64,000 nt of DNA from Nakamurella sp. A5-74. Lineage in GTDB: Bacteria; Actinomycetota; Actinomycetes; Mycobacteriales; Nakamurellaceae. The stretch spans positions 372,001-436,000 of the forward strand of contig NZ_CP159218.1 in NCBI RefSeq assembly GCF_040438885.1. The letters run 5' to 3'. The notes under the pieces were generated by a model. The model made no database searches. It saw only the letters and a list, made by a program, of their open reading frames with translations, and was not told the DNA's origin. Position numbers and translations under genes: made by a program. Shown here in pieces: positions 1 through 64,000 of this stretch (its first letter is position 1; every line of letters begins with the position of its first letter).

Positions 1-168
1 GTCGACGAACTCGGTGTCGCTGGTGAGCTCCGACTTGAGGATCTTCACCGCGATCCGGCGGCCGAGCCGGCCGTCGTCGGCCGCCCACACCTCGCCCATC
101 CCGCCGACCGCGATGCGCTCGGTGAGCCGGTACCTCTCGGACAGCAGCAGCCCTGGTGTGAGTGCCAT
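1..168 (-). CDS. pknA: Ser/Thr protein kinase PknA, N-terminal part, cut by window start
   Basis: Only the first 56 codons are present. The ATG at 168 overlaps the pbpA stop (ATGA). The translation shows a glycine-rich ATP loop ([10 protein letters not shown]) and the lysine strand RVAVKIL, the N-lobe of a Hanks-type kinase. Its position directly after pbpA in the fhaA-fhaB-pstP-rodA-pbpA order is that of PknA, which phosphorylates division and wall-synthesis proteins at the membrane. The rest of the gene, and probably pknB, lie outside the window. The identity rests on gene order plus the loop. Confidence 0.9.
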
Positions 169-1676
169 CAGCCCTGTCCCTCCAGCGCCTTGGCGATGAT
201 CGCCCGCCCGATCGGGGCTGCCACCGTCGCGCCGGTCGCGGCGAGGCCCTTGTCGCCGCCCGCCGAGACGAACACCGAAACGGCGATCTGCGGATCGTCG
301 TACGGGGCGAAGGCGGTGTACCAGGTGTGCGGCGGGTTGGCCTTCGGGTCGGTGCCGTACTCGGCGGTGCCGGTCTTGGACGCGATCTTGAGTGATGCCG
401 GCGCCTGGACGCTGATGTTCTTCTCCGAGGCGATCATCATGTCGCGCACCTGGTTCGCGATCTCCGGCGGTACTGCCTGGTTGACGGTGACCGGTTCGGT
501 GGCCGGCCGCAGCAGCGACAGGTCGGGCTTGGTGATCCGGGAGACCAGGTACGGCTGCATCCTGGTGCCGCCGTTGGCGATGGTTGCGGTGATCACCGCG
601 TTCTGCAGCGGCGTCTCGGCGACGTCCCGCTGGCCGATCCCGGACTGGGCGACGGACGCCGCGTCGACCATCGGGCCGGTGCGTGAGGTGGCCACCTGGG
701 TGCCGGCGAGGTCCCAGCTCTCGCCGATCCCGAAGGCCTGCGCCTGCGCCCTGAGGGTGTCGGCGCCGAGCTTCATCGCCACCTGCGCGAAGGCGGTGTT
801 GCAGGAGTGCGCAAGGGCATCGGTGAGGCTGACGTCGCTGCCGCCGCGGCCCGCGCAGGTCTCGCCGCCGAAGTTCGAGAGGGTGGCGCCGTTCGTCGCC
901 GGCAGGGTGATCTGCGGGACCCCGGTGACGGCGCTGGTCGGGGTGAAACCGTTCTGCAGCGCAGCCGCGGCGACCACCAGCTTGAACGTGGAGCCCGGCG
1001 GATAGACCGATTCGGTGGCCCGGTTCACGCTGACCCCGGGTGCCGTCTGGGAGGCGTACTGCTGGTAGGCCGCCCCCTGGGTGGCGGGGCTGTGCGAGGC
1101 GAGCTTGTTGAGGTCGTAGGACGGCGAGGTGATCAGCGCGAGAACCTCGCCGGTCTTCGGCCGGATGGCGACGACCGCGCCGACGTAGCCCTTCTGGGTG
1201 AGCATCGAGTAGGCGAGCTGCTGCAGCTTCGGCACCAGCGTCAGCTCGATGTTGCCGCCGCGGGGATCGCGACCGGTGAACAGATCGGACACGTTGTCCA
1301 CCAACAGGCCGGGGTCATCTCCGGACAGCACCGAGTTGTAGGTGCTCTCCAGCCCGGCGCTGCCGTAGTTCAGCGACAGGAAGCCGGTGACGTTGCCGTA
1401 GGCGGCACCCCCCGGGTAGCTGCGCTGGTAGCGGTACTCGTCGGTGGATGCGGCGCTGCGGGCGAGTACGACGCCGCCGGCCGCGACGATCTGACCGCGC
1501 TGCCGGTTGAAGTCCTCGACCGCAGTGCGGCGGTTGGCGGGATCGGAGCGGTACTCGTCGGACTTGACGACCTGGATGTAGCCGATGTTGAGCAGCAGCA
1601 GGCTCAGCATCACCAACATGACGCTGCCCAGCCGACGCAGCGGTCGGTGGGTGGGCAGCACGGAACGGTTGTTCAC
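168..1676 (-). CDS. pbpA: Penicillin-binding protein A (transpeptidase)
   Basis: 502 residues. A short cytoplasmic tail and one N-terminal membrane segment (about residues 15-37, [19 protein letters not shown]) anchor the protein; the rest is extracytoplasmic. The transpeptidase motifs are visible in order: STFK in [10 protein letters not shown] (active-site serine), SCN in AHSCNTAFA, and KTGTAEYG. It crosslinks peptidoglycan during growth and division and is the usual partner of the RodA/FtsW polymerase encoded just upstream. The GTG start overlaps the rodA stop (GTGA), so translation is probably coupled. Length and order match the mycobacterial gene. Confidence 0.95.
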
Positions 1677-3118
1677 GAGGCACCGTCCTTGGCAACCGGA
1701 ACCATCTCGGTGCGCGCTTCGATCAGCGGCGCCGGTTTCGGTCTCACCGGTTCGGCCGGTCGCCGGGAGGAATCCGAGATGCGCATCAGCAGGGCGAGGA
1801 TGATGTAGTTCGCCAGCAGCGAGGAGCCGCCGTACGACAGGAACGGGGTGGTGAGCCCGGTCAACGGGATCAACCGGGTGACGCCGCCGACGATGATGAA
1901 CACCTGCAGCGCCAGCGAGAACGCCAGCCCGCCGGCGAACAGCGAACCGAAGGTGTCCTTGACCGCCATCGCGGTCCGCAGCCCGCGGCCGGTCAGGATC
2001 ATGTAGAGCACGATGATCACGGTCAGCCCGACCAGGCCGAGCTCCTCACCCAGCGCGGCGATGATGAAGTCGCTGCTGGCGAACGGGACGGTGTTCGGCC
2101 GGCCGCCGCCGAGACCGGTGCCGAAGATGCCGCCGGTGCCAAGCCCGAACAGCGACTGGACCAGCTGGTAGCTGCTGCCGCTGGGGTCGGCGAACGGGTG
2201 CAGCCAGATGTCGACCCGGACCCGGACGTGCGAGAACAGCTGGTACATCAGGGTCGCGCCGCCGGCGAACGCCAGCAGCCCGATGATCAGCCAGGACGCC
2301 CGGCTGGAGGCCAGGTAGATCATCACCAGCAGGGTGCCGAACAGCAGCAGCGAGGTGCCGAGGTCGCTGCCGCGGACCAGGATCGCCAAGGTCACGGCGA
2401 GCGCGACGATCACCGGACCGAGGTCGCGGATGCGCGGCAGCTGCAGGCCGAGGAACTTCTTGCCCGCCGTGCGCAGCACGCCGATCTTGCTGGTCAGGAA
2501 CGCGGCCGAGAAGATGATCAGGGCGACCTTGGCGAACTCGGCCGGCTGGATGGAGAGCACCCCGGGAATCCGCAACCAGATCTTGGCGCCGTTGATCGTC
2601 GGTGCGACCGCCGATGGCAGCACCGCGGGCAACGCCATGAACACGAGCCCCACCAGGGCGATCGTGTAGGCGTACTGCTGCAGCACGGTGTGGTCGCGGA
2701 CCAGCGCCAGCACGATGATGAACAGCAGCAGCGCGATCCCCGTCCAGACCAGCTGCAGCGGCGCCTGTGCCGAGGGCGCGTCGTTGTCGTCGGCCAGGGC
2801 CTTGACCACCGCGCCGAGGTCCAGCCGGTGGATCATCACCAGCCCGATGCCGTTGAGCAGGGCGGCGACGGGCATCAGCACCGGGTCGGCGTAGGGCGCG
2901 AACCTGCGCACCGCGAGATGGGTGATGACGAGCGAGAGCAGGTATCCGCCCCCGTACCAGGCGAGGTCCCAGGTCAGGCTGCGGTTCTGGTTCAGCTCGA
3001 CGATCACCATCGCCGAGGTGACGATGACGGCGGCGAACACCAGGAGGCCGAGCTCCGCGGCGCGGCCGGTCCGGGCGAGCCGGGTGCCGCGCGGGGGAGT
3101 CATGGGGGCACTGCTCAT
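1673..3118 (-). CDS. rodA: RodA/FtsW-family peptidoglycan glycosyltransferase
   Basis: 481 residues, about a dozen predicted membrane helices. The SEDS-family signatures are present: a loop with AEFAKVALIIF (QPAEFAK motif) and the C-terminal region ALGEELGLVG plus GGVTRLIPLTGLTTPFLSYGG, close to the family consensus. SEDS proteins polymerise lipid II with a class B penicillin-binding protein, here pbpA downstream. The start overlaps the pstP stop by ATGA. The N-terminus (about 25 residues, TPPRGTR) is cytoplasmic and basic. It is called RodA rather than FtsW because of its place in the pkn/fha operon, not because of a diagnostic residue. Confidence 0.94.
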   Translation of the reverse strand: MSSAPMTPPRGTRLARTGRAAELGLLVFAAVIVTSAMVIVELNQNRSLTWDLAWYGGGYLLSLVITHLAVRRFAPYADPVLMPVAALLNGIGLVMIHRLDLGAVVKALADDNDAPSAQAPLQLVWTGIALLLFIIVLALVRDHTVLQQYAYTIALVGLVFMALPAVLPSAVAPTINGAKIWLRIPGVLSIQPAEFAKVALIIFSAAFLTSKIGVLRTAGKKFLGLQLPRIRDLGPVIVALAVTLAILVRGSDLGTSLLLFGTLLVMIYLASSRASWLIIGLLAFAGGATLMYQLFSHVRVRVDIWLHPFADPSGSSYQLVQSLFGLGTGGIFGTGLGGGRPNTVPFASSDFIIAALGEELGLVGLTVIIVLYMILTGRGLRTAMAVKDTFGSLFAGGLAFSLALQVFIIVGGVTRLIPLTGLTTPFLSYGGSSLLANYIILALLMRISDSSRRPAEPVRPKPAPLIEARTEMVPVAKDGAS

Positions 3119-4860
3119 CGGCGCACCCGGCAGGGGGGCGGGGTCCCCGGCACGTTCGGATCCAGCGTGCTGGCCGGCGTGCTGGTGGGCTGGGTGGACT
3201 CCGCGGAGGCGGTGGTCCCGACCCCCTGCCGTTCGGCGCGACGCAGCTCGTCGACCGACCGCAGCGCACGGTCGACGGCTCGTCCGGCAGCGGCCGGTGC
3301 CGGCTCGTCGAATGCGGCTGTGCTCATCGCCGTGGCGCCGGCCCGCAACCGGTTCTTGGGATCGGTGGGGCGGGTGGACGTCGACGCGCGGGGTCCACCG
3401 CCACTCGATCGGGTGTCGCCCGTCGCGCTGCGGGAGGTGCTGCTGCGGGGGGTGTTGCTGCGGGAGGATTCACCGGATGATCTGGGGCCGGTGGTCGACG
3501 GCGGCGTGCTGGCGGGCGGTGTACTCGGCCGGCCGCTCGAGGAGGACGGGATGTCCCCGGTGGGCTCCGTGCACAGCGGGAGCAGCCGCGCCCGCAGTTG
3601 CCCGATGACGTCCCTGGCAGCGAGCAGATCGCCCGAGGGTGAACCGGCGTTGACCAGGTCCTTGGCCGACTGCTGCAGGTCGTCGGCGTACAACGGGCCA
3701 CACGGCGTGCCGGGGGCCGCCGGGTCCACCACGCACGAGGTCTCCGCGACGTCGGAGAAGGTGAATCCCAGGATGTTGCCGTTCAGCCCGCGATAGACCA
3801 CCACGGTGCCGTCGTCCGCGACCCCGACGTAGTACTGGTCGCGACCCCAGACGACGAGTCCGGCGACGGTGGCGGCGAGCGCGACGACGATCGCCGCGGC
3901 GAGCGCCAGGCGGAAGCGGATCTTCCGGCGCCGGGCCGCCGGTGACGGTTCGTCGTCCTGCTCGTCCTCGGGGGTGTCGTCGTCGAGGTCGTCCTCGTCG
4001 TCCGACCGACCCGGCGGAACCCCGAGCCTCGCCTCCTCCAGCGGCGACAGCGGCACTCTGGGCATTCGCTGCGTCTCGTGCAGCGGCCGCATCGGACCAG
4101 TTGCCTCCGGGTCGTACACCCCGGTGGGGATCGTGGAGCGCGCTCCGACTTCCAGCACGTCCGCGACGATGACGGTGACGTTGTCCGGGCCGCCGGCCAC
4201 CAGGGCCAGCTCCACCAGACGGTCGGCGGCGGTGTCGGCGTCCGGTTCGGCGAGGCCGTCCGCGATGGCCTCGGCCGCGATCACCGACGACAGCCCGTCC
4301 GAGCACAGCATGTAGCGATCGCCGACGTGGATCTGTCGCAGCGACAACATGGGGTCGGCATCGGAGCCGTTGAGCGCCCGCAGCAGCAGGTTGCGTTGCG
4401 GGTGGTGGGTCGCTTCCTCCTCGGTGATGCGGCCCTCGTCGACGAGCGACTGGACGAAGGTGTCGTCGTGGCTGAGCTGGTGGAGCACCCCGTCGCGGTA
4501 GAGGTAGGCGCGTGAATCGCCGATGTGCGCCAACGCCATCCGGTCGCCGTCGAACAGCATGGCGGTGACGGTGGTGCCCATCCCGTCGAGGTCGGGATCC
4601 TCGTCGACGAGTTCGGCGATCGCCTCGTTGCCCGACCGGACCGCCTGGTGCAGTGGATTGGTGAGGTCGTCGCCGGGGGTGTCGGAATCCAGGTCGGTGA
4701 ACGCCGCGACCACCACTCTGGACGCGAGGTCGCCGGCGGCGTGACCGCCCATGCCGTCGGCGACGACCAGCAGCCGATCACCGGCGTAGACCGAGTCCTG
4801 GTTGTTGGCCCTGACCAGACCGCGGTCGCTGCGCGCGGCATAGCGCAGCCGATGGGTCAT
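3115..4860 (-). CDS. pstP: PP2C-type Ser/Thr protein phosphatase PstP
   Basis: 581 residues. Residues 1-240 form a PP2C domain with metal-binding motifs: SDRGLVRANNQDS near the start, DGMGGHAAGD, and GGPDNVTVIVADV at the end. An acidic linker (DDEDDLDDD) follows, then one membrane helix at about 315-338 (LALAAAIVVALAATVAGLVVWG) and an extracytoplasmic tail ending in long Ser/Thr/Pro-rich low-complexity sequence. It dephosphorylates substrates of PknA/PknB. The tail after the helix is longer and more Ser/Pro/Arg-rich than in mycobacterial PstP as I remember it. The ATG overlaps the fhaB stop. Confidence 0.95.
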   Translation of the reverse strand: MTHRLRYAARSDRGLVRANNQDSVYAGDRLLVVADGMGGHAAGDLASRVVVAAFTDLDSDTPGDDLTNPLHQAVRSGNEAIAELVDEDPDLDGMGTTVTAMLFDGDRMALAHIGDSRAYLYRDGVLHQLSHDDTFVQSLVDEGRITEEEATHHPQRNLLLRALNGSDADPMLSLRQIHVGDRYMLCSDGLSSVIAAEAIADGLAEPDADTAADRLVELALVAGGPDNVTVIVADVLEVGARSTIPTGVYDPEATGPMRPLHETQRMPRVPLSPLEEARLGVPPGRSDDEDDLDDDTPEDEQDDEPSPAARRRKIRFRLALAAAIVVALAATVAGLVVWGRDQYYVGVADDGTVVVYRGLNGNILGFTFSDVAETSCVVDPAAPGTPCGPLYADDLQQSAKDLVNAGSPSGDLLAARDVIGQLRARLLPLCTEPTGDIPSSSSGRPSTPPASTPPSTTGPRSSGESSRSNTPRSSTSRSATGDTRSSGGGPRASTSTRPTDPKNRLRAGATAMSTAAFDEPAPAAAGRAVDRALRSVDELRRAERQGVGTTASAESTQPTSTPASTLDPNVPGTPPPCRVRR

Positions 4861-5351
4861 GGGCGCAACTCGATGACGGTCCGGCCGATCCGGATCGGCA
4901 CCCCTACCGGAACGGCCATCGGCGAGTTGATGCGCTGCCGATCGAGGTAGGTGCCGTTCGTCGAGCCCAGGTCCTCCAGGTAGAAGGTCGCGCCCTCGCG
5001 GCTGATCCTGGCGTGCCGGGTCGAGGCGTAGTCGTCGTCGAGCACCAGCGTCGAATCGTCGGCGCGACCGATCAGGATCGGCGCCTCACCCAGGCGCAGC
5101 CGGGTACCCGACAGCGACCCGGCCGTCACCACGAGGGTGGCAGGCGGCAGCGGGGCGGCGCCACGGAACTGTTGTCCTGCCTGCTTCTCCGCCTGCTTCG
5201 CTGCCTTGCGCTCGCCGCGGGCCGACGCCTTGGTCACCGCTCCGCCCGCCGTGCGGAGGTCGGCCCGGATGACCCGGATCGCCGCCCACACGAACAGGCA
5301 CAGCAGTAGCAGGAAGCCCACCCGGGTGAGCTGCAGAATCAGTGCCGGCAC
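4857..5351 (-). CDS. fhaB: FHA-domain membrane protein FhaB (FipA type)
   Basis: 164 residues. One N-terminal membrane helix (about residues 8-30, VGFLLLLCLFVWAAIRVI), a basic Ala/Lys linker, and a C-terminal FHA domain (about 75-164) with the phosphothreonine-binding elements ILIGRADDS, STRHARI and LEDLGSTNGTYLD. FHA domains bind phosphothreonine made by the operon's kinases; FhaB homologues link kinase signalling to division. The GTG start at 5351 has an upstream GGAG just after the fhaA stop; the 3' end overlaps pstP by 4 nt. Confidence 0.93.
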   Translation of the reverse strand: MPALILQLTRVGFLLLLCLFVWAAIRVIRADLRTAGGAVTKASARGERKAAKQAEKQAGQQFRGAAPLPPATLVVTAGSLSGTRLRLGEAPILIGRADDSTLVLDDDYASTRHARISREGATFYLEDLGSTNGTYLDRQRINSPMAVPVGVPIRIGRTVIELRP

Positions 5352-5365
5352 TTCTGTTCTCCGCC

Positions 5366-7075
5366 TTACCCGCGGGTGGAGAAGACGACCGTCGAGTGAC
5401 CGATCCGGATGACGTCTCCCTCGGCGAGCTGCCAGGTCTGCACGGACGAACCGTTCACGGTCGAACCGTTGGTCGAGCCGAGGTCGTGCAGCACCGCCGT
5501 CTGGCCGTCGAAGTAGATGTCGATGTGCCGACGGCTGACGCTGGTGTCGGGCAGCCGGAACGAGGCGTCCTGCCCGCGTCCGACGATGTTCGATCCACGC
5601 TGCAGTTGGTAGGAGCGGTGCGAGCCGTCGTCGACGGTGAGCACGGCGGTGGCGTCGGCGACGGCGGCGGGCTGCTCGTACTGCTGCTGGCCGCCGGGGT
5701 AGCCGACCGGGGCCCCTGCGGGCTGACCGTACTGCTGGTAGGAATCCGCGGGGGCGCCGCCGTACTGCGGGTAGGCCTGGCCCTGGTCGGCGGGTGCCGC
5801 AGGCTGGCCGTAGTGCTGATAGGAGTCGGGCGGCTGGTAGGCCTCCGGGGCGGCGGGCGGCTGCCCGTAGCCCTGCTGCCCGTAGCCCGGCTGCCCGTAA
5901 TCCGGCTGGCCGTAGCCCGGCTGCTGGCCGTAGCCCTGCTGGCCGTAGCCCTGCTGTCCGTAGCCCTGCTGGCCGTAGCCCTGCTGGCCGTAGCCCTGCT
6001 GGCCGTAGGCGGGCTGGTCGTACCCGGGCTGGCCGTAGCCCTGCTGGGCGGGCTGGCCGTACTGATCGTACCCGGGCTGCTGGCGGTAGCCCTGCTGGTC
6101 GTGACCGGGCTGCTGGCCGTAGCCCTGCTGGGCCGGCTGGCCGTACTGGTCGTAACCCTGCTGCTCATGGCCGGGCTGCTGGTAGCCCTGCTGGCCGTGG
6201 CTCTGCTGCTCGTGGCCGGGCTGCTGGCCGTGGCCCTGCTGGGCGGGCTGGCCGTATTGGTCGTAACCCTGCTGCGGGTACTGGCCGTACTGCGGGTCAG
6301 GGCCGCCCTGCCCGCCGTACTGCTCGTGGCCCTGCTGTGGCGGTTGGCCGTACACCGGTGCCGGCTGCTGTGGGTACTGGCCGTGCTGCTGCGGATCCTG
6401 ACCCTGGGCGGGCGGTGCGTACTGCTGCTGGCCCTGGTCCCGGGCGGGCTGGCCGTACTGCTGGTAGCCGTCAGGGGTGGGAGCGGCTCCACCCTCGGGC
6501 CGGGACTGCTCCGGGTACGGCCGCTCCGAGTCCGGGTGCTGACTCATCTGTGCCACTCCTGTCGGTCGGTGGTTCGCCTGCGGGTGCCCCGGGAGTCGGG
6601 TGCCGTCCTTCGTGTCACTGCTCTTGGTGTCACTGCTCTTGGTGTCGCGGTGCTCGGTGCTGCTGGAACGGGTGCTGCGGCTGCGACTGTTGCCATGTCG
6701 GTCGACGTCCGGGTCGACCTCGGAGCTGATCTTGAACTGTCCGGTGTGCAGCGCCGGCGATTCCTCGATCGTCACCACCACGTCACCGAAGGTCTGCCAA
6801 CCCTGCTCGGTCAGATACTCGTCGATCATCCCCGAGAGCGCGCCCGCGACGCGATTCTTGGCATCGCCGATGTCGGAGGAATCGGACGGGCCCATCCGCA
6901 CGACGTAGTGGTTCGGCGCCACCGACGCACTGCCCTGGCGCTGCACGTGGTCAGCGGCCTCGTGCTGGAGCGCCTCCGCCACCTCGGTCGGATGGACCGA
7001 GCCGCCGAACAGTCGGGCGAACGTGCCGGCGACGGCGCCCTGGAGGCGTCGCTCGAAGTTCTGCAGAAGGCTCAC
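5366..7075 (-). CDS. fhaA: FHA-domain protein FhaA with Gln/Tyr/Gly repeat linker
   Basis: 569 residues from the GTG at 7075, chosen because the conserved N-terminal DUF3662 region ([20 protein letters not shown] onward) begins there and AGGTG lies 8 nt upstream; the frame stays open further upstream but looks non-homologous. Order: DUF3662 domain (about 1-125), Ser/Arg/Asp-rich linker, a very long Gln/Tyr/Gly/Pro low-complexity region (about 180-460), and a C-terminal FHA domain (about 475-569) with [18 protein letters not shown] and DLGSTNGS. FhaA binds phosphorylated partners such as MviN in mycobacteria. First gene of the operon, 14 nt before fhaB. Confidence 0.93.
5860..6450 (-). repeat. 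Degenerate tandem repeats coding (G)YGQQ-type units in fhaA
   Basis: Short repeats of roughly 15-30 nt built on 'ctggccgtagccctgctg' (plus-strand reading) run through the middle of fhaA and encode QQGYGQ-like units. The densest block is about 5925-6010, where a 15-nt unit repeats several times almost unchanged. Such tracts expand and contract easily, so the linker length probably varies between strains. Confidence 0.85.
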
Positions 7076-7615
7076 CGGGTCGTCACCTGCTCTCCTCGCG
7101 TTGATCGGCTGTCGGTCGGACGGGCGGCTGTGCTGGCGCGGACCGCCGCACGTCAAGGCTCGATGGTAGTGGTGAGGAGGTCCGTCGTGGCCGGATCGTC
7201 CCGCTGGGGGGCGCCGGCGGTGCCGGTGAGGGGCTTCCCGGGGCCGCTGGCGCACTGCCCCGAGCTCGCCGACCAGCAGTGTTGTCGCAACGAACCCCAC
7301 GCCGCACCCGGATCGGGTGATCCCGCTGCGGCAGCTGTGCCGCAGGACGTGCCGGCCTCCGCGAGCCGCGGTGCAGCCGGGGGACCTTCGGGGAGAACCC
7401 TGAGATTTCCCTGAGAGTTGCCGTCCGTCCTGGCAGGTCAGAGACTTGCGATATATCGTTGAACTATCGCCGAACAGCTACGAACCGCAGATCGACGGCA
7501 GCAGTGCCGAGCACGACCAGCGGAACGAGCGGCACCGGAGCTGATCACTGCGGAACCCGGCGATTCGACCAACAAGCTCCGAACCGTGAGGTCCGGACGT
7601 AGAAGGAGACACACC
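7076..7615. promoter_or_regulatory. Divergent intergenic region fhaA/padR with 10-bp palindrome
   Basis: 540 nt with no convincing gene. It must hold the promoter of the fhaA operon (leftward) and of the padR operon (rightward). A perfect palindrome CGATATATCG lies at 7449-7458, in locally AT-rich sequence about 160 nt before padR; it is a plausible PadR operator, since this family usually autoregulates. A long opposite-strand open frame across this region and fhaA is a high-GC shadow. Confidence 0.55.
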
Positions 7616-8563
7616 ATGAGTGAATGGATGCAGGGGCGTCGTCAGGGTTTCGACCCGGCAGAGCTGCCCCAGATGATCAAGCAGTTCCTGAGTGAGAACG
7701 GCTTCGGCGGGGATCGCGCCGCCCGGACCGACGAGCCAGGAGTACCCGGCGACGCCGGTGAGCGCGGCCACCGCCGTCGTCCGCCGTCGGACGGCCCGTT
7801 CGGCGCCTGGGCTGACGACGACCGCGGTCCTCGCGGTGGTGGCCACCGAGGTGGTCCGCGCGGCGGTGGCCCCCGGGGCGGTCGCGGTCGCGGCCCGTTC
7901 GGTCAGGGCTTCGGACGAGATTTCGGCCCGCAGTTTGCCGGCCTGTTCGGCGGACCCGGCGGCGGCTGGCCCGGGCGCGGACCGCGCCGCGGTCGCGGTG
8001 AGGTGCGGTTGGCAGTGCTCGCACTGCTCGCCGAGGAACCCCGGCACGGCTACCAGATGATCCAGGAGATCGAGACCCGCTCCGGCGGGAGCTGGAAGCC
8101 CAGCCCCGGCTCGGTGTATCCCACGCTGCAGCAACTCGAGGACGAGGCGCTGATTCGCGCCGAGGACGTCGACGGCCGCCGGGTCTTCAAGCTCACCGAC
8201 GAAGGCTCGGCCTACGTCGCGACCAAGTCCGAGGAGATCGCCCAGCTCTGGGCATCGGTCGCCCCGGAGCCGGCCGAGGGCGGAGACCACCTGGGAGAGT
8301 TGATCTTCGGGGTGGCGACGGCGTTCTTCCACGTGTGCACCACCGGTACGGCGACGCAGCGGGACCAGGCCAGGGAAATCCTCGCCCGGACCCGAGCGGA
8401 CCTGTACAAGGTGCTCGGCGAAGACGGTGCCACGGCTGCGACGGGCGAGCTCCCGGATGCGGCCGAGGGTCACGACGGTGCCGGTGACGGTGCGCACGAC
8501 GGTGCCGAAGACGGTGCCCACGATGGTGCAGTGAGCCACGACGAGACGAAGGACGAGCGATGA
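7616..8563 (+). CDS. PadR-family transcriptional regulator
   Basis: 315 residues. The ATG at 7616 is chosen for the AAGGAG 8 nt upstream and the MSEWMQG start. The first 120 residues are a Gly/Arg/Pro-rich disordered segment (repeated GGGPRGG-like units). A PadR winged helix follows: VRLAVLALLAEEPRHGYQMI, then PSPGSVYPTLQQLEDE and DGRRVFKLTDEG. A C-terminal helical region and a His/Asp/Gly-Ala tail (GAGDGAHDGAEDGAHDGA) finish it. It overlaps the DUF1707 gene by 4 nt. PadR proteins usually repress their own operon; the ligand is unknown. The long disordered N-terminus before the DNA-binding domain is unusual. Confidence 0.9.
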   Translation: MSEWMQGRRQGFDPAELPQMIKQFLSENGFGGDRAARTDEPGVPGDAGERGHRRRPPSDGPFGAWADDDRGPRGGGHRGGPRGGGPRGGRGRGPFGQGFGRDFGPQFAGLFGGPGGGWPGRGPRRGRGEVRLAVLALLAEEPRHGYQMIQEIETRSGGSWKPSPGSVYPTLQQLEDEALIRAEDVDGRRVFKLTDEGSAYVATKSEEIAQLWASVAPEPAEGGDHLGELIFGVATAFFHVCTTGTATQRDQAREILARTRADLYKVLGEDGATAATGELPDAAEGHDGAGDGAHDGAEDGAHDGAVSHDETKDER

Positions 8564-9120
8564 ATACACGGATGCGGGCGGCCGACACCGACCGTCAGGA
8601 AGCCGCCGACCTGTTGGCGCAGCACGTCGGCAGTGGTCGGCTGACCACCGACGAGTACGACGAGCGGGTCCAGAAGGCCTACCGCGCAACCTATCTGGAC
8701 GAGATCGATGAGGTGTTCGGCGACCTGCCCGGTGGCTCCGGATACGCCAGGGGTGGACAGTTCGGCGGCTCGTTCGCCGGCCCGTTCCAGTCCGCGTTCA
8801 GCGGGCCGATGGCCGGCGCGGGATCGCTGGCCGGCGGAATTCGATCTGCCGCAACGCGTTCCGGGATGCGGCAGGCGGCCCGCCGCTCACCCGTCGGAGC
8901 GGTCATCGCTGCGGTGGTCGGCGTTGCTGCGCTGATGCTGGTGGTGAGCATCGTCGTCGGCGTCATTGCGGTGGCCCTGCACCTGATCGTGCCGGTGCTG
9001 GTGATCATGCTGATCGTCGGCCTCGTCCGTGGTCGACGCCGCGGCCCGCGGTTCGGACCCGGTGCCGGTCGCGGGTTCGCCGGTCGCGGATTCGGGCCAC
9101 ACGGTCAGGCGCGCGGCTGA
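8560..9120 (+). CDS. DUF1707 (SHOCT-like) membrane protein
   Basis: 186 residues. The N-terminal 55 residues match the DUF1707 pattern (RAADTDRQEAADLLAQHVG, then GRLTTDEYDERVQKAYRAT), a short SHOCT-like helix pair. A Gly/Ala-rich linker and one long or two adjacent hydrophobic segments (about residues 110-155) follow, then a basic Gly/Arg tail. The start ATG overlaps the padR stop. DUF1707 genes often sit beside PadR-like regulators in actinobacteria; function is unknown, probably envelope-associated. Confidence 0.85.
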   Translation: MNTRMRAADTDRQEAADLLAQHVGSGRLTTDEYDERVQKAYRATYLDEIDEVFGDLPGGSGYARGGQFGGSFAGPFQSAFSGPMAGAGSLAGGIRSAATRSGMRQAARRSPVGAVIAAVVGVAALMLVVSIVVGVIAVALHLIVPVLVIMLIVGLVRGRRRGPRFGPGAGRGFAGRGFGPHGQARG

Positions 9121-9148
9121 CCACGTGCGGCTGACCACGTGCGGCTGA
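9121..9148 (+). repeat. Tandem 14-bp repeat
   Basis: CCACGTGCGGCTGA occurs twice head to tail (9121-9134, 9135-9148) immediately after the DUF1707 stop. The gene's own last codons (gcgcggctga) look like a third partial copy, consistent with a small local duplication at the 3' end. Confidence 0.8.
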
Positions 9149-9168
9149 ACCGCACGGCAGTACCCAGG

Positions 9169-9198
9169 ACGGGTGCCCGGAGTGATCCGGGCACCCGT
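9169..9198. terminator. Bidirectional hairpin terminator
   Basis: A perfect 13-bp inverted repeat (ACGGGTGCCCGGA / TCCGGGCACCCGT) with a 4-nt loop lies between the convergent DUF1707 and ABC-F genes. There is only a weak T-rich stretch after it on the plus strand, as is common in high-GC actinobacteria. Confidence 0.8.
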
Positions 9199-9302
9199 CT
9201 TCTGCGTTCCCCCGTCCATCCGTTCGGCGTTTTTACGCCGAGCCGAGCGATCCAGCACGCGTTCGTGCCGATTCGATGGCTGGTCTGCCGCCCGGCCGGA
9301 CC

Positions 9303-10955
<1,653 letters not shown>

Positions 10956-11015
10956 GGTGCTTCAAACGCTACCGGCCCCGACCGCGCCGCCCGAGCCGAC
11001 GGCGACCCAGCGCGT

Positions 11016-11726
11016 TCAGCCCTGCTGGACCTCGCACGAGGAGTCGGCGCACACCGGCGCGTCACCGGAGGTGGTGACGAGCGGGACCGGGTGGGCGGCC
11101 TTCCAGGCTTGCTGCAGGACGTCGGTGAAGACGGTCGACTCCTGCGCGCCGCTGACCCCGTAGGCGCGGTCGACGACGAAGAACGGGACCCCGGTGGCAC
11201 CGAAGCTGCGGGCCAGCTCGATGTCGGCGCGGACGTCGCCCGAGTACCGGTCGCCGGCCAGCACCGCACTGACCTCGTCGGCGGGCAGGCCTACCTCGAC
11301 GGCCACCCGGGCGAGCTCCTCGTGATCACCCACCGGCAGTCCTTCGGAGAAGTAGCCGAGCAGGAGCCGCTCCTTCAGCTCGAGCTGCTTGCCGTGGGCG
11401 AGCGCCAGGTGCAGCAGCCGGTGGGCGTCGAACGTGTTGGCCGGGTGCGCGATGTCGAGGTGGAACTCGAGGCCGACGGTCGCGGCGACATCGGTCATCT
11501 GCTGGTTCATCGCCTGGGCCTCCGCGAGGGTGCGGCCGTACTTGGCGGCCAGCATCTCGTCGAGGGTCTGCTCGGACTGTTGCGGCGAGCTCGGATCGAG
11601 CTGGTAGCTGCGATAGGTGATGGTGACGTCGTCCGCTTGCGGGAAGGTGGACAGCGCCTCCTGCAGTCGCCGGGTGCCGACGTAGCACCACGGGCACACG
11701 ACGTCGGAGAAGATCTCGATCTGCAT
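11016..11726 (-). CDS. DsbA-family oxidoreductase, FrnE type
   Basis: 236 residues from the ATG at 11726; upstream in-frame sequence is Arg/Ala-rich and unlike the family. The N-terminus MQIEIFSDVVCPWCYVGTRR carries the thioredoxin-fold CPWC active site. The helical insertion and the C-terminal FGATGVPFFVVD (cis-proline loop, GVP) are typical of FrnE-like cytosolic DsbA relatives. There is no signal peptide, so it acts in the cytoplasm. Two more cysteines near the C-terminus (CADSSCEVQ) are an extra pair seen in some members. Confidence 0.9.
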   Translation of the reverse strand: MQIEIFSDVVCPWCYVGTRRLQEALSTFPQADDVTITYRSYQLDPSSPQQSEQTLDEMLAAKYGRTLAEAQAMNQQMTDVAATVGLEFHLDIAHPANTFDAHRLLHLALAHGKQLELKERLLLGYFSEGLPVGDHEELARVAVEVGLPADEVSAVLAGDRYSGDVRADIELARSFGATGVPFFVVDRAYGVSGAQESTVFTDVLQQAWKAAHPVPLVTTSGDAPVCADSSCEVQQG

Positions 11727-11876
11727 GGCTGCCTTCCGCTGCGCTCCCGCCCGAGCTGGGCGGCGTTCTGACAGCTGCAACCTCGGCCGTCGGGCCGACA
11801 TTCCGGACGCAGCCCGAGCGCATCGTGAGCGGTCGGGTCCTGCTGTCACTGCGTGTTAACCTTGTTCCCGTCTCCA

Positions 11877-11963
11877 GGGCAAGTGGCGAAATGGCAGACG
11901 CGCACGGTTCAGGTCCGTGTATCCGAAAGGATGTGGGGGTTCAACTCCCCCCTTGCCCACCAC
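11877..11963 (+). tRNA. tRNA-Leu (anticodon CAG)
   Basis: Cloverleaf read directly: acceptor stem GGGCAAG (11877-11883) pairs with CTTGCCC (11953-11959), then discriminator A and an encoded CCA (11961-11963). The anticodon stem CACGG/CCGTG encloses loop TTCAGGT with anticodon CAG. A long variable arm and T-arm GGGGGTTCAACTCCCC are typical of class II tRNA-Leu. It sits next to the pkn/fha region as leuT does in mycobacteria, and marks the left edge of the island. Confidence 0.97.
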
Positions 11964-12001
11964 GGGATGTTCAGCCAAGTCGGCCGAGCATCGTCAGATA
12001 A

Positions 12002-12030
12002 CCCCGCCGGGATCCGTCCCGGCGGGGTTT
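12002..12030 (+). terminator. Terminator after tRNA-Leu
   Basis: A 10-bp perfect stem CCCCGCCGGG / CCCGGCGGGG with loop ATCCGT is followed by TTTCTC, about 40 nt downstream of the tRNA. Confidence 0.85.
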
Positions 12031-12100
12031 CTCGTTGTCCAGGGGCGATCGACCGGATGGTAGGGCCGACCTGACCAGGGACAGGCTGGTCCGGGGAACG

Positions 12101-12133
12101 AAAATCGCCCGCCAACTGGGTTGGCGGGCGATT
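12101..12133 (-). terminator. Terminator of the transposase operon
   Basis: A perfect 13-bp inverted repeat AATCGCCCGCCAA / TTGGCGGGCGATT with a 5-nt loop. On the minus strand the hairpin is followed by TTTTCG, giving a rho-independent terminator about 50 nt after the transposase stop. Confidence 0.8.
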
Positions 12134-12181
12134 CCGGGTACGGCTGTGAGACCGGTTTTCAGGTGGTGCGGTGCAGTGTCG

Positions 12182-13888
12182 TCATGACGGGCCTCCAGTC
12201 CCGTCCCGGATGTCGGGTGGCGGTTCACCGAGGAGTTCCGGGAGGGTCCGGGTGCGTCGTCGGGCGCGGGTCTTCTTCGCGCGGAGAGCGGCGGCGCCGT
12301 CACCGAGGTCAGCTTCACCGAGGGCGACGGCCCACGGGTCGGACAAGTGCCGGATGGCATGCCAGTCGCGGAGCAGGCGGACGTTCATCCCAGCGAACGC
12401 GAACGCACACAGCAGGGTGTTGCGGACAACGCCGAAGACGCGGGTGAAGCCCTTGCCGATGTCGAGGCGGTGGTTCTTCAGTTCGGCGTTAGTCGATTCG
12501 ATGGCGGACCGGCGATAGTAGGCGGCTGCCCAGTCGGTGGTGCCCCAGGGTTGCGGCATCCGTTCGCGGGGTGACTGGTCGGGTGTGATCGTGACGGTTT
12601 TGCCGCACGCGCACGGCGTGGACTGTGAGCAGTGGGTGGTGGGGCGGGTGTGCGCGAGGCGCAGCGACTGGGGGACGTTGGGGCAGCGGACCTGCCCGGC
12701 AAGCGCCGGTCCCTTGAGACGCTGGTACCCGTCGGGGTCGCGTTTGGTGAGCGGGGTGAACGCGTAGGCGCGGCGCCGGTCGAAGTCGGCCTGCGCGGCC
12801 TCGGCCTCGGCGGTGGTGGCGTACGCGCCGGGCGGGGTGAGGTTCCGCAGCAGCCGGGGCAACGCTTCGGTGAACAGGGTGCCGTCGATCCAGATGGTGC
12901 CGGGGATCGGTCCGGGCCGTTGACCGCGCTGGTTTGGGTGCAGGTCGCCCCACACGTCGACGTTTCTGGCCCACATGGGGTAGGCGAACGTTTCAGGGAG
13001 GCAGAAGTTGTAGCCCCGGTCGACGCACAGGTCGGTGGTGGTGGTTCCGGCGGCGGTCATGCCGTCGATGGTGCGGACGGCGGCTTCGCCACGGTGTGAT
13101 CCGGCGGGGGTCAGCGTCATGCCGGTGACGAGGTGCGGTACGACCGTGCCGCCGATGGTGGGGATCTGGGTTGCAAGGTGAAGCTCGAAGCCGACGTAAA
13201 TGTCGCCGGGTCGTCCGTTGTGACCGGAGCGATAACCGTCGCGGGCCTCGGGGTCGCAGGAGTTTTGGGGGCGTCCGTCGTCATCCCAGATCGGCCAGCC
13301 CGGTTCGTTGACCGGCTTCGATGGGCCGAGGTTGGTCCCGTCGGGGATCTCGGTTCCGGCTGTCGGCAGGTCCTTCTTGTTGGCCCAGGATCGGCGACGT
13401 GCCCACGCCTCGAGGTCGGTTCCGTCGATGGCAGCGGAGCCAGTGAGGTTGTAGTTGGCGGGCAGGGACGCGGCGAGGAGTCGGTCGGCGAACTGCTGCA
13501 CGGTGAGACGGTCGTCGCTGCCGGGGACGCGCAGCCCGCCGTCATCAAGTTGGGCGGCGATCTTGGCGAAGGCGTGCCACAGCATCGGGTAGGTGACGTC
13601 GGCGCCGACACCGAGATCGGCTCGTTGTGACGGACCAAGGTTCCGCAGAGTGCCCACGATGTCGGTCATCACCATCGTCCTGGAGCCGGTGACAGCGTGC
13701 AGCGTCATCCCTACGAGCAGCGCGCGGGCGGTGAACGTGCGTGGCCGTCCGGTGGTCGCGTTGAGGTTGTGTTCCACGATCGGGAGCAGCCCGGAGCGGT
13801 CGATGACGGCGACGGCACGGCGGTACGCGGCGGTGGGGGACAGGTACTTCCAGACGGCGCGGTGGGCCTGCACGAGGGGTTCAGTCAT
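12182..13888 (-). CDS. DDE-type transposase-like protein
   Basis: 568 residues. It resembles actinobacterial DDE transposases: a first Asp in AAIDGTDLEAW, a second in TTDLCVDRGYNF, and a C-terminal SAIESTNAELKNHRLD segment that fits the catalytic Glu helix. A cysteine cluster (QVRCPNVP, then STPCACGKTV) may bind zinc. The ATG at 13888 lies inside the upstream recombinase-like gene (8-nt overlap), so the two are translated together. I could not delimit inverted repeats around the pair, so whether it is an autonomous insertion sequence, and of which family, is open. Confidence 0.75.
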   Translation of the reverse strand: MTEPLVQAHRAVWKYLSPTAAYRRAVAVIDRSGLLPIVEHNLNATTGRPRTFTARALLVGMTLHAVTGSRTMVMTDIVGTLRNLGPSQRADLGVGADVTYPMLWHAFAKIAAQLDDGGLRVPGSDDRLTVQQFADRLLAASLPANYNLTGSAAIDGTDLEAWARRRSWANKKDLPTAGTEIPDGTNLGPSKPVNEPGWPIWDDDGRPQNSCDPEARDGYRSGHNGRPGDIYVGFELHLATQIPTIGGTVVPHLVTGMTLTPAGSHRGEAAVRTIDGMTAAGTTTTDLCVDRGYNFCLPETFAYPMWARNVDVWGDLHPNQRGQRPGPIPGTIWIDGTLFTEALPRLLRNLTPPGAYATTAEAEAAQADFDRRRAYAFTPLTKRDPDGYQRLKGPALAGQVRCPNVPQSLRLAHTRPTTHCSQSTPCACGKTVTITPDQSPRERMPQPWGTTDWAAAYYRRSAIESTNAELKNHRLDIGKGFTRVFGVVRNTLLCAFAFAGMNVRLLRDWHAIRHLSDPWAVALGEADLGDGAAALRAKKTRARRRTRTLPELLGEPPPDIRDGTGGPS

Positions 13889-14792
13889 GGTTGCCCGCCA
13901 GTTGCGGCCACGACTTTTCGGGTTCCCGCACAGTCAGGTAGGGGAGTAGTTCGCCGAGCCGTGATCCGGTTGACCATCCGGCGGCGCGCATGAACTCCGA
14001 GACCGGGGTGCCGGAGTTGAGAACGTGGATCATCCAGGTGGTGCGCAGTCGGTGGACGCTTAGGTTCGGCATGTCCGGGGTACGGACGATCCTCGACAGC
14101 AGGACGTTGAGCCGGTTCCGGGATGTGCCGAGCGGCCCGACCAGCGGCCCGTCCGGGTACTGGTCGGCCAACTTCAGCAGTTCGGGTGCCCACCGGGCGC
14201 GGACGGGCACGTCGCGGCCAAGCTCGCCGGGGGTACGAACAACAACGGCCCGGTGTTCGCGGCGAACGTCGGCGGCGGTGACGTGGAGCAGATCGACCGG
14301 AGTGAGACCGGCGCCGAGACCGAGTGTGAACAGCGTTTTGGCGCTGCGCTGCCGCTGCCCGTCGGGTTGCTGCCCCGCGATCTCCCACAGCCGATCGATC
14401 TCGGTGTTGCTGTACGGGGCGCGCATGGTGTTGCGTGCCAACGTTTCCGGTTTCGGTTCCCACGGGGCCTTCTTCGTCACGGCGCGTGCAACGGTGCGGA
14501 GCATTGCCCGTCGGGTTGATCGTGCACGGTCGGTGTACTGCGGCATGCCGACGGCGGTGTACCGGTCAACCGTGGCCGGGGAGAACACCGACTCGATGTC
14601 AAGATCGATGCCCTCGCGTTGCGCCCATCCAACAAGCCCGGTCGCAACGCTCATCGCACGGATGTAGGTGCTCAGCGCGCGAAACCCGGTCCGGGTCACG
14701 ACCTCACGGACCAACGGCCCAATCTGTTGCCACGTCTCGGGGTCGACCCCGTTGGGTCGGTACTGCGCGACGACCTCCTCCGGGGTGGTCAC
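13881..14792 (-). CDS. Tyrosine recombinase-like protein, probably degenerate
   Basis: 303 residues from the GTG at 14792 (GAGGTG 5 nt upstream). The N-terminal half looks like a core-binding helical domain. The C-terminal half has the tyrosine-recombinase layout: TLGLGAGLTPVDLLHVTAAD where TGLRxSEL is expected (the first catalytic Arg is replaced by Thr), then LSVHRLRTTWMIHVLNSG (the HxLR box, intact), AGWST, and a Tyr near LLPYLTV. The lost Arg suggests it may bind DNA without classical strand exchange. It overlaps the downstream transposase gene. Confidence 0.75.
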   Translation of the reverse strand: MTTPEEVVAQYRPNGVDPETWQQIGPLVREVVTRTGFRALSTYIRAMSVATGLVGWAQREGIDLDIESVFSPATVDRYTAVGMPQYTDRARSTRRAMLRTVARAVTKKAPWEPKPETLARNTMRAPYSNTEIDRLWEIAGQQPDGQRQRSAKTLFTLGLGAGLTPVDLLHVTAADVRREHRAVVVRTPGELGRDVPVRARWAPELLKLADQYPDGPLVGPLGTSRNRLNVLLSRIVRTPDMPNLSVHRLRTTWMIHVLNSGTPVSEFMRAAGWSTGSRLGELLPYLTVREPEKSWPQLAGNHD

Positions 14793-14843
14793 AAGGACAC
14801 CTCGGATGTGGATCGGACGCACGGCTTAGACCCCTTTGGCAGA

Positions 14844-14861
14844 TGGTGCGGTACCGCACCA
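14844..14861. promoter_or_regulatory. 18-bp perfect palindrome, candidate operator
   Basis: TGGTGCGGTACCGCACCA lies in the 137-nt gap between the divergent recombinase-like gene (start 14792) and the XRE gene (start 14930). A perfect 18-bp dyad beside an XRE regulator is a plausible autoregulatory site that would also control the transposase operon. Confidence 0.6.
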
Positions 14862-14929
14862 CTGTCTAGCTGGAATCCCCGATCTGTCAAGTCGGATGGT
14901 CTCGCGGCCAGCACCGATACGATCGCGTC

Positions 14930-15262
14930 ATGCCCACCCGGACGGTCGCCGCGCCCGCCAGCTACCTGGCGTCCGGCACCTGGCCGACCGGCAAACTTGT
15001 CAACGACGCACCGCCCGGCGCTGTCGTTGCCCAACACGTCGCCCGACGACTCAAGGCCGAACTGGAAGGCCAGAAGATCACCAACCGCGATCTGGGTCGC
15101 CGCGCGAACATCGCGCATACGACCATCGGCCGCGCGTTGTCGGGCGAGACCTATTTGGACGTACCGGCGCTCGCCGCAATTGAACAGGCGCTCGGTCTGC
15201 AGTTGTGGCCGGACCGGGAAAAGGTCGATGAAGTGGGCACGAATCTGCCTCCTAAACGCTGA
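14930..15262 (+). CDS. XRE-family helix-turn-helix regulator
   Basis: 110 residues. The C-terminal two thirds form an XRE/Cro-type HTH: VARRLKAELEGQKITNRDLG, then RRANIAHTTIGRALSGETY and a closing helix LAAIEQALGLQLWP. About 30 residues of N-terminal extension precede it. It faces away from the recombinase-transposase operon and shares a palindrome-containing upstream region with it, so it probably represses that promoter. Confidence 0.85.
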   Translation: MPTRTVAAPASYLASGTWPTGKLVNDAPPGAVVAQHVARRLKAELEGQKITNRDLGRRANIAHTTIGRALSGETYLDVPALAAIEQALGLQLWPDREKVDEVGTNLPPKR

Positions 15263-15721
15263 AGGAGAGTTACCGTAGGCACTGCCGTTGCCGGTGAAGT
15301 GCTGTTGGTTCCGGTCCCCACCGCGAGTCCTACGTCGCGGGGGCCGGGCCTTCAGTTCGTGAGACGGATGTCGTTGCCCGCGAAAGCGGGTTGACATTGA
15401 TAGTTCTCCTGTTGCCGGGTGATGTGGTCACGGCAACGGTAAGCCTGGAAATCAGGAGTTGCGGCGTCTCTGATCGGCGCTTCAGTGCGATCGCGTAGGG
15501 CGAAACTCTTTAGTGTCTGCGGTTTTCGGCGCACGCGTGACTTCCGAACCGCTGAGACCTATTGCACTGCAATGATTGTGAGTAGATCGGTGAATGTATA
15601 TACAGCGTAGCGGGAGAGCGGTGCTCTCGCCTAACAGGTGAAAACCCGAAACTACTTTGCGTCACGCAGGATCAGGCTCGGCATCAAAGGTGCCCCAATC
15701 CCTGCCGACCGCTGCGTTCGG
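15263..15721. other. 459-nt gene-free, lower-GC intergenic region with small dyads
   Basis: No convincing gene. I see an imperfect GC hairpin near 15316-15345 that could terminate the XRE transcript, a dyad ATTGCA-C-TGCAAT at 15561-15573, and a dyad GAGAGC-GGT-GCTCTC at 15614-15628. The right half is visibly lower in GC (for example the stretch near 15590-15605). Short open frames here have no recognisable product. Confidence 0.5.
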
Positions 15722-16063
15722 TCACTCCGAACCCTCAACGGCGGGTCGGTCGAACATCGCCAGTGTGATTGGCGCCCGCGACCGCACATCGACGCCCAGA
15801 TCGTGATCGACAGCCTCAAAGAACTCAGCGAGCGTGACGTTCAGCGCCGCCGTCAAGTCCCACAACCGGTCGGTGAGCAGCGGACGACGCCCGGCTTCCA
15901 AGTGGACGATCGTCGTCCGGTCCAGACCCGACGCGTGGGCCAGCTGCTCCTGCGTCAAACCGGCGTCCGTCCGCAAGACCCGAACCCAGAACCCCAATGC
16001 CCGTCGGCGAGCATCCCGCCTACGCAGCTGGTCGGCGTCGAGACGAGACGAGTCGGTGGGCAT
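15722..16063 (-). CDS. XRE-family helix-turn-helix regulator
   Basis: 113 residues with a canonical XRE HTH: LGFWVRVLRTDAGLTQEQLA, then HASGLDRTTIVHLEAGRRPL and LWDLTAALNVTLAEFFEAV. The ATG at 16063 lies 12 nt from a large perfect inverted repeat (16076-16116), so autoregulation is likely. It is divergent from the lipoprotein gene at 16245, which it may also control. Confidence 0.88.
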   Translation of the reverse strand: MPTDSSRLDADQLRRRDARRRALGFWVRVLRTDAGLTQEQLAHASGLDRTTIVHLEAGRRPLLTDRLWDLTAALNVTLAEFFEAVDHDLGVDVRSRAPITLAMFDRPAVEGSE

Positions 16064-16075
16064 GTTGACTTGATC

Positions 16076-16116
16076 GTTGCGCTTGCGCTACAGATGGTCA
16101 GTAGCGCAAGCGCAAC
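16076..16116. promoter_or_regulatory. 16-bp perfect inverted repeat upstream of XRE gene
   Basis: GTTGCGCTTGCGCTAC (16076-16091) and its exact reverse complement GTAGCGCAAGCGCAAC (16101-16116) are separated by 9 nt. The dyad lies between the divergent XRE gene and lipoprotein gene and is the best candidate operator for the XRE protein. As RNA it would form a strong hairpin, but no T-run follows. Confidence 0.7.
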
Positions 16117-16244
16117 ACTGATGCGCCTTGCGTCAAGTCACACCGGGGGCCACACACCACCCCGCTGACCCGAACCGTCGGATTCGCGGAGCCACCACAC
16201 CATCGGGATCTGCCCCTGCCCGGAACACGTAGGGGAGCCTCGTC

Positions 16245-17729
16245 ATGCGCACCAACCGTGCGGTCATCGCCGCCGCCATCACCCTGTTTGCTGTTGCCGC
16301 GTGCACCAGCGACCCAGCTCAACCCGTGCCTCCACCGGGCGGTACCGAGGCGACCGTCGCGTCTGTGTCCTCGAACCCTGCGCCGTCGTCGGACGCGTTA
16401 AAGGTGGGCGCCGGGTCCGTAACCGGGGCGGGCGCCTACATGGCGGACACGGACCAGCAGTGGCGATCATCGATTGCGCAGTTGACCAAGACCGACGCGA
16501 ACGTGGCAGACACGGCGCGGTGCTACTTCGTCACCGACCAGGCGGGGTCGTTCATGGAGCTGATCGCGTGCGGCCCGATCCGCCGCGCCGACACGGCGGA
16601 AGGTGCTGTGTGGGACATGTTCACCGCACGGGTGGACAACGCCACCACCGGTCTGACGGAGGCAAGCCCGGCGAAGGAAGGGGCGACGCGACCGGAGGGC
16701 ACGCTGTACCGCCCGGACGGCGCCACCCCAGCTGCCGACGCCGACCAGCTACCCGAACCGCCGAAGCCGGAAGCGCCCGCCGGGACCGTTGCGGTTGTGG
16801 ACGCCAGCGCCGTGAAACCGGTGGACCCGGTGACCGTGGACATGTCGAAGAACACGATCATCACCCCGACGCGGACGTTTACCGTGACGGCGGCGGGCAA
16901 CCTCGATCAGCTCACCGGCGTCACGACCGCACTGTCCGGTGACGTGACCGAAGGGAAAACGTATGTGCCCGCCGCCGGGCAGCAGCTGATGTTCGTCACC
17001 CTCGGCAGCGACCCGCAACCTTCGACAGCGATCACTGCGCTGGGTGACCTCGCCGGTGACGGCGAACCCGGCGCTGTCACCGTTACCCTGCAAGTCGGGG
17101 ACACCAAAACGGATCTGACCGGCAAGCTGATCCCGGAAAACAGCGGCGAAGCTGCCGCGTCAACCACACTCGCCTTCAGCGTCCCCACGGGCGCGAAGCC
17201 GACCCTCACCGTCGACCAGGACGGGCACCCCCAAATGCTGGACCTGACCGCCGCTTCCCGCACCACCGAACTGCCCGGCCTGTACCTGCAGAACCCGGTC
17301 ATCGCCGTCAACGAGTCCGCCCCGAAGTTCACCGCCACCTACAAATCCGAATCCGCCCCCAACACCATCGGCTACACGCTCACCGTCAAAAGTGTTGCGT
17401 TCACCCCCTACGACCCCACCGCAGGGTGGGCACCCGACGGCCAAATGTGGGCCGAAATGGTCGTGAACCACGAGTTTGAGCACGGCGGGGAAATCACCCT
17501 CGACACCACCGGCTGGAAAGTCACCGCCAACGGCAAACCCGTCACCGCCGTCAACGCGGACGCCGCCAACACCGACCGGGACGTTGCGCTCACCTACCCC
17601 GTGCCCGCCGACACCACCACCATCGACGGCACCCTCACGACGAAGTTCACCTACTTCGAGACCGGCATCAACAACGAACCACAGACATACAACCCCAAGC
17701 CCCTCACCTTCACCGCCAACGTCAAGTAG
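16245..17729 (+). CDS. Predicted lipoprotein of unknown function
   Basis: 494 residues. A signal peptide ends in the lipobox LFAVAAC, so Cys20 would be lipidated and the protein exported and anchored. The mature part begins with a Thr/Ser/Pro-rich spacer. The rest is Thr/Ala/Asp-rich and probably beta-rich, without a domain I recognise. GGGGAG precedes the ATG. A hairpin after the stop suggests a single-gene transcript. Codon use is high-GC, unlike the split restriction gene that follows. Confidence 0.75.
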   Translation: MRTNRAVIAAAITLFAVAACTSDPAQPVPPPGGTEATVASVSSNPAPSSDALKVGAGSVTGAGAYMADTDQQWRSSIAQLTKTDANVADTARCYFVTDQAGSFMELIACGPIRRADTAEGAVWDMFTARVDNATTGLTEASPAKEGATRPEGTLYRPDGATPAADADQLPEPPKPEAPAGTVAVVDASAVKPVDPVTVDMSKNTIITPTRTFTVTAAGNLDQLTGVTTALSGDVTEGKTYVPAAGQQLMFVTLGSDPQPSTAITALGDLAGDGEPGAVTVTLQVGDTKTDLTGKLIPENSGEAAASTTLAFSVPTGAKPTLTVDQDGHPQMLDLTAASRTTELPGLYLQNPVIAVNESAPKFTATYKSESAPNTIGYTLTVKSVAFTPYDPTAGWAPDGQMWAEMVVNHEFEHGGEITLDTTGWKVTANGKPVTAVNADAANTDRDVALTYPVPADTTTIDGTLTTKFTYFETGINNEPQTYNPKPLTFTANVK

Positions 17730-17733
17730 CGAC

Positions 17734-17777
17734 ACGACGGGGGTACCACCGGGTCGACACGGTCGCACCCCCGTCGT
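17734..17777 (+). terminator. Hairpin downstream of lipoprotein gene
   Basis: An 11-bp perfect stem ACGACGGGGGT (17734-17744) / ACCCCCGTCGT (17767-17777) starts a few nt after the stop codon, with a 22-nt loop and no T-run. Confidence 0.5.
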
Positions 17778-17924
17778 CTGCTCCTACCGGCACTGGCGTC
17801 AACACGACCACCGTTGGCAGCAACCCCGCTCAGGTGCCCCCGGACACCGAATGCGGGTTCAGCAACACCGCATCGCGCCTCCAACCCTCCGTTCCGGGTC
17901 TCGATCCGGCTATGGTCATGACTC

Positions 17925-18771
17925 ATGACACAGAGCGGTGGGGATGAAGTATTCGGCGGCGTAGCGACGATCCGTACGGAGGTTGCGCAGGAGTACGCCG
18001 ACGGGCTGCACGAAGCCGCACAACTTGCGAGCTCAGAGGAAGACCTCCGCATAGCAGGGGAGACCCTCTTGCAGGCCGCACTGTCAAAGATCGGAATGTC
18101 TACAACTCCGAAGTACGAACGTTCTTACGCAGATCACGGGGGGCGTTCTGACGCCGTATACGGACGGGTTGTGATCGAGTACGAGGCTGTCGGGGCGTTA
18201 TCCCGCAAGAGTGGAGTCGACCACGCCGCAGATCAACTCGATAGGTACCTTCGCGCCGAGGTGGCTAACAGCGACGATCCGGCAGTTTTGCAACGGGTTG
18301 TCGGGGTTGGAATCGACGGGCATCAGATCTTTTTTCTCCGGTTCCAAACCAGCGAAGCGCAGACACAGCCGATCCAGCTGGATGAAATGCAGGGCGTGCT
18401 GCCAATTGACGAGTTCACTTCTGCTCCCGGACAGATCGCCAAACCGGTCATCGACGGACCATACTGGATTGACGCTCCGGCACTGCAGAAGTTTTTCGTG
18501 TACCTGCGTGCCGCCCACCGCAGCCGGTTGACAGCTGAGGGTCTGTCGAAGGAGTTTGGGCCATCCGGTCCGTGCGCGAAGAAACTCGTCGGGCACCTCT
18601 TTGAAGTCTTTAGCGCGAACAGAGCTGAACCCCTGCCGTCCACCCTTTATCGCGAGTGGGATAGGATTTTCGGCATTGTGTACGGCGACGACCTGGGGAA
18701 GGCAGGGAAGCACCTCGAAGTGCTATGTTCGGCTTACGCCATTCCAACAGCGACGGCTACTTTCAAGCCCC
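17925..18771 (+). pseudogene. 5' part of a restriction-methylase gene, split by IS30
   Basis: The first 282 codons of a gene whose remainder lies at 19883-22422. The segment holds a nuclease-like motif: SDAVYGRVVIEYEAVGALSR fits a PD-(D/E)xK core (Asp, then Glu-x-Glu), followed by AADQLDRYL, the layout seen in N-terminal nuclease domains of large adenine methylases. The frame runs on into the element and stops at 18896, giving an aberrant tail. The ATG at 17925 follows the lipoprotein gene after 195 nt. Residual activity of the truncated nuclease-like part cannot be excluded. Confidence 0.85.
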
Positions 18772-19879
18772 GGCAGTGTCAACCCGTGGAAGCAACGTTG
18801 GCTAGGAGTAGGCGTTCGAAGGCTTCTCGTGGGGTGAGGTATCCGAGGACGGCTCGGGGTCGTTCGTTGAGTTCAGCGGCGATGGCGTCGAGGTAGGGCT
18901 GGTGGCTGGTGATGTGATCGCCCTTGGGTAGGTAGTCGCGGATCAGGCCGTTGGTGTTCTCGTTGGTGGGTCGTTCCCATGGACTGTGGGGGTGTGCGAA
19001 GTAGATCGGCAGGTCCGCGGCGATGGTCACCGACGCGTGGCGGGCCATCTCGGTGCCCTGGTCCCAGGTCAAGCCCTGCCGCATGAAGTTCGGCAGGCCC
19101 TGCAGGTGATCGATCAAAGCGTCGGCCAGGCCATCAGCTTTTTTCCCCTGCGGCAGGCCGAGGATCAGGGTGTATCGGGTGGTGCGTTCGACAAGCGTTG
19201 CAGCGGCCGACTTCCCGCCCTTACCGACGATCAGGTCACCCTCCCACCAACCGGGTACCTTACGGTCGGCGACGTGTTCGGGACGGTCGTCGATGGACAC
19301 CATTCCGACGATTCGATCCCAGCTGCGTTCCCCGACCGGGCGGCGCCGCTGCCGGGCAGATCGTTTGCTGCGCAACATGATCCCCTGCCGGGCCAACTCA
19401 CCCTTGGGCAGCGCATAGATCCACCGGTAGATCGCTTCGTGCGACACCAGCCGGCCCTGCGCGTCCGGGGAAGAACCCATGAGCCCCACCGTTGCGTCGC
19501 CGGCCTCCAGATGCAACCGGCCGGCGATCTGCCGCGGCGTCCGGGAGTGCCGCAGATCAGCCCTCACCCGTGCCGCCAGGACAGGATCCGCATCGATCTT
19601 GCGCTGCTGTGGCCGGGAACGTGCAAGCCGTGCGGTCGAGTCCGCGGACACAGGGCCGTAGCCGGCCGGGCCGACCCGATGCCGGCGGATGTCCCTGCTG
19701 ATCACAGACACCGACCGGTCCAGCTCAGCAGCGATCGCCGTCAACGTGAGCTTCGCCTTCAACCCAGCTGCGATCACCACCCGATCCTCGATCGTCACCA
19801 TCCGCCGTGCCATCCGCGCCCGCCCCCGCCAGTCACCACCCCCTGACCAGGGACGTTGCTACGACGCTATGACACTGCC
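18772..19879 (-). mobile_element. IS30-family insertion sequence, 1108 bp
   Basis: Both ends begin GGCAGTGTCA reading inward. The imperfect terminal inverted repeats extend about 27 bp, with AGCAACGT matching again at positions 20-27. The element is flanked by CCC on both sides (18769-18771 and 19880-19882), fitting a 3-bp IS30-type target duplication. It carries one intact transposase gene filling almost its whole length. Removing it with one CCC exactly rejoins the host frame. Confidence 0.92.
18779..19813 (-). CDS. IS30-family transposase
   Basis: 344 residues, intact. An N-terminal HTH (LTLTAIAAELDRSVSVISRD) recognises DNA ends. The DDE catalytic core shows WWEGDLIVGKG (first Asp), TWDQGTEMARH (second Asp) and SPWERPTNENTNGLIRDYLP (catalytic Glu), all typical of IS30. 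It is transcribed against the interrupted gene. Because the frame is intact the element may still move. Confidence 0.95.
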   Translation of the reverse strand: MARRMVTIEDRVVIAAGLKAKLTLTAIAAELDRSVSVISRDIRRHRVGPAGYGPVSADSTARLARSRPQQRKIDADPVLAARVRADLRHSRTPRQIAGRLHLEAGDATVGLMGSSPDAQGRLVSHEAIYRWIYALPKGELARQGIMLRSKRSARQRRRPVGERSWDRIVGMVSIDDRPEHVADRKVPGWWEGDLIVGKGGKSAAATLVERTTRYTLILGLPQGKKADGLADALIDHLQGLPNFMRQGLTWDQGTEMARHASVTIAADLPIYFAHPHSPWERPTNENTNGLIRDYLPKGDHITSHQPYLDAIAAELNERPRAVLGYLTPREAFERLLLANVASTG

Positions 19880-19882
19880 CCC

Positions 19883-22422
19883 TGCTATTCGCTATCCATA
19901 CCTATTACGCCATCCTCATGAAGCTTCTAGCTGCGGAACTGGTTTCCATGCAACGCGAATCCTTGATCGAGTCGTTCATCGACAAACTCGCCGTCGCTGA
20001 CGACGAAACGACTAGGGCTATGATGGGAGCCGTTGAATCAGGTGAGATCTTTTCGCACTACATGCTGCAAAACTTTCTCGAAGCCGACTTCTTCGGCTGG
20101 TACTTGAAGCTTTGGGACGCGGACCTGGCCGACAGTGTTCGTCACATGGCTCGCTCGATGGCGACATTTGAGCCTGCCACCGGTGTCCTGGACCCCGCAC
20201 CCACGAGAGATCTTCTCAAGAAGTTGTACCAGTATTTGGTGCCCAAGGAGATTCGTCACGATCTCGGCGAGTATTACACGCCGGACTGGCTAGTCGAACT
20301 GACCCTAAACAACGCCGGTTACGACGGGCAGAAAGCAAGAGTTCTCGACCCTGCGTGCGGAACAGGCAGTTTCCTGATCCAGGTAGTCAACCGGCGTGTC
20401 GCTAAACGTAACGCAACCCCAGCGTCCGAACGAGAACCTATCGCCGATCTCCTCGCAGATGTAATAGGTTTCGAGCTTAATCCGCTCGCTGTGATCGCAG
20501 CCCGCACCAACTATCTGCTGGCGTTGGGTGATCAAGTCCGCGACCTCGATCGGTTCGAGATCCCTGTTTACCTGTGCGACTCGGTCCTCGCGCCAACCAC
20601 GACGGACCTCGGTCTACTGGGTGAAACCTACACTCTGAGCACAAGTGTCGGAACGTTCGAGATCCCAGCATCGCTTCTATCCGACGGACTGCTGCCGACT
20701 GCCACAGCGCTGCTCGAAGACGCTTTGAACGGTGACTACGAACCTTCAGAGTTTCGCAAGCTGATCAAACGGCAACTGGCAGGTCTCAGCGAGCCAGAAC
20801 GAGATCTTCTCGTGGCCCTGTTCGTGCAGATCCAAAAACTGAAGGTCGAAGGCCGAGATGGCGTGTGGCCCCGAATTATCCGAAACGCGTTCGCGCCCTT
20901 ACTTAGCGGAGTTTTTGACTTTGTCGTGGGCAACCCCCCTTGGGTGAACTGGCAGTCCCTGTCCCTGTCCTACAGGAAGGCAACTCAATCGCTGTGGACC
21001 CAGTACGGTCTCTTCACCCTAACTGGCGCCCAGGCCCGAATGGGAGGAGGCAAGAAAGACTTGGCAGCCCTGTTCACCTACCGAGCATGTGACGCCTACC
21101 TGCGATCTGGCGGCACCCTCGGATTTGTTGTAACCCAGAGCCTCCTGAAGGGCAAGAAGGCCAGCGAAGGGTTCAGGAGATTCAAGATCGGATCGGACGG
21201 CGCGAATCTGTCCGTCAAGGTTGTTCACGATCTCTCAGCGTTGCAACCCTTCGAAGGCGCTAGCACCAAGACAGTCGTCATGGTCATCCGAAAGGGAAAC
21301 CCAACCAAGTACCCCGTCGAGTACGTCACCTGGACCCGCACCACTCGCCGATCCCGTCTTGCGATGTCCGGCACACTTTCAGAAGTCGAAGGTGGATGCG
21401 ATTTAGAAACCGGCGTAGCGAACCCTGTGAATGCGGCAGACCCACTCGGGCCTTGGTTCACCTCCACCCCGGAGGTCTTCAAAGCGCTCACCCCAGCCAT
21501 CGGCAAGTCCGCTTACAAAGCGTTCATCGGCGTATGCACTTGGGCGAACGGAGTCTTCTGGGTTGCTCCTTCCGGGTCAACCAGCTCAGGAATGCTCCGT
21601 GTGGAAAACAGAAGCGATGTGGCAAAGGACCAAGCGCATGCCCCTTTGAGGGTTCAAGCAGTCGTGGAGCCCGATCTTGTCTACCCGTTGATCAGATCGC
21701 GGGATATCAAGCGCTGGAAGGCGACACCAAGTGCGTACATCGTCATACCGCAGGACGCCGCTGCGAAGACCGGCATACCGGAGTCTTTGATGCGGACCGA
21801 ACACCCGCTGACCTACAAGTATCTCAAGAAGTTTGAAGGCCTGCTCGAACAGCGGTCTGGGATGCGTCGCTATTTCTCGTTGGAAGACGGCGATCCCTTC
21901 TACTCTGTGTACAACTTCCAGACTGCCAGTTTGTCAAAGCATCGAGTGGTTTGGCGGCAAATGGTACCCCGCATCAGTGCGGCGGTAGTCACGGCGTCCG
22001 ATGATGAGTTCTTGGGTGACAAACTCCCCCAAACTCAGCATGTGGTTTCCGTGGTTTCGGTCGAGTCTGAAGACGAGGCTCACTACTTCTGCGCGATGAT
22101 GAACAGTGCGGTGGCATCTGCCATCTCGATGGCCTACGGAACAGGGAAGAGCTTTGGCCTTCCCTCAGTGATGGAAAATCTTGCAATTCCTCGGTTCGAC
22201 CCTGACTTGAGCGATCATAGGCAGCTGGTCAACATTGCTCGGGGCGCGGCTGCAGCGGCCTCGGCAGGCCATGACACGGCGAAGTATGATGAAGACCTGG
22301 ATGAGCTGGCCCCTGCCATATTCGGACTCTCTGAGGTTGAAGCTGAAGTGCTACGGGAGCGGGTTGCGAAACTTCCGACGGAAGCGGACCCGGATTTGTT
22401 GGAGGCGGTCGAACTTGAATAG
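19883..22422 (+). pseudogene. 3' part of restriction-methylase gene: adenine methyltransferase and specificity region
   Basis: The first internal ATG is at 19918, but the frame is open from the IS junction and encodes LLFAIHTYYAILMKLLAAE, matching conserved sequence of large N6-adenine methylases. Motif I is VLDPACGTGSF (near 20341) and motif IV VVGNPPWVNW (near 20925). The remaining 450 residues would hold the target-recognition region. Joined with 17925-18771 it makes 1128 codons, the architecture of a type IIG/Eco57I-like restriction-modification enzyme. If translated from 19918, the methylase might be made without the nuclease. Confidence 0.88.
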
Positions 22423-23182
22423 CGATCAGCTGGATCGTCTCTTCACCTGTGTAACCGGTTCGCCTGGCGATGAGGCAGCCGCGCAGCTCGTCAAAGTGTC
22501 TAACTGGGACGCAACGCTGGCCGGGCTGTCGTATCCGGTGACGTTGCCCGCCGACGGGGACACGTTGGATCGTTCTGAGCTGCGGCGGCTCGCTGACCTG
22601 TCGCTGCGCGCACCGACCGACGAGAACGTCTTGAACTTGTTCTGGAACGTCCTGGTGTGGGGGTCGGGTTCGGATCGGCGACGGATCCCACGCATTGCCG
22701 CCGGGATCGAGACCCGTCGCCGCGAGGTAGTCGACCGCCTGGTCAGGGCGCAGCAGTGCTCGTTCTCAGGGGATGTGCGGAACGCCTTCCGCACCTTGGT
22801 CCGTGTCGTCCCCTACTGGGGACCGGCGTTCTTCACGAAGTTTCTGGCCTTCACCACTGACCCGGCGAACAAGTCGAAGCTGCAGGCCGTGATCCTGGAC
22901 GACCGGGTACGCACGGCATGGCGAGCGCTGACCGGCGATCGGCTACCGGTTGAACCACGGTCAGTGGACTACGAGTCGTTCTGTGTGAAGGTCAGCGACG
23001 TTGCCGCTGCCGCGTCTAGGCACCCGGAGCAGGTGGAGATGGCACTGTTCGTGTTCGGGCGGAAGATCGGCAGCTACACCCGGTGGTTGGAGCACGAGCT
23101 AGCGGTGACCCGTAAGTTAGCGGGCCGGGCAGCGCCGCTCGAGGACGTTGTGGCTGCGATCGAGCAGTCCAACGCGCAGTAG
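22415..23182 (+). CDS. OGG-fold-like protein coupled to the restriction methylase
   Basis: 255 residues from the TTG at 22415, which overlaps the methylase stop by 8 nt and has GGAGGCG 7 nt upstream. The sequence VPYWGPAFFTKFLAFTTDP resembles the helix-hairpin-helix stretch of bacterial 8-oxoguanine glycosylase (OGG)-fold proteins, where a GPAFFTKxLxF pattern recurs. In glycosylases a Lys and Asp in this zone act on damaged bases; here Lys is kept and Asp is plausibly the D of TTDP. The tight coupling suggests a role with the restriction system. The assignment is by pattern memory only. Confidence 0.65.
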   Translation: MNSDQLDRLFTCVTGSPGDEAAAQLVKVSNWDATLAGLSYPVTLPADGDTLDRSELRRLADLSLRAPTDENVLNLFWNVLVWGSGSDRRRIPRIAAGIETRRREVVDRLVRAQQCSFSGDVRNAFRTLVRVVPYWGPAFFTKFLAFTTDPANKSKLQAVILDDRVRTAWRALTGDRLPVEPRSVDYESFCVKVSDVAAAASRHPEQVEMALFVFGRKIGSYTRWLEHELAVTRKLAGRAAPLEDVVAAIEQSNAQ

Positions 23183-23317
23183 TGACACCTGACTGCCGGG
23201 ACGGGACGCATACCACTGAGGTTCGTTGCACCCCTTGACCTGGGGTTTGTGGACGCCGGGATGCCGCTGTCGTGGGTTTCTGAGATGCTCCTTGTGGTCG
23301 AACTTGGGGAGGCTCGG

Positions 23318-24961
23318 ATGGACGGCGCGGTGTTCGTGTTGGGTGGTGATCCGTTGGCGGTGCGCGCGTCGGCGGGGCGCTGGATGCAGTCGGCGGTGTC
23401 CGCGACAGCGGGCGGTGCGGAAGTTGCGGGTGTTCGGGCGGCGACGTTCCTCGGCGACGAAGGTGAAGCGCATGGCGCGTGGCTGACGGACCGCATCGCA
23501 CCCACGTTGCAGACGGTGGGGGACGCTTGGGGTCGGGTCGGGGAGGCGCTGAACGGGTTCTCGGTGGTGTTGGAGGACTGCCAGACGGAGCTGAAGAAGC
23601 TCGCTTCGATGGCGGCTGACGACCGCTCACAGATCGCGGCGCTCGGCACGCGGGTCACCGCATCCCAAGACGCGGACGGTGCCGAACGTGACCGGGCCGC
23701 GCTGGCCGGTGCCGGTGCGCTGATGGTGGCCGACGGACCCGCCTACGTCTCGGACACCCCGGCGCTAAGCATGCGGGTAGCGGACGCGCAGCAATCGCTT
23801 CAAGCGCTACACACACGGGCCGCGCAGGTCCGCGAACGGCACGACGACGCTGTACGTCACTGCTGCGCCCGCATTGATGTCGCCAAGACACTGCGCCCCA
23901 ACCAACCCGGCATCGCAGGGACTGCGGTCACCGCGACGGCAGGCGGATCCGGTCGGTGGCTGCAGTCGGTGCCCGCGCTTACAGGTTCTCCCAGCGCGGG
24001 AGTGGCAACGGGTCTGCGGACAGCCGCCATGTCATCGGCGGTCGTGGTGGACGGCCTGCTGGGCATCTTCGGCGGACGCGCTACCTGGACGGCAGCGCCT
24101 TGGGCTAGCAAGTTCAGCGCGGTGCGCACCGTGCCGTCCGCTTCTATCTCTGGGTGGAAGAACGAATGGTCGAATAAGCCTTGGTCGGGGCCGGGGGAGC
24201 CTCCTTGGATCGACAACGGTTCGCGTCACAACAAGGCCCGTGACGCCGCCGCGAAGCAAGTCAGGTACGAGGTGGCGGAGATGGGCGGAGACCCAAACAA
24301 CGTGCAAACGGAGTTCGAGGTTGTAGGGGGAAGCAAGAAGGGCACGGGTAGAGAGGGTTCCATCGACATTGTGTACATCGACGTCAAGAACAAGACGCGG
24401 TACGTGTGGGAAGTGAAGGGCACCGCCGTCCGACCCGTCACTCCTGCAATGGAACAAACCTTGAGTACGCTCGCGTCCAGCGAAGTCGTTCATTACATCG
24501 CCAAGCAAAACGCATCACCGACTAATGATAATTACAAGAATGTGCCGGGATGGCGGATCAGTAGGGATGTGGTCACCACAGTGTTCACCCCACGGGCCGG
24601 ACCGACGCCGGAGCTGCTGTTGGTGAAGAACGGCACGACACCGGGCGCGATCATCTACACGACCGAGGAGTGGGAGAAGGGCCGTCCGCCGCCGGTACGG
24701 ACCCTCAAGCCGGAAAAGCCTAAAGATGAACGCCCGCCGATCTCACCGGACCCGCCGGTCCCCGTTCCCGTCCCGGTTCCGGTTCCGATACCTGCGCCGG
24801 AGCCCGTGCCGGAACCGAGGCTCGTGAAGGTGACGCCACGCGAGCCGGTTCTGACCGGGTTTGGCGAGCTCCTCACCGGGGCTGCGCTCATCGGCCTTGG
24901 GTTCATCGTGGCTGGTCCGCCCGGCGCGGCAGGTGCCGCCATCATCATCGGGACAGGCTGA
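23318..24961 (+). CDS. Polymorphic toxin-like protein with nuclease-type domain
   Basis: 547 residues from the ATG at 23318 (GGAGG 5 nt upstream). The N-terminal 190 residues are helical and resemble actinobacterial WXG/T7SS-secreted toxin leaders (GGDPLAVRASAGRWMQ, then FLGDEGEAHGAWL). A hydrophobic Ala/Gly stretch follows. The segment EGSIDIVYIDVKNKTRYVWEVKG fits a PD-(D/E)xK nuclease core (Asp, then Glu-x-Lys) and lies near 24352-24423. A Pro-Val repeat and a C-terminal hydrophobic tail (about 33 residues) come after the nuclease, which is odd for a toxin tip. A DUF4304 immunity-like gene follows after 15 nt. Confidence 0.7.
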   Translation: MDGAVFVLGGDPLAVRASAGRWMQSAVSATAGGAEVAGVRAATFLGDEGEAHGAWLTDRIAPTLQTVGDAWGRVGEALNGFSVVLEDCQTELKKLASMAADDRSQIAALGTRVTASQDADGAERDRAALAGAGALMVADGPAYVSDTPALSMRVADAQQSLQALHTRAAQVRERHDDAVRHCCARIDVAKTLRPNQPGIAGTAVTATAGGSGRWLQSVPALTGSPSAGVATGLRTAAMSSAVVVDGLLGIFGGRATWTAAPWASKFSAVRTVPSASISGWKNEWSNKPWSGPGEPPWIDNGSRHNKARDAAAKQVRYEVAEMGGDPNNVQTEFEVVGGSKKGTGREGSIDIVYIDVKNKTRYVWEVKGTAVRPVTPAMEQTLSTLASSEVVHYIAKQNASPTNDNYKNVPGWRISRDVVTTVFTPRAGPTPELLLVKNGTTPGAIIYTTEEWEKGRPPPVRTLKPEKPKDERPPISPDPPVPVPVPVPVPIPAPEPVPEPRLVKVTPREPVLTGFGELLTGAALIGLGFIVAGPPGAAGAAIIIGTG

Positions 24962-24976
24962 GGGACACTGGGTAGC

Positions 24977-25606
24977 ATGCCGGAACCTATCGACTTGATA
25001 CTTCGGGAGTGGATCGCCCCGCTGCTGAAGGCGAACGGATTCAAGAAGAACGCCCGCCGATCGTGGGTGCGCGACGACGGCGACGGCAACCTCGCCTACG
25101 TCACCATCGTCGGCAGCGACACCTCCGATTGGGCGGCTTACAGGTTCTTTTTCGAAGTAGGGATCACCCCCGCGTCCCGCCAGCGGTACCTGAACGATGT
25201 CGACCCCGACTCGAAACACAACATCCACAGCTGTTGGTGGACGCGCCTGACCCCGCCCGAACCTGTCGAGGACGGCGTCGACCACTTCAGTCGGTGGGTC
25301 TGCGACAACCACGACGTCGACGGCCAAGCGCTCACCGGCAGGGTCATGCGGAAGACACTCGAAGTATGGATCCCGAAACTGCTGGAGCTGTCGACACCGG
25401 CGAACATGCTCGCCTATCTCGAGCAGAACGAGCCTTTGACGCCCGGCTACCAAGCTTGGGTCGGGCCAGCTGGCGCGCACGCTGACCTATTTCTGCTTCT
25501 CGACGCCGGACCATCAGAGCGCCTCGACCGAGCAATTGCAGGGGTCCAAGGAGACCGGTGGGTCCGCGAATGGCTAGACCAGCAATCCGGGCGAACCGGT
25601 ACCTGA
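24977..25606 (+). CDS. DUF4304-like protein, probable immunity protein
   Basis: 209 residues. The N-terminus (LILREWIAPLLKANGFKKNA then RSWVR and an acidic beta region AYVTIVGS) follows the DUF4304 pattern: a helix ending in GFKK, then a beta-sheet with conserved aromatic residues. This family is frequent among immunity genes next to polymorphic toxins. It lies 15 nt after the nuclease toxin on the same strand, the expected place for the cognate immunity gene. No membrane segments, so it would act in the cytoplasm. Confidence 0.75.
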   Translation: MPEPIDLILREWIAPLLKANGFKKNARRSWVRDDGDGNLAYVTIVGSDTSDWAAYRFFFEVGITPASRQRYLNDVDPDSKHNIHSCWWTRLTPPEPVEDGVDHFSRWVCDNHDVDGQALTGRVMRKTLEVWIPKLLELSTPANMLAYLEQNEPLTPGYQAWVGPAGAHADLFLLLDAGPSERLDRAIAGVQGDRWVREWLDQQSGRTGT

Positions 25607-25627
25607 CAGCGGCGAACCGACGCCAGT

Positions 25628-26047
25628 TCACAGCTTGTAGCAGGTACCCCACTCAAACAGCCCTGGGGAGTTCAGGCACCCGGAATAGACGACGGAGTGG
25701 ATCACGATGTACGCCACCACGAGGACGACGACGGTGACCGCGAACCTTAGCCAGCGCGCCGATTCCGAACGCCCTGCGGGCACAGGAGCGGGTGTGTCTG
25801 CGTTGTCGAACGACTTCCACAACGCAGCCCACCCGGCCTTGTCGTCCGGGAACTTTTCGACCGGGGGACCACCTCGAGCTACGTCCCACACCCCGGCGCG
25901 TCCGTCTGCCGTACGCCCAGCCGCGTAGGTGGTACCAACACGGACGATCTCTGTGCACCCGGCGGGTCGGTGCCGCCTACATTCGCTGCACAGGGCAGCC
26001 CCGGTCCGCACCGCACCGCCGCAATACGGGCACACGCTGTCGGACAT
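25628..26047 (-). CDS. Zinc-ribbon membrane protein
   Basis: 139 residues. The N-terminus has a CPYCGG ... CSECRR zinc-ribbon pair. A short globular part with WAALWKSFD follows, then one C-terminal membrane helix (about 98-117, RFAVTVVVLVVAYIVIHSVV) and two more Cys in the outer tail. The ATG overlaps the island lsr2 stop (ATGA), so it is co-translated with that gene. It converges on the DUF4304 gene, leaving only 21 nt. Function unknown. Confidence 0.7.
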   Translation of the reverse strand: MSDSVCPYCGGAVRTGAALCSECRRHRPAGCTEIVRVGTTYAAGRTADGRAGVWDVARGGPPVEKFPDDKAGWAALWKSFDNADTPAPVPAGRSESARWLRFAVTVVVLVVAYIVIHSVVYSGCLNSPGLFEWGTCYKL

Positions 26048-26406
26048 CAGTGGGCGGCGTCGAACGCTTCCAACACCGGGGCCGCGACTCGGCCCCGCTC
26101 GGACACGATGTACCCGTTCTTCTTCGCCCAGGTGCGGATCGCCGCGAGTTGCTCCTTCGACCGTTTCCCGGCACCCGACGACGCCACCCGTGTCCGCGTC
26201 ACCGGCGCACCCGACCGCGACAGTTGCTGCGCCGCGTCGACATAGGGCTGCAGCACCGAGTTGAAAGTCTCCAACTCGGCCTCGGTCAGATCCACCGCGT
26301 ACGGGATACCGGAAACCGTGAACTCCACCGTTCCACCATTCGAGTCGGCGGGAATGTCGTCACCGGAAAGATCCGAGGTGAGGTATTCGATGATCTGCTG
26401 TGCCAC
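26047..26406 (-). CDS. lsr2: Lsr2-like nucleoid-associated protein (island copy)
   Basis: 119 residues from the GTG at 26406 (MAQQIIEYLTSDLSG). The N-terminal half is the dimerisation domain; the C-terminal half carries the AT-hook-like DNA-binding core with WAKKNGYIVSERGRV, where RGR inserts in the minor groove. Lsr2 is the actinobacterial xenogeneic silencer of AT-rich DNA. A second lsr2 lies at 55350-55709; the two proteins differ at about 31 of 119 positions by eye. This copy sits inside the mobile island and overlaps the zinc-ribbon gene. Confidence 0.93.
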   Translation of the reverse strand: MAQQIIEYLTSDLSGDDIPADSNGGTVEFTVSGIPYAVDLTEAELETFNSVLQPYVDAAQQLSRSGAPVTRTRVASSGAGKRSKEQLAAIRTWAKKNGYIVSERGRVAAPVLEAFDAAH

Positions 26407-26590
26407 TGACGTAACTCCCGCTGTAGGTCCGAATGTTCCACGCCAGTGTGGCATCACTAGCCGACAAGTCAAGCGACACAGTTGCATAAGCGTTCCCTCG
26501 CGGCACTTTTCATGCGTGCCTCCGACTTTCGCGTGTCCGTCTACGCACTGACTGGCGCTCTGTCACACCCCCGAGCAACACTGCCGAACT

Positions 26591-27163
26591 GTGAAAACCG
26601 ACTCGCTACTGGCGACCATGCTCGCCGCCCACATCACGCCGCTGCTGCGCCGCGCCGGATTCCTCCACAACGGCACCACCTACCTTCGAACCTTCCCCGG
26701 CGGCAGCCAGCGCATCAACTTCTCCACCATCGAAACGGAACCGGACCAGCTGGCAGTGTGGGTGCTGCTCGGCGTCAACACCCACGGCTACGACACGGTC
26801 CGTGGACGAGCACACGGCATGCTCGACCACAGCCCGCTGCTGTGGAACGACCCACTCGGACGCGACGACACCACCGGCCACTGGACCCTCGACCCAACAG
26901 AAGCTGTCGGACCGCTGCTGGCCAGCATGCTTCGGAGGCAATGGCTACCCGAACTCGCGCTCCTCGCCGACCTACCCTGGGTCGAAACCCAAGCCCGCGC
27001 CGGACGACCGTTCAACAACTGGACCGGCTTCGCAGCCCAAGACCAAGCACGCACCCTCCTCTTCGTCATCGCCGCCCAACGCGACGACCCCGACATCGAC
27101 CACTACGCCCGCCACATCCCCGACGCCGACCTATGGCTCCCACACCTACCCCGAGGGTGGTGA
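26591..27163 (+). CDS. Second DUF4304-like protein
   Basis: 190 residues from a GTG at 26591. The N-terminus (LLATMLAAHITPLLRRAGFLHNG, then TYLRTF and NFSTIETE) follows the same helix-GF-beta layout as the protein at 24977 but is clearly divergent. It may be an orphan immunity gene kept against related toxins, common in polymorphic toxin loci. No strong ribosome-binding site is visible. A small gene follows after 50 nt. Confidence 0.6.
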   Translation: MKTDSLLATMLAAHITPLLRRAGFLHNGTTYLRTFPGGSQRINFSTIETEPDQLAVWVLLGVNTHGYDTVRGRAHGMLDHSPLLWNDPLGRDDTTGHWTLDPTEAVGPLLASMLRRQWLPELALLADLPWVETQARAGRPFNNWTGFAAQDQARTLLFVIAAQRDDPDIDHYARHIPDADLWLPHLPRGW

Positions 27164-27213
27164 GGAAGGCTGGCGGCGCATGACCTGACCGCCGATGAAA
27201 GGAAGTGCCTGTC

Positions 27214-27426
27214 ATGAACGGACGCCCCGACAGCCGAGACGAGTCTGAGCTCGTCCACCTCGCCCAGTGCTACGTCGACCCGTCAATCACCACCGTGGAC
27301 GAAGCGGCGGACCGATTGAACCTGCCGCAACGACCCGGTCCACAGTTCGAGCGGTTCAGCTACTTCGCATGGGTAGTTGCGGTGCGTGACGCCCTTCAGG
27401 TCACGGCGACGGCATGCGCGGCCTGA
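27214..27426 (+). CDS. Small hypothetical protein
   Basis: 70 residues from the ATG at 27214, with GAAAGGA about 10 nt upstream. The sequence (ESELVHLAQCYVDPSITTVDEAADRL) is soluble and acidic, with a possible helix pair, and matches nothing I recognise. It is in line with the DUF4304 gene and could be its operon partner. Confidence 0.45.
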   Translation: MNGRPDSRDESELVHLAQCYVDPSITTVDEAADRLNLPQRPGPQFERFSYFAWVVAVRDALQVTATACAA

Positions 27427-27765
27427 CGACTCGGACAGAGTGCCAGGGCGTGTCCACGAAGTAGCAGCCGATCACGACGGCTCGGCACGCCGCGCTTCGA
27501 TGGTTCTGCGGGCCGTTCACCACCTGGTGTGGGCAGGAACGGGTCGAACGGTTTGGTACGTGGCTTTCGCCGTGACCGCCGTGGTGAGTGGGCTGGCACA
27601 CAGCACAGGAGACCCCTAGCCAGTAAAGGGTAGTCGAACCGCTCTGTTGAGGTAGGGGGTGACGGTCGGCTTCGACACGCCGATCACGACACGCCGAGCG
27701 GCCTTGGTGTCCGAGCTAAAATTACGGAGTAAGAGATCACGCAACCCACACAGAGGAGGTGCGGT
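27427..27765. promoter_or_regulatory. 339-nt intergenic region before the ImmA/IrrE gene
   Basis: No solid gene. A -10-like TAAAAT lies at 27717-27722, in a short AT-rich stretch, and GAGGAGG at 27752-27758 is the ribosome-binding site of the downstream GTG. A 39-codon frame at 27500-27619 encodes a possible single membrane helix, but I cannot support it. Confidence 0.45.
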
Positions 27766-27856
27766 GTGTCAACCACAGAGACGTCGGACCTCGAGGTCAG
27801 TGACGCGGTTCGGGTCAAGGCTGCTCCGATGAGCCATAGTGCCGTGCAGGCTCTAG
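27766..27856 (+). pseudogene. 5' end of ImmA/IrrE metallopeptidase gene, split by IS701-type element
   Basis: The GTG at 27766 has GAGGAGG 7 nt upstream and opens 30 codons plus one base that end exactly at the CTAG target site. The frame continues at 29272. Alone this fragment would give a peptide of about 33 residues read into the element. The restored protein of 179 residues is described at the 3' fragment. Confidence 0.85.
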
Positions 27857-29267
27857 TACTACAGCCGTAGATGGTGGTCTTGGGCGTGTTGTCGCAGGTC
27901 AGAGCGGCCAGCGCATGATCATTGGTGGTTGTGAAGACAACAAGAATCGCTGCGCTGGCCGCAGCCCACAGGATAGATCCTGACCGCTGGTGGGATGGGT
28001 TCGGCGCGCTGTTGGACCGGATCCGGCCCCGCTTTGCGCGTTACGAACCAGCTCGGCATGCCAGCGCGTTGATGTTGGGTTTGCTGTCCGGGTTGGATCG
28101 GAAGAACTGTTGGACCATCGCTGAGCATCGGGGCGAGGTGAGCCCGGATGGGTTGCAGCACTTGCTGTCTCGGGCGAAGTGGGATGCCGACTCGGTTCGT
28201 GATGATCTGCGGGACTACGTGGTGGATGCGTTCGGTGATCCAGCCGGGATCCTGGTGGTCGATGAGACTGGTGATGTGAAAAAGGGCGAGCACACCGTCG
28301 GCACGCAACGCCAGTACACCGGCACCGCCGGCCGGATCGAGAACGCGCAGGTCGCGGTGTATCTGACGTACGCGGCGCCGAGGGGACACGCGTTGATCGA
28401 CCGGGCGCTGTATCTGCCCAGGTCCTGGACCGATGACCCGGTCCGCCTCGCTGACGCCGGGGTGCCGGCCGGGGTCGAGTTCGCCACCAAAACGGCGCTC
28501 GCGGCCAAGATGATCGGTGCGGCATTGGATGCCGGCGTCCCAGCCCGATTCGTGGCCGGTGACGAGGTGTACGGCAATGACTCCAAACTCCGCTCGGCGC
28601 TGGTCGACCGGCGCGTCGGCTACGTGCTGGCCGTCTCGTGTGACCACCGGACACCCAGCCCGGACGTACCGGTCCGGGCCGATCTGCTGGCCGACACCCT
28701 GCCAGCCAAGTCGTGGCAGACGTTGTCCGCAGGTGCCGGTACCAAGGGGCCGCGGTACTACTCGTGGGCACTGATCCGGATCCGTCCGGACGAGCCGGGC
28801 CGTCACTGGCTGTTGCTGCGCCGCAACATCTCCACCGGCGAGATGGCCTACTACCGCTGCTACAGCCCGCGGCCCGTCCCGCTGGCCGCCCTGGTCCGGG
28901 TCGCCGGCCAGCGGTGGAAGATCGAAGAGTCTTTCCAGACCGCGAAAGGCCAGGCAGGACTGGATGAACACCAAGTCCGCCGCTGGTGTTCCTGGCACCG
29001 CTGGTCCACTCTGGCGATGCTGGCGATGGCATTCCTGGCCGTCACTACCGCCGCCGAGAAACACCGACACCCCACACCAGCCGGCCTCATCCCCCTGACC
29101 ATCAACGAGCTCCGCAGGCTCTTCGACGCCCTTGTCGCCGGCGCCGTCGCCACCCGCGAACACATCATCCACTGGTCCACCTGGCGCCGAAAACACCAAG
29201 CCACCGCCCGCGAATGCCACTATCACCGCAGGTCAGAAGACCTCCAACCCCAACTACGGCTGTAGTA
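27857..29267 (+). mobile_element. IS701-type insertion sequence, 1411 bp
   Basis: Perfect 14-bp terminal inverted repeats TACTACAGCCGTAG are flanked on both sides by CTAG (27853-27856 and 29268-29271), a 4-bp target duplication typical of IS701 relatives, which prefer YTAR sites. The element carries one full-length transposase gene read in the same direction as the interrupted gene. Its stop codon lies within the right inverted repeat. Confidence 0.93.
27922..29265 (+). CDS. IS701-family transposase
   Basis: Up to 447 residues; TTG 27922, GTG 27925 and GTG 27931 are alternative starts without a clear ribosome-binding site. DDE features: GILVVDETGDVKKG (first Asp), FVAGDEVYGND (second Asp), and WKIEESFQTAKGQAGLDEHQ (catalytic Glu region), all as in IS701/DUF4322-type transposases. 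The frame is intact, so mobility is possible. High-GC codon use contrasts with the AT-richer gene it interrupts. Confidence 0.93.
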   Translation: MVVVKTTRIAALAAAHRIDPDRWWDGFGALLDRIRPRFARYEPARHASALMLGLLSGLDRKNCWTIAEHRGEVSPDGLQHLLSRAKWDADSVRDDLRDYVVDAFGDPAGILVVDETGDVKKGEHTVGTQRQYTGTAGRIENAQVAVYLTYAAPRGHALIDRALYLPRSWTDDPVRLADAGVPAGVEFATKTALAAKMIGAALDAGVPARFVAGDEVYGNDSKLRSALVDRRVGYVLAVSCDHRTPSPDVPVRADLLADTLPAKSWQTLSAGAGTKGPRYYSWALIRIRPDEPGRHWLLLRRNISTGEMAYYRCYSPRPVPLAALVRVAGQRWKIEESFQTAKGQAGLDEHQVRRWCSWHRWSTLAMLAMAFLAVTTAAEKHRHPTPAGLIPLTINELRRLFDALVAGAVATREHIIHWSTWRRKHQATARECHYHRRSEDLQPQLRL

Positions 29268-29271
29268 CTAG

Positions 29272-29720
29272 CCAGGCGGGTAGGTCTGGAGTTCGGTGTC
29301 TACGACTCGAATGGCCGTGCGGATGTCCACGATCTGGTAGCGAAGGCTGGTGGACGGATCGTTATCGACGATACCGTTGAGTCCCTGGTTATTCACCGAA
29401 GCGGCACGTTCAAGATCAACGTTCCTAGTTATACTTCTGCGCGCCGTGATCGCTTTACGATCGCGCACGAGTTGGGTCATTATTTCCTCCATTATCTCAA
29501 TGCCCGCCCGGATGAAGTGAGACGGAAGTTTACGCGACTGGGGCGAAACCCGGCAGAAACGCAAGCAAACTATTTCGCCGCCGAGCTGGTGATGCCTCGA
29601 GAGCAATTCCGGGAACATTTCATGCAAGAAAATGGCGACTTGCGCCGGTTAGCGCGAATCTTCGACGTCTCGCAGCTATCAGCGCAGGTTAGGGCAGAGT
29701 CACTTGGTTTGATCCATTGA
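29272..29720 (+). pseudogene. 3' part of ImmA/IrrE-family metallopeptidase gene
   Basis: Rejoined with 27766-27856 this gives a 179-residue protein. The zinc motif HELGHY (H96, E97, H100 in the joined protein) is followed by ETQANYFAAELVMP, which supplies the third ligand and the family signature of ImmA/IrrE proteases. No HTH domain is present. Such proteases cleave repressors or other partners upon a signal. The last codons overlap the TTG start of the cyclase gene (TTGA), so the two were one translational unit. Base composition is clearly lower in GC than the flanking chromosome. Confidence 0.88.
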
Positions 29721-30760
29721 ATCCTGGATCCCGCTTAGGTTCAAAGCTGTTTCTGTCTTGTGATTTGGTTGGGTCGACCGCTCATAAGCAACAGCGCGCG
29801 GAGCCACTCAAGTGGATATCAGATTTCCTGACGTTCTACACAGACTTTCCATCAATGGTGGAAGAGCAAGTTCCCGAACGTCTTCGAGGGAGACTGAAGC
29901 TTTGGAAGGCCGTCGGAGACGAGTTGTTGTTCGTGGTCGACGTAGACGAGGAGAGCGAGGTTCATGATTTTGTCAGTGCCTGGGTCCGTGCGATGGACGG
30001 TTACGAAGCGATGCTGTCCACCAAGAATCATGAGATGATGGAGTCGGGTGCGTCTTCGCCGCCGTTAAATTCGATGAAGACGAAAGGCGGCGCCTTCGTT
30101 GCAACTTTCCCCGAACCTGACTATGAGATTGTGGTTGCTCACTCGCCAAGTGAAGCCACCAGTGACCTTGATCCCATTTTGTTGAACGAACGCCTCAAGG
30201 AACATCCCAGTCCAGGGAATTTGCAAGATTTTCTTGGTACTAGCATAGATACCGGGTTTCGAGTTTCAGCTAGAGCTTCGCAGCGATACTTTACGTTGTC
30301 ACTGGAGGTCGCGTGGGCGTTCGCTCAACACCTGAAGACCCAGACCAACGAACCTGTGTCCAACATGGTCTTGCTTGAAGAAATTGCTCTCAAAGGGGTA
30401 TGGGGAGGGCGTGCTTATCCACTGTTTGCGATTGATCGTGCCGCGACAGACTCCTACAACCAAGCAATGCAGAGAATGCAGAACGTGCCACACCTGAAGG
30501 CTATGGACATATGCAACTTGGCAGAATCCTGCCACTCTGACAAGGCGTGGCCTTCCCTTATCCATTTTCCTGCTAGCACTTTTCCAGCCTTTACGGGAAA
30601 CAAGGATCGGTTGGAGAGCGCTCAGACTAGGATTTCTGAGAGAACGGATAGATCGGCAGAGGGCGATGAACTCCGAGAGTTGTCAACGGAGGCTTTCTCA
30701 GCGGACGAGGACGTATCCAACATGAGGGTGCAAGCGCCGCCCGCAGATGGCTCGCCGTAG
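29717..30760 (+). CDS. Nucleotide cyclase-like protein (Pycsar PycC type)
   Basis: 347 residues from the TTG at 29717 overlapping the metallopeptidase stop. The class III cyclase core is visible: LFLSCDLVGSTAHKQQ with metal-binding D16, and LKLWKAVGDELLF with the second Asp D68, the arrangement of stand-alone phage-defence pyrimidine cyclases. It is soluble, with a Ser/Asp/Glu-rich tail. Pycsar cyclases make cCMP or cUMP upon infection and activate a neighbouring effector. Here the only overlapping partner is a metallopeptidase. Whether it makes a pyrimidine or purine cyclic nucleotide cannot be told from sequence. Confidence 0.72.
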   Translation: MNPGSRLGSKLFLSCDLVGSTAHKQQRAEPLKWISDFLTFYTDFPSMVEEQVPERLRGRLKLWKAVGDELLFVVDVDEESEVHDFVSAWVRAMDGYEAMLSTKNHEMMESGASSPPLNSMKTKGGAFVATFPEPDYEIVVAHSPSEATSDLDPILLNERLKEHPSPGNLQDFLGTSIDTGFRVSARASQRYFTLSLEVAWAFAQHLKTQTNEPVSNMVLLEEIALKGVWGGRAYPLFAIDRAATDSYNQAMQRMQNVPHLKAMDICNLAESCHSDKAWPSLIHFPASTFPAFTGNKDRLESAQTRISERTDRSAEGDELRELSTEAFSADEDVSNMRVQAPPADGSP

Positions 30761-30850
30761 AGCTACGCACACAGGTAGCTGCTCGCACTCCCTTCACCAC
30801 TGGAGGGTTAAGGCTGCGGAGGGCCGGTAGGCGCGCGGACAGGTGCGACG

Positions 30851-31432
30851 TCACCGACGCCGACGACGTGCACCAGCAGTGACTGCTGATGCTTCGTCGC
30901 TGGGCGCAACAGAAGGTGGCAGGCTGTCGAACAGATGCGGGGTCCACACTTGCGCGGGTCGTTGCACCTGGACTGACTTGACGGTGTGGCCCAACGGGAA
31001 TCCGCCATCATGAGTCATCAGGTAGTCGCAGCCGAGCCGCAGGGCTGCGGCCAGGTGGGTGGCGTCAGCGCCTCTCAGACTCTTCGTGTTGTCTGCCCGC
31101 ATGGGATGCCACTCTCGCGCGAGGACAGCACTTTCGCGCGCCAACGGTCGGTCAATGTCGGTCCACAGGGTTGAGGGTGCGTCGAACCACCCGCGCACGG
31201 TGCTCACCACGGATGCGGCGCCATCGCGGACGATTGCTAGTCCGTTCAGCTCGACTTCAATCAGCGCGGATGATGCGAGCACGACCCGGTTGTCGTTCAC
31301 AGCGTCGAACAAGCCCTTGGCGATCTGCCATCGCGGTTCGGAAGTGTCAGCGTGCTGGGTGTCGTTCCGCGTCAAGAGGTCGATGTAGACGCAGGTGTCA
31401 ACATAAATGATCGGAGATTTCGTCCTAGGCAT
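30851..31432 (-). CDS. PIN-domain ribonuclease-like protein
   Basis: 193 residues. PIN-type acidic residues: IIYVDTCVYIDLL (first Asp), a central Glu in SALIEVELNGL, and DATHLAAALRLGCDYLMTHDGGF (later Asp pair). PIN domains are Mg-dependent RNases and frequent toxins. The start overlaps the upstream 272-residue gene by 8 nt, like a toxin after its partner. It converges on the cyclase gene; a weak hairpin (30761-30780) lies between them. The tail is Arg-rich. Confidence 0.82.
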   Translation of the reverse strand: MPRTKSPIIYVDTCVYIDLLTRNDTQHADTSEPRWQIAKGLFDAVNDNRVVLASSALIEVELNGLAIVRDGAASVVSTVRGWFDAPSTLWTDIDRPLARESAVLAREWHPMRADNTKSLRGADATHLAAALRLGCDYLMTHDGGFPLGHTVKSVQVQRPAQVWTPHLFDSLPPSVAPSDEASAVTAGARRRRR

Positions 31433-32243
31433 CGCGTAGCCCGTCGATGAATTGGTCGACGGTCAGGTCTCCCAGCCACCCCGCTGCAATACCCAGCAGG
31501 TCGTCCGTTCGCGGTCTACCACGGTCGTCCTCGGGCATCAGCTCGATGGATTCCACTTCGATGGCGATTGCCTGTCCGCGCGAGTTTCTCTTCATCTTTC
31601 CGCTGCAGATCACTCGGTGCGCCCACGCCGCGCGAAGCACATCGGACATAGCCTCTTGGACGTATCCGTACGCAGCGTGGCCGTCAGGCGTTCGCAGGGT
31701 CACGCGGAGGGTTCCTTGGCGGCGTTTCGAGTAATCGTGGAGGCTGGTCAGCCTGCCGGTCACCGTGCCCCAAGTAACCTCGAACGGCTTGACGGCAATG
31801 TCTGCGTTGGTCTTCACGTTGTTGTCGAGCGCCACGTTAGGTCCGACCGCGCCGTTGTAGGTAGCAAGACCGACCGACTGGATGCCGTTGCGCGGCATCG
31901 CTAGCTTCCCCACACGGCTGACTGTTTGCGGAGCGAACAGCGGCGGCACCGATGCCTGCGCCTGCAGCTCCTTCACACCCTCAACGAGCGCGTCGACCGG
32001 GACCATGATGTCGGCAAGCGCCCGCTGCTGTACCTCAGCGCGCGCTTCCAGCCGTACCACCAGATCCGCTGACTCGCGTCGCATGTCAGCCAACACCCAC
32101 GTAGCCCGAGTGGCCCGTAGCAAGTGGACCCGATCGATCTCCCGCAGCGAGAGCACTACGTCGTTGAGGGTGGTGGTGACCCGGCTGACCTCGGCGCGCT
32201 CCCGACCCTCATGGATGCGCACTTCAAGCCCGGTCGTAGTCAT
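31425..32243 (-). CDS. Unknown partner of the PIN-domain protein
   Basis: 272 residues, soluble. The N-terminal 110 residues are mostly helical and charged and may form a coiled coil (ESADLVVRLEARAEVQQRAL). The C-terminal part looks beta-rich (VTWGTVTGRLTSLHDYSKRR). I recognise no family. It precedes and overlaps the PIN gene, the position of an antitoxin, but it is far longer than usual PIN antitoxins and has no obvious DNA-binding motif. Confidence 0.6.
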   Translation of the reverse strand: MTTTGLEVRIHEGRERAEVSRVTTTLNDVVLSLREIDRVHLLRATRATWVLADMRRESADLVVRLEARAEVQQRALADIMVPVDALVEGVKELQAQASVPPLFAPQTVSRVGKLAMPRNGIQSVGLATYNGAVGPNVALDNNVKTNADIAVKPFEVTWGTVTGRLTSLHDYSKRRQGTLRVTLRTPDGHAAYGYVQEAMSDVLRAAWAHRVICSGKMKRNSRGQAIAIEVESIELMPEDDRGRPRTDDLLGIAAGWLGDLTVDQFIDGLRDA

Positions 32244-32401
32244 GTCGTCACGGTAGCCCCCGGCAGCAAGGACGGAGTAGGCATTCCGGTGCCCGATTTT
32301 TGGTCTTGCGGTAGAAGACCGGCACCGAATCCTCGATCGTCCCTGGGCTTGGGACTACGTGGTCGCCGCCCACCGACCCTCGCGCGGTTGAGCAACATCG
32401 G

Positions 32402-32989
32402 TCAGTCCCGAGTGACGAGCAGGCTGGCGTCCAGGTAGTTGCGCAGCGCGTCCACAAGACCAGCGAAGAGGACGTCCGTGGATCCAGGAAGTGGCAGACG
32501 GAACGCCAGGCCGCGTTCGTACATGTCCATCTTCTGCATCAGCTCTCGTTCCTGTACTTCGATCTCGCTGCCAAGTGCGATCAACTGGTCTGAGTTTAGG
32601 ATCACCTGTGCTCGCATCAGTTCGATGCTCAACGCGTTGGCGGAAGCCTTCGCGGTGGTCCGCAGATCTGCGACGTAGTCCGGAGGGATCTTGTTGTCCG
32701 GGTCGGATGCTGCTCCCCAGATGTCGTAGTACTCGCGGTACGCCCGAATGAACACGTCACACACACTTCGGACCGTTGCTGCCGTCACGCGGTCCGCTCG
32801 GCGGTCGTCCGCAGCGCGCTTGTCCTTCTCACGTTGCTTCGCGGCACGGTTGTTTCGGAACATGACGAACAACGCCGTTCCGGTTGCGAGCAGAGCTATC
32901 CCTACCGTTCCCCACCAAGGCGTTGAACCGGACCAGAAGCCCCCTGATTCGGGAACGATTGCATCCGCAGGAGTGCTGGCGATGTTCAC
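32402..32989 (-). CDS. Single-helix membrane protein in the CBASS operon
   Basis: 195 residues. A short outer N-terminus, one membrane helix (about 26-44, WGTVGIALLATGTALFVMF), then a charged cytoplasmic region (RNNRAAKQREKDKRAADDRRADR) leading to a helical domain of about 120 residues. It lies 16 nt after the CD-NTase stop on the same strand, so it is very likely co-transcribed. No family recognised; it could be an extra effector or an accessory protein of the CBASS system. Confidence 0.65.
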   Translation of the reverse strand: MNIASTPADAIVPESGGFWSGSTPWWGTVGIALLATGTALFVMFRNNRAAKQREKDKRAADDRRADRVTAATVRSVCDVFIRAYREYYDIWGAASDPDNKIPPDYVADLRTTAKASANALSIELMRAQVILNSDQLIALGSEIEVQERELMQKMDMYERGLAFRLPLPGSTDVLFAGLVDALRNYLDASLLVTRD

Positions 32990-33005
32990 AGAGATGAATC
33001 CTCAC

Positions 33006-34349
33006 TTAATCGACGTCGACGGACACGCGGGTTCGCGCCACGCAAGTTTGGTTCTTGACGATGTAGCACTCCACGTAGTGATGTCCTGAGTACAAGGTGT
33101 TCTCCACTCGCTCGTGATGACCCTGGTCGGGCAAAATTTCGCCACGCAGTTGACCGCGCGATACCGCTTCGGGTCCGTTGTTGCGAACCTTCCAGTACAC
33201 GTCGAAAGGCGCCGTGACGGTGGTGCTCACCATCTTGAACACAAGCTCTCGTTGCTTGGTGACGTGGCCCCCGCGTGCACGTAGGCGGCGTCGGTCTCCC
33301 CGGTTCGCCGCCCGAGGTGGCAGCACTTCGCAGATGGCCTTCACCGTTTCAGTTTCATTGACTCTGAATCTGTTCTCGATGAATTCCTCGTTGGGTGCGG
33401 AGTTGAGAGTCTTGGCTGTCTTCGCCGTAGCAGAGGGTGGCGCTTTCAGCTCGGATGGAAATGCCAAGCCGAAGATTTGCTGCCATGCGTTGATGCTTTC
33501 GTGTGGCGAAGTACGGGTGTAGGCGTAGGCGATGCGGTCGTTTAGTTCGTTGATATCTTTGCGGAACTCCTCGAACTGCCGGTTGGTCCACCGTCTGTTG
33601 AAGTCGGTGTCGGGGCAACTGGGATCCTCTACGTCTGGTTTGGAGGTCTGGCCGTTGAGCCAGCGGGCAAGATCCGCGACCAGGTTGTAGAGCGTAGTGG
33701 GAACGTCCTCGTAGCAGTCCAGCGCAGCGGCGATGGGGTAGACCCGTTCCCCAAGAAGAACGGTCAGTAGGACGGACTTGATATCGAACTCTTCGAGATG
33801 AGTGCGTAGATACTTGAGCAGGCGTAGAACTTTACGGAGATTCTTGTTGGTGATATCGTCTGCGGTCTGGATCCAGTGGGTCAGACCCACGGGGTTCGCG
33901 GCCTCAAAGGTGTTGTCGGTTCGGTAGACGATGTAACCGCTCCCGTCAGGCATCTCCACATAAGGCACAAGATCGACTTGACAGAAGTTCGCGTATGTGA
34001 TGCGAACGCACCGGTTCTTACGTTCGCTCATTGGCCCGTAGGTCGGGTGGTTCTCAACGGCTTTCCACACGGCGTCGGCATACTTGTGTGGATCGTTGTT
34101 CCACTCTGGCTGTTCCGCGATCTGGATCAGGATGTCCGCATCGAAGACCTCTCCGCTGGGCGGTCGGATGATGGTTCGATGCGTCCATGACCCCTGACGA
34201 ATCGTATCGATCATCAGGTCATCGAGCTCATCAGATGCGTACAGCGCCTTCTCGATGGCGGCTACGTGGTCACTCAGTTCCTCGAGCCGTCCTTTGTTCA
34301 GGTTGACGTGATCTCGCAGCAGTTGATCAAAATGCATGTCCAGGTTCAC
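33006..34349 (-). CDS. CBASS CD-NTase (SMODS-type nucleotidyltransferase with AGS-C-like tail)
   Basis: 447 residues from the GTG at 34349, whose GTGA overlaps the Cap5 stop; an ATG lies four codons later. The nucleotidyltransferase site is complete: IRQGSWTHRT (G53-S54), FDADILIQI (D70, D72) and QVDLVPYVE (D126). The C-terminal 130 residues (VYWKVRNNGPEAVSRGQLRG, then SGHHYVECYIV) match the AGS-C sensor-type domain found in these enzymes. It would make a cyclic oligonucleotide on phage infection that activates the neighbouring SAVED effector. The product is not deducible here. Confidence 0.9.
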   Translation of the reverse strand: MNLDMHFDQLLRDHVNLNKGRLEELSDHVAAIEKALYASDELDDLMIDTIRQGSWTHRTIIRPPSGEVFDADILIQIAEQPEWNNDPHKYADAVWKAVENHPTYGPMSERKNRCVRITYANFCQVDLVPYVEMPDGSGYIVYRTDNTFEAANPVGLTHWIQTADDITNKNLRKVLRLLKYLRTHLEEFDIKSVLLTVLLGERVYPIAAALDCYEDVPTTLYNLVADLARWLNGQTSKPDVEDPSCPDTDFNRRWTNRQFEEFRKDINELNDRIAYAYTRTSPHESINAWQQIFGLAFPSELKAPPSATAKTAKTLNSAPNEEFIENRFRVNETETVKAICEVLPPRAANRGDRRRLRARGGHVTKQRELVFKMVSTTVTAPFDVYWKVRNNGPEAVSRGQLRGEILPDQGHHERVENTLYSGHHYVECYIVKNQTCVARTRVSVDVD

Positions 34350-35509
34350 AAGTGTCCAATCTCGAAGGCAAGGCGGTAGGTGCCATCGTCCATGCGGTCG
34401 TACAGCTTCAGCCCTGGGTGGGCCTCGTGTACGAACACGCGCCCGAACTCCACTGCGGCAGCGATCGGTACCGCTGCCAGGACGTGGAACCAGCGCACCC
34501 GCTTGTGGCCTTCGTGCTCCAGACGAGCAAGAAGCTGTCTGCAGGCCTCCTGAAATCGCTGAAGTGTCTCGACACTCGAGATGGTGTCCGGACCAGGAGT
34601 GGCACCATCCACGGTTATCTCGAACCGAGGCAAGGACAGAAGCTCGTGTGGCACTTCGTCGGGGTTGATGGTTCCACTGACGTTGAGAAGCAGAACCGCT
34701 TCGAGAGCGGCGGCACCTTGGACCGGGACGTTCACCCGGAACTTCTCGAGAGTTGCCCGCTGCGGCCAGCTCCACGAATCCGTCGAACGGTGCCGCTGAT
34801 AGACATCGACTGGAACGTTGTCGTCAAGACACGACCCCAAGTAGACGAGGAGCGGGATTCGAGCCCAAGCGAAGACACTGATGTGGGTGGTCTCCCCCTC
34901 GGCTACGGAGGCCATAAGCCCGGCGAGCTGCTTGTCGATCATAGCCCGCGAAGCCCGGTAGTAATCCTCCGTGGGAACCTCCTCGCCCAGGATGTTCCGA
35001 AGGTCGATCTCGAGGGTGTTCCGGGTTGCGGGAGCGAACCTGGCGAACCGACCTGCGCCCGCGATCACGGCACGCGCCACGCCCTCTCGGTCGAGTTCCA
35101 TCGCCCGCCCCCGCAATCGACCGACCATCCGAATCGGTGTTGTCGCCCTATCCCGACCAACTTCCGTGGCGAGCCGCACGCGGTCTTCATGCTCTTGCTT
35201 CATCTCCAACAGCTGCTCGACGGAGAACGCGTCACGGGCGCCGGGCTTGTCGATCTCGTCGTGTTCGTGGTCGCACAGCAACATGAGGTTGTCAGCTGTG
35301 TCCCGCGCGTCCTCATCGAGCTCGGACCCAACTCCGCGCGGGGACCGGGGGGAGTTGGTCTGCCCCACGATGTGCGCGGCCTCGCCGAAGCGTCGTTCGA
35401 CGTAGGACATCGAACCCTCGAGCAGATACCTGTTGCAGATCTCGCAACGCCCACCCGCTCGCACCCAGAGCTTCAACCGCTCATCTGGGTCGATATTTCG
35501 TCGCGCCAT
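34346..35509 (-). CDS. CBASS effector Cap5-like: HNH nuclease fused to SAVED domain
   Basis: 387 residues from the ATG at 35509 (GGAGGG 7 nt upstream). Residues 20-90 are an HNH domain: RCEICNRYLL, EAAHIVGQ (H46) and NLMLLCDHEHDEID. The C-terminal half (about 190-387) is SAVED-like: THISVFAWARIPLLVYLGSC, VLLLNVSGTI and HVLAAVPIAAAVEFGRVF, the last being characteristic. SAVED binds the cyclic nucleotide and HNH then degrades DNA. It is the first gene of the operon, before the CD-NTase. No Cap2/Cap3 genes are nearby, so this looks like a type I layout. Confidence 0.9.
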   Translation of the reverse strand: MARRNIDPDERLKLWVRAGGRCEICNRYLLEGSMSYVERRFGEAAHIVGQTNSPRSPRGVGSELDEDARDTADNLMLLCDHEHDEIDKPGARDAFSVEQLLEMKQEHEDRVRLATEVGRDRATTPIRMVGRLRGRAMELDREGVARAVIAGAGRFARFAPATRNTLEIDLRNILGEEVPTEDYYRASRAMIDKQLAGLMASVAEGETTHISVFAWARIPLLVYLGSCLDDNVPVDVYQRHRSTDSWSWPQRATLEKFRVNVPVQGAAALEAVLLLNVSGTINPDEVPHELLSLPRFEITVDGATPGPDTISSVETLQRFQEACRQLLARLEHEGHKRVRWFHVLAAVPIAAAVEFGRVFVHEAHPGLKLYDRMDDGTYRLAFEIGHL

Positions 35510-35696
35510 GTTCGTGCCCTCCCGCACTCAGCCGGAGATGACCGGTTCAGCGGAAGCTAGCATCGCCCACCGACAGACCCCGGCCGCAGACACCGCCACG
35601 AGTAGTGCGCTGGCCTGCCCGATCCAGGTCGTGTCCTACCCTGCGACAGCAGGACGCAAATCCCCGCATCCACCGGTGCCCGAAGGAGGCCGCACG

Positions 35697-36413
35697 TTGA
35701 GTGAGCAGGTCGTGTTTCTCCACGGCGCTGGCAAAGCCGGGGTTGCGGCATGGCCGCGACAGGCAGTGGTTGCAGACCCGGCATGGATATTCTTGGATCG
35801 TCCAGCGGTGAGCGATGACCCGGACACCGACTGTCAGCGAGTCCTCGACCGGCTACGTAGTCACGGTCCTGGGCACGTCGTCGGGCACTCCTTCGGTGGG
35901 ATCGCGGTGCTCCTGGCAGCCCAGCAGGAACCGGATCTTGTCCGATCGGTGACCCTCTTGGAACCGGCCTGCTTCGATCTGGCTCGTGGACGTGACGCCG
36001 TTGAACAGCACATCGCGGTGATGCAGCCGGTGTTCGCGGTCAGCAACGATCCCTCAGTTCCTACGCGGGACTTCTCGAGCAGGTTCGCGGCTGCGATGGG
36101 ATCCGCGCCGCCTGACCTGCCTGACGAACTTCTGGAAGCCAACGTCGCGCGGTTGCGTGCCATGAAACCACCCTGGGGCAGCGCCCTGAACCCGGATGTT
36201 CCCTTACCCGTTCCGACCCTCGTCCTCACCGGTGACTGGAACCCTCTGTACGAGGAGACGGCACTCGCGCTGACCGACCTCGGAGCCGCCCATGAACACC
36301 TAGTCGGGTTCGGGCACCGCGTCCAGGACCAGCCCGGCGCGCTGGACCGGATGATCAGGCACTGGGACTCGTCCACCGCTCTCACCAGGCCGTGTGCCAA
36401 ACCGGGGGCTTAG
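35697..36413 (+). CDS. Alpha/beta-hydrolase family protein
   Basis: 238 residues from the TTG at 35697, with AAGGAGG 7 nt upstream. Signatures: oxyanion region VVFLHGAGKAG, nucleophile elbow GHSFGG (Ser), an Asp after the strand PTLVLTGDW, and a C-terminal His in VGFGHRVQ. Substrate unknown. It is divergent from the CBASS operon across 187 nt and may belong to the island or be the first chromosomal gene after it. Confidence 0.85.
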   Translation: MSEQVVFLHGAGKAGVAAWPRQAVVADPAWIFLDRPAVSDDPDTDCQRVLDRLRSHGPGHVVGHSFGGIAVLLAAQQEPDLVRSVTLLEPACFDLARGRDAVEQHIAVMQPVFAVSNDPSVPTRDFSSRFAAAMGSAPPDLPDELLEANVARLRAMKPPWGSALNPDVPLPVPTLVLTGDWNPLYEETALALTDLGAAHEHLVGFGHRVQDQPGALDRMIRHWDSSTALTRPCAKPGA

Positions 36414-36781
36414 CCTGTGCCAACGGTTTGCGCAGGTCGGCGTGCATGCAGCTCAACGAGTTGTCTGAACAACCCACCACCAGTTCAGAGCCCCGCCGGG
36501 TCCGTCCGGCGGGGCTCTTGGCGTCCCGGGCTGCATGGGCGTTGCGGAGCTCAGGTACAGACCTCCAGCGGCCTCGGTGAATTCCTGGCGGTCTGTCCGC
36601 GGAGTCCGCACAGGTCGGTGAACCTTCCCCGCACCGGTATCGGACGGCCGGGACCGGCGAGCGGGCAATCATGGCGCGAACTGGTACCCGAGCCCGCGTC
36701 ACCGCAAACATCCGTCACCCAGGAGTGTTGCCGCAGGTCAGCGGACGTACAGGAGCAGACAGATCGACTAAACTGCTTGCT
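36414..36781. promoter_or_regulatory. Intergenic region before the Ser/Thr kinase
   Basis: 368 nt. It contains the strong terminator at 36487-36518 and, just before the kinase GTG, a -10-like TAAACT (36769-36774) seven nt from the start codon. That spacing suggests a leaderless transcript. I found no copy of the tRNA-Leu 3' end here that would mark an attachment site. Confidence 0.45.
36487..36518 (+). terminator. Terminator after the alpha/beta-hydrolase gene
   Basis: A 13-bp perfect stem AGAGCCCCGCCGG / CCGGCGGGGCTCT with a 6-nt loop lies 73 nt after the hydrolase stop. It closely resembles the hairpin after tRNA-Leu at 12002-12027. Confidence 0.8.
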
Positions 36782-38605
36782 GTGCATTCCGATGTCGATC
36801 CGCCCGACGACCCGACGGCCAGAGCTGCCCCACCCGCTGCAGGTGAGGGAGCGCTGCTCGTCGACCGCTATCGCCTGGGTTCACTCATCGGACGCGGCGG
36901 CACCGCAGAGGTCTACCGGGCTCGGGACGAACTGCTCGGCCGGGACGTCGCGGTGAAGGTCTTCGACCTCCAGCTCACCGACCTCAACTCCGTCGACCGA
37001 CAGCGCAGCGAAATGCGCGCGCTCGCCGCTCTGAGCGACCCGCATCTGGTCGCCGTCCACGATGCGAGGCTGGTCGAGCCGTCTCCGGGCGGTCCCGCCG
37101 GGGACCACAGCTACCTCGTCATGGAACTCGTCAACGGCGAGACCCTGGCCGAGCGGCTGCACGGAGGACCGCTGGGTCCGGACGAGCTGACGCCGATCGC
37201 GGTTGCCGTGGCGAGCGGTCTCGCTGTCGCGCATGCGGAAGGGCTGATCCATCGGGACATCAAGCCTGCCAACGTGTTGATCGCGACGTCCGGTGCGGTC
37301 AAGCTGGCCGACTTCGGGCTGGCGCGAGTGGTCGCCACGGAGTCGACACTCACCAGTGGGTCGATGCTGATCGGCACCGCCGCCTACTTCAGCCCGGAGC
37401 AGTCCGCCGGCGAACACGTCGGTCCACCGGCCGACGTCTACGCCCTGGGCCTGGTACTGCTGGAGGCGCTGACGTGTCGGCGTGAGTTCCCCGGTGCGCC
37501 GGTGCCCTCCGCCATGGCCAGGTTGCTACGCGACCCGGAGATCCCCGACGGGCTCCCTGCGCCGTGGCAGACACTGCTGTTGCGGATGACGGACCGCGAC
37601 CCGGATGCACGCCCGACAGCAGCCGAGGTCGTGCGCATCCTGACCGCCGCCGACTCGGCCACCCTGGTGGGTACGGCCGTCACCCCCCGACCGACCCCGG
37701 CGCCGATCCTGCTGCCGGCATCACCCCGACGGTCACCTGAACGGTCGCCCGAACCGGTGACCGCGGCCGGCCCGTCGGTCCTGTCGGCGTTCCTGCGCCC
37801 GGAGGGGGATGACGCCAAAAAGGTCCGTCGCCGCAACAGCGTGCTCGTCGGTGCAGGTGCGCTGCTCACCGCGGTCGTGCTGACGACCGTGATCACCGTC
37901 ACGGGTGGAACCACACCGCCTGCGGACGGCTCACCTGCGGTCGTGCAGGGCGGCAGCAGCGCGGCCCGATCCTCGACGGAACCAGCGGTCACGTCGGCGC
38001 ATTCCACCGCCACGGCCGGTGGTCGAATCACTCCCTCGGCCACCCCCACCGCGGTCGCGGCCAGAGCGTCCGTTCCTCCGTCATCGACTGCGCGGACGTC
38101 TCGGACGGTGAACGCGGCAGCTGCCTCCGCTGCGGCTGCCCGAGCTGCGGCCGCCCGGGCCGCAGCAGCTCGAACCGCTGCTGCCCGAGCCGAAGAGCAA
38201 GCGGCTGCCCGTGCCGCTGCCGAGCGAACTGCTGCTGCCCGGGCCGCCGAGCAAGCAGCTGCCCGTGCCGCTGCTGCCCGAGCCGAAGAGCAAGCAGCTG
38301 CCCGTGCCGCTGCCGAGCGAACCGCCGCTGCCCGGGCCGCCGAGCAAGCAGCTGCCCGTGCTGCTGCCGACAGGGCGGCTGAGCGTGCCGCTGCCGAGCG
38401 AACGGCTGCTGCCCGAGCCGCCGAGCAAGCAGCTGCCCGTGCCGCTGCCGACAGGGCGGCCGAGCGTGCTGCGGCCGCGCGTGCCGCTGCCGACAAGGCC
38501 GCGCAGAAGGCCGCCGAGAAGCAGCAGAAGCAGGACCAGAAGGGCGCCTCCGGATCGGGCGCCGGCGCCTCCGACAAATCGGGCAAGCCCGGTAAGAAGC
38601 CCTGA
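36782..38605 (+). CDS. Ser/Thr protein kinase with Ala-rich extracytoplasmic coiled-coil tail
   Basis: 607 residues from the GTG at 36782. The kinase domain (about 25-285) has GRGGTAEVY, VAVKVF (Lys), HRDIKPANVL (catalytic Asp), ADFGLA and GTAAYFSPEQ. A Pro-rich linker, one membrane helix (about 357-378, VLVGAGALLTAVVLTTVITV) and a Ser/Thr-rich stalk follow. The last 160 residues are an Ala/Arg/Glu repeat (AAARAAAERTAAARAAEQ) that should form a long helix or coiled coil outside the membrane, ending in a Lys/Gly-rich tail. PASTA repeats are absent, so any ligand sensing differs from PknB. Confidence 0.92.
   Translation: MHSDVDPPDDPTARAAPPAAGEGALLVDRYRLGSLIGRGGTAEVYRARDELLGRDVAVKVFDLQLTDLNSVDRQRSEMRALAALSDPHLVAVHDARLVEPSPGGPAGDHSYLVMELVNGETLAERLHGGPLGPDELTPIAVAVASGLAVAHAEGLIHRDIKPANVLIATSGAVKLADFGLARVVATESTLTSGSMLIGTAAYFSPEQSAGEHVGPPADVYALGLVLLEALTCRREFPGAPVPSAMARLLRDPEIPDGLPAPWQTLLLRMTDRDPDARPTAAEVVRILTAADSATLVGTAVTPRPTPAPILLPASPRRSPERSPEPVTAAGPSVLSAFLRPEGDDAKKVRRRNSVLVGAGALLTAVVLTTVITVTGGTTPPADGSPAVVQGGSSAARSSTEPAVTSAHSTATAGGRITPSATPTAVAARASVPPSSTARTSRTVNAAAASAAAARAAAARAAAARTAAARAEEQAAARAAAERTAAARAAEQAAARAAAARAEEQAAARAAAERTAAARAAEQAAARAAADRAAERAAAERTAAARAAEQAAARAAADRAAERAAAARAAADKAAQKAAEKQQKQDQKGASGSGAGASDKSGKPGKKP
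38110..38520 (+). repeat. Ala-rich coding repeats in the kinase tail
   Basis: Imperfect repeats of about 42-84 nt, for example copies of 'gccgagcaagcagctgcccg' at several places between 38240 and 38440, encode AEQAAARAAAERTAAARA-like units. The near identity of copies suggests recent expansion by slippage or unequal recombination. Confidence 0.8.
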
Positions 38606-38647
38606 CCGGCGGGTGGTTCTCCGCATCCACCGCCAGCTCCGCGGTGC

Positions 38648-38926
38648 TCAGCCCAGCAGACTGCGCAGCGCGGCGCGATAGGCGTCGAAAGCGGAGCGAC
38701 CGAGGCCGGTGAGCTGCACCCTGGTCTCGCCGCTCTGCTTCAGGGTGTCCACGTACCCCGCCTGTTCGATCTTGCGCAGATGGGTCACCAGGTTGCCCGC
38801 CGTGAGCTCCAGCAGCGACTGGAGCCGTCCGAACGTCAGCCAGTCCTCGGTGCCGATCTCGTTGAGCGCCACCATGATCCGCAGCCGGACCGGCGCATGG
38901 ATCACCGGATCGAGCGCGTCACCCAC
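38648..38926 (-). CDS. Winged-helix transcriptional regulator
   Basis: 92 residues from the GTG at 38926 (GGGAG 6 nt upstream), overlapping the preceding membrane protein gene by 8 nt. It is a compact wHTH: HAPVRLRIMVALNEIGTEDW, then LTFGRLQSLLELTAGNLVTH and a wing KQSGETRVQLTGLGRS. This family in actinobacteria binds TTTGCA-type dyads, and two such dyads lie upstream of the operon (40223-40274). Last gene of a three-gene operon with two membrane proteins. Confidence 0.88.
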   Translation of the reverse strand: MGDALDPVIHAPVRLRIMVALNEIGTEDWLTFGRLQSLLELTAGNLVTHLRKIEQAGYVDTLKQSGETRVQLTGLGRSAFDAYRAALRSLLG

Positions 38927-39587
38927 GACCGGCTCCCGAGGTGAAGTCGGATCCCGGGTCCGCCGGACGTCGGAGTCCACTGCGCCAGGTCACGACCGCG
39001 GCGACCAGGAACGCGCCCCCGCCCAGAACGGCGATCAGCAGGTTCAACGTCACCGGGCCGGCCCACACCCCGGCCGCGACGAGCAGCAGCAGCCAGCTGC
39101 CGAGAGCCCGCTCGACGGCACCGCCGAACACGGCGGCCATCGCCAGGTAGGCCAGCCCGGTGAGGATCACCGATCCGCCGGCGAACAGCAGCCCGGCGGC
39201 CGCCGGATCCAGCCCCACGCTGCTGATGCCACCGGCGAAGACGAAGAACGCGGTGAAGCCGGCTCCCCAGAAGATTCCCAGATCGCGCCCCTGACGCACC
39301 GACCGCCCACCGCGCCCGCGGGTCGCGGCCTGGATCACCACCCCCGTCACCACCGCCGCGGCGATCAGCAGCACGCTGAACACCACCGCCGAGAACACCC
39401 CTGGGCCGGTGAACGGCTGCTGCCGGCGGACGTCCCACCACAGCGTGCCGAATCCGATGCACCAGGCGACTCCCCAGACCAGCAGCTGCACCGGGAGTCG
39501 GACGTCCAGAGCGCGCCGGACCCGATCGGACTCCGCGTCGATCAGCGCGAGTGCGATGGCCGGATCGAGTTCCTCATGATCAGACAT
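38919..39587 (-). CDS. Multi-pass membrane protein
   Basis: 222 residues with about six predicted helices (LPVQLLVWGVAWCIGFGTLW first). No family recognised with confidence. It overlaps both neighbours by 8 nt (membrane protein upstream, wHTH regulator downstream), so the three are translated together and probably sense or answer a membrane-related signal under control of the wHTH protein. Confidence 0.75.
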   Translation of the reverse strand: MSDHEELDPAIALALIDAESDRVRRALDVRLPVQLLVWGVAWCIGFGTLWWDVRRQQPFTGPGVFSAVVFSVLLIAAAVVTGVVIQAATRGRGGRSVRQGRDLGIFWGAGFTAFFVFAGGISSVGLDPAAAGLLFAGGSVILTGLAYLAMAAVFGGAVERALGSWLLLLVAAGVWAGPVTLNLLIAVLGGGAFLVAAVVTWRSGLRRPADPGSDFTSGAGRG

Positions 39588-40203
39588 CGGTCTGTGCCGA
39601 CGCGACTCGGGTCAGACGGAGCTGGGCCGCGCCGGAGACGAGCAGCACCAACGCACCGACACCACCGGTGACGGCGATCGGCGACACCGTTGTCGTGGTG
39701 CCGAGCCCCACGGCACCGATCGCGATCACGATCCCCCCGAGGGCCGTCAGTCGCAGCGCGCTGATCCGGTACAGCCTCGCCAGCGGCAGGAAGTGCGCAG
39801 ACATGACGGCGTAGGTCCAGCAGATCACGTACTCGGGTCGGCCGGTGAGGTTCAGAACCACGTTCCCGGCGATGATCAACGCGACCTCGGCGAACAGTGT
39901 GCGGTGGTACGTCCGCTGCACGGCGGCTCGATGAGGTCCGCGGTGGCTGCCAGCGCCCTGCAGACGCCGGCGCAGCAGGACAGCGACGACGGCCAGGGCA
40001 ACCCCGGCCGCGATCCCGGCGAGGAACCACGGCCGCAGCGTGGGAGCACCCGCCGATCCCCAGGCGAACCAGGCGCTCGAGGCCACGCCGAGCACCAGGG
40101 CCGACGCCGCAAGGTCCCTGGGCAGCGCAGGGATCGGCCGGGACCCCATCGGCGACCAACCTCCCGAAGAGGTGGCCGGGGCAGTACCTGTCGTGACGGT
40201 CAT
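39580..40203 (-). CDS. Multi-pass membrane protein, first gene of wHTH operon
   Basis: 207 residues from the ATG at 40203 (AAAGGG 5 nt upstream). About six helices (AASALVLGVASSAWFAWG and others). Function unknown. The start lies 19 nt from the first of two dyads resembling wHTH operator sites. Confidence 0.75.
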   Translation of the reverse strand: MTVTTGTAPATSSGGWSPMGSRPIPALPRDLAASALVLGVASSAWFAWGSAGAPTLRPWFLAGIAAGVALAVVAVLLRRRLQGAGSHRGPHRAAVQRTYHRTLFAEVALIIAGNVVLNLTGRPEYVICWTYAVMSAHFLPLARLYRISALRLTALGGIVIAIGAVGLGTTTTVSPIAVTGGVGALVLLVSGAAQLRLTRVASAQTDV

Positions 40204-40222
40204 GTCAGCCCTTTCAGGGTGT

Positions 40223-40274
40223 GGTTTGCAATTCAAACCTGACATCACCATGCCGGACTTTGCATCGCAAAGTC
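40223..40274 (-). promoter_or_regulatory. Two TTTGCA-type dyads, likely wHTH operators
   Basis: Dyad 1: GGTTTG-CAATT-CAAACC (40223-40239). Dyad 2: GACTTTGC-ATC-GCAAAGTC (40256-40274). Both contain TTTGCA followed by CAAA after 2-3 nt, and they sit just upstream of the membrane/wHTH operon. Two sites with the same core argue for cooperative autoregulation. Confidence 0.7.
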
Positions 40275-40442
40275 AATTCTCCGTGGGCTCTCGGTGCCCT
40301 CTCGGTGCGCTCCAGTGCGAGGATCGCAGGACCATCGACCCGACCGGGGTCGGCGGTGAGGAGGATGCAATGACCGACGGCTCGGACCAGGTATTGCGGT
40401 CGCACCGGCGCCACCCGGCACCGGTACCCAGCGGACCGACCC

Positions 40443-41399
40443 ATGGCTGAGTCGGTCCGCTGGGGTGTCCTCGGCACCGCCAACATCGCCGCGCGCGCCT
40501 TCCTGCCGGCGCTGCGGGACGCCGGCGGCCGGGCACTGGTGGTCGGCTCCCGATCGCCGGATCGCGGTCGCGCATGGGCGGCCGAGAACCAGGTGGCCGG
40601 TTCGGCGGGTTACGAGGCGGTGATCGCCGATCCGGCGGTGCAGGCGATCTACGTCGCTCTGCCGAACGACCAGCATGCTCGCTGGGCCGCGGCGGCACTC
40701 GCTGCCGGCAAGGTGGTGCTGTGCGAGAAGCCGATGGCGCTGGATGCAGCGCAGGCAGGCAGGCTCCTGCAGGCGGTTCCGGCCGGCGGTCTGCTCTGGG
40801 AGTCCTTCGTGTTCCCGTTCCATCCGCAGACCGCGTTGCTCCGCTCGCTGATCGCCGACGGCCGGATCGGCGCGCTGTCCGAGATCGTCTCCGAGTTCCA
40901 CTTCCGGGTGTCGTCGGCGGGCAACATTCGGCTGGACCCGGACCGGGGCGGCGGAGCGCTGTACGACGTCGGGTGCTACCCGATCCGGCTGGCGCGGCTG
41001 CTCTGCAGCGCGGAACCGTTGCGCGCCAGCGGGAGTGCGACAATCATCGGCGTCGACCGTGATCTGGCAGCGGTGGTGGACTTCCCCGGTGTGCGGCTGG
41101 TGGTCTCGGCAGGCCTGCACCGCGCCCCCTCGACGTTCACCCGGATCATCGGTACCTCCGGTGAGCTCAGGGTCAGCAATCCGTTCCACCCGCTGGCCAC
41201 CGACACGGTCGAGCTGTGGACCGACGGTGAGCGGCAGCAGACCTGGTCAGCGGACGGTGTCCCGGCCTTCCAGCATGCCATCGCCCACATCCATCAGGTG
41301 ATGGCCGGCCAGGCCGCCCCCGAGTATCTTGCTGTCGGCGATGCGCTCGCGCAGGCCGAGGCGATGGACCTGGTGCGGCGCGGGATCTCGGCCTCATGA
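40443..41399 (+). CDS. Gfo/Idh/MocA-family NAD(P)-dependent oxidoreductase
   Basis: 318 residues. The N-terminal Rossmann fold begins VRWGVLGTANIAARAFLPAL, and the catalytic-site Lys lies in VLCEKPMALDA (EKP motif). The C-terminal beta domain has GGGALYDVGCYPIRLAR, which includes the conserved DVGCY. Such enzymes oxidise sugars or cyclitols; the substrate is not evident. The last 4 nt overlap the hydroxyacid dehydrogenase gene, suggesting a shared pathway. Confidence 0.92.
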   Translation: MAESVRWGVLGTANIAARAFLPALRDAGGRALVVGSRSPDRGRAWAAENQVAGSAGYEAVIADPAVQAIYVALPNDQHARWAAAALAAGKVVLCEKPMALDAAQAGRLLQAVPAGGLLWESFVFPFHPQTALLRSLIADGRIGALSEIVSEFHFRVSSAGNIRLDPDRGGGALYDVGCYPIRLARLLCSAEPLRASGSATIIGVDRDLAAVVDFPGVRLVVSAGLHRAPSTFTRIIGTSGELRVSNPFHPLATDTVELWTDGERQQTWSADGVPAFQHAIAHIHQVMAGQAAPEYLAVGDALAQAEAMDLVRRGISAS

Positions 41400-42424
41400 G
41401 AGCCCCTTCGCGGCCGAAGGTGCTGATCTGCAGTCAACTGGAGCCCGAACACGTGCAGCGGATCGCCGACGCGGCCGCGTGTGAGCTGCTGTACGAGCCG
41501 GAGCTGTTGCCCACCAGCCGATTCCCGGGTGATCACGGCGGTCACCCGCCGGCTCTGACCGCCGCTCGACACCAGCGGTGGTCCGCGCTGCTGGCGGTGG
41601 CCGAGATCGCCTTCGACTTCGACTGGCGGTCGCCCGGCACGATGACCGAGACGGCCCCCCAACTGCGCTGGGTCCAGGCCACCAGCGCCGGTATCGGTGC
41701 CTTCGTGCAGCGTCACGGGCTGGACGAAGCCGACCTGATCCTCACCACGGCAGCGGGCACGCATGCCGCTCCGCTGGCGGAGTTCGCGATCACCGGTGCA
41801 TTGCACTTCGTCAAGGACGTCCCCGGACTGCTGGCAGCGCAACGGGAACACCGCTGGCAACGCGGGGTGTGCGGCCAACTCGCCGGACGCAGCGCCACCG
41901 TCGTGGGGTTGGGGTCCATCGGTCGCCGGGTGGTGGAGCTGTATTCGTCGTTGGGGCTGCGGGTCACCGGAGTCGGACGACCGGGTCAGCGCTACGACCT
42001 CCCGGTGCGTGTCGTCGACACCGACGGGCTCGACGCCGAACTACCGGACACCGACATCCTGGTCCTGGCCTGCCCGCTGACGGCGCAGACCACGAACCTG
42101 ATCAACGCTGCCCGGGTCGCGCTGCTCCCGCCCGGCGCGATCGTCGTCAACGTGGCCCGTGGTGCGGTGATCGACGAGGCGGCCCTGACCACCGCCTTGA
42201 CCTCCGGCCACCTCGCCGGGGCGGCGCTCGATGTCTTCACGGTCGAACCGCTACCGGACGGTTCGCCACTCTGGGATCTGCCGAACGTTCTCCTCTCGCC
42301 ACACTCGGCATCCACTGCAGCACAGGAGAACGAGCTGCTCACCGACCTGTTCATCGACAACTTGCAGCGGTACCTGGACGGAAGGGAGCTGCGCAACCGG
42401 TACCACGGCGAGCGAGGCTACTGA
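41396..42424 (+). CDS. D-2-hydroxyacid dehydrogenase family protein
   Basis: 342 residues. The NAD-binding motif is VVGLGSIGRRVVELY. Further family signatures: LACPLTAQTTNLINAARVAL, VVNVARGAVIDEAAL (catalytic Arg region), FTVEPLPDGSPLWDLPNVL (Glu) and SPHSAS (His). It reduces 2-oxoacids or oxidises D-2-hydroxyacids. The ATG overlaps the preceding oxidoreductase stop. Confidence 0.92.
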   Translation: MRAPSRPKVLICSQLEPEHVQRIADAAACELLYEPELLPTSRFPGDHGGHPPALTAARHQRWSALLAVAEIAFDFDWRSPGTMTETAPQLRWVQATSAGIGAFVQRHGLDEADLILTTAAGTHAAPLAEFAITGALHFVKDVPGLLAAQREHRWQRGVCGQLAGRSATVVGLGSIGRRVVELYSSLGLRVTGVGRPGQRYDLPVRVVDTDGLDAELPDTDILVLACPLTAQTTNLINAARVALLPPGAIVVNVARGAVIDEAALTTALTSGHLAGAALDVFTVEPLPDGSPLWDLPNVLLSPHSASTAAQENELLTDLFIDNLQRYLDGRELRNRYHGERGY

Positions 42425-42512
42425 GCCGAGTCGGCCAGGTGTCCGGTTGACCGGACCATCGGGATGCCGGTGATGGCGTCCGCCGAGCGAGGCCTCCAGC
42501 GGAGCAGCGATC

Positions 42513-42668
42513 GTGCTCGGCGTACTCGTCGGAGCGCCGTTGCTGCTCGACATCGGCTGGCTGCAGGGCTGGCGCTGGGCCTCGAATCTCGTTGTGCTGC
42601 TGGGGATCCCGGGCGTGCATACCGTCGTCGTCGGTGCTGCGCTGGTACGTCTGCGACCGATCCGCTGA
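42513..42668 (+). CDS. Possible small membrane protein
   Basis: 51 residues from the GTG at 42513, with GGAG 8 nt upstream. The sequence has two hydrophobic stretches (IVLGVLVGAPLLLD-like start and SNLVVLLGIPGVHTVVVGAA) and a basic end (RLRPIR), typical of a two-helix membrane peptide. No homology recognised. It lies 88 nt after the dehydrogenase gene. Confidence 0.4.
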   Translation: MLGVLVGAPLLLDIGWLQGWRWASNLVVLLGIPGVHTVVVGAALVRLRPIR

Positions 42669-42695
42669 TCCGGTCGCGCTGTCGGGTGGGCTCGG

Positions 42696-43328
42696 TCAGA
42701 CGGAGCGCACGCCGAACCCGGCCAACAGATTGCCGAGCGTTCGATCGGTCGATCGGTAGCGCAGCCGGGCGCCGGACTGCAGCTGTACCTCCGCGACCTG
42801 ATCGGGATCGTCCGGGGACGGCGCCGTCACGACCACGGTCGAGACGTCGGCCGCCCGGACGAGCGTGGTGTTCGTCAACCAGGAGGAGAACTCCTCAGCC
42901 GTCGTCGCGCGTCGCCAGAGTGGTGCTCCGGCTGCTCGCGCCGGCAACCGCCCGGCGGCCTTCAGCCGGCGCAGGTCCGCACCGTCGGCCGCCCAGCTCG
43001 TGCGCTGCCGGAATCTCAGCAGGAACGAGCGCGCCAGCAGCATCCCGATCGAGGCGATGAAGAGCAGGCCTCCGATCACCCGTAGCACCACCGCAGGTGC
43101 CCCGTCGGTGCCACCCGCGAGGTTCAGGCAACCCCACGCCACCGCCAGACCCACCGCGAACCCGGCAAGGTTCAGCAGGGCGGTGCGGAAGTCGCCCCGT
43201 ACCGCGGACACTGCCCGACCGAAGGTCGGCACCTCCACCCAACCGTCGTCGAACACCGACAGTCGGAGCCACTGAGGTTCGCCGGAAGCAGTGTCCGCCC
43301 GGGCGGCCACCCACCCCACTCGTGCCAT
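42696..43328 (-). CDS. Membrane protein of unknown function
   Basis: 210 residues from the ATG at 43328 (GGAGGGC upstream). Two central membrane helices (about 50-72 and 80-102) are flanked by a soluble N-terminal part and a C-terminal domain of about 100 residues. Composition is that of a PH-like or DUF-type actinobacterial membrane protein, but I cannot name the family. Confidence 0.7.
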   Translation of the reverse strand: MARVGWVAARADTASGEPQWLRLSVFDDGWVEVPTFGRAVSAVRGDFRTALLNLAGFAVGLAVAWGCLNLAGGTDGAPAVVLRVIGGLLFIASIGMLLARSFLLRFRQRTSWAADGADLRRLKAAGRLPARAAGAPLWRRATTAEEFSSWLTNTTLVRAADVSTVVVTAPSPDDPDQVAEVQLQSGARLRYRSTDRTLGNLLAGFGVRSV

Positions 43329-43541
43329 CGGTCCGCCCTCCGTTCTCGTGACAGGGCCAGCACATCGCGTGGCAGAGCACCCTTGCGCCACTCTGGCACG
43401 ATGGATCCATTCTCGGCGCACCGGTTACCGGGGCCAGGTCGATGCGCGATCAGGCCCCTGGCCCGGGGGCACCGCGAACCTCGAGGTCGCGGCGTTCCCT
43501 GCGGCGGGACCCGACCCACCCACCTGGTGGAGGCAGAACCC

Positions 43542-44396
43542 ATGACCGCTGCGCATCCCCTTGCGGTGACCGGATCCACCGGCGCTCTCGGCGGCCTGGT
43601 CGCCCGGCTCCTGGCCGATTCCGCTGTGCCGCAACGGCTGTTGGTCCGTGATCCCTCCCGGGCGCCCGTGCTGCCGCGCACCTCGGTGCACCGATCCGAC
43701 TACGCCGACAGAGCCGCCGTGCAGGCTGCTCTGGAGGGCGTGGAGGTCCTGTTCATGGTGTCGGCCGCCGAGAGCGCCGACCGACTGGACCAGCACCGCA
43801 GCTTCGTCGATGCGGCCGCGGCTGCCGGGGTGCGGCAGGTGGTCTACACCTCGTTCCTGGCCGCAGCGTCGGACGCGATCTTCACGCTGGCGCGCGACCA
43901 CTTCGCGACCGAAGAGCACATCAAAGCCTCCGGGATGGGCTGGACCTTCCTGCGCGACAGTTTCTATCTCGACTTCGTGGCGTCCGTGGTCGGTGACGAC
44001 GACGTCATCAGGGGTCCGGGCGGAACGGGTCGCTGCGCCTTCGTCTCCCGTGCCGATGTGGCACGCACGGCCGCGGTGATCCTGCAGGACCCGGGGTCCC
44101 ACCTCGGTTGCCGCTACGACCTCACCGGGCCGGAGGCGTTGTCGTTCGCCGAGGCAGCGGAACAGCTGAGTGCGGCCCGGCGGACGATCACCTATCACGA
44201 CGAAAGTGTCGAGGAGGCCTACGAATCACGCCGGAAGTGGCCGGCGCCGGCGTGGCAGTACGACGCCTGGGTGAGCACCTACTCCGCGATCGCCTCCGGG
44301 GACCTGGCCGAGGTGAGCACCGCGGTGCTCGACATCACCGGGAGGGCGCCGATCACGCTGGCCCAGCACCTCGCGACCGCGAATCCGCCTGCCTGA
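43542..44396 (+). CDS. NmrA/NAD(P)-binding SDR-like oxidoreductase
   Basis: 284 residues from the ATG at 43542 (GGAGG 9 nt upstream). The Rossmann motif is LAVTGSTGALGGLVARLL; RLLVRDPSRAP and LEGVEVLFMVSA follow as in quinone oxidoreductase 2 (QorB)/NmrA-like proteins. The YxxxK pair of classical SDRs is absent, as is usual for this group. It may reduce quinones or act as an NADP sensor. The ABM monooxygenase gene follows after 62 nt. Confidence 0.88.
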   Translation: MTAAHPLAVTGSTGALGGLVARLLADSAVPQRLLVRDPSRAPVLPRTSVHRSDYADRAAVQAALEGVEVLFMVSAAESADRLDQHRSFVDAAAAAGVRQVVYTSFLAAASDAIFTLARDHFATEEHIKASGMGWTFLRDSFYLDFVASVVGDDDVIRGPGGTGRCAFVSRADVARTAAVILQDPGSHLGCRYDLTGPEALSFAEAAEQLSAARRTITYHDESVEEAYESRRKWPAPAWQYDAWVSTYSAIASGDLAEVSTAVLDITGRAPITLAQHLATANPPA

Positions 44397-44458
44397 CGCG
44401 CACGTCGACCCGGGGTGACCGGCGACCGCCGCGGTGCGCCGGTGGCACGATCGGGACC

Positions 44459-44791
44459 ATGACCGTCGTGAAGATCAACGCCATCACCGTCCCCGCTGAC
44501 TCCGGTGACGAGCTCGCCCACCGTTTCGCTGCCCGCGCCGGCGCCGTCGACGGTGCCGCAGGGTTCGAGGGATTCGAGCTGTTCAAGCCGACCGACGAGC
44601 GCACCCAGTGGCTGGTCGTGACCCGGTGGCGCGATGAGGCCAGCTTCCAGTCCTGGCTCGCCTCGCCGTCGTTCGCCCACGGACACCGCAATGCCGCGGA
44701 ACGCGCGGGGGAGCAGGCGTCGGACCGTCCGGTGAGCACCCACAGTGAGGTCTGGTCGTACGAGATCGCCGGCGGCTCGACGCCTGTGTGA
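44459..44791 (+). CDS. Antibiotic biosynthesis monooxygenase (ABM) domain protein
   Basis: 110 residues, a single ABM ferredoxin-like domain: VVKINAITVPADSGDELAHR, GFEGFELFKPTDERTQWLVV and TRWRDEASFQSWLASPSFAH. Small ABM proteins act as heme-degrading or quinone-forming monooxygenases or as simple dimeric scaffolds; the substrate is unclear. It may be linked to the upstream NmrA-like gene. Confidence 0.88.
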   Translation: MTVVKINAITVPADSGDELAHRFAARAGAVDGAAGFEGFELFKPTDERTQWLVVTRWRDEASFQSWLASPSFAHGHRNAAERAGEQASDRPVSTHSEVWSYEIAGGSTPV

Positions 44792-45163
44792 TCCGAACCT
44801 GCCGCCGCATCGTCAAGGTGGTCGTCGGGCCCACCGCTCGGCCTCGTCGTCGCGTGCGTGCTGGACTCCGTGCAGATCGATCACTTGCCTCAGCACCAAC
44901 GGCATCCAAGCCGACGTCGCCGAGCGGATGAGCAGGGCGCGGCCGGCGGGCCCCGTGGGTCTCTGGGGCGGCGCGCCCGGACGATCTCGACCTGGTAACA
45001 GGGGTGATGACTCCCCAACTGGGTCTTCGTGCGGACCAGGTGACCCGCCGGCTGAGCGCCCGACCAGGCCGAGACGGGCGGCACCCCCGATCTGTGGGAT
45101 CGCGGTCGTAGCAACAACCCAGCAGTTCCAGGTGGGTGGACTCAGCCTGTAGGTCTCAACAAT
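44792..45163. other. 372-nt gene-free region
   Basis: No convincing coding frame, RNA gene or strong hairpin. It separates the ABM gene from the convergent DUF222/HNH gene. Confidence 0.5.
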
Positions 45164-46504
45164 TCACGTCCGCAGGGGAAGGGGTGCTCCGCGTTGTCGT
45201 GGTAGTCGGTTCGAGCCCGCGGCTGACCGGCGGGCTTGCTCGGGACGTCGTGTTGGTCGGTAGGAGCCGGGTCGGCGGTCCCAGATGACCTGTCCGGCGG
45301 TGACTTCGCCGTTCAGTTCGTCGCGGTGGACGATGGTGTGGTGGGCCGGGCAGAGCAGTGCGGCGTTGTCGAGGTCGGTGGGTCCGCCGTCGATCCAGTG
45401 GACGAGGTGGTGGGCGTCGCACCACTGGGCGGGGATGTCGCAGCCTGGGAAGGTGCAGTGCCGATCCCGCTGCCACAGCACGCGTTTCTGGGCGAGGGTG
45501 AACAAGCGCTGTTCCTTGCCGCAGTCCAGCACGGCGCCGTCGGCGCCGAGGACCATCGGGATGATCCCGGCGTCGCAGGCGAGCTTGCGAACTGTGTCGG
45601 GTGCCAGCAGGGTGCCGTCGGCGATGGTTCCGGTGCAGGTGCCGGCGCCGGCGCGTTGCTGCAGGTCGTCGAGGTTGATGGTGACGTTCACGGTCGCGGT
45701 CGGTGCTGCCGTGACGCCCTGACCTTGGGCGAGGACGGAGCGGCGCAGCGCGTCGATCAGCGCCTCACCACGCCGCCGATCGACGGGCCGGCCGTCAAGC
45801 TCCCCGGTATCTCTGTCGGGTCGGGGTGCGGAGAGGGTCTGGATCGCTGCTTCGAGGATGGTGAGGCCTTCGTTGTCGACGACGAGTCGGTATTCGTGCA
45901 GCCCGGTCGACGTTTCGGTCGGCGATGACAGTGAGATGTGTCGGCGGCAGCGGTCCTGGAAGTCGGCGAGTTCGTCCTGTTTCCCGTGGTGCGCCAGGAT
46001 CCATTGCCGCAGTTCTCTGACGCCGCGGGGTCCGTGTTCAGCGCCGTGGTTCACCAGTTGCTTCAGCACGATGGGGTGGGCGCCGAGCAGCAGCTCGGGC
46101 GCGAGTTTGTCGTACTCGCCCTGCACCACGACGGCGGTGGGCAGGTCGAGGTCGGCGGTGCGGATGGAGTCGGTGATCTCGGCGAGTTCTGGTCGTCGCA
46201 GGATGTGCGCGGCTTTCGCGATGGTGGTCGCTTCGCGGCGGGAGTGCCAGCCGTGTTCTGCGACCCAGCCGCGGGTCGAGGCGGACTGGGATGCTTCGAT
46301 GACGCCCCGGGACTCGGCGTCCGCAGTGACGATCACACAGGCAGCGCCGGCCAAGGCGCGGAGTTCGGCGAGTTCACTCAGGAAGTCGCCCAGCTCGCCG
46401 GTGGGGCACTGGAACACGTTGGTGTGCAGGGTTTTCAGTCCGGCGCTCAGTGCTGCGGCGTGTTCGCGGATGTCCGCGACGCTCGCTTCACCGGTGCCGT
46501 TCAT
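45164..46504 (-). CDS. DUF222 domain / HNH endonuclease-like protein
   Basis: 446 residues from the ATG at 46504; the frame runs open far upstream through repeat-rich DNA, but the DUF222 domain begins here (ALSAGLKTLHTNVFQCPTGE). The C-terminal HNH module is clear: HCTFPGCDIPAQWCDAHHLV, HWIDGGPTDLDNAALLCPAH and HHTIVHRD. This is the abundant 13E12-like family of actinobacteria, which often occurs in many copies. Its biological role is unsettled and a mobile origin is suspected. Confidence 0.9.
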   Translation of the reverse strand: MNGTGEASVADIREHAAALSAGLKTLHTNVFQCPTGELGDFLSELAELRALAGAACVIVTADAESRGVIEASQSASTRGWVAEHGWHSRREATTIAKAAHILRRPELAEITDSIRTADLDLPTAVVVQGEYDKLAPELLLGAHPIVLKQLVNHGAEHGPRGVRELRQWILAHHGKQDELADFQDRCRRHISLSSPTETSTGLHEYRLVVDNEGLTILEAAIQTLSAPRPDRDTGELDGRPVDRRRGEALIDALRRSVLAQGQGVTAAPTATVNVTINLDDLQQRAGAGTCTGTIADGTLLAPDTVRKLACDAGIIPMVLGADGAVLDCGKEQRLFTLAQKRVLWQRDRHCTFPGCDIPAQWCDAHHLVHWIDGGPTDLDNAALLCPAHHTIVHRDELNGEVTAGQVIWDRRPGSYRPTRRPEQARRSAAGSNRLPRQRGAPLPLRT

Positions 46505-47054
46505 AGGGGATACGTTACTCAAGGGGTCCGACAGTCGACCTTCTGGAAGTGGCCGTGGGACAACAGTTGTGGTCACGATCCGGTGACGATGTCGACGGAA
46601 CCGTTGGTGGTCGAGCGACGAAGGAGTCGAGACCGGTGCTGGCCTGGCGGGATCTCGACGCGCTCCTTCGTCGCTTGCTTGATCACCGTGGACTGGCACG
46701 GAATCTCGACTCAGTCGTTCCTCCCGCGCTCGATCACCGTAGTGACGGGACCGGGCACACCGCCGTGCGGCGCAGGAATCGGCTCTCTTCCAGCGTGCAG
46801 GGGTTGCGACTCCGTGTGCTCCGTCGGTTGCCCGGGTGCTGGCGCTGGCCCCGGTGCGGTCGGGATCGTCCCGGTCGACCTGGTCACCGAGCATGCGCTC
46901 GACGTCTGGGACGGCCGGGCAGGCAGCCGGTCCAGGGGCACCCGATCGGAGGCCTCGACTCCGTCGGTCCCGCGCAGGATCGCCGAAATGCTTGAAACTC
47001 CGGGCACAGGGCATGATGAAGACGTCTACATCGCACTGTCGTCAGGAGATCGTC
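46505..47054. other. 550-nt region with extragenic repeats, no supported gene
   Basis: Three copies of a REP-like element lie at 46606-46744. The remainder (46745-47054) is GC-rich and holds only frames that look like shadows; the promoter of the PRC-barrel operon must lie near its right end. Confidence 0.5.
46606..46744. repeat. REP-like extragenic repeats, three copies
   Basis: Copies of GGTCTCGACTCnTTCnTCGCTCGAnCACCG: inverted at 46606-46634, direct at about 46650-46689 and at about 46700-46744 (both somewhat longer). Related copies occur at 53676-53747 and 48408-48440. Confidence 0.75.
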
Positions 47055-47195
47055 ATGCAGTGGTGGGTCTGGTTGATCATCGTCCTGGTCGTGATCGCCG
47101 TACTGGTCGGCGGGTTCATCGCCCTGCAGTCGAAGCGCAGGAGCGGCGGCGTCGTGATCACCGACAAGTCGCGTCGTCGCGGAGGCTCGGCATGA
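47055..47195 (+). CDS. Small single-helix membrane protein
   Basis: 46 residues from the ATG at 47055 (CAGGAG upstream). It is an N-terminal membrane helix (MQWWVWLIIVLVVIAVLVGG) and a basic tail. The stop overlaps the first PRC-barrel gene start (ATGA), so it belongs to that operon and may anchor or modulate its products. Confidence 0.65.
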   Translation: MQWWVWLIIVLVVIAVLVGGFIALQSKRRSGGVVITDKSRRRGGSA

Positions 47196-47785
47196 GCACC
47201 CTGTTGCGAGCCCGCGACCTCGCCAAGCTGCCCGTCGTGACGTACGGCGGTGAGGACGTCGCGCAGCTGAAAGACATCGTCTACGCGGGCAACGGTGGGC
47301 AGATAACTGCCTTCACGTTGGCCGGCCGGAGCCTGTTCTCCGGGCCACTGAAGGTGGCGCTGGCCTGGAGCCGCGTCGTCGGTCTCGGACCGGACGCGGT
47401 GATCGTCGAGACGCAGGAGCACTTCGCGCCCCTGGACGCGATCCTCGCGTCCGATGGGGTCGAGGGAGGTGGGTCGGGTCACGGCGACGTGCTCGGTTCG
47501 CAGGTGCTCACCGACACCGGCACCGCGATCGGTGTGGTGTCGGACGTCATCATCGGCGTCACAGCACCGGGCGGACTCGCCGACGTCGTCGGATACGAGA
47601 TCAAGCCCGCCGAGTCCCTCGGTCGCGGGGAACAGCCGCTGCTGATCCCGTTGCCGGACACGATGTCCGCCTCGGGTCAGCACCTGGTCGTGCCGGAGGC
47701 AGCGACCGGCTATCTCACTGACGACCTGAACGCCTTCGGTGCAGCGGTGGATGCCTTCCGTACCCAGATCGGAAACAACCGATGA
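47192..47785 (+). CDS. PRC-barrel domain protein
   Basis: 197 residues with two PRC-barrel-like halves: LAKLPVVTYGGEDVAQLKDI, then VLGSQVLTDTGTAIGVVSDV. PRC-barrels are small beta domains in photosynthetic reaction centres, RNA-processing and stress proteins. It overlaps both neighbours by 4 nt. Function unknown; general stress-type roles are typical in actinobacteria. Confidence 0.85.
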   Translation: MSTLLRARDLAKLPVVTYGGEDVAQLKDIVYAGNGGQITAFTLAGRSLFSGPLKVALAWSRVVGLGPDAVIVETQEHFAPLDAILASDGVEGGGSGHGDVLGSQVLTDTGTAIGVVSDVIIGVTAPGGLADVVGYEIKPAESLGRGEQPLLIPLPDTMSASGQHLVVPEAATGYLTDDLNAFGAAVDAFRTQIGNNR

Positions 47786-48216
47786 CTCTGTTCAGCGAGG
47801 CCTCCGGACGCCAGGTCGTCAGCACCGGGAACGCCGCGACCGTCGGCAAGATCAAGCACTTCATCGTCGACGCGGCGTCGCAGAAGGTGGTCGGACTTCG
47901 ACTTTCCAAGACGCCGGACCACGGAACGGTGCTGCCCTGGCAGGCCATCCATTCCTTCGGTGCCGATGCGGTGACGATCGCCGACGCGAATCTGATCGTC
48001 GAGCCCGACGCACAGCTTGCCGCCCTGGATGTCAAGCAGCACACCATCATCGGCAAGCAGGTGCTCACCACGGAGGGTCGGAAGGTGGGCAGCGTCGTCG
48101 ACGTCGACTTCGATCCCGCTGACGGCCGCGTGGTCTCCCTGGTGCTGGGTGACCACTCGATCGACGGCACGACCTTCATCGGCGTCGGTTCGTACGCGGT
48201 CGTCGTCAAGGCTTGA
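47782..48216 (+). CDS. PRC-barrel domain protein
   Basis: 144 residues: SEASGRQVVSTGNAATVGKI, IVDAASQKVVGLRL, and a second repeat TTEGRKVGSVVDVDFDPADG followed by RVVSLVL. It is a shorter paralogue of the preceding gene, with which it overlaps (ATGA). Confidence 0.85.
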   Translation: MTLFSEASGRQVVSTGNAATVGKIKHFIVDAASQKVVGLRLSKTPDHGTVLPWQAIHSFGADAVTIADANLIVEPDAQLAALDVKQHTIIGKQVLTTEGRKVGSVVDVDFDPADGRVVSLVLGDHSIDGTTFIGVGSYAVVVKA

Positions 48217-48611
48217 TTCGTCGCATTTCCGTGTCCGTGTCCGCGGATGAGGGCGCTGCTCCGCAGGCTTCGCTCGGACGCGCCGGTTCGCAGGCTCACC
48301 GGCGCGGCCATCGCTGCAGAGGGCTGCACAGCACCCTCATCCGCGACCACTGACGGTAGGGCAGACTCGCACGGAGATCCGTTTGACACCGGTCGCTGGT
48401 CGGACGGGGTCTCGTCCCGCTACGTTCGCTCAGCCACCGTCAGGACGCTCAGCCACCGTCAGGACGCTCGACCGCCGTCACGTCGCTCGACCGCCGTGAA
48501 GTCGCTCAACCATCCAAAGGTCTGAAGTCAGGCCATTGACTTGGTGGTGGCGGTGACTCCAGACTGTCCGGCAGCACAGTCCGTTCCCGGGGGTCACGCG
48601 AGAGGTCACCG
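48217..48611. other. 395-nt intergenic region with repeats
   Basis: No gene seen. It holds one REP-like copy and a 19-bp tandem array (48408-48521). The permease ribosome-binding site (AGAGG) lies at its right end. Confidence 0.55.
48427..48521 (+). repeat. Five 19-bp tandem repeats
   Basis: Units start with CGCTC: 48427-48445 and 48446-48464 are identical (CGCTCAGCCACCGTCAGGA); 48465-48483 and 48484-48502 read CGCTCGACCGCCGTCACGT and CGCTCGACCGCCGTGAAGT; 48503-48521 is a diverged fifth. The unit resembles the right half of the REP-like element. Confidence 0.85.
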
Positions 48612-50126
48612 ATGGCCGAACCAGAGATCGACGAGGATTCCGCCCGTCTCGCCGAGATGGGTTACACGCAGGAACTGCACCGCGGCATGTCCGCGTTCTC
48701 GAACTTCGCCGTGTCGTTCTCGATCATCTCGATCCTGGCCGGCTGCATCACGTCCTACCGGATCGCCCTGACATCCGGTGGCCCGTCGGCCATCACGGTC
48801 GGTTGGGCGGTGGTCGGGCTGTTCGTGCTCTGCGTCGCGATGTCGATGGCTGAGGTCTGTTCCCGGTACCCGACGGCCGGCGGTCTCTACTTCTGGGCCG
48901 GTGAGCTCGCCAAGAGCAACAAGCGCGCATGGGCCTGGGTGGTCGGCTGGTTCAACTTCATGGGTGAGATCGCCGTCACCGCCGCGATCGACTACGGCTG
49001 TGCCCTCACCTGGATGGCGTTCATGAACCTGGTCTGGGGCATCGAGGTGACCCCCGGCCGGACTTTCCTGCTGTTCGTCGGCATCATCATCGCCCACGCG
49101 CTGCTGAACGCCTTCGGCGTCAACCTGGTGTCGTTGCTGTCCAACATCTCCGCCTGGTGGCATGTCGTCGGCGTGCTGATCATCGTGGTGGCGCTGTGGG
49201 TGCTGCCGGAGAAACACCAGGACGTCGGGTGGACGCTGTTCGGCTGGCACAACGAGACCGGCTGGACCTTCGGGCCGTACGTGCTGCTGCTCGGCCTGCT
49301 GATGGCGCAATACACCTACACCGGCTACGACGCCTCGGCGCACGTCGCCGAGGAGACCAGGAACGCCTCCCGCAGCGCGCCGCGCGGCATCGTGCTGAGC
49401 GTGCTGGTGTCGGTGATCGGCGGGTTCATCCTGCTGTACTCGATCACCGCCGCGATCCCCGACCGTTCCGAAGCCGGATTGACCGCCCTGGCCGCCAGCG
49501 ACACCGGGCTGCCGCCCGCACAGATCTTCCTCGACGCCCTGGGCAGTCCCACCGTGGCCAAGTTCCTGCTGGCCATCGTTTGTGTCGCGCAGTTCTTCTG
49601 CGGGATGGCGTCCGTGACGGCCAACTCCCGGATGACGTTCGCCTTCAGCCGCGACAAGGCACTGCCCGGGTCACGACTGTGGTCGAAGGTCAACCCGCGT
49701 ACCGGAACTCCGACCAACTCGATCTGGTTCTGCGTCACCCTGTCGGTGCTGCTGGCAATCCCGTCGCTGTTCAACGTCACCGCCTATTTCGCGGTGACGT
49801 CCATCGCTGTGATCGGGCTCTACATCGCCTACGTGGTGCCGGTGTTCCTGAGACTGCGTCGCCCCGACTTCGTGCAGGGCCCGTGGAATCTCGGTCGCTG
49901 GAGCAAGCCGATCGGCTGGATCTCGGTGGTCTGGGTGGTGCTGATCTGCATCCTGTTCGTGCTGCCCCCGCTCAACCCCGTCACAGTCGACACGTTCAAC
50001 TACGCCCCGATCGCGGTGCTCGTCGTCCTCTCGATCTCCGGCGTCATGTGGCTGGCCGTGGGGCGTAAGCACTTCATGTCCGGCCGTCCCGTTCCGTCGG
50101 ACAAGCCCGTCCCCCTGGACAAGTGA
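48612..50126 (+). CDS. APC-family amino acid/amine permease
   Basis: 504 residues, about 12 membrane helices. The conserved N-terminal region (MGYTQELHRGMSAFSNFAV, then SILAGCITSY) and YTGYDASAHVAEETRNASR are typical of the amino-acid/choline/GABA branch of APC transporters. First gene of a tightly packed operon for gamma-glutamylated amine catabolism, so the likely substrate is the amine used by it. The stop overlaps the regulator start. Confidence 0.9.
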   Translation: MAEPEIDEDSARLAEMGYTQELHRGMSAFSNFAVSFSIISILAGCITSYRIALTSGGPSAITVGWAVVGLFVLCVAMSMAEVCSRYPTAGGLYFWAGELAKSNKRAWAWVVGWFNFMGEIAVTAAIDYGCALTWMAFMNLVWGIEVTPGRTFLLFVGIIIAHALLNAFGVNLVSLLSNISAWWHVVGVLIIVVALWVLPEKHQDVGWTLFGWHNETGWTFGPYVLLLGLLMAQYTYTGYDASAHVAEETRNASRSAPRGIVLSVLVSVIGGFILLYSITAAIPDRSEAGLTALAASDTGLPPAQIFLDALGSPTVAKFLLAIVCVAQFFCGMASVTANSRMTFAFSRDKALPGSRLWSKVNPRTGTPTNSIWFCVTLSVLLAIPSLFNVTAYFAVTSIAVIGLYIAYVVPVFLRLRRPDFVQGPWNLGRWSKPIGWISVVWVVLICILFVLPPLNPVTVDTFNYAPIAVLVVLSISGVMWLAVGRKHFMSGRPVPSDKPVPLDK

Positions 50127-50902
50127 CATCTCTCGTGCCAGCACAGACCGGCGTCTCCCTTGGTCCCCGAGCCGCGGATCTCGGTGCAGCGCTGCTGCGC
50201 CCGGTCCGCGCTCACCATGCGTTCGAGAGCTGCGTCGAGCAGCTCGGCACGGCCATCCGGCTCGGCGGCTACCCGCAGGGGGAAGCGCTTCCGCCCGAGC
50301 GGGAACTGGCTGCGCTGCTGGGAGTCTCCCGCGCCACGATCCGCGAGGCGATGGTCGCCCTACGGGCCGCCGGACTGGTCGAGACCCGTCGTGGACGGGG
50401 CGGCGGGACCGTCGTGCTGCAGCCGCCGGAGCGCCCCGGACGGGGGACGCAGCGCCAGGTCGACGCCCTGCCGCGGGCGGAGATGATCGACGCTCTGCTG
50501 TTCCGGCGGGTGGTGGAACCCGGAGCTGCGTATGCGGCAGCCGAGCGACGGTCGGACGGCGACCTCGACGATGTAGCGATGGCCGCTCTGCGGGCAGCGC
50601 TGGTCGAGGTGACCGGCATCCGGGATCCGGCGCAGCATCGGCAGTCGGACTCTCGCTTCCACCTGGCAGTGGCCCGGGCGTCCGGGTCGTCGAAGCTGCT
50701 GACGGCGGTCGCCGAGGTCCAACGCAGCCTGCACGAGATGCTGATGGCGATCCCGGTGCTGGCCCCCAACCTCGGTCATTCCGACGGTCAGCACGGCGCG
50801 GTGCTCAGGGCGATCGCCGCCGGCAACCCGCTGCGTGCCCGCCGGGTGATGGAGGAACACTGTGATGACACCGCAGCACTGCTCCGCGGTCTGATCGGAT
50901 AG
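50123..50902 (+). CDS. FadR/GntR-family transcriptional regulator
   Basis: 259 residues from the GTG at 50123 overlapping the permease stop (GTGA). A GntR winged helix (GEALPPERELAALLGVSRAT, then IREAMVALRAAGLVETRRGR) is followed by a FadR-type helical FCD ligand domain (RRVVEPGAAYAAAERR, RFHLAVARASGS). It probably represses this operon until an amine-derived ligand is bound. Confidence 0.92.
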   Translation: MTSLVPAQTGVSLGPRAADLGAALLRPVRAHHAFESCVEQLGTAIRLGGYPQGEALPPERELAALLGVSRATIREAMVALRAAGLVETRRGRGGGTVVLQPPERPGRGTQRQVDALPRAEMIDALLFRRVVEPGAAYAAAERRSDGDLDDVAMAALRAALVEVTGIRDPAQHRQSDSRFHLAVARASGSSKLLTAVAEVQRSLHEMLMAIPVLAPNLGHSDGQHGAVLRAIAAGNPLRARRVMEEHCDDTAALLRGLIG

Positions 50903-50909
50903 GAGAGTC

Positions 50910-52295
50910 ATGTCAGCGCACGAGGTTCCGCGCAGGTCGGTACCCAACGATCGTTATCTGACCATCGAGCAACTCCGGACACTGATCGGCGACGGTGAGA
51001 TCGACACCGTGGTCCTGGCCTTCACCGACATGCAGGGACGCCTGCAGGGCAAGCGGCTGCACGCCGCCTACTTCCTGGATGTCGCGCTGCAGAGCGGGAC
51101 GGAGGGATGCAACTACCTACTCGCCGTCGACATCGAGATGAACACCGTTGCGGGCTACACCATGTCGTCGTGGGAGCGCGGGTACGGCGACATGGAGTTC
51201 CTGCCCGACTTCGCAACCCTGCGCCGGCTGACCCACCTGCCCGCGACCGCGATGGTGCAGTGCGACCTGGTGTGGCTCGACCACACGCCGGTCGTGCAGT
51301 CCCCGCGCACGATCCTGCAGACCCAACTCGACCGGCTCACCGAGCGGGGCCTGGCGGCGTTCGCCGGGACGGAGCTCGAGTTCATCGCCTTCGACAACAG
51401 CTACGAGGATGCCCACGATCTCCGGTGGCGCGGGCTGACCCCGGTGAATCAGTACAACGTCGACTACTCGCTGCTGGGCACCTCACGGGTGGAGCCGCTG
51501 CTGCGGGACATCCGCAACCACAGCTATGCGGCCGGGATGGATGTCGAAGGTGCCAAGGGGGAGTGCAACTTCGGCCAGCACGAGATCGGCTTCCTCTACG
51601 CCGACGCGCTGACCACCGCGGACAACCACAGCGTCTACAAGACCCAGGCCAAGGAGATCGCTGCCGCGCACGGCAAGGCGATCACCTTCCTGGCCAAGTA
51701 CAACGAGCGCGAGGGCAACTCCTGTCACATCCATCTCTCGCTCCGCGGAACCGACGGTGCGCTCACCTTCTGGCAGGACGATGGCCGGTCGGCGACCTAC
51801 GATCACTTCATCGCCGGGATCCTGGCGACGATGGACGAGTTCACCCTGCTGTACGCCCCGAACATCAACTCCTACAAGCGGTTCGCTGACGGTTCGTTCG
51901 CGCCGACCACGGTGGCCTGGGGACTGGACAACCGCACCTGCGCGGTGCGACTGGTGGGCAAGGGACCGTCGGCGCGACTGGAGAATCGGCTGCCGGGTGC
52001 GGACGTCAACCCGTACCTTGCCATCGCCGCGATGATCGCCGGAGGGTTGCACGGCATCGACCGGGAGCTCGAGCTCCAGGACGAGCTCACCGGGAACGCC
52101 TACACGTCAACGCATCCCCGGGTGCCGCGGACGCTGCAGATCGCGCGCGAGGGGTTCGCCGGATCGGCCATCGCCCGTGCGGCGTTCGGCGACGACGTGG
52201 TGGCGCACTACACGAACATGGCGGACGTCGAGATCGCCGCCTTCGACGCTGCAGTCACCGACTGGGAACTCGCCCGCGGCTTCGAGAGGATGTGA
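50910..52295 (+). CDS. Glutamine synthetase-family gamma-glutamyl-amine ligase
   Basis: 461 residues. Glutamine synthetase fold motifs: FAGTELEFIAFD (Glu metal ligands), GQHEIGFLY, EGNSCHIHLS (His), NSYKRFADGSFAPT (ATP/Arg loop) and RLENRLPGADVNPYLAIAAM. It lacks features of the ammonia-assimilating enzyme and, in this operon, more likely joins glutamate to an amine (PuuA or GlnA3/GlnA4 type) at the expense of ATP. It lies 7 nt after the regulator and overlaps the aldehyde dehydrogenase. Confidence 0.88.
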   Translation: MSAHEVPRRSVPNDRYLTIEQLRTLIGDGEIDTVVLAFTDMQGRLQGKRLHAAYFLDVALQSGTEGCNYLLAVDIEMNTVAGYTMSSWERGYGDMEFLPDFATLRRLTHLPATAMVQCDLVWLDHTPVVQSPRTILQTQLDRLTERGLAAFAGTELEFIAFDNSYEDAHDLRWRGLTPVNQYNVDYSLLGTSRVEPLLRDIRNHSYAAGMDVEGAKGECNFGQHEIGFLYADALTTADNHSVYKTQAKEIAAAHGKAITFLAKYNEREGNSCHIHLSLRGTDGALTFWQDDGRSATYDHFIAGILATMDEFTLLYAPNINSYKRFADGSFAPTTVAWGLDNRTCAVRLVGKGPSARLENRLPGADVNPYLAIAAMIAGGLHGIDRELELQDELTGNAYTSTHPRVPRTLQIAREGFAGSAIARAAFGDDVVAHYTNMADVEIAAFDAAVTDWELARGFERM

Positions 52296-53668
52296 CGCGG
52301 TTGACCACCGCAGGAACCACCCAGCTGATCAACCCGGCCACCGGCCAAGTCCTGGCCGAGGAGGTGAACGGCACCGACGAGGCCGGGACCGATGCCGCGA
52401 TCGACCGTGCGCACAAGGCCTTCAGGACCTGGCGCACCACCGCCCCCGGCGAGCGGGCGCGCCTGTTGCGGGCATTCGCGACCAAGGTGGAGCAGAACAT
52501 CGAGTTGCTGGCCAGCACCGAGGTCCGCAACGCCGGACATACGATCGGCAACGCCCGCTGGGAGGCAGGTAACGTCCGAGACTGTCTGAACTACTACGCC
52601 GGCTCCCCGGAACGCTTGCTGGGCAAGCAGATCCCGGTGCCGGGTGGGACCGACATCACCTTCCACGAACCGCTGGGCGTGGTGGGCATCATCGTCCCGT
52701 GGAACTTCCCGATGCCGATCGCCGGCTGGGGGTTCGCTCCCGCCCTGGCGGCTGGGAACACCGTCGTGCTCAAGCCGGCGGAGCTGACCCCGCTGACGGC
52801 GATCCTGCTGGCCGAGCTCGCCCTGGAGGCGGGCATTCCCGATGGAGTGTTCACCGTGCTGCCCGGCAAGGGATCCGTGGTGGGACAACGGTTCGTGACC
52901 AACGAAGCCGTGCGCAAGATCGTCTTCACCGGTTCTACGGCTGTCGGCAAGCAGATCATGGCCGGCTGTGCCGACCAGCTGAAGCCGGTCACGCTGGAAC
53001 TCGGTGGCAAGAGTGCGAACATCATCTTCGATGACGCAGATCTGGCCGCTGCTGCTGCCGCCGCGCCGTATGCTGTGTTCGACAACGCGGGTCAGGACTG
53101 TTGCGCTCGGTCACGGATCCTGGTGCAGCGCAGCGCCTACCAGGAGTTCCTGGAGCGATTCGAGGTCGCGGTGCAGGGGGTGCGGGTGGAGGATCCGACC
53201 CGCGAGGGCAGCGAGATGGGGCCGATGATCTCCGCGGGCCAGCGGGCCACCGTCCAGCGGTACCTCGACGACGCCGACGTCACCATCACCGGATCCGTCC
53301 CGGACGGGCCGGGCTGGTGGCTGCCGCCGACCGTGGTGACCCCGCGGTCCGTGGCCGATCCGGTCTGGCGCGAAGAGGTGTTCGGGCCCGTCGTCGCCGT
53401 GCTGCCCTTCGACGACGAGGACGAAGCCATCGCGCTGGCGAACGACAGCGACTACGGGCTGTCCGGCTCGATCTTCACCGGCGACGTCGGCCGGGCACTG
53501 CGGGTGGCGCGCGGTGTGGAAGCCGGGAACCTGTCGGTGAACAGCCATTCCTCGGTGCGGTACTGGACGCCCTTCGGTGGCTACAAGCAGTCCGGGCTCG
53601 GCCGTGAGCTCGGACCGGATGCCCCGTACGCCTTCACCGAGGAGAAGAACGTGTTCATCGCCCACTGA
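52292..53668 (+). CDS. Aldehyde dehydrogenase family protein
   Basis: 458 residues from a GTG overlapping the ligase stop (GTGA). Signatures: GIIVPWNFPM, the NAD-site FTGSTAVGKQI, LELGGKSANIIFDD (catalytic Glu) and DNAGQDCCARSRILV (catalytic Cys). In this context it should oxidise the gamma-glutamyl aldehyde to the acid (PuuC-like role). Confidence 0.92.
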   Translation: MTRLTTAGTTQLINPATGQVLAEEVNGTDEAGTDAAIDRAHKAFRTWRTTAPGERARLLRAFATKVEQNIELLASTEVRNAGHTIGNARWEAGNVRDCLNYYAGSPERLLGKQIPVPGGTDITFHEPLGVVGIIVPWNFPMPIAGWGFAPALAAGNTVVLKPAELTPLTAILLAELALEAGIPDGVFTVLPGKGSVVGQRFVTNEAVRKIVFTGSTAVGKQIMAGCADQLKPVTLELGGKSANIIFDDADLAAAAAAAPYAVFDNAGQDCCARSRILVQRSAYQEFLERFEVAVQGVRVEDPTREGSEMGPMISAGQRATVQRYLDDADVTITGSVPDGPGWWLPPTVVTPRSVADPVWREEVFGPVVAVLPFDDEDEAIALANDSDYGLSGSIFTGDVGRALRVARGVEAGNLSVNSHSSVRYWTPFGGYKQSGLGRELGPDAPYAFTEEKNVFIAH

Positions 53669-53675
53669 GCCGGGG

Positions 53676-53747
53676 GGTCTCGACTCGTTCCTCGCTCGAC
53701 CAGCGTTCGGGGGCGGGTCTCGACGTGTTTCGTTTGCTCGACCACCG
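53676..53747 (+). repeat. Two REP-like extragenic repeats
   Basis: GGTCTCGACTCGTTCCTCGC... at 53676-53705 and a diverged copy at 53716-53747, both between the aldehyde dehydrogenase and SDR genes. They belong to the family at 46606-46744 and interrupt an otherwise gap-free operon. Confidence 0.75.
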
Positions 53748-53790
53748 CGGCCAGCGACGGCCACTCATTCCAGGAAAGAAGGAACGCGCC

Positions 53791-54570
53791 ATGGCAGGAC
53801 GGTTGGACGGCAGGGTCGCTGTCGTCACCGGCGGATGTTCGGGGATCGGCTTGGCTACGGTCCGCCGATTCGTGCAGGAGGGGGCGAAGGTGGTGATCGG
53901 CGACATCGCCGATGACGCCGGCGCAGGCCTGGTGACCGAGCTGGGGGGCGCCTCGGTCGCGACCTATGCGCACGTCGACGTCACCAGCAAGGAGGAGGTC
54001 GACGCGCTCTTCGCGACGGCGAAGAACACCTACGGCAGCGTCGACATCGCGTTCAACAACGCCGGGATCTCCCCGCCGGAGGACTCCTCGATCCTCGACA
54101 CCGATCTGGACGCCTGGCGCAGGGTGCAGGAGGTCAACCTGACCTCGGTGTACCTGTGCTGCAAGGCGGCGCTGCCGTACATGCTCGAGCAGCGGCGCGG
54201 GTCGATCATCAACACCGCGTCCTTCGTGGCGGTGATGGGCGCCGCCACCTCGCAGATCTCGTACTCGGCGTCCAAGGGCGGTGTGCTGTCGATGTCCCGC
54301 GAGCTGGCGGTGCAGTTCGCCCGCGACGGAGTGCGGGTCAACGCACTGTGCCCGGGCCCGGTGAACACACCGCTGCTGCAAGAGCTGTTCGCCGACGATC
54401 CTGAGCGCGCCGCCCGCCGGCTGGTACACGTCCCGATGGGACGCTTCGCCGAACCCGAGGAGCTGGCGAACGCGGTGCTGTTCCTGGCATCCGACGAGTC
54501 GTCGTTCGTCACCGCCAGCACGTTCCTGGTCGACGGCGGGATCTCCGGCGCCTACGTCACCCCGCTGTAG
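53791..54570 (+). CDS. Short-chain dehydrogenase/reductase (SDR)
   Basis: 259 residues. Classical SDR: cofactor loop VVTGGCSGIGLATV, NNAG at FNNAGIS, catalytic Ser in NTASFVAVMG, YSASKGG (Tyr-x3-Lys) and the tail PGPVNTPLL. Inside the operon it could oxidise the hydroxyl of a gamma-glutamylated amino alcohol to the aldehyde, a step for which no amine oxidase gene is present. The last base overlaps the hydrolase GTG (TAGTG). Confidence 0.93.
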   Translation: MAGRLDGRVAVVTGGCSGIGLATVRRFVQEGAKVVIGDIADDAGAGLVTELGGASVATYAHVDVTSKEEVDALFATAKNTYGSVDIAFNNAGISPPEDSSILDTDLDAWRRVQEVNLTSVYLCCKAALPYMLEQRRGSIINTASFVAVMGAATSQISYSASKGGVLSMSRELAVQFARDGVRVNALCPGPVNTPLLQELFADDPERAARRLVHVPMGRFAEPEELANAVLFLASDESSFVTASTFLVDGGISGAYVTPL

Positions 54571-55313
54571 TGGCGACCCACGGGCCCCCGGTGGTGGGCA
54601 TCTCCTGCTACCGCGAGAAGGTCAGCTGGGGGGTGTGGCAGCACGTGCGGGCAGACGTTCTGCACGCCGACTATGCCGACACGGTTGCCGGCGGCGGCGG
54701 CGTTCCGGTCCTGCTTCCCGGCGCCGCTGTCGGCACCGGGAAGTCGGACGTCGACGGTGCGGCGGACGCGGTGGTCGCGCGACTCGACGCGCTCGTCATC
54801 GCCGGCGGAGCAGACGTCGATCCGGCTCGGTACGGAGCGGCGCCGCACCCGCGGACGGTGGGGTGCCGTCCCGAGCGCGACAGCTGGGAGCTGGCGCTCA
54901 TCGCCGCGGCCGATCGGGTCTCGCTGCCACTGCTCGGCGTTTGTCGCGGGATGCAGTTGATGGCTGTGGCGGCGAGTGGGTCGTTGGTCCAGCACCTGCC
55001 GGACGTGCTCGGCAGCGCGCTGCACTCGCCGGGTGCCGATGCCTTCGGTGATGTCCCGATCACCACGGTCTCCGGATCCCGGGTCGCCGCGGCCGTCGGC
55101 AACGCGGTGTCGGTTCGGTGCCACCACCACCAGGCCGTCGACCGGCACCCAGGTTTCGTGCCGGTGGCCACCGCTGCCGACGGAACCCTGGAGGCGATGG
55201 AACGAACGGGTCGTCGATTCTGTGTTGCGGTGCAATGGCATCCCGAGAATGCGCGGGATGCGCGGTTGTTCAACGCCCTGATCTCCGCGGCCCGCGCGAA
55301 CACCGGTACTTGA
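54570..55313 (+). CDS. Gamma-glutamyl-gamma-aminobutyrate hydrolase (PuuD)-like, class I amidotransferase fold
   Basis: 247 residues. N-terminus PVVGISCYREKVSWGVW; catalytic Cys in LLGVCRGMQLM; His-Glu in AVQWHPENA; LVIAGGADVDPARYG is characteristic of PuuD-like peptidase C26 members. It would release the product acid from glutamate at the end of the pathway. A hairpin follows the stop. Confidence 0.92.
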   Translation: MATHGPPVVGISCYREKVSWGVWQHVRADVLHADYADTVAGGGGVPVLLPGAAVGTGKSDVDGAADAVVARLDALVIAGGADVDPARYGAAPHPRTVGCRPERDSWELALIAAADRVSLPLLGVCRGMQLMAVAASGSLVQHLPDVLGSALHSPGADAFGDVPITTVSGSRVAAAVGNAVSVRCHHHQAVDRHPGFVPVATAADGTLEAMERTGRRFCVAVQWHPENARDARLFNALISAARANTGT

Positions 55314-55314
55314 T

Positions 55315-55333
55315 CGCGCTCGCGGCGAGCGCG
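55315..55333. terminator. Hairpin between convergent puuD-like and lsr2 genes
   Basis: CGCGCTCG-CGG-CGAGCGCG, an 8-bp perfect stem with 3-nt loop, placed between the convergent stops. Confidence 0.5.
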
Positions 55334-55349
55334 GGCCGGAGTCGTCGAA

Positions 55350-55709
55350 TCAGTGGCTGGCGTCGAACGCGTCGAGAACAGCGCCCGGAATGCGACCGCG
55401 TTCCGAGACGGAGTGGTTGTTCTTCTTCGCCCAGTTCCGGATTGCGGTGAGCTGCTCCTTGGAACGCCTTCCGCCGGCGGAGGAGGCGACGGTCGTCCGG
55501 CTGACCGGTGCACCGCGCGTCGTCAACCGTTGTGCCGCATCGACGTAGGGCGCCAGGATCTCGTTGAAGGTGTCCAGTTCGGCCTCGGTGAGATCGATGG
55601 CGTACGGCGTTCCGGAGACGACGAATTCGACCGTCCCGCCATGCGAGTCGCTGGGAATCTCGTCGCCGGAAAGGTCGGACGTCAGGTACTCGACGATCTG
55701 TTGTGCCAC
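55350..55709 (-). CDS. lsr2: Lsr2 nucleoid-associated protein (chromosomal copy)
   Basis: 119 residues from the GTG at 55709 (AAAGGG upstream). It has the N-terminal oligomerisation domain (AQQIVEYLTSDLSGDEIPSD) and the C-terminal DNA-binding core with WAKKNNHSVSERGRI (RGR hook). It silences AT-rich foreign DNA. Its position outside the island and monocistronic layout suggest it is the resident gene; compare the island copy at 26047. Confidence 0.94.
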   Translation of the reverse strand: MAQQIVEYLTSDLSGDEIPSDSHGGTVEFVVSGTPYAIDLTEAELDTFNEILAPYVDAAQRLTTRGAPVSRTTVASSAGGRRSKEQLTAIRNWAKKNNHSVSERGRIPGAVLDAFDASH

Positions 55710-55832
55710 TGTGTGTGCCCTTTCGATGGTTCCCCGTGGATGCATTGTGCCATCCTGCGGTCGATATCGAGTGATCGACGCCGGCGTCGTGGAAATCACC
55801 CGGCCAGGACACCCGGGGGAGTGGCGGCGCGA

Positions 55833-57509
55833 TCAGCCGACTCGGGCCTGGTAGTGCTCCAACACCTGGGCGGCGCTCAACTGCACGGTGTAGATCGCGG
55901 CATATTGCAACTGCCCGGTGTAGTAGTTCGGACCGGTGTAGGCGGCGCCGGTCGCACTGGGCCAGCCGTTGAGGTTGCCGCAGCCGATCTTCCACCACCC
56001 GCTGTAGGACTGCCCGGCGAACTGGTTGGCGTTCGCGCCGACCAGCACACCGTCGAGATAGAGCCGCATTCCGGCGGGGCCGAGGGTGGCGATCGCCTGG
56101 TGCCATTGGTTGTTCGCCACGGAGGTCGGTGACGACACGACGACGACGCCGGGGTTGTAGACGCCGAAGACGAGCCTGCCCTGAGGATCGATGTACAACT
56201 GCCGATCGTAGCTGGCGTCCGCGATGCCGGTGCGGCTGGAACTGGAGCCGATCAGCTTGCCGTTGCCGGCAGTGCTGGTGCGGAACCAGATCTCGGTGGA
56301 GAACGTGTTCGGGGCGGCTGCCGCCGCGGTGGCGGCTCCGGTCGCCAAGCACTGGCTCGTTCCGTTGAAGGTGACCGAGGCGGCAGGGGTATCACGGATG
56401 CAGCCGACATTCCCCGTCTGGACGGTGGAGCTGAGGGGGTACTCCCCGGCGTTCCCGCCGGCAAGATTCGCCTCGCTCGTCGACCCACTGGTTCCCATGG
56501 CGTACCCGGCGACCAGACCGGCGGTGCCGGTCTCGGCAGCCCGGCAGGTGAACCAGGTGCGGCTGCCGGCGGTGTCCGTCGAGTTGGTGATCCTGGCTGC
56601 GAAGGCGCTATGGGTGGGGACCACCAGCAGCGCCGCGATGAGGGCCAGCACGCCGATGGTGGCCGCCGGGACTGCGATCCGGTACCGGTGGGCGCGCGTC
56701 GCACGGGGATTGTCGTGCTGGAACTCCCTGAGGCAGAACAGGAACGGCAGGCTGCACAGGGCGATCAGGCCGATCAACCACCACGTCGACAGGTGCAGCG
56801 CCGGGTCGAATTGGTACTTGCCTGCTGTGTCGGTGACAGCGGTGGAGACAGATCCGAGCTGTCCGTTGACGAGGTCGGCCGACGTCCCGCCACGCGCCGT
56901 GACCCGCATCGGCAGGATGCCGGTACTGACAACGGAGGCGGTGATGCCCTCGTTCGCGGGGAGGTAGCCAACCAGTTGGACGCCGGTCCACGGGCGCAGC
57001 AGGAGCGAGGCGACTGCGACGGTGAGCGTGCCGCCCATCACCCTGCCGACGTACCGGTAGTCCGCGGCGAACAGGAATCGGGTGATCAGGAAGGTCAGCA
57101 GCGCGCCGATCGCCACGATCGGCAGCGCGCGGGCCACCCAGCCCAGGGTCCACAAGCGCAGCCAGGCAACACCTTCGACCTGGTCCGGAGTCACGGTCCA
57201 GGGGTCGACCGCGCCGTTCAGGTCGCCCTGCGTGTGATAGTTCCCATCGGTCACCTCTACGACCCGGTGGGTGTAACTGTGTGTAGCACCGGTCGGCGTG
57301 AAGGTGATGATGTCGCCGACCTCGGCGTCACCCGGCAAGGTCAGGACCAGGGTTCCCACCGGCGCGGCCTCGGCCATCGAGGGTGTCTCGACCGCCTGGA
57401 ACCGACCGCCTGCCAGGAGGTAACCGACCAGAACTATGAGCAGCAGAGCGCACAGGCCCCCCGCGAGCACGACGAGGGTTCGTCGGTCGCGGGGGGCGGT
57501 GGAGTACAC
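55833..57509 (-). CDS. SipW-like signal peptidase fused to a LamG-like domain with internal signal
   Basis: 558 residues. After one N-terminal helix (11-32) comes an S26 signal peptidase of the archaeal/SipW type: Ser in ETPSMAE (S44), YTHRVVEV (H81 instead of Lys) and HTQGDLN (D96). Further helices follow at about 128-148, 159-175, 242-262 and 279-298. The last helix ends THSAFAARITNSTDTAGS, then a secreted-type domain (about 320-558) with LamG/concanavalin features: FSTEIWFRTST, WHQAIATLG and MRLYLDGVLVG. The neighbouring TasA-like protein carries the same motif, so this enzyme may cleave its own C-terminal half free. Confidence 0.85.
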   Translation of the reverse strand: MYSTAPRDRRTLVVLAGGLCALLLIVLVGYLLAGGRFQAVETPSMAEAAPVGTLVLTLPGDAEVGDIITFTPTGATHSYTHRVVEVTDGNYHTQGDLNGAVDPWTVTPDQVEGVAWLRLWTLGWVARALPIVAIGALLTFLITRFLFAADYRYVGRVMGGTLTVAVASLLLRPWTGVQLVGYLPANEGITASVVSTGILPMRVTARGGTSADLVNGQLGSVSTAVTDTAGKYQFDPALHLSTWWLIGLIALCSLPFLFCLREFQHDNPRATRAHRYRIAVPAATIGVLALIAALLVVPTHSAFAARITNSTDTAGSRTWFTCRAAETGTAGLVAGYAMGTSGSTSEANLAGGNAGEYPLSSTVQTGNVGCIRDTPAASVTFNGTSQCLATGAATAAAAAPNTFSTEIWFRTSTAGNGKLIGSSSSRTGIADASYDRQLYIDPQGRLVFGVYNPGVVVVSSPTSVANNQWHQAIATLGPAGMRLYLDGVLVGANANQFAGQSYSGWWKIGCGNLNGWPSATGAAYTGPNYYTGQLQYAAIYTVQLSAAQVLEHYQARVG

Positions 57510-57582
57510 GGGTCCTCAGCTGGTTGTCGAGGTACGGCGGGCAGGTCTCAGGTGGTCGGAACACTGCGAGAAGGATCCCCCG

Positions 57583-57609
57583 TCCGGCCGGTCGCGCGGA
57601 CCGGCCGGA
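57583..57609 (-). terminator. Hairpin between TasA-like and signal peptidase genes
   Basis: TCCGGCCGGTC-GCGCG-GACCGGCCGGA is a perfect 11-bp stem, 14 nt after the TasA-like stop and about 75 nt before the peptidase start. With no T-run it may act as a partial terminator or RNA stabiliser, giving more TasA-like protein than peptidase. Confidence 0.6.
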
Positions 57610-57622
57610 GGGGAGACTGTCA

Positions 57623-58273
57623 TCAGGCCGAGAAGCTCCAGACGAGCGGCTGGGAAGCGCGCAGGCCCTGGTAGGTGTTGCCGGCGGAGGAGTCCAACGT
57701 CACCGCGAACGAGAACGGCACCGCGATCGTGGGTGCGACAGCGCCGATACCGGCGAGCGCCGTCAGGTTGATCGCGCCACCGGTGTTGAGGCTGGTCAGG
57801 GTTCCGGAGAAGACGGTGGTGGTTCCGGACTTGATCACGATGTTGATCTTCGAACACAGGTCGACCGCAGTTCCGTTCACCGTGCCGTTGTTCGCCTGGG
57901 TACAAGCGCCGGGGGTCAGCGTGAACGCGGTGGCGTTGACGGTGCCAGTGTTCTTGATGGTGATGTTCGTGGTGATGGTCTGACCCGGGAACATCGCGGT
58001 CGAGCCGCCGTACTTGTTGATCGTCGCGCAGGTGGCGGCGTTGGTGGACACCGTCGTGGAGTCGGTGCTGTTGCACAACACGCTGCCGTCGGAGTTCGAC
58101 TCCTGCATGGTGAGGTAGCCGCTGGCCGCGGTGTCGGTCGAGTTGGTGATCGAGGCCACGAACGCCGACATCGTCGGACTGAAGGACAGCGCGAGGATCG
58201 CCGAGGCGGCGATGCCGGTCAGGAGCACGAACAGGCCCTTGCGGCGTGAAGTCGGGGAAGCATGGTTGGGCAT
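57623..58273 (-). CDS. SipW-dependent, TasA/camelysin-like secreted protein
   Basis: 216 residues. A basic start (TSRRKGLF), one hydrophobic signal helix (about 14-33) and MSAFVASITNSTDTAASGYL form a SipW-type signal. The mature part is beta-rich with NITIKNTGTVNATAFTLTP, as in TasA/CalY family fibre proteins. It should be processed by the SipW-like peptidase encoded downstream and may form surface fibres or biofilm matrix. Confidence 0.78.
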   Translation of the reverse strand: MPNHASPTSRRKGLFVLLTGIAASAILALSFSPTMSAFVASITNSTDTAASGYLTMQESNSDGSVLCNSTDSTTVSTNAATCATINKYGGSTAMFPGQTITTNITIKNTGTVNATAFTLTPGACTQANNGTVNGTAVDLCSKINIVIKSGTTTVFSGTLTSLNTGGAINLTALAGIGAVAPTIAVPFSFAVTLDSSAGNTYQGLRASQPLVWSFSA

Positions 58274-58520
58274 GGTTTGTTACTTTCTGTGACTGGCGGG
58301 GTAACTGCGAGGGAACTGACGGTCCCCGGATTGGGACCATTCGTGTTGGATGATGACAATTCGTGCACTCGTCGATGAGTATCAGGGTCAGACCGTCGTT
58401 TGTCCAGGTGAGATTGTCACCCGATCGGAGGGAGCAGCTCACGTATGGCCCGCATCTGGTGTTCGCAGCGCGGACCGTCCCCCGAACAGTTCGGGGCCGG
58501 GCCTGTGGTGGGGTGGTGCT

Positions 58521-59549
58521 GTGGTCATCGCAACCGGAGTGCTGCTGCTCGGGTTGACGTGCACCGTGTGGGGTCTGGTCGGCGTTCGCCGCGACCCGCG
58601 CCGGCTGCGGCCGTCGGTCGCGATCCTGGCCGGTGCGCTCGTCACCGTGATCGGTCTGGCTGCGGTGGTGTCCGCCTCGGGGCTGCTCCCGCGGACGCTC
58701 ACCGTTGCCCTGGTGGTCATCGGTGGGGTGGTCGCCGTCGCCTACCCGGTGCTCACCGTCCTGCTCGTGCTCAACGGCGTGACGATGATCCGCCGGGAGC
58801 GACCGACACCGGCCCATCTGCTCAGCCTGACGCTCGGACTCGGGATGACGGCTCTGCCCGTGCTGTCCCTGATCGCGATCCACCTGCGCGACACCCGATC
58901 GCCGGCAGTGGCGGTCCTGGGCTGGCTGGTGCTCGTCGTCGGCAGCGTGCTGGGATACCTGGCGTTCGCTTTCGGCGCCTTCCTGCTCGGCACCTTCCTG
59001 TATCGACGGATCGGCCGCAGGCTGCCGGCGCGCTACATCGTGGTGCTCGGCGCGGGATTGCGCGGCCGCCAGGTCTCACCACTGCTGGCCAGACGGCTGG
59101 ACAGGGCCGCCGCGGAGTTCCGTCGCCAGGGCGGTGCCGGGACCATCGTCCCCAGCGGCGGCCGGGGCGACGACGAGGAACGGACCGAGGCGTCCGCGAT
59201 GGCCGACTACCTGCGGTCCGAGCACGGGGTGCCGGCAGCGCAGATCGTGCCCGAGGACCGCGCGCGCACCACCAGGGAGAACCTGACGTTCTCCCGAGCA
59301 CTGTTCACCGCGCCGGACGCGAGGGCGATCGTCGTCACCAGCGGGTACCACGTGCTGCGCGCTGCGGTGCTGACGCGGGAATTGCGCATGCGGGCCAGGG
59401 TGGTCGGCTGCCGGACTGTCGGGTACTACCTGCCCAGTGCCTACCTGCGTGAGTTCGCCGCGGTGTTGTGGGCCAATCGCGTGATGAACGTGATCCTGGC
59501 GAGTGCGTTCACCGCGTTGACCGTCAGCGTCATCACCCTGTGGCGGTGA
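58521..59549 (+). CDS. DUF218/YdcF-like membrane protein
   Basis: 342 residues from a GTG at 58521 (start uncertain; the frame is open to 58350). Four or five membrane helices precede a DUF218 domain (about 170-320): YIVVLGAGLRG, RLDRAAAEFRRQGGAGTIVP and SGGRGDDE, EASAMADYLRSEHGVPAAQI and IVVTSGYHVLRA. YdcF/SanA-like proteins act in envelope integrity or bind nucleotide cofactors; the exact role is unknown. Divergent from the TasA-like gene. Confidence 0.85.
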   Translation: MVIATGVLLLGLTCTVWGLVGVRRDPRRLRPSVAILAGALVTVIGLAAVVSASGLLPRTLTVALVVIGGVVAVAYPVLTVLLVLNGVTMIRRERPTPAHLLSLTLGLGMTALPVLSLIAIHLRDTRSPAVAVLGWLVLVVGSVLGYLAFAFGAFLLGTFLYRRIGRRLPARYIVVLGAGLRGRQVSPLLARRLDRAAAEFRRQGGAGTIVPSGGRGDDEERTEASAMADYLRSEHGVPAAQIVPEDRARTTRENLTFSRALFTAPDARAIVVTSGYHVLRAAVLTRELRMRARVVGCRTVGYYLPSAYLREFAAVLWANRVMNVILASAFTALTVSVITLWR

Positions 59550-59607
59550 GTCGGGGGCGGTGAGCCGGGGTCGTGAGCCGGGGCGATGAATTGAGCGTGG
59601 ATCCGGT

Positions 59608-60558
59608 TCAGCGGTGGTTCTCCGGCTGGAGGCGACGTCGTCGACCGAGGGTCCACAGCGCACGGGCGACCAACAACGTCACGATGCCCGACGCCGTCAT
59701 CCCCACCAGGTTCAGGCCGAGTTGCAGTGCGGCGCCGCTGATCTGGGCGGTCGCACCGACCGCGATCGAGACGGCCAGATCGCCGGCGGCGGGCACGGTG
59801 GTCACCGAGATGAACACTCCGACCAGGGCGGGTCCCCGGTTGGCCGTCTGGGACAGGACGCCGATCATCCCGGCCAGCGCCGCGACGACCACGGACCAGT
59901 GGTCCGGTCGCCAGATGAATGCGGTCAGCGGTCGGTCGGCGGCCACCTGCTCGAGCGTGATCCAGCCGGCCGCCTTCGCCAGCAGGGCGAGCAGGACGGC
60001 CACGGCGATGGCGACCACGAAGCCCAGCACCAGCAGGCGCAATCCCCGGAGTGCCAACTCGGAGCGTCGTAGCACGATGCCCAGGGACATTGCCGTCACC
60101 GTGATGAACTCCGGCCCCACCACCATGGCGCCGATCACCAGCACCGATGAATCGGTGACAACGGCGACCGAGGCCAGCGTGACCGCGATGGTCAGGAACA
60201 GGAAGTACGACCACGACGGCCGCACCTGCCCGGTCGTGCGGTCCAGCACCTCGTCCCACACGATCGCATCGTCCGGCGAACCGGGGACCCGTGCCTGCGT
60301 GAGCTGTGCATTGCGGGAGGGAGACGCCTCCACCTCGGACATCGAGACGGCGCCGTCGGTGTACAGGCCGCGGCGCTGCAGTCCGAGCAGCACGTCGGAC
60401 GCAGCCTCGCGGGTGACGTCGCACGTCACCAGGTCGCCGACCGGCTCGCGCCCGGCGCCCTCGACCACCACCACGTTGGTGACGCCCACGTGGTCCACCA
60501 GATCGTCGACGACGAGGGAGGTCCGGTCGTCCGGAACGATCAGTCGCAGCAGCAGCAC
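59608..60558 (-). CDS. DUF389 membrane protein
   Basis: 316 residues from the GTG at 60558 (weak ribosome-binding site). The N-terminal 110 residues are soluble (LRLIVPDDRTSLVVDDLV). The DUF389 membrane part follows with SSVLVIGAMVVGPEFITVTA, AMSLGIVLRR and GVFISVTTVPAAGDLAVSIA. About six helices. Function unknown. The MarR gene lies 28 nt upstream on the same strand, so they may be co-transcribed. Confidence 0.88.
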   Translation of the reverse strand: MLLLRLIVPDDRTSLVVDDLVDHVGVTNVVVVEGAGREPVGDLVTCDVTREAASDVLLGLQRRGLYTDGAVSMSEVEASPSRNAQLTQARVPGSPDDAIVWDEVLDRTTGQVRPSWSYFLFLTIAVTLASVAVVTDSSVLVIGAMVVGPEFITVTAMSLGIVLRRSELALRGLRLLVLGFVVAIAVAVLLALLAKAAGWITLEQVAADRPLTAFIWRPDHWSVVVAALAGMIGVLSQTANRGPALVGVFISVTTVPAAGDLAVSIAVGATAQISGAALQLGLNLVGMTASGIVTLLVARALWTLGRRRRLQPENHR

Positions 60559-60586
60559 CCGCTCAGGGTGGCACGGGATCCTGCCC

Positions 60587-61078
60587 TCAGCAGGGACCGG
60601 GCCTGTCGCCGGTGCAGGCGGACTCGTCCGCGGGTGTCGGCAGTGCCGAAGTGGCGCGCAACAGCAGGCTCCGGAACTGCTCGGAGTCCTCATCGTCGAG
60701 CGCGGCCAGCACCTGTCGCTCGACCCGAGCGAGGGTTGCCTGCGCGGCGTCGTAGGTCGCGCGTCCGGCGTCGGTGAGCACGACCTGGCGGGAGCGTCGG
60801 TCGGCTGGGTCGGGGCGGCGTTCCACGAGGCCGGCGCGCTCGAGGTCGTCGACGAGATAGGTCATGACGGTGCGGTCCAGGCCCAGGTTCTCGGCGATGG
60901 ATGCCTGGTTCCGACAGCTGCCGGTGGCCGCGATCGCCAGCACCTGGAACCCCCGGGGGCCGCCGGGAACGTCCTCGATGGACTCCCGTGCCCCGCCCAA
61001 GTAGGAGCGCAGCAAAGAGCCCAGGGCGCTACCGAAATCGTCGGCGCCGGTGCGGGTCACCATCTCCGGACTGGTCAC
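60587..61078 (-). CDS. MarR-family transcriptional regulator
   Basis: 163 residues. MarR winged helix: GFQVLAIAATGSCRNQASIA, ENLGLDRTVMTYLVDDLERA and the wing GLVERRPDPADRRSRQVVLT. It is divergent from the azoreductase gene, with repeated and dyad sequences between them, the common layout where a MarR repressor controls a quinone/azo reductase. Confidence 0.92.
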   Translation of the reverse strand: MTSPEMVTRTGADDFGSALGSLLRSYLGGARESIEDVPGGPRGFQVLAIAATGSCRNQASIAENLGLDRTVMTYLVDDLERAGLVERRPDPADRRSRQVVLTDAGRATYDAAQATLARVERQVLAALDDEDSEQFRSLLLRATSALPTPADESACTGDRPGPC

Positions 61079-61098
61079 CCGCCCATTCTATCCGCGTT

Positions 61099-61149
61099 CA
61101 TCAGCTGTGATGATGGTTACGATGACAGATGATCTATACAACAGATGAT
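61099..61149. promoter_or_regulatory. Candidate MarR operators between marR and azoreductase
   Basis: CATCA-GCTG-TGATG dyad at 61099-61112 and two direct copies of ACAGATGAT at 61125-61133 and 61141-61149, in AT-rich sequence between divergent genes. Confidence 0.55.
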
Positions 61150-61190
61150 TATGCTGACAGAGCGATCCCCCCTCGATCCCAGGAGAACCG

Positions 61191-61847
61191 ATGAGCACCC
61201 TGTTCCGACTCGACGCCAGCATCCGCACCGAGGGCTCGGTGACCCGCGCCGTCGCCGACACGATCCAGACGGAGGTTCTGGAGCGGCTCGGTCGCGCTGA
61301 CGTCACCCGCCGTGATGTCGGCCTCGCCCCCATCGATGCCGCCGGCTGGGCCACGGCCGCCTTCGCCGGCTACACGCCGGCGGACCAGCGCACTACCGAA
61401 CAGACCGCGGCACTCCGCCTGAGCGAGCAGCTCGCCGACGAGGTCGTCGACGCCGACGTGCTCCTGTTCGCCGTCCCGATGTACAACTTCGGTGTCTCGC
61501 AGCACTTCAAGGCCTGGGTCGACCAGGTCATCGCCGACCCGCGGCTCGGGCCGGGGTCGACCACGCTGGCGGGCCGACCGGCGTTCCTGGTCACCGCCCG
61601 GGGTGGCGGCTACGGCGCCGGCACTCCCCGGGAGGGGTGGGACCACGCGACCGGGTGGATGCGACGCATCCTGGCCGACGTGTGGCAGCTCGACCTGGAC
61701 GTCGTGGAGACCGAACTGACCCTGGCCGAGGTCACGCCGCAGATGGAGAGCCTGCGCGAGCTTGCCCGCGCACAGCTCGCCGAGTCGCACGAGACGGCGC
61801 GCACCGTCGGACGAGCCGTGACGCTCAAGCTCGCCCCTGTCGCCTGA
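61191..61847 (+). CDS. FMN-dependent NADH:quinone/azo reductase (AzoR family)
   Basis: 218 residues, flavodoxin-like fold. TLFRLDASIRTEGSVTRAVA resembles the AzoR phosphate loop; LLFAVPMYNFGVSQHFKAWV (PMYNF motif) and FLVTARGGGYGAGTPREG bind FMN. It reduces quinones or azo compounds two electrons at a time using NAD(P)H. AGGAG precedes the ATG. Probably repressed by the divergent MarR. Confidence 0.93.
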   Translation: MSTLFRLDASIRTEGSVTRAVADTIQTEVLERLGRADVTRRDVGLAPIDAAGWATAAFAGYTPADQRTTEQTAALRLSEQLADEVVDADVLLFAVPMYNFGVSQHFKAWVDQVIADPRLGPGSTTLAGRPAFLVTARGGGYGAGTPREGWDHATGWMRRILADVWQLDLDVVETELTLAEVTPQMESLRELARAQLAESHETARTVGRAVTLKLAPVA

Positions 61848-61955
61848 CCGGTCCGGGTTCCGCGCGTGACGTATGTCCTGCCGCGCGGAGCCGGCGGGGG
61901 CTCGGGTCTCGGGCACGATGGAGCAGACAACATCCCCGGAAGATCAGGACCCGCG

Positions 61956-62372
61956 TTGCCGAACCCTCCCGCAGCCCGTTCTCACCCCGCCGCCACCCCG
62001 GGAGCTGGTGGGTCCGGCAGCCCAGAGCCGACCACCGGCCCGTCCGCGGCGGGCGACGCGTCGATGCTCATCCGGATCTTCAAGGTCGTGGCAGTGCTGG
62101 AGGCGTTCTCCTGGCTCGCGCTGCTGATCGGGATGTACTTCAAGTGGATCGCGCAGACGTCCGAGGTCGGCGTGCAGATCTTCGGCCCGATCCACGGAGG
62201 CGTCTTCGTCGCCTACGTCGCGGTGACCGCGTTGGTCGCCCGCCGGCAGCGCTGGCCACTGTTCTGGACGACGGCACTGGCGCTGGGTGCTTCGATTCCG
62301 CCGTTCTTCACCCTGTGGTTCGAGCGCTGGGCCGTGCGCGCCGGCCGGCTGGACGCAGTCCCAGCCCGCTGA
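61956..62372 (+). CDS. DUF3817 membrane protein
   Basis: 138 residues if started at the TTG 61956; a GTG at 61866 is an alternative, and the first 35 residues are low-complexity Ala/Pro either way. The conserved part is IRIFKVVAVLEAFSWLALLI, GMYFKW, IFGPIHGGVFVAYVAVTALV and a last helix, giving three membrane segments as in DUF3817. Function unknown. Confidence 0.8.
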   Translation: MPNPPAARSHPAATPGAGGSGSPEPTTGPSAAGDASMLIRIFKVVAVLEAFSWLALLIGMYFKWIAQTSEVGVQIFGPIHGGVFVAYVAVTALVARRQRWPLFWTTALALGASIPPFFTLWFERWAVRAGRLDAVPAR

Positions 62373-62506
62373 GCGGCGCACGCCTGAGTGCCGGCGCCGG
62401 TGCTGACCCACGGCGATGTGGACGGTTTCCGGCACGAACCCACTCAGGCTGCCATCCTGGTGTCCGTCGGGCGACGGTCCGTCGGGCGGTCGAGGGGAGT
62501 CGGGGG

Positions 62507-63088
62507 ATGACGGGATCGGACGGGCACGTCGAGCAGGTCGCGGGCGCCCCGCGGCAGCAACCGCAGCCGCAGCACTGGCAGCAGGCGCAGCCGCCGCGGG
62601 CGCAGGATCGGTCGGTCGGTCTGCCCGGCTGGCGTCCTGAGGTGCCGTCGGACGACGGTGGTGGGGTACGTCGGCGGCTCGACCCCCCGCCGCTGGTCAC
62701 CGCTGCCGCAGTGCTGGCCATCGTCATCGGCAGCCTGTTGCTCGTGCTGGCCGTGACCGCCTTCGCCGGGTCCGCCAATTCGTACCTGTCTGCCGTCCGG
62801 CTGGCGTTCCCGGCAGTCCTGCTGGTCGGTGGCCTACTGGCTCTGCTGGGACGGCGCGGCGCGCTGACAACGGGAGCGGTGTTCCTGCTGATCACCGGGG
62901 TCGTGTTGGTCGTCCAGGTGCTGGGATCCGACCTCTACGACTCGCCGGCGGCCATGATCGAAGCCGGCCTGAGAATCTCGGTCGGCGTGCTGGTGTTGGT
63001 GTTCAGCAGAGTCCCGACGTCGACCACCTTCTTCGAGACCATGCAGGAGTTGCGGTACGGCCCGAAGGACGCCGACTTCTTCCGCTGA
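62507..63088 (+). CDS. Membrane protein of unknown function
   Basis: 193 residues from the ATG at 62507. A Gln/Pro-rich N-terminus (HWQQAQPPRAQDR) of about 60 residues is followed by four membrane helices. No family recognised. The cytoplasmic start and short C-terminal tail suggest a small integral protein. Confidence 0.7.
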   Translation: MTGSDGHVEQVAGAPRQQPQPQHWQQAQPPRAQDRSVGLPGWRPEVPSDDGGGVRRRLDPPPLVTAAAVLAIVIGSLLLVLAVTAFAGSANSYLSAVRLAFPAVLLVGGLLALLGRRGALTTGAVFLLITGVVLVVQVLGSDLYDSPAAMIEAGLRISVGVLVLVFSRVPTSTTFFETMQELRYGPKDADFFR

Positions 63089-63129
63089 GTCGCCGAGCCC
63101 GGTGGTGGCAGACCCCGCAACGAACTCCG

Positions 63130-63696
63130 CTACTGGGCTCGAGCATCCGGATGCTGCTGGCCCGCAGGCGGTTCCGAGCCGCCGAACCGGAATCTCGTGC
63201 AGTCATTCGGGAAGTCGAACCAGGCCAGGGCCAGCTCCGGGGTGATGACGCGCAGGCCACCGCCGTCGTCAGAGGCCCAGGCGTCTGGCTCCGGTCGGTA
63301 GCCGGCCGCTGCGTACTTCTTCTGGAACGCCACGGCGAGTTCGGCGCCGAGGCCGCGTGCGTCGGCACGGGTGGCCGTACTGGTGCCCTCGACGATCACC
63401 GTGCGCGTCCCGCTCTCGAGGTTCAGTGTCACCGCCGGGTGGGCCTCCGCGTTCCTGGCATGGACGGTACTGGGAGCACCGTCGTAGTAGAACGAGCCCA
63501 GCAGCCACACGCCCCAGCGGGGCACCACGTGCGGGCGCCCGTCCGGCCGTACGGAGGTCAACCAGTAGTGCTGTGCCGCAACGAGTTCAGCCTCCACGTC
63601 GGGCCACCGCAACACGCCCTCGACGGTGGTCGGGATGCCGTACCCCTCCGGCATCGTCGGTCGGTCGGCGGTCGGCGTCCTGGAATCTTCGCTCAT
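63130..63696 (-). CDS. Pyridoxamine 5'-phosphate oxidase-family flavin/F420-binding protein
   Basis: 188 residues from the ATG at 63696. The split-barrel fold shows HYWLTSVRPDGRPHVVPRWG, FYYDGAPSTVHARNAEAHPA and VTLNLESGTRTVIVEGTSTA. Actinobacterial members bind FMN or F420. Substrate unknown. Confidence 0.88.
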   Translation of the reverse strand: MSEDSRTPTADRPTMPEGYGIPTTVEGVLRWPDVEAELVAAQHYWLTSVRPDGRPHVVPRWGVWLLGSFYYDGAPSTVHARNAEAHPAVTLNLESGTRTVIVEGTSTATRADARGLGAELAVAFQKKYAAAGYRPEPDAWASDDGGGLRVITPELALAWFDFPNDCTRFRFGGSEPPAGQQHPDARAQ

Positions 63697-63770
63697 CGGC
63701 GCAGGATAGGACGCTCCTCCGACAGCGAGGCCCCCGCGGATCTCCTGGGATCGCGGAGAACCCGCAGAGC

Positions 63771-64000
63771 TCAGCGACCTGCGCGCCGCCAGGCGATCAG
63801 CGCGGTCGCGTCGATCTCGTCGTCGCGGCTGATGGTCACGTCGAATCCTGCGGACCGGTAGAGCGAGGTGGCGGCCACGATCTGCGGCTCTCCGATCTCG
63901 GTCACGAACCGGCCCGTCGAGGTCATCCACCGGCCCGCTGCCCCTGCCATCCGACGATGCACGGCCAGCCCGTCGTCACCGCCGTCCAGTGCGGCGCGCG
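63771..64000 (-). CDS. Methyltransferase C-terminus (HemK/PrmC-like), cut by window end
   Basis: The C-terminal 75 or so codons; the 5' part lies beyond the window. ALDGGDDGLAVHRRMAGAAG, RWMTSTGRFVTEIGEPQ and the final DEIDATALIAWR follow the pattern of putative protein N5-glutamine methyltransferases. The active-site NPPY would be in the missing part. Confidence 0.7.
   Translation of the reverse strand, partial: RAALDGGDDGLAVHRRMAGAAGRWMTSTGRFVTEIGEPQIVAATSLYRSAGFDVTISRDDEIDATALIAWRRAGR

Follow-up and report, generated by a model that had tools for sequence, protein, structure and literature searches.

Two neighboring genes on the minus strand of the window, as we call the whole stretch of 64,000 nucleotides from Nakamurella sp. 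A5-74 that was analyzed, encode a TasA-like protein (P0002) and a SipW-like peptidase that continues into a LamG domain (P0001). P0002, the first gene of the cassette, lies at 57623-58273 (-) and encodes 216 amino acids; P0001 lies at 55833-57509 (-), starts with GTG with GAGG upstream, and encodes 558 amino acids. Both open reading frames were found where the earlier note had placed them, and the sequences quoted there, SAFAARITNSTDTAGS from S301 of the fusion protein and SAFVASITNSTDTAAS from S36 of its neighbor, are exact.

P0001 is composed of a SipW-like peptidase, an extra membrane region, an internal SipW-type signal and LamG. The ER-type signal peptidase domain comprises residues 1-150 (57060-57509, on the minus strand like all features below) and is supported by TIGR02228, though below its cut-off, and by a peptidase profile that matches SEC11C. 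In the AF2 model helices were placed at residues 8-32, 122-146, 151-170, 242-265 and 279-307. Helices 3 and 4 frame an extra ectodomain of about 60 residues (residues 177-238, including VSTGILPMRV; 56796-56981), which lies between the two helices of the peptidase itself and the last helix. The layout proposed before, peptidase, membrane helix and LamG, was confirmed, but it had omitted these two further helices and the ectodomain. The ectodomain is conserved in subclade A, among ten peptidases, fused as well as free-standing, and the model gives it strands of mostly low confidence. No Pfam family matched residues 177-294, and HVO_1552_C reached 12.7 bits (cut-off 27) against residues 156-229 within a longer piece.

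A basic cytoplasmic loop precedes helix 5, the predicted internal SipW-type signal (residues 279-301; 56607-56675). Its end reads THS, followed by the predicted cut S301/A302 and by AFAARITNSTDTAGS (residues 302-316; 56562-56606), a segment assigned by sequence pattern with F303 at P2'. Past helix 5 the AF2 model is poor, with pLDDT below 50 for residues 295-376. The LamG/concanavalin-like jellyroll (residues 396-549; 55863-56324) scored 55.2 bits with Pfam PF13385, above the cut-off of 27.6, and matched jellyrolls among solved structures with a best Z of 17.8. A likeness of this part to the lectin domain of clostridial neurotoxins was considered and is read as common jellyroll only.

The signal peptide of P0002 (residues 1-36; 58166-58273) reads TMS before the predicted cut S36/A37, which is followed by AFVASITNSTDTAAS (residues 37-51; 58121-58165). 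This segment is a candidate donor strand, as suggested by a strand modelled at low confidence (residues 38-43) and by same-locus similarity to the LamG segment. The AF2 model of P0002 (pLDDT 73.8) had the TasA fiber 8aur as its best Foldseek match (E 5e-5), the sole match below 0.001, and fold comparison with VIA gave a best Z of 9.4 (rmsd 3.0, 141 aligned), followed by 5of2 (8.1) and 5of1_B (8.0), which tied with the archaeal bundling pilus 7ueg (7.8), and by FimA (6.8). The modelled structure of P0002 is thus of the TasA fold, upholding its earlier description as TasA-like; fiber formation is putative. Pfam Peptidase_M73 (camelysin) did not match P0002; the partner at locus L072 passed it (26.6 versus a cut-off of 22.5). 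When the genome itself was searched with a TasA-like profile, P0002 was the only match.

Active site and class of the peptidase

LamG matches filled the fold-search lists of P0001, which are therefore uninformative on the peptidase part, and a phmmer search of P0001 against solved structures found no match up to E 1, so that an alignment profile of the peptidase was needed. With a 21-member profile the best solved matches were SEC11C (7p2q, E 3e-18) and SEC11A (7p2p, E 9.9e-18), with the matching stretch aligned likewise in both, and P-type enzymes appeared only at E values of at least 0.04. The domain carries Ser and His instead of Ser-Lys, together with the conserved GDxN...D, as is characteristic of the ER-type (S26B, SipW-like) enzymes. 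S44, H81, R82, G95, D96, N98 and D102 are invariant in 21/21 aligned peptidase domains, and S44, H81, D96, N98 and D102 also in 20 aligned fusions. The codons of the catalytic and invariant residues are S44 at 57378-57380, H81 at 57267-57269, D96 at 57222-57224 and D102 at 57204-57206. A triad of S44, H81 and D96 had been proposed previously; S44 and H81 are right, and D96 is invariant, yet D102 is the better candidate for the Asp of the triad, since the profile aligns G95-D96-x-N98-x3-D102 with GDNNAVDD of SEC11A. The SEC11A residue aligned with D102 is presumably Asp122.

The domain scored 37.7 bits (E 1.8e-9) with TIGR02228, short of the cut-off of 51.85, and the Bacillus SipW equivalog NF046067 gave 22.1 bits, far below 190. 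Owing to these two scores we call the peptidase SipW-like, by active site and profile, and not a curated member or a SipW ortholog. In its own genome TIGR02228 matched the fusion and one other frame; this other frame and one more exceeded the PF10502 cut-off. Both PF10502 frames have FVKRV, the stretch with Lys found in P-type enzymes, which indicates two P-type enzymes, and no second SipW-type enzyme was found by the TIGR02228 and PF10502 searches.

Split and fused relatives of the cassette

Homologues with the two halves as separate genes, which the earlier note had suggested looking for, were found in Curtobacterium, Actinokineospora and others, where lamG carries its own SipW-type signal peptide. 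The gene order of the cassette is tasA-like, sipW-like, lamG, and in 43/49 sipW-then-lamG pairs (Curtobacterium unthinned) there is a 4-bp overlap between the lamG start and the sipW stop. A tree was built from 83 peptidases: 33 form part of a fusion with LamG, another 34 lie beside a LamG gene (any same-strand LamG ORF within 2.5 kb), and 16 are without LamG nearby; the 33 of 83 is no prevalence, as loci were either fetched with fusion queries and then selected by hand among the matches, or found via a subclade-A peptide pattern. Before tree building 18/30 Curtobacterium-like loci, the duplicates L157, L169 and L187, and L189, L201 and L202 with cut or doubled peptidases were dropped. Well supported branches require at least five switches between the fused and unfused states, and parsimony nine.

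Comparison of fused and separate genes shows that the signal peptide of separate LamG proteins corresponds to helix 5 of P0001, with the predicted cleavage site kept. It is likely, and as a whole the best explanation, that in P0001 the sipW-like and lamG genes of the three-gene cassette are joined in frame. An assembly error or lost stop was rejected, as homologous fusions occur in many genomes. A scan of genome contigs for close relatives with P0001 alone confirmed none.

Three loci (L070, L143, L150), at first retrieved as possible fusions because of their match ranges, were then dropped. Together with L073 and L085-L093 they hold 18 ORFs for large LamG proteins (700-2000 amino acids) with ordinary signals, and no peptidase was found near these ORFs within the fetched stretches.

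Predicted cleavage sites and the segment behind them

The site of TasA that is cut by SipW has an aromatic P2', a feature absent from 143 verified LepB-cleaved proteins and slowing LepB (PMC10269814). Both window sites fit these TasA-type features, with small P3 and P1 and aromatic P2' (T299/S301/F303 in the fusion, T34/S36/F38 in P0002). The pattern small-x-small-x-aromatic was detected close to where the last helix ends in 32/33 fusions, 31/33 after inspection by eye, where shuffles expect 11.9; control helices of the same 33 fusions also exceeded shuffles (TM1 17/33, 9.2 expected; TM2 10/33, 4.8 expected). The two fusions without aromatic P2' are L067 (Leu) and L138 (Met). Among separate LamG ORFs, counted unthinned, 47/52 carried the pattern (15.9 expected) and five did not. 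The 18 large secreted LamG proteins had none, a weak control with only 0.7 expected and with the tested stretch placed by another rule than in the remaining sets. The curated SipW-type signal TIGR04088 (cut-off 19) matched neither P0002 nor the fusion junction, and the L072 partner scored 10.6 bits, below this cut-off. By predicted topology the fusion site lies on the same face of the membrane as S44; a motif not on the outer side had been named earlier as grounds for abandoning self-cleavage.

These data bear on whether the junction is cut at all. If helix 5 were a permanent anchor, LamG would serve as a lectin domain by which the membrane-bound peptidase is displayed or placed, on the wall or on fibers for instance. 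The fusion would indeed hold LamG on the enzyme, and the aromatic P2' is missing in two of the 33 fusions. However, the site is kept in the other 31, in contrast to the cytoplasmic linker ahead of the last helix, which differs in both length and sequence, an anchor gives no plain reason to preserve P3, P1 and P2', and the equivalent helix is an N-terminal signal peptide where the genes are separate. We regard a permanent anchor as rather unlikely.

Cutting by the housekeeping P-type signal peptidases, instead of the fused SipW-like domain, would likewise free LamG. The genome encodes two such enzymes, and the small P3 and P1 suit them. The block of LepB at the TasA site, for which P3-P4' were named as crucial, has been attributed largely to Trp at P2 (PMC10269814). 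As the window sites carry His300 (fusion) and Met35 (P0002) at this position, an aromatic P2' may by itself not suffice to keep P-type enzymes out, and the weight given to Trp slightly lowers our confidence in fusion and self-cleavage. Against P-type release stands the behavior of LepB towards an aromatic P2', indirect evidence since it concerns the E. coli enzyme, and we consider such release unlikely.

The earlier note had taken ITNSTDTA, which both window proteins share, as the mark of common substrates. A fusion of peptidase and substrate is well supported, but the mark is better described as small-x-small, cut, x-aromatic: ITNSTDTA occupies P6'-P13' of the predicted sites, beyond the P3-P4' residues that are crucial in TasA against LepB, and is only a half-right ground for a shared enzyme. 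Partners at the same locus agree at 6.14/13 positions of P3'-P15' versus 4.08 between loci (n=44), in statistics that ignore phylogeny and are partly circular, as sites were chosen by P3, P1, P2' and T/S/N richness. Left out were L068, L069 and L134, judged mis-anchored by eye, and L203, a near copy of L188. The helix region as control gave 3.07/17 versus 2.79 (n=44). The likeness is not confined to the post-cut segment, as it is also seen at P16'-P30' (1.52 versus 1.08 of 15), the stretch with the larger same-locus ratio within subclade A (1.40 versus 1.26). ITNSTDTA may be better read as a TasA-type donor strand common to the fiber partners. That it reflects functionally meaningless gene conversion or chance is very improbable. 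In its favor, only 2 of the 24 coding bases differ between the two window genes; against it, shared codons are in our judgement expected at this G+C, identity over the surrounding segment is 44/66 bases, and equivalent segments recur in both partners at 68 loci, related Curtobacterium included, in a count whose anchoring has the same partial circularity.

Least credible of all is that LamG is made alone from an internal translation start with the long protein of little importance, for although the separate genes mostly overlap by 4 bp and 22/33 fused genes have ATG, GTG or TTG within 35 codons before the last helix, two of the 33 with an SD-like stretch too, the other 11, the window gene included, have no such codon there.

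Proposed self-release and comparison with known systems

Taken together, these comparisons of genes and predicted sites make it well supported that P0001 unites a signal peptidase with a substrate of its own, and self-processing, in cis or in trans, is probably the best reading. The earlier proposal that the fusion cleaves itself and frees LamG is strengthened by the signals of the separate genes, the site kept in 31/33 fusions, its position on the side of S44 and the lack of a second SipW-type enzyme in the searches; cleavage itself, in cis or in trans, is deduced from these features. After membrane insertion the peptidase (S44/H81/D102, outer face) would cut S301/A302 of the same or a neighboring chain, and the released LamG protein would start with the fresh N-terminus AFAARITNSTDTAGS. 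It would also cut S36/A37 of P0002. The segment with which the freed LamG would begin is similar to the candidate donor strand of P0002, and LamG is likened to TapA for this reason; as a TapA-like partner, a weaker suggestion than the cleavage, it might start or cap the fiber. We know of no kinship between LamG and TapA. With the fusion, each peptidase would come with a single LamG partner, made at the site of subunit release. We tentatively consider a one-shot fiber starter, doubtful as it is, in which every peptidase would bear one nucleator and self-cleavage would free both the donor strand of the nucleator and the enzyme for TasA-like subunits at the same spot, tying initiation 1:1 to enzyme maturation; on this view, that the fusion was gained (or lost) repeatedly would reflect selection on the nucleator-to-enzyme ratio.

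If P0001 works as read, it is a self-releasing secreted protein with an apparently intact cleavage site joining enzyme to substrate. It offers a clean way to ask if an ER-type signal peptidase cuts in cis or uses an internal helix, and the natural split and fused relatives are ready-made test pairs. The cassette would be a TasA-type fiber cassette of actinobacteria with a different accessory protein, LamG.

No signal peptidase-LamG fusion of this kind was found described in searches of the open-licence PubMed Central literature. SEC11A and SEC11C, the closest solved structures to the window's peptidase domain by sequence profile, are separate catalytic subunits in the signal peptidase complex and, to our knowledge, carry no cargo fusion. 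Their Ser-His-Asp triad (PMC13385932) matches the one predicted for the window peptidase. A precedent for the cutting of a polytopic protein is iRhom2, a non-canonical substrate of the signal peptidase complex (PMC7618786), where enzyme and substrate are separate chains and not one chain as in P0001. In Clostridium perfringens sipW-bsaABCRSD, SipW is needed for secretion and polymerization of the fiber protein, and the operon holds further putative secreted proteins (PMC7395162). SipW, fiber protein and additional secreted proteins in one operon resemble the window's cassette, but no peptidase-substrate fusion is mentioned in the passages cited.

The window's cassette also resembles tapA-sipW-tasA of Bacillus subtilis, where an ER-type signal peptidase adjoins a TasA-fold fiber protein with an aromatic P2' and where an accessory protein has a TasA-like N-terminal segment, TapA there and LamG here. 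TapA has been proposed to supply a TasA-like donor strand (PMC9674648), and its abundance, like that of SipW, is low (PMC9674648, PMC10151520). In both systems the genes of accessory protein and peptidase overlap at stop and start, tapA/sipW in B. subtilis (PMC10151520) and sipW/lamG in relatives of the window. The likeness of LamG to TapA is confined to operon membership and the N-terminal segment. In contrast to B. subtilis, the genes run in the order tasA, sipW, lamG, and the peptidase of the window carries an ectodomain and two additional helices. The accessory protein is a LamG jellyroll, which in the window follows its own signal as part of the peptidase chain.

Architecture of the fusion protein and its surroundings

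The window lies at coordinates 372001-436000 of a 4.75 Mb genome in one contig. The TasA-like protein P0002 (216 aa, 57623-58273, minus strand), which has a TasA fold, is followed 113 bases downstream by the gene of the fusion protein P0001 (558 aa, 55833-57509, minus strand). There is good support for the architecture of P0001, for its match to two genes of the cassette and for the retention of its cleavage site. Its N-terminal part is a SipW-like peptidase (TIGR02228, E 2.4e-8), under the cut-offs of both TIGR02228 and the Bacillus SipW model, and its C-terminal part is a LamG domain (PF13385, 55.2 bits). The structure model (mean pLDDT 67, pTM 0.45) has five helices, at residues 8-32, 122-146, 151-170, 242-265 and 279-307; the region separating the third and fourth forms strands at 177-238, and a basic loop precedes helix 5. 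Judged from helices and charges, the N-terminus would lie inside, placing S44 and everything beyond helix 5 outside.

A profile of 21 peptidase domains, all of which were matched by TIGR02228 and the Bacillus SipW model (E up to 0.01), detected human SEC11C (E 3e-18) and SEC11A (E 9.9e-18); P-type enzymes gave weak matches (E 0.04 and above). D96, listed earlier with S44 and H81, is also invariant, but the aspartate aligned with SEC11C and SEC11A is D102.

Directly upstream of the TasA-like gene, a divergent gene (58350-59549, plus strand) codes for a DUF218-containing membrane protein (9.7e-30). An Lsr2-like nucleoid protein gene (PF11774, PF23359; 55350-55799, minus strand) lies 33 bases past the fusion gene and in the same orientation. 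Elsewhere, a lower-G+C stretch at about 12000-36000 (down to 0.57), near a tRNA-Leu, harbors a DDE transposase (12182-13888), a phage integrase match under the cut-off (13881-14822), an N6/Eco57I methylase (19918-22422) and a SMODS-AGS_C nucleotidyltransferase (33006-34775), whose domain pair we take to be CBASS-like; this stretch is perhaps a defence island.

Split cassettes and fused relatives

Homologues with the two halves as separate genes, as the earlier note had suggested looking for, are present, an outcome that favours its reading. Curtobacterium, Actinokineospora, Frondihabitans, Rathayibacter, Microlunatus and others carry a three-gene cassette of tasA-like, sipW-like and lamG genes; the order is tasA-lamG-sipW in L075, L077 and L198, and a few loci, e.g. 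L192, L195 and L200, showed no LamG. Separate LamG proteins start with their own SipW-type signal, as in L151 (TRSAFSAKVTNSGNTAATATYFTC) compared with the window (THSAFAARITNSTDTAGSRTWFTC). In 43 of 49 sipW-then-lamG pairs a start codon and the sipW stop overlap by exactly 4 bp; the other six (L084, L124-L128), none of subclade A, lack this exact overlap.

A tree of 83 peptidase domains (150 columns, bootstrap not yet settled) contained 33 fused, 34 split and 16 without LamG nearby, proportions that reflect collection by fusion queries and not prevalence. The fused label needs nine changes, by fusion or fission, and well supported branches force at least five. Fusions occur in two peptidase subclades, A (8/33: window, L054-L057, Sinomonas L185, Actinomycetospora L190 and L193) and B (25/33: L058-L069, L071, L072, L129, L131-L139, with two in L065), and for 25 of the 33 an automatic pairing assigned an upstream TasA-like gene. 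Subclade-A peptidases have, between helices 3 and 4, an ectodomain (56796-56981, minus strand; ...VSTGLLPIRV...) that is conserved in fused and free-standing enzymes and matched no Pfam family over the cut-off; we speculate that it may hold the TasA-like subunit. In the aligned rows, subclade B is without this ectodomain and its two helices.

Some match was found in 14 of the 17 genus genomes searched. Fusions like P0001 across both halves occur in G002 (two), G007, G014 and the window's own genome, and those of G001 and G006 (L058, L072) belong to the other subclade. Searches at order level (116/298 genomes) and, with another fusion as query, at class level (44/296) also gave matches, many of them LamG-only. 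Mapping of peptidase, LamG and SipW-type signals covered hand-picked regions and 53 named loci from a subclade-A peptide pattern. Cargo joined to a SipW-like peptidase is not confined to LamG, since the peptidase and a SipW-type internal signal are followed by three bacterial Ig domains in L142 (2484-4835) and by a short tail that belongs to no known family in L140 (4298-5353). Large secreted LamG proteins (700-2000 aa) with ordinary signals were seen in L073, L086, L088-L090, L092 and the own genome, by eye next to glycosyltransferase-like or envelope-like genes.

Predicted cleavage site and candidate enzyme

Close to the end of the final helix preceding LamG, a small-x-small-x-aromatic pattern was detected in 32/33 fusions (11.9 expected from shuffles) and in 47/52 separate LamG ORFs, unthinned (15.9 expected); of 18 large LamG proteins secreted by ordinary signals none had it, with only 0.7 expected. 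By eye the site is kept in 31/33 fusions, the exceptions being L138, which matches at a different place and has Met at the residue concerned, and L067 with Leu. Since the pattern also occurs at TM1 (17/33, 9.2 expected) and TM2 (10/33, 4.8 expected), the shuffle test, taken alone, gives less support than it seems to, and correspondence to the N-terminal signal peptide of separate LamG proteins carries more weight.

The only SipW-type peptidase found in the own genome, which has one TasA-like protein, is the fusion. The other TIGR02228 match and one further frame exceed the PF10502 cut-off, and in both an FVKRV stretch contains the P-type Lys. If the site requires a SipW-type enzyme, the fusion would be the sole candidate found there. 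In the window gene ATG, GTG and TTG are absent from the 35 codons preceding helix 5, and LamG is therefore not produced on its own from a start in that stretch. Self-release of the LamG part is likely, judging from sequence.

The shared segment and comparison with TasA and TapA

The cassette of P0001 is of the SipW-TasA kind. According to PMC10269814, an aromatic P2' is one feature separating TasA from LepB substrates, and much of the block of TasA to LepB is ascribed to Trp at P2; unlike TasA, the window sites have no Trp at P2.

TasA-like and LamG segments are more alike within a locus than between loci at P3'-P15' (6.14/13 versus 4.08/13, n=44; subclade A 7.04 versus 5.61, subclade B 4.83 versus 3.65) but also at P16'-P30' (1.52 versus 1.08 of 15; subclade A 1.54 versus 1.10), with 3.07/17 versus 2.79/17 (n=44) in the helix region. 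The same-locus similarity may include relatedness, and the way sites were picked makes it partly circular. ITNSTDTA, previously taken as the mark of a common enzyme, lies at P6'-P13', more probably in a fibre-partner strand than in a peptidase recognition motif. This reading rests on that position, the same-locus similarity, the TasA fold of P0002 and PMC9674648, in which TasA polymerises via an N-terminal donor strand (residues 28-38) and TapA, with a similar N-terminus, may supply the first one. PMC10151520 describes that TapA residues 44-57, secreted alone, lead to proper biofilm, that the abundance of TapA is low and similar to that of SipW, and that the tapA and sipW stop and start codons overlap. 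A fibre-partner role, with LamG as the TapA-like partner, is a reasoned guess and the weakest step.
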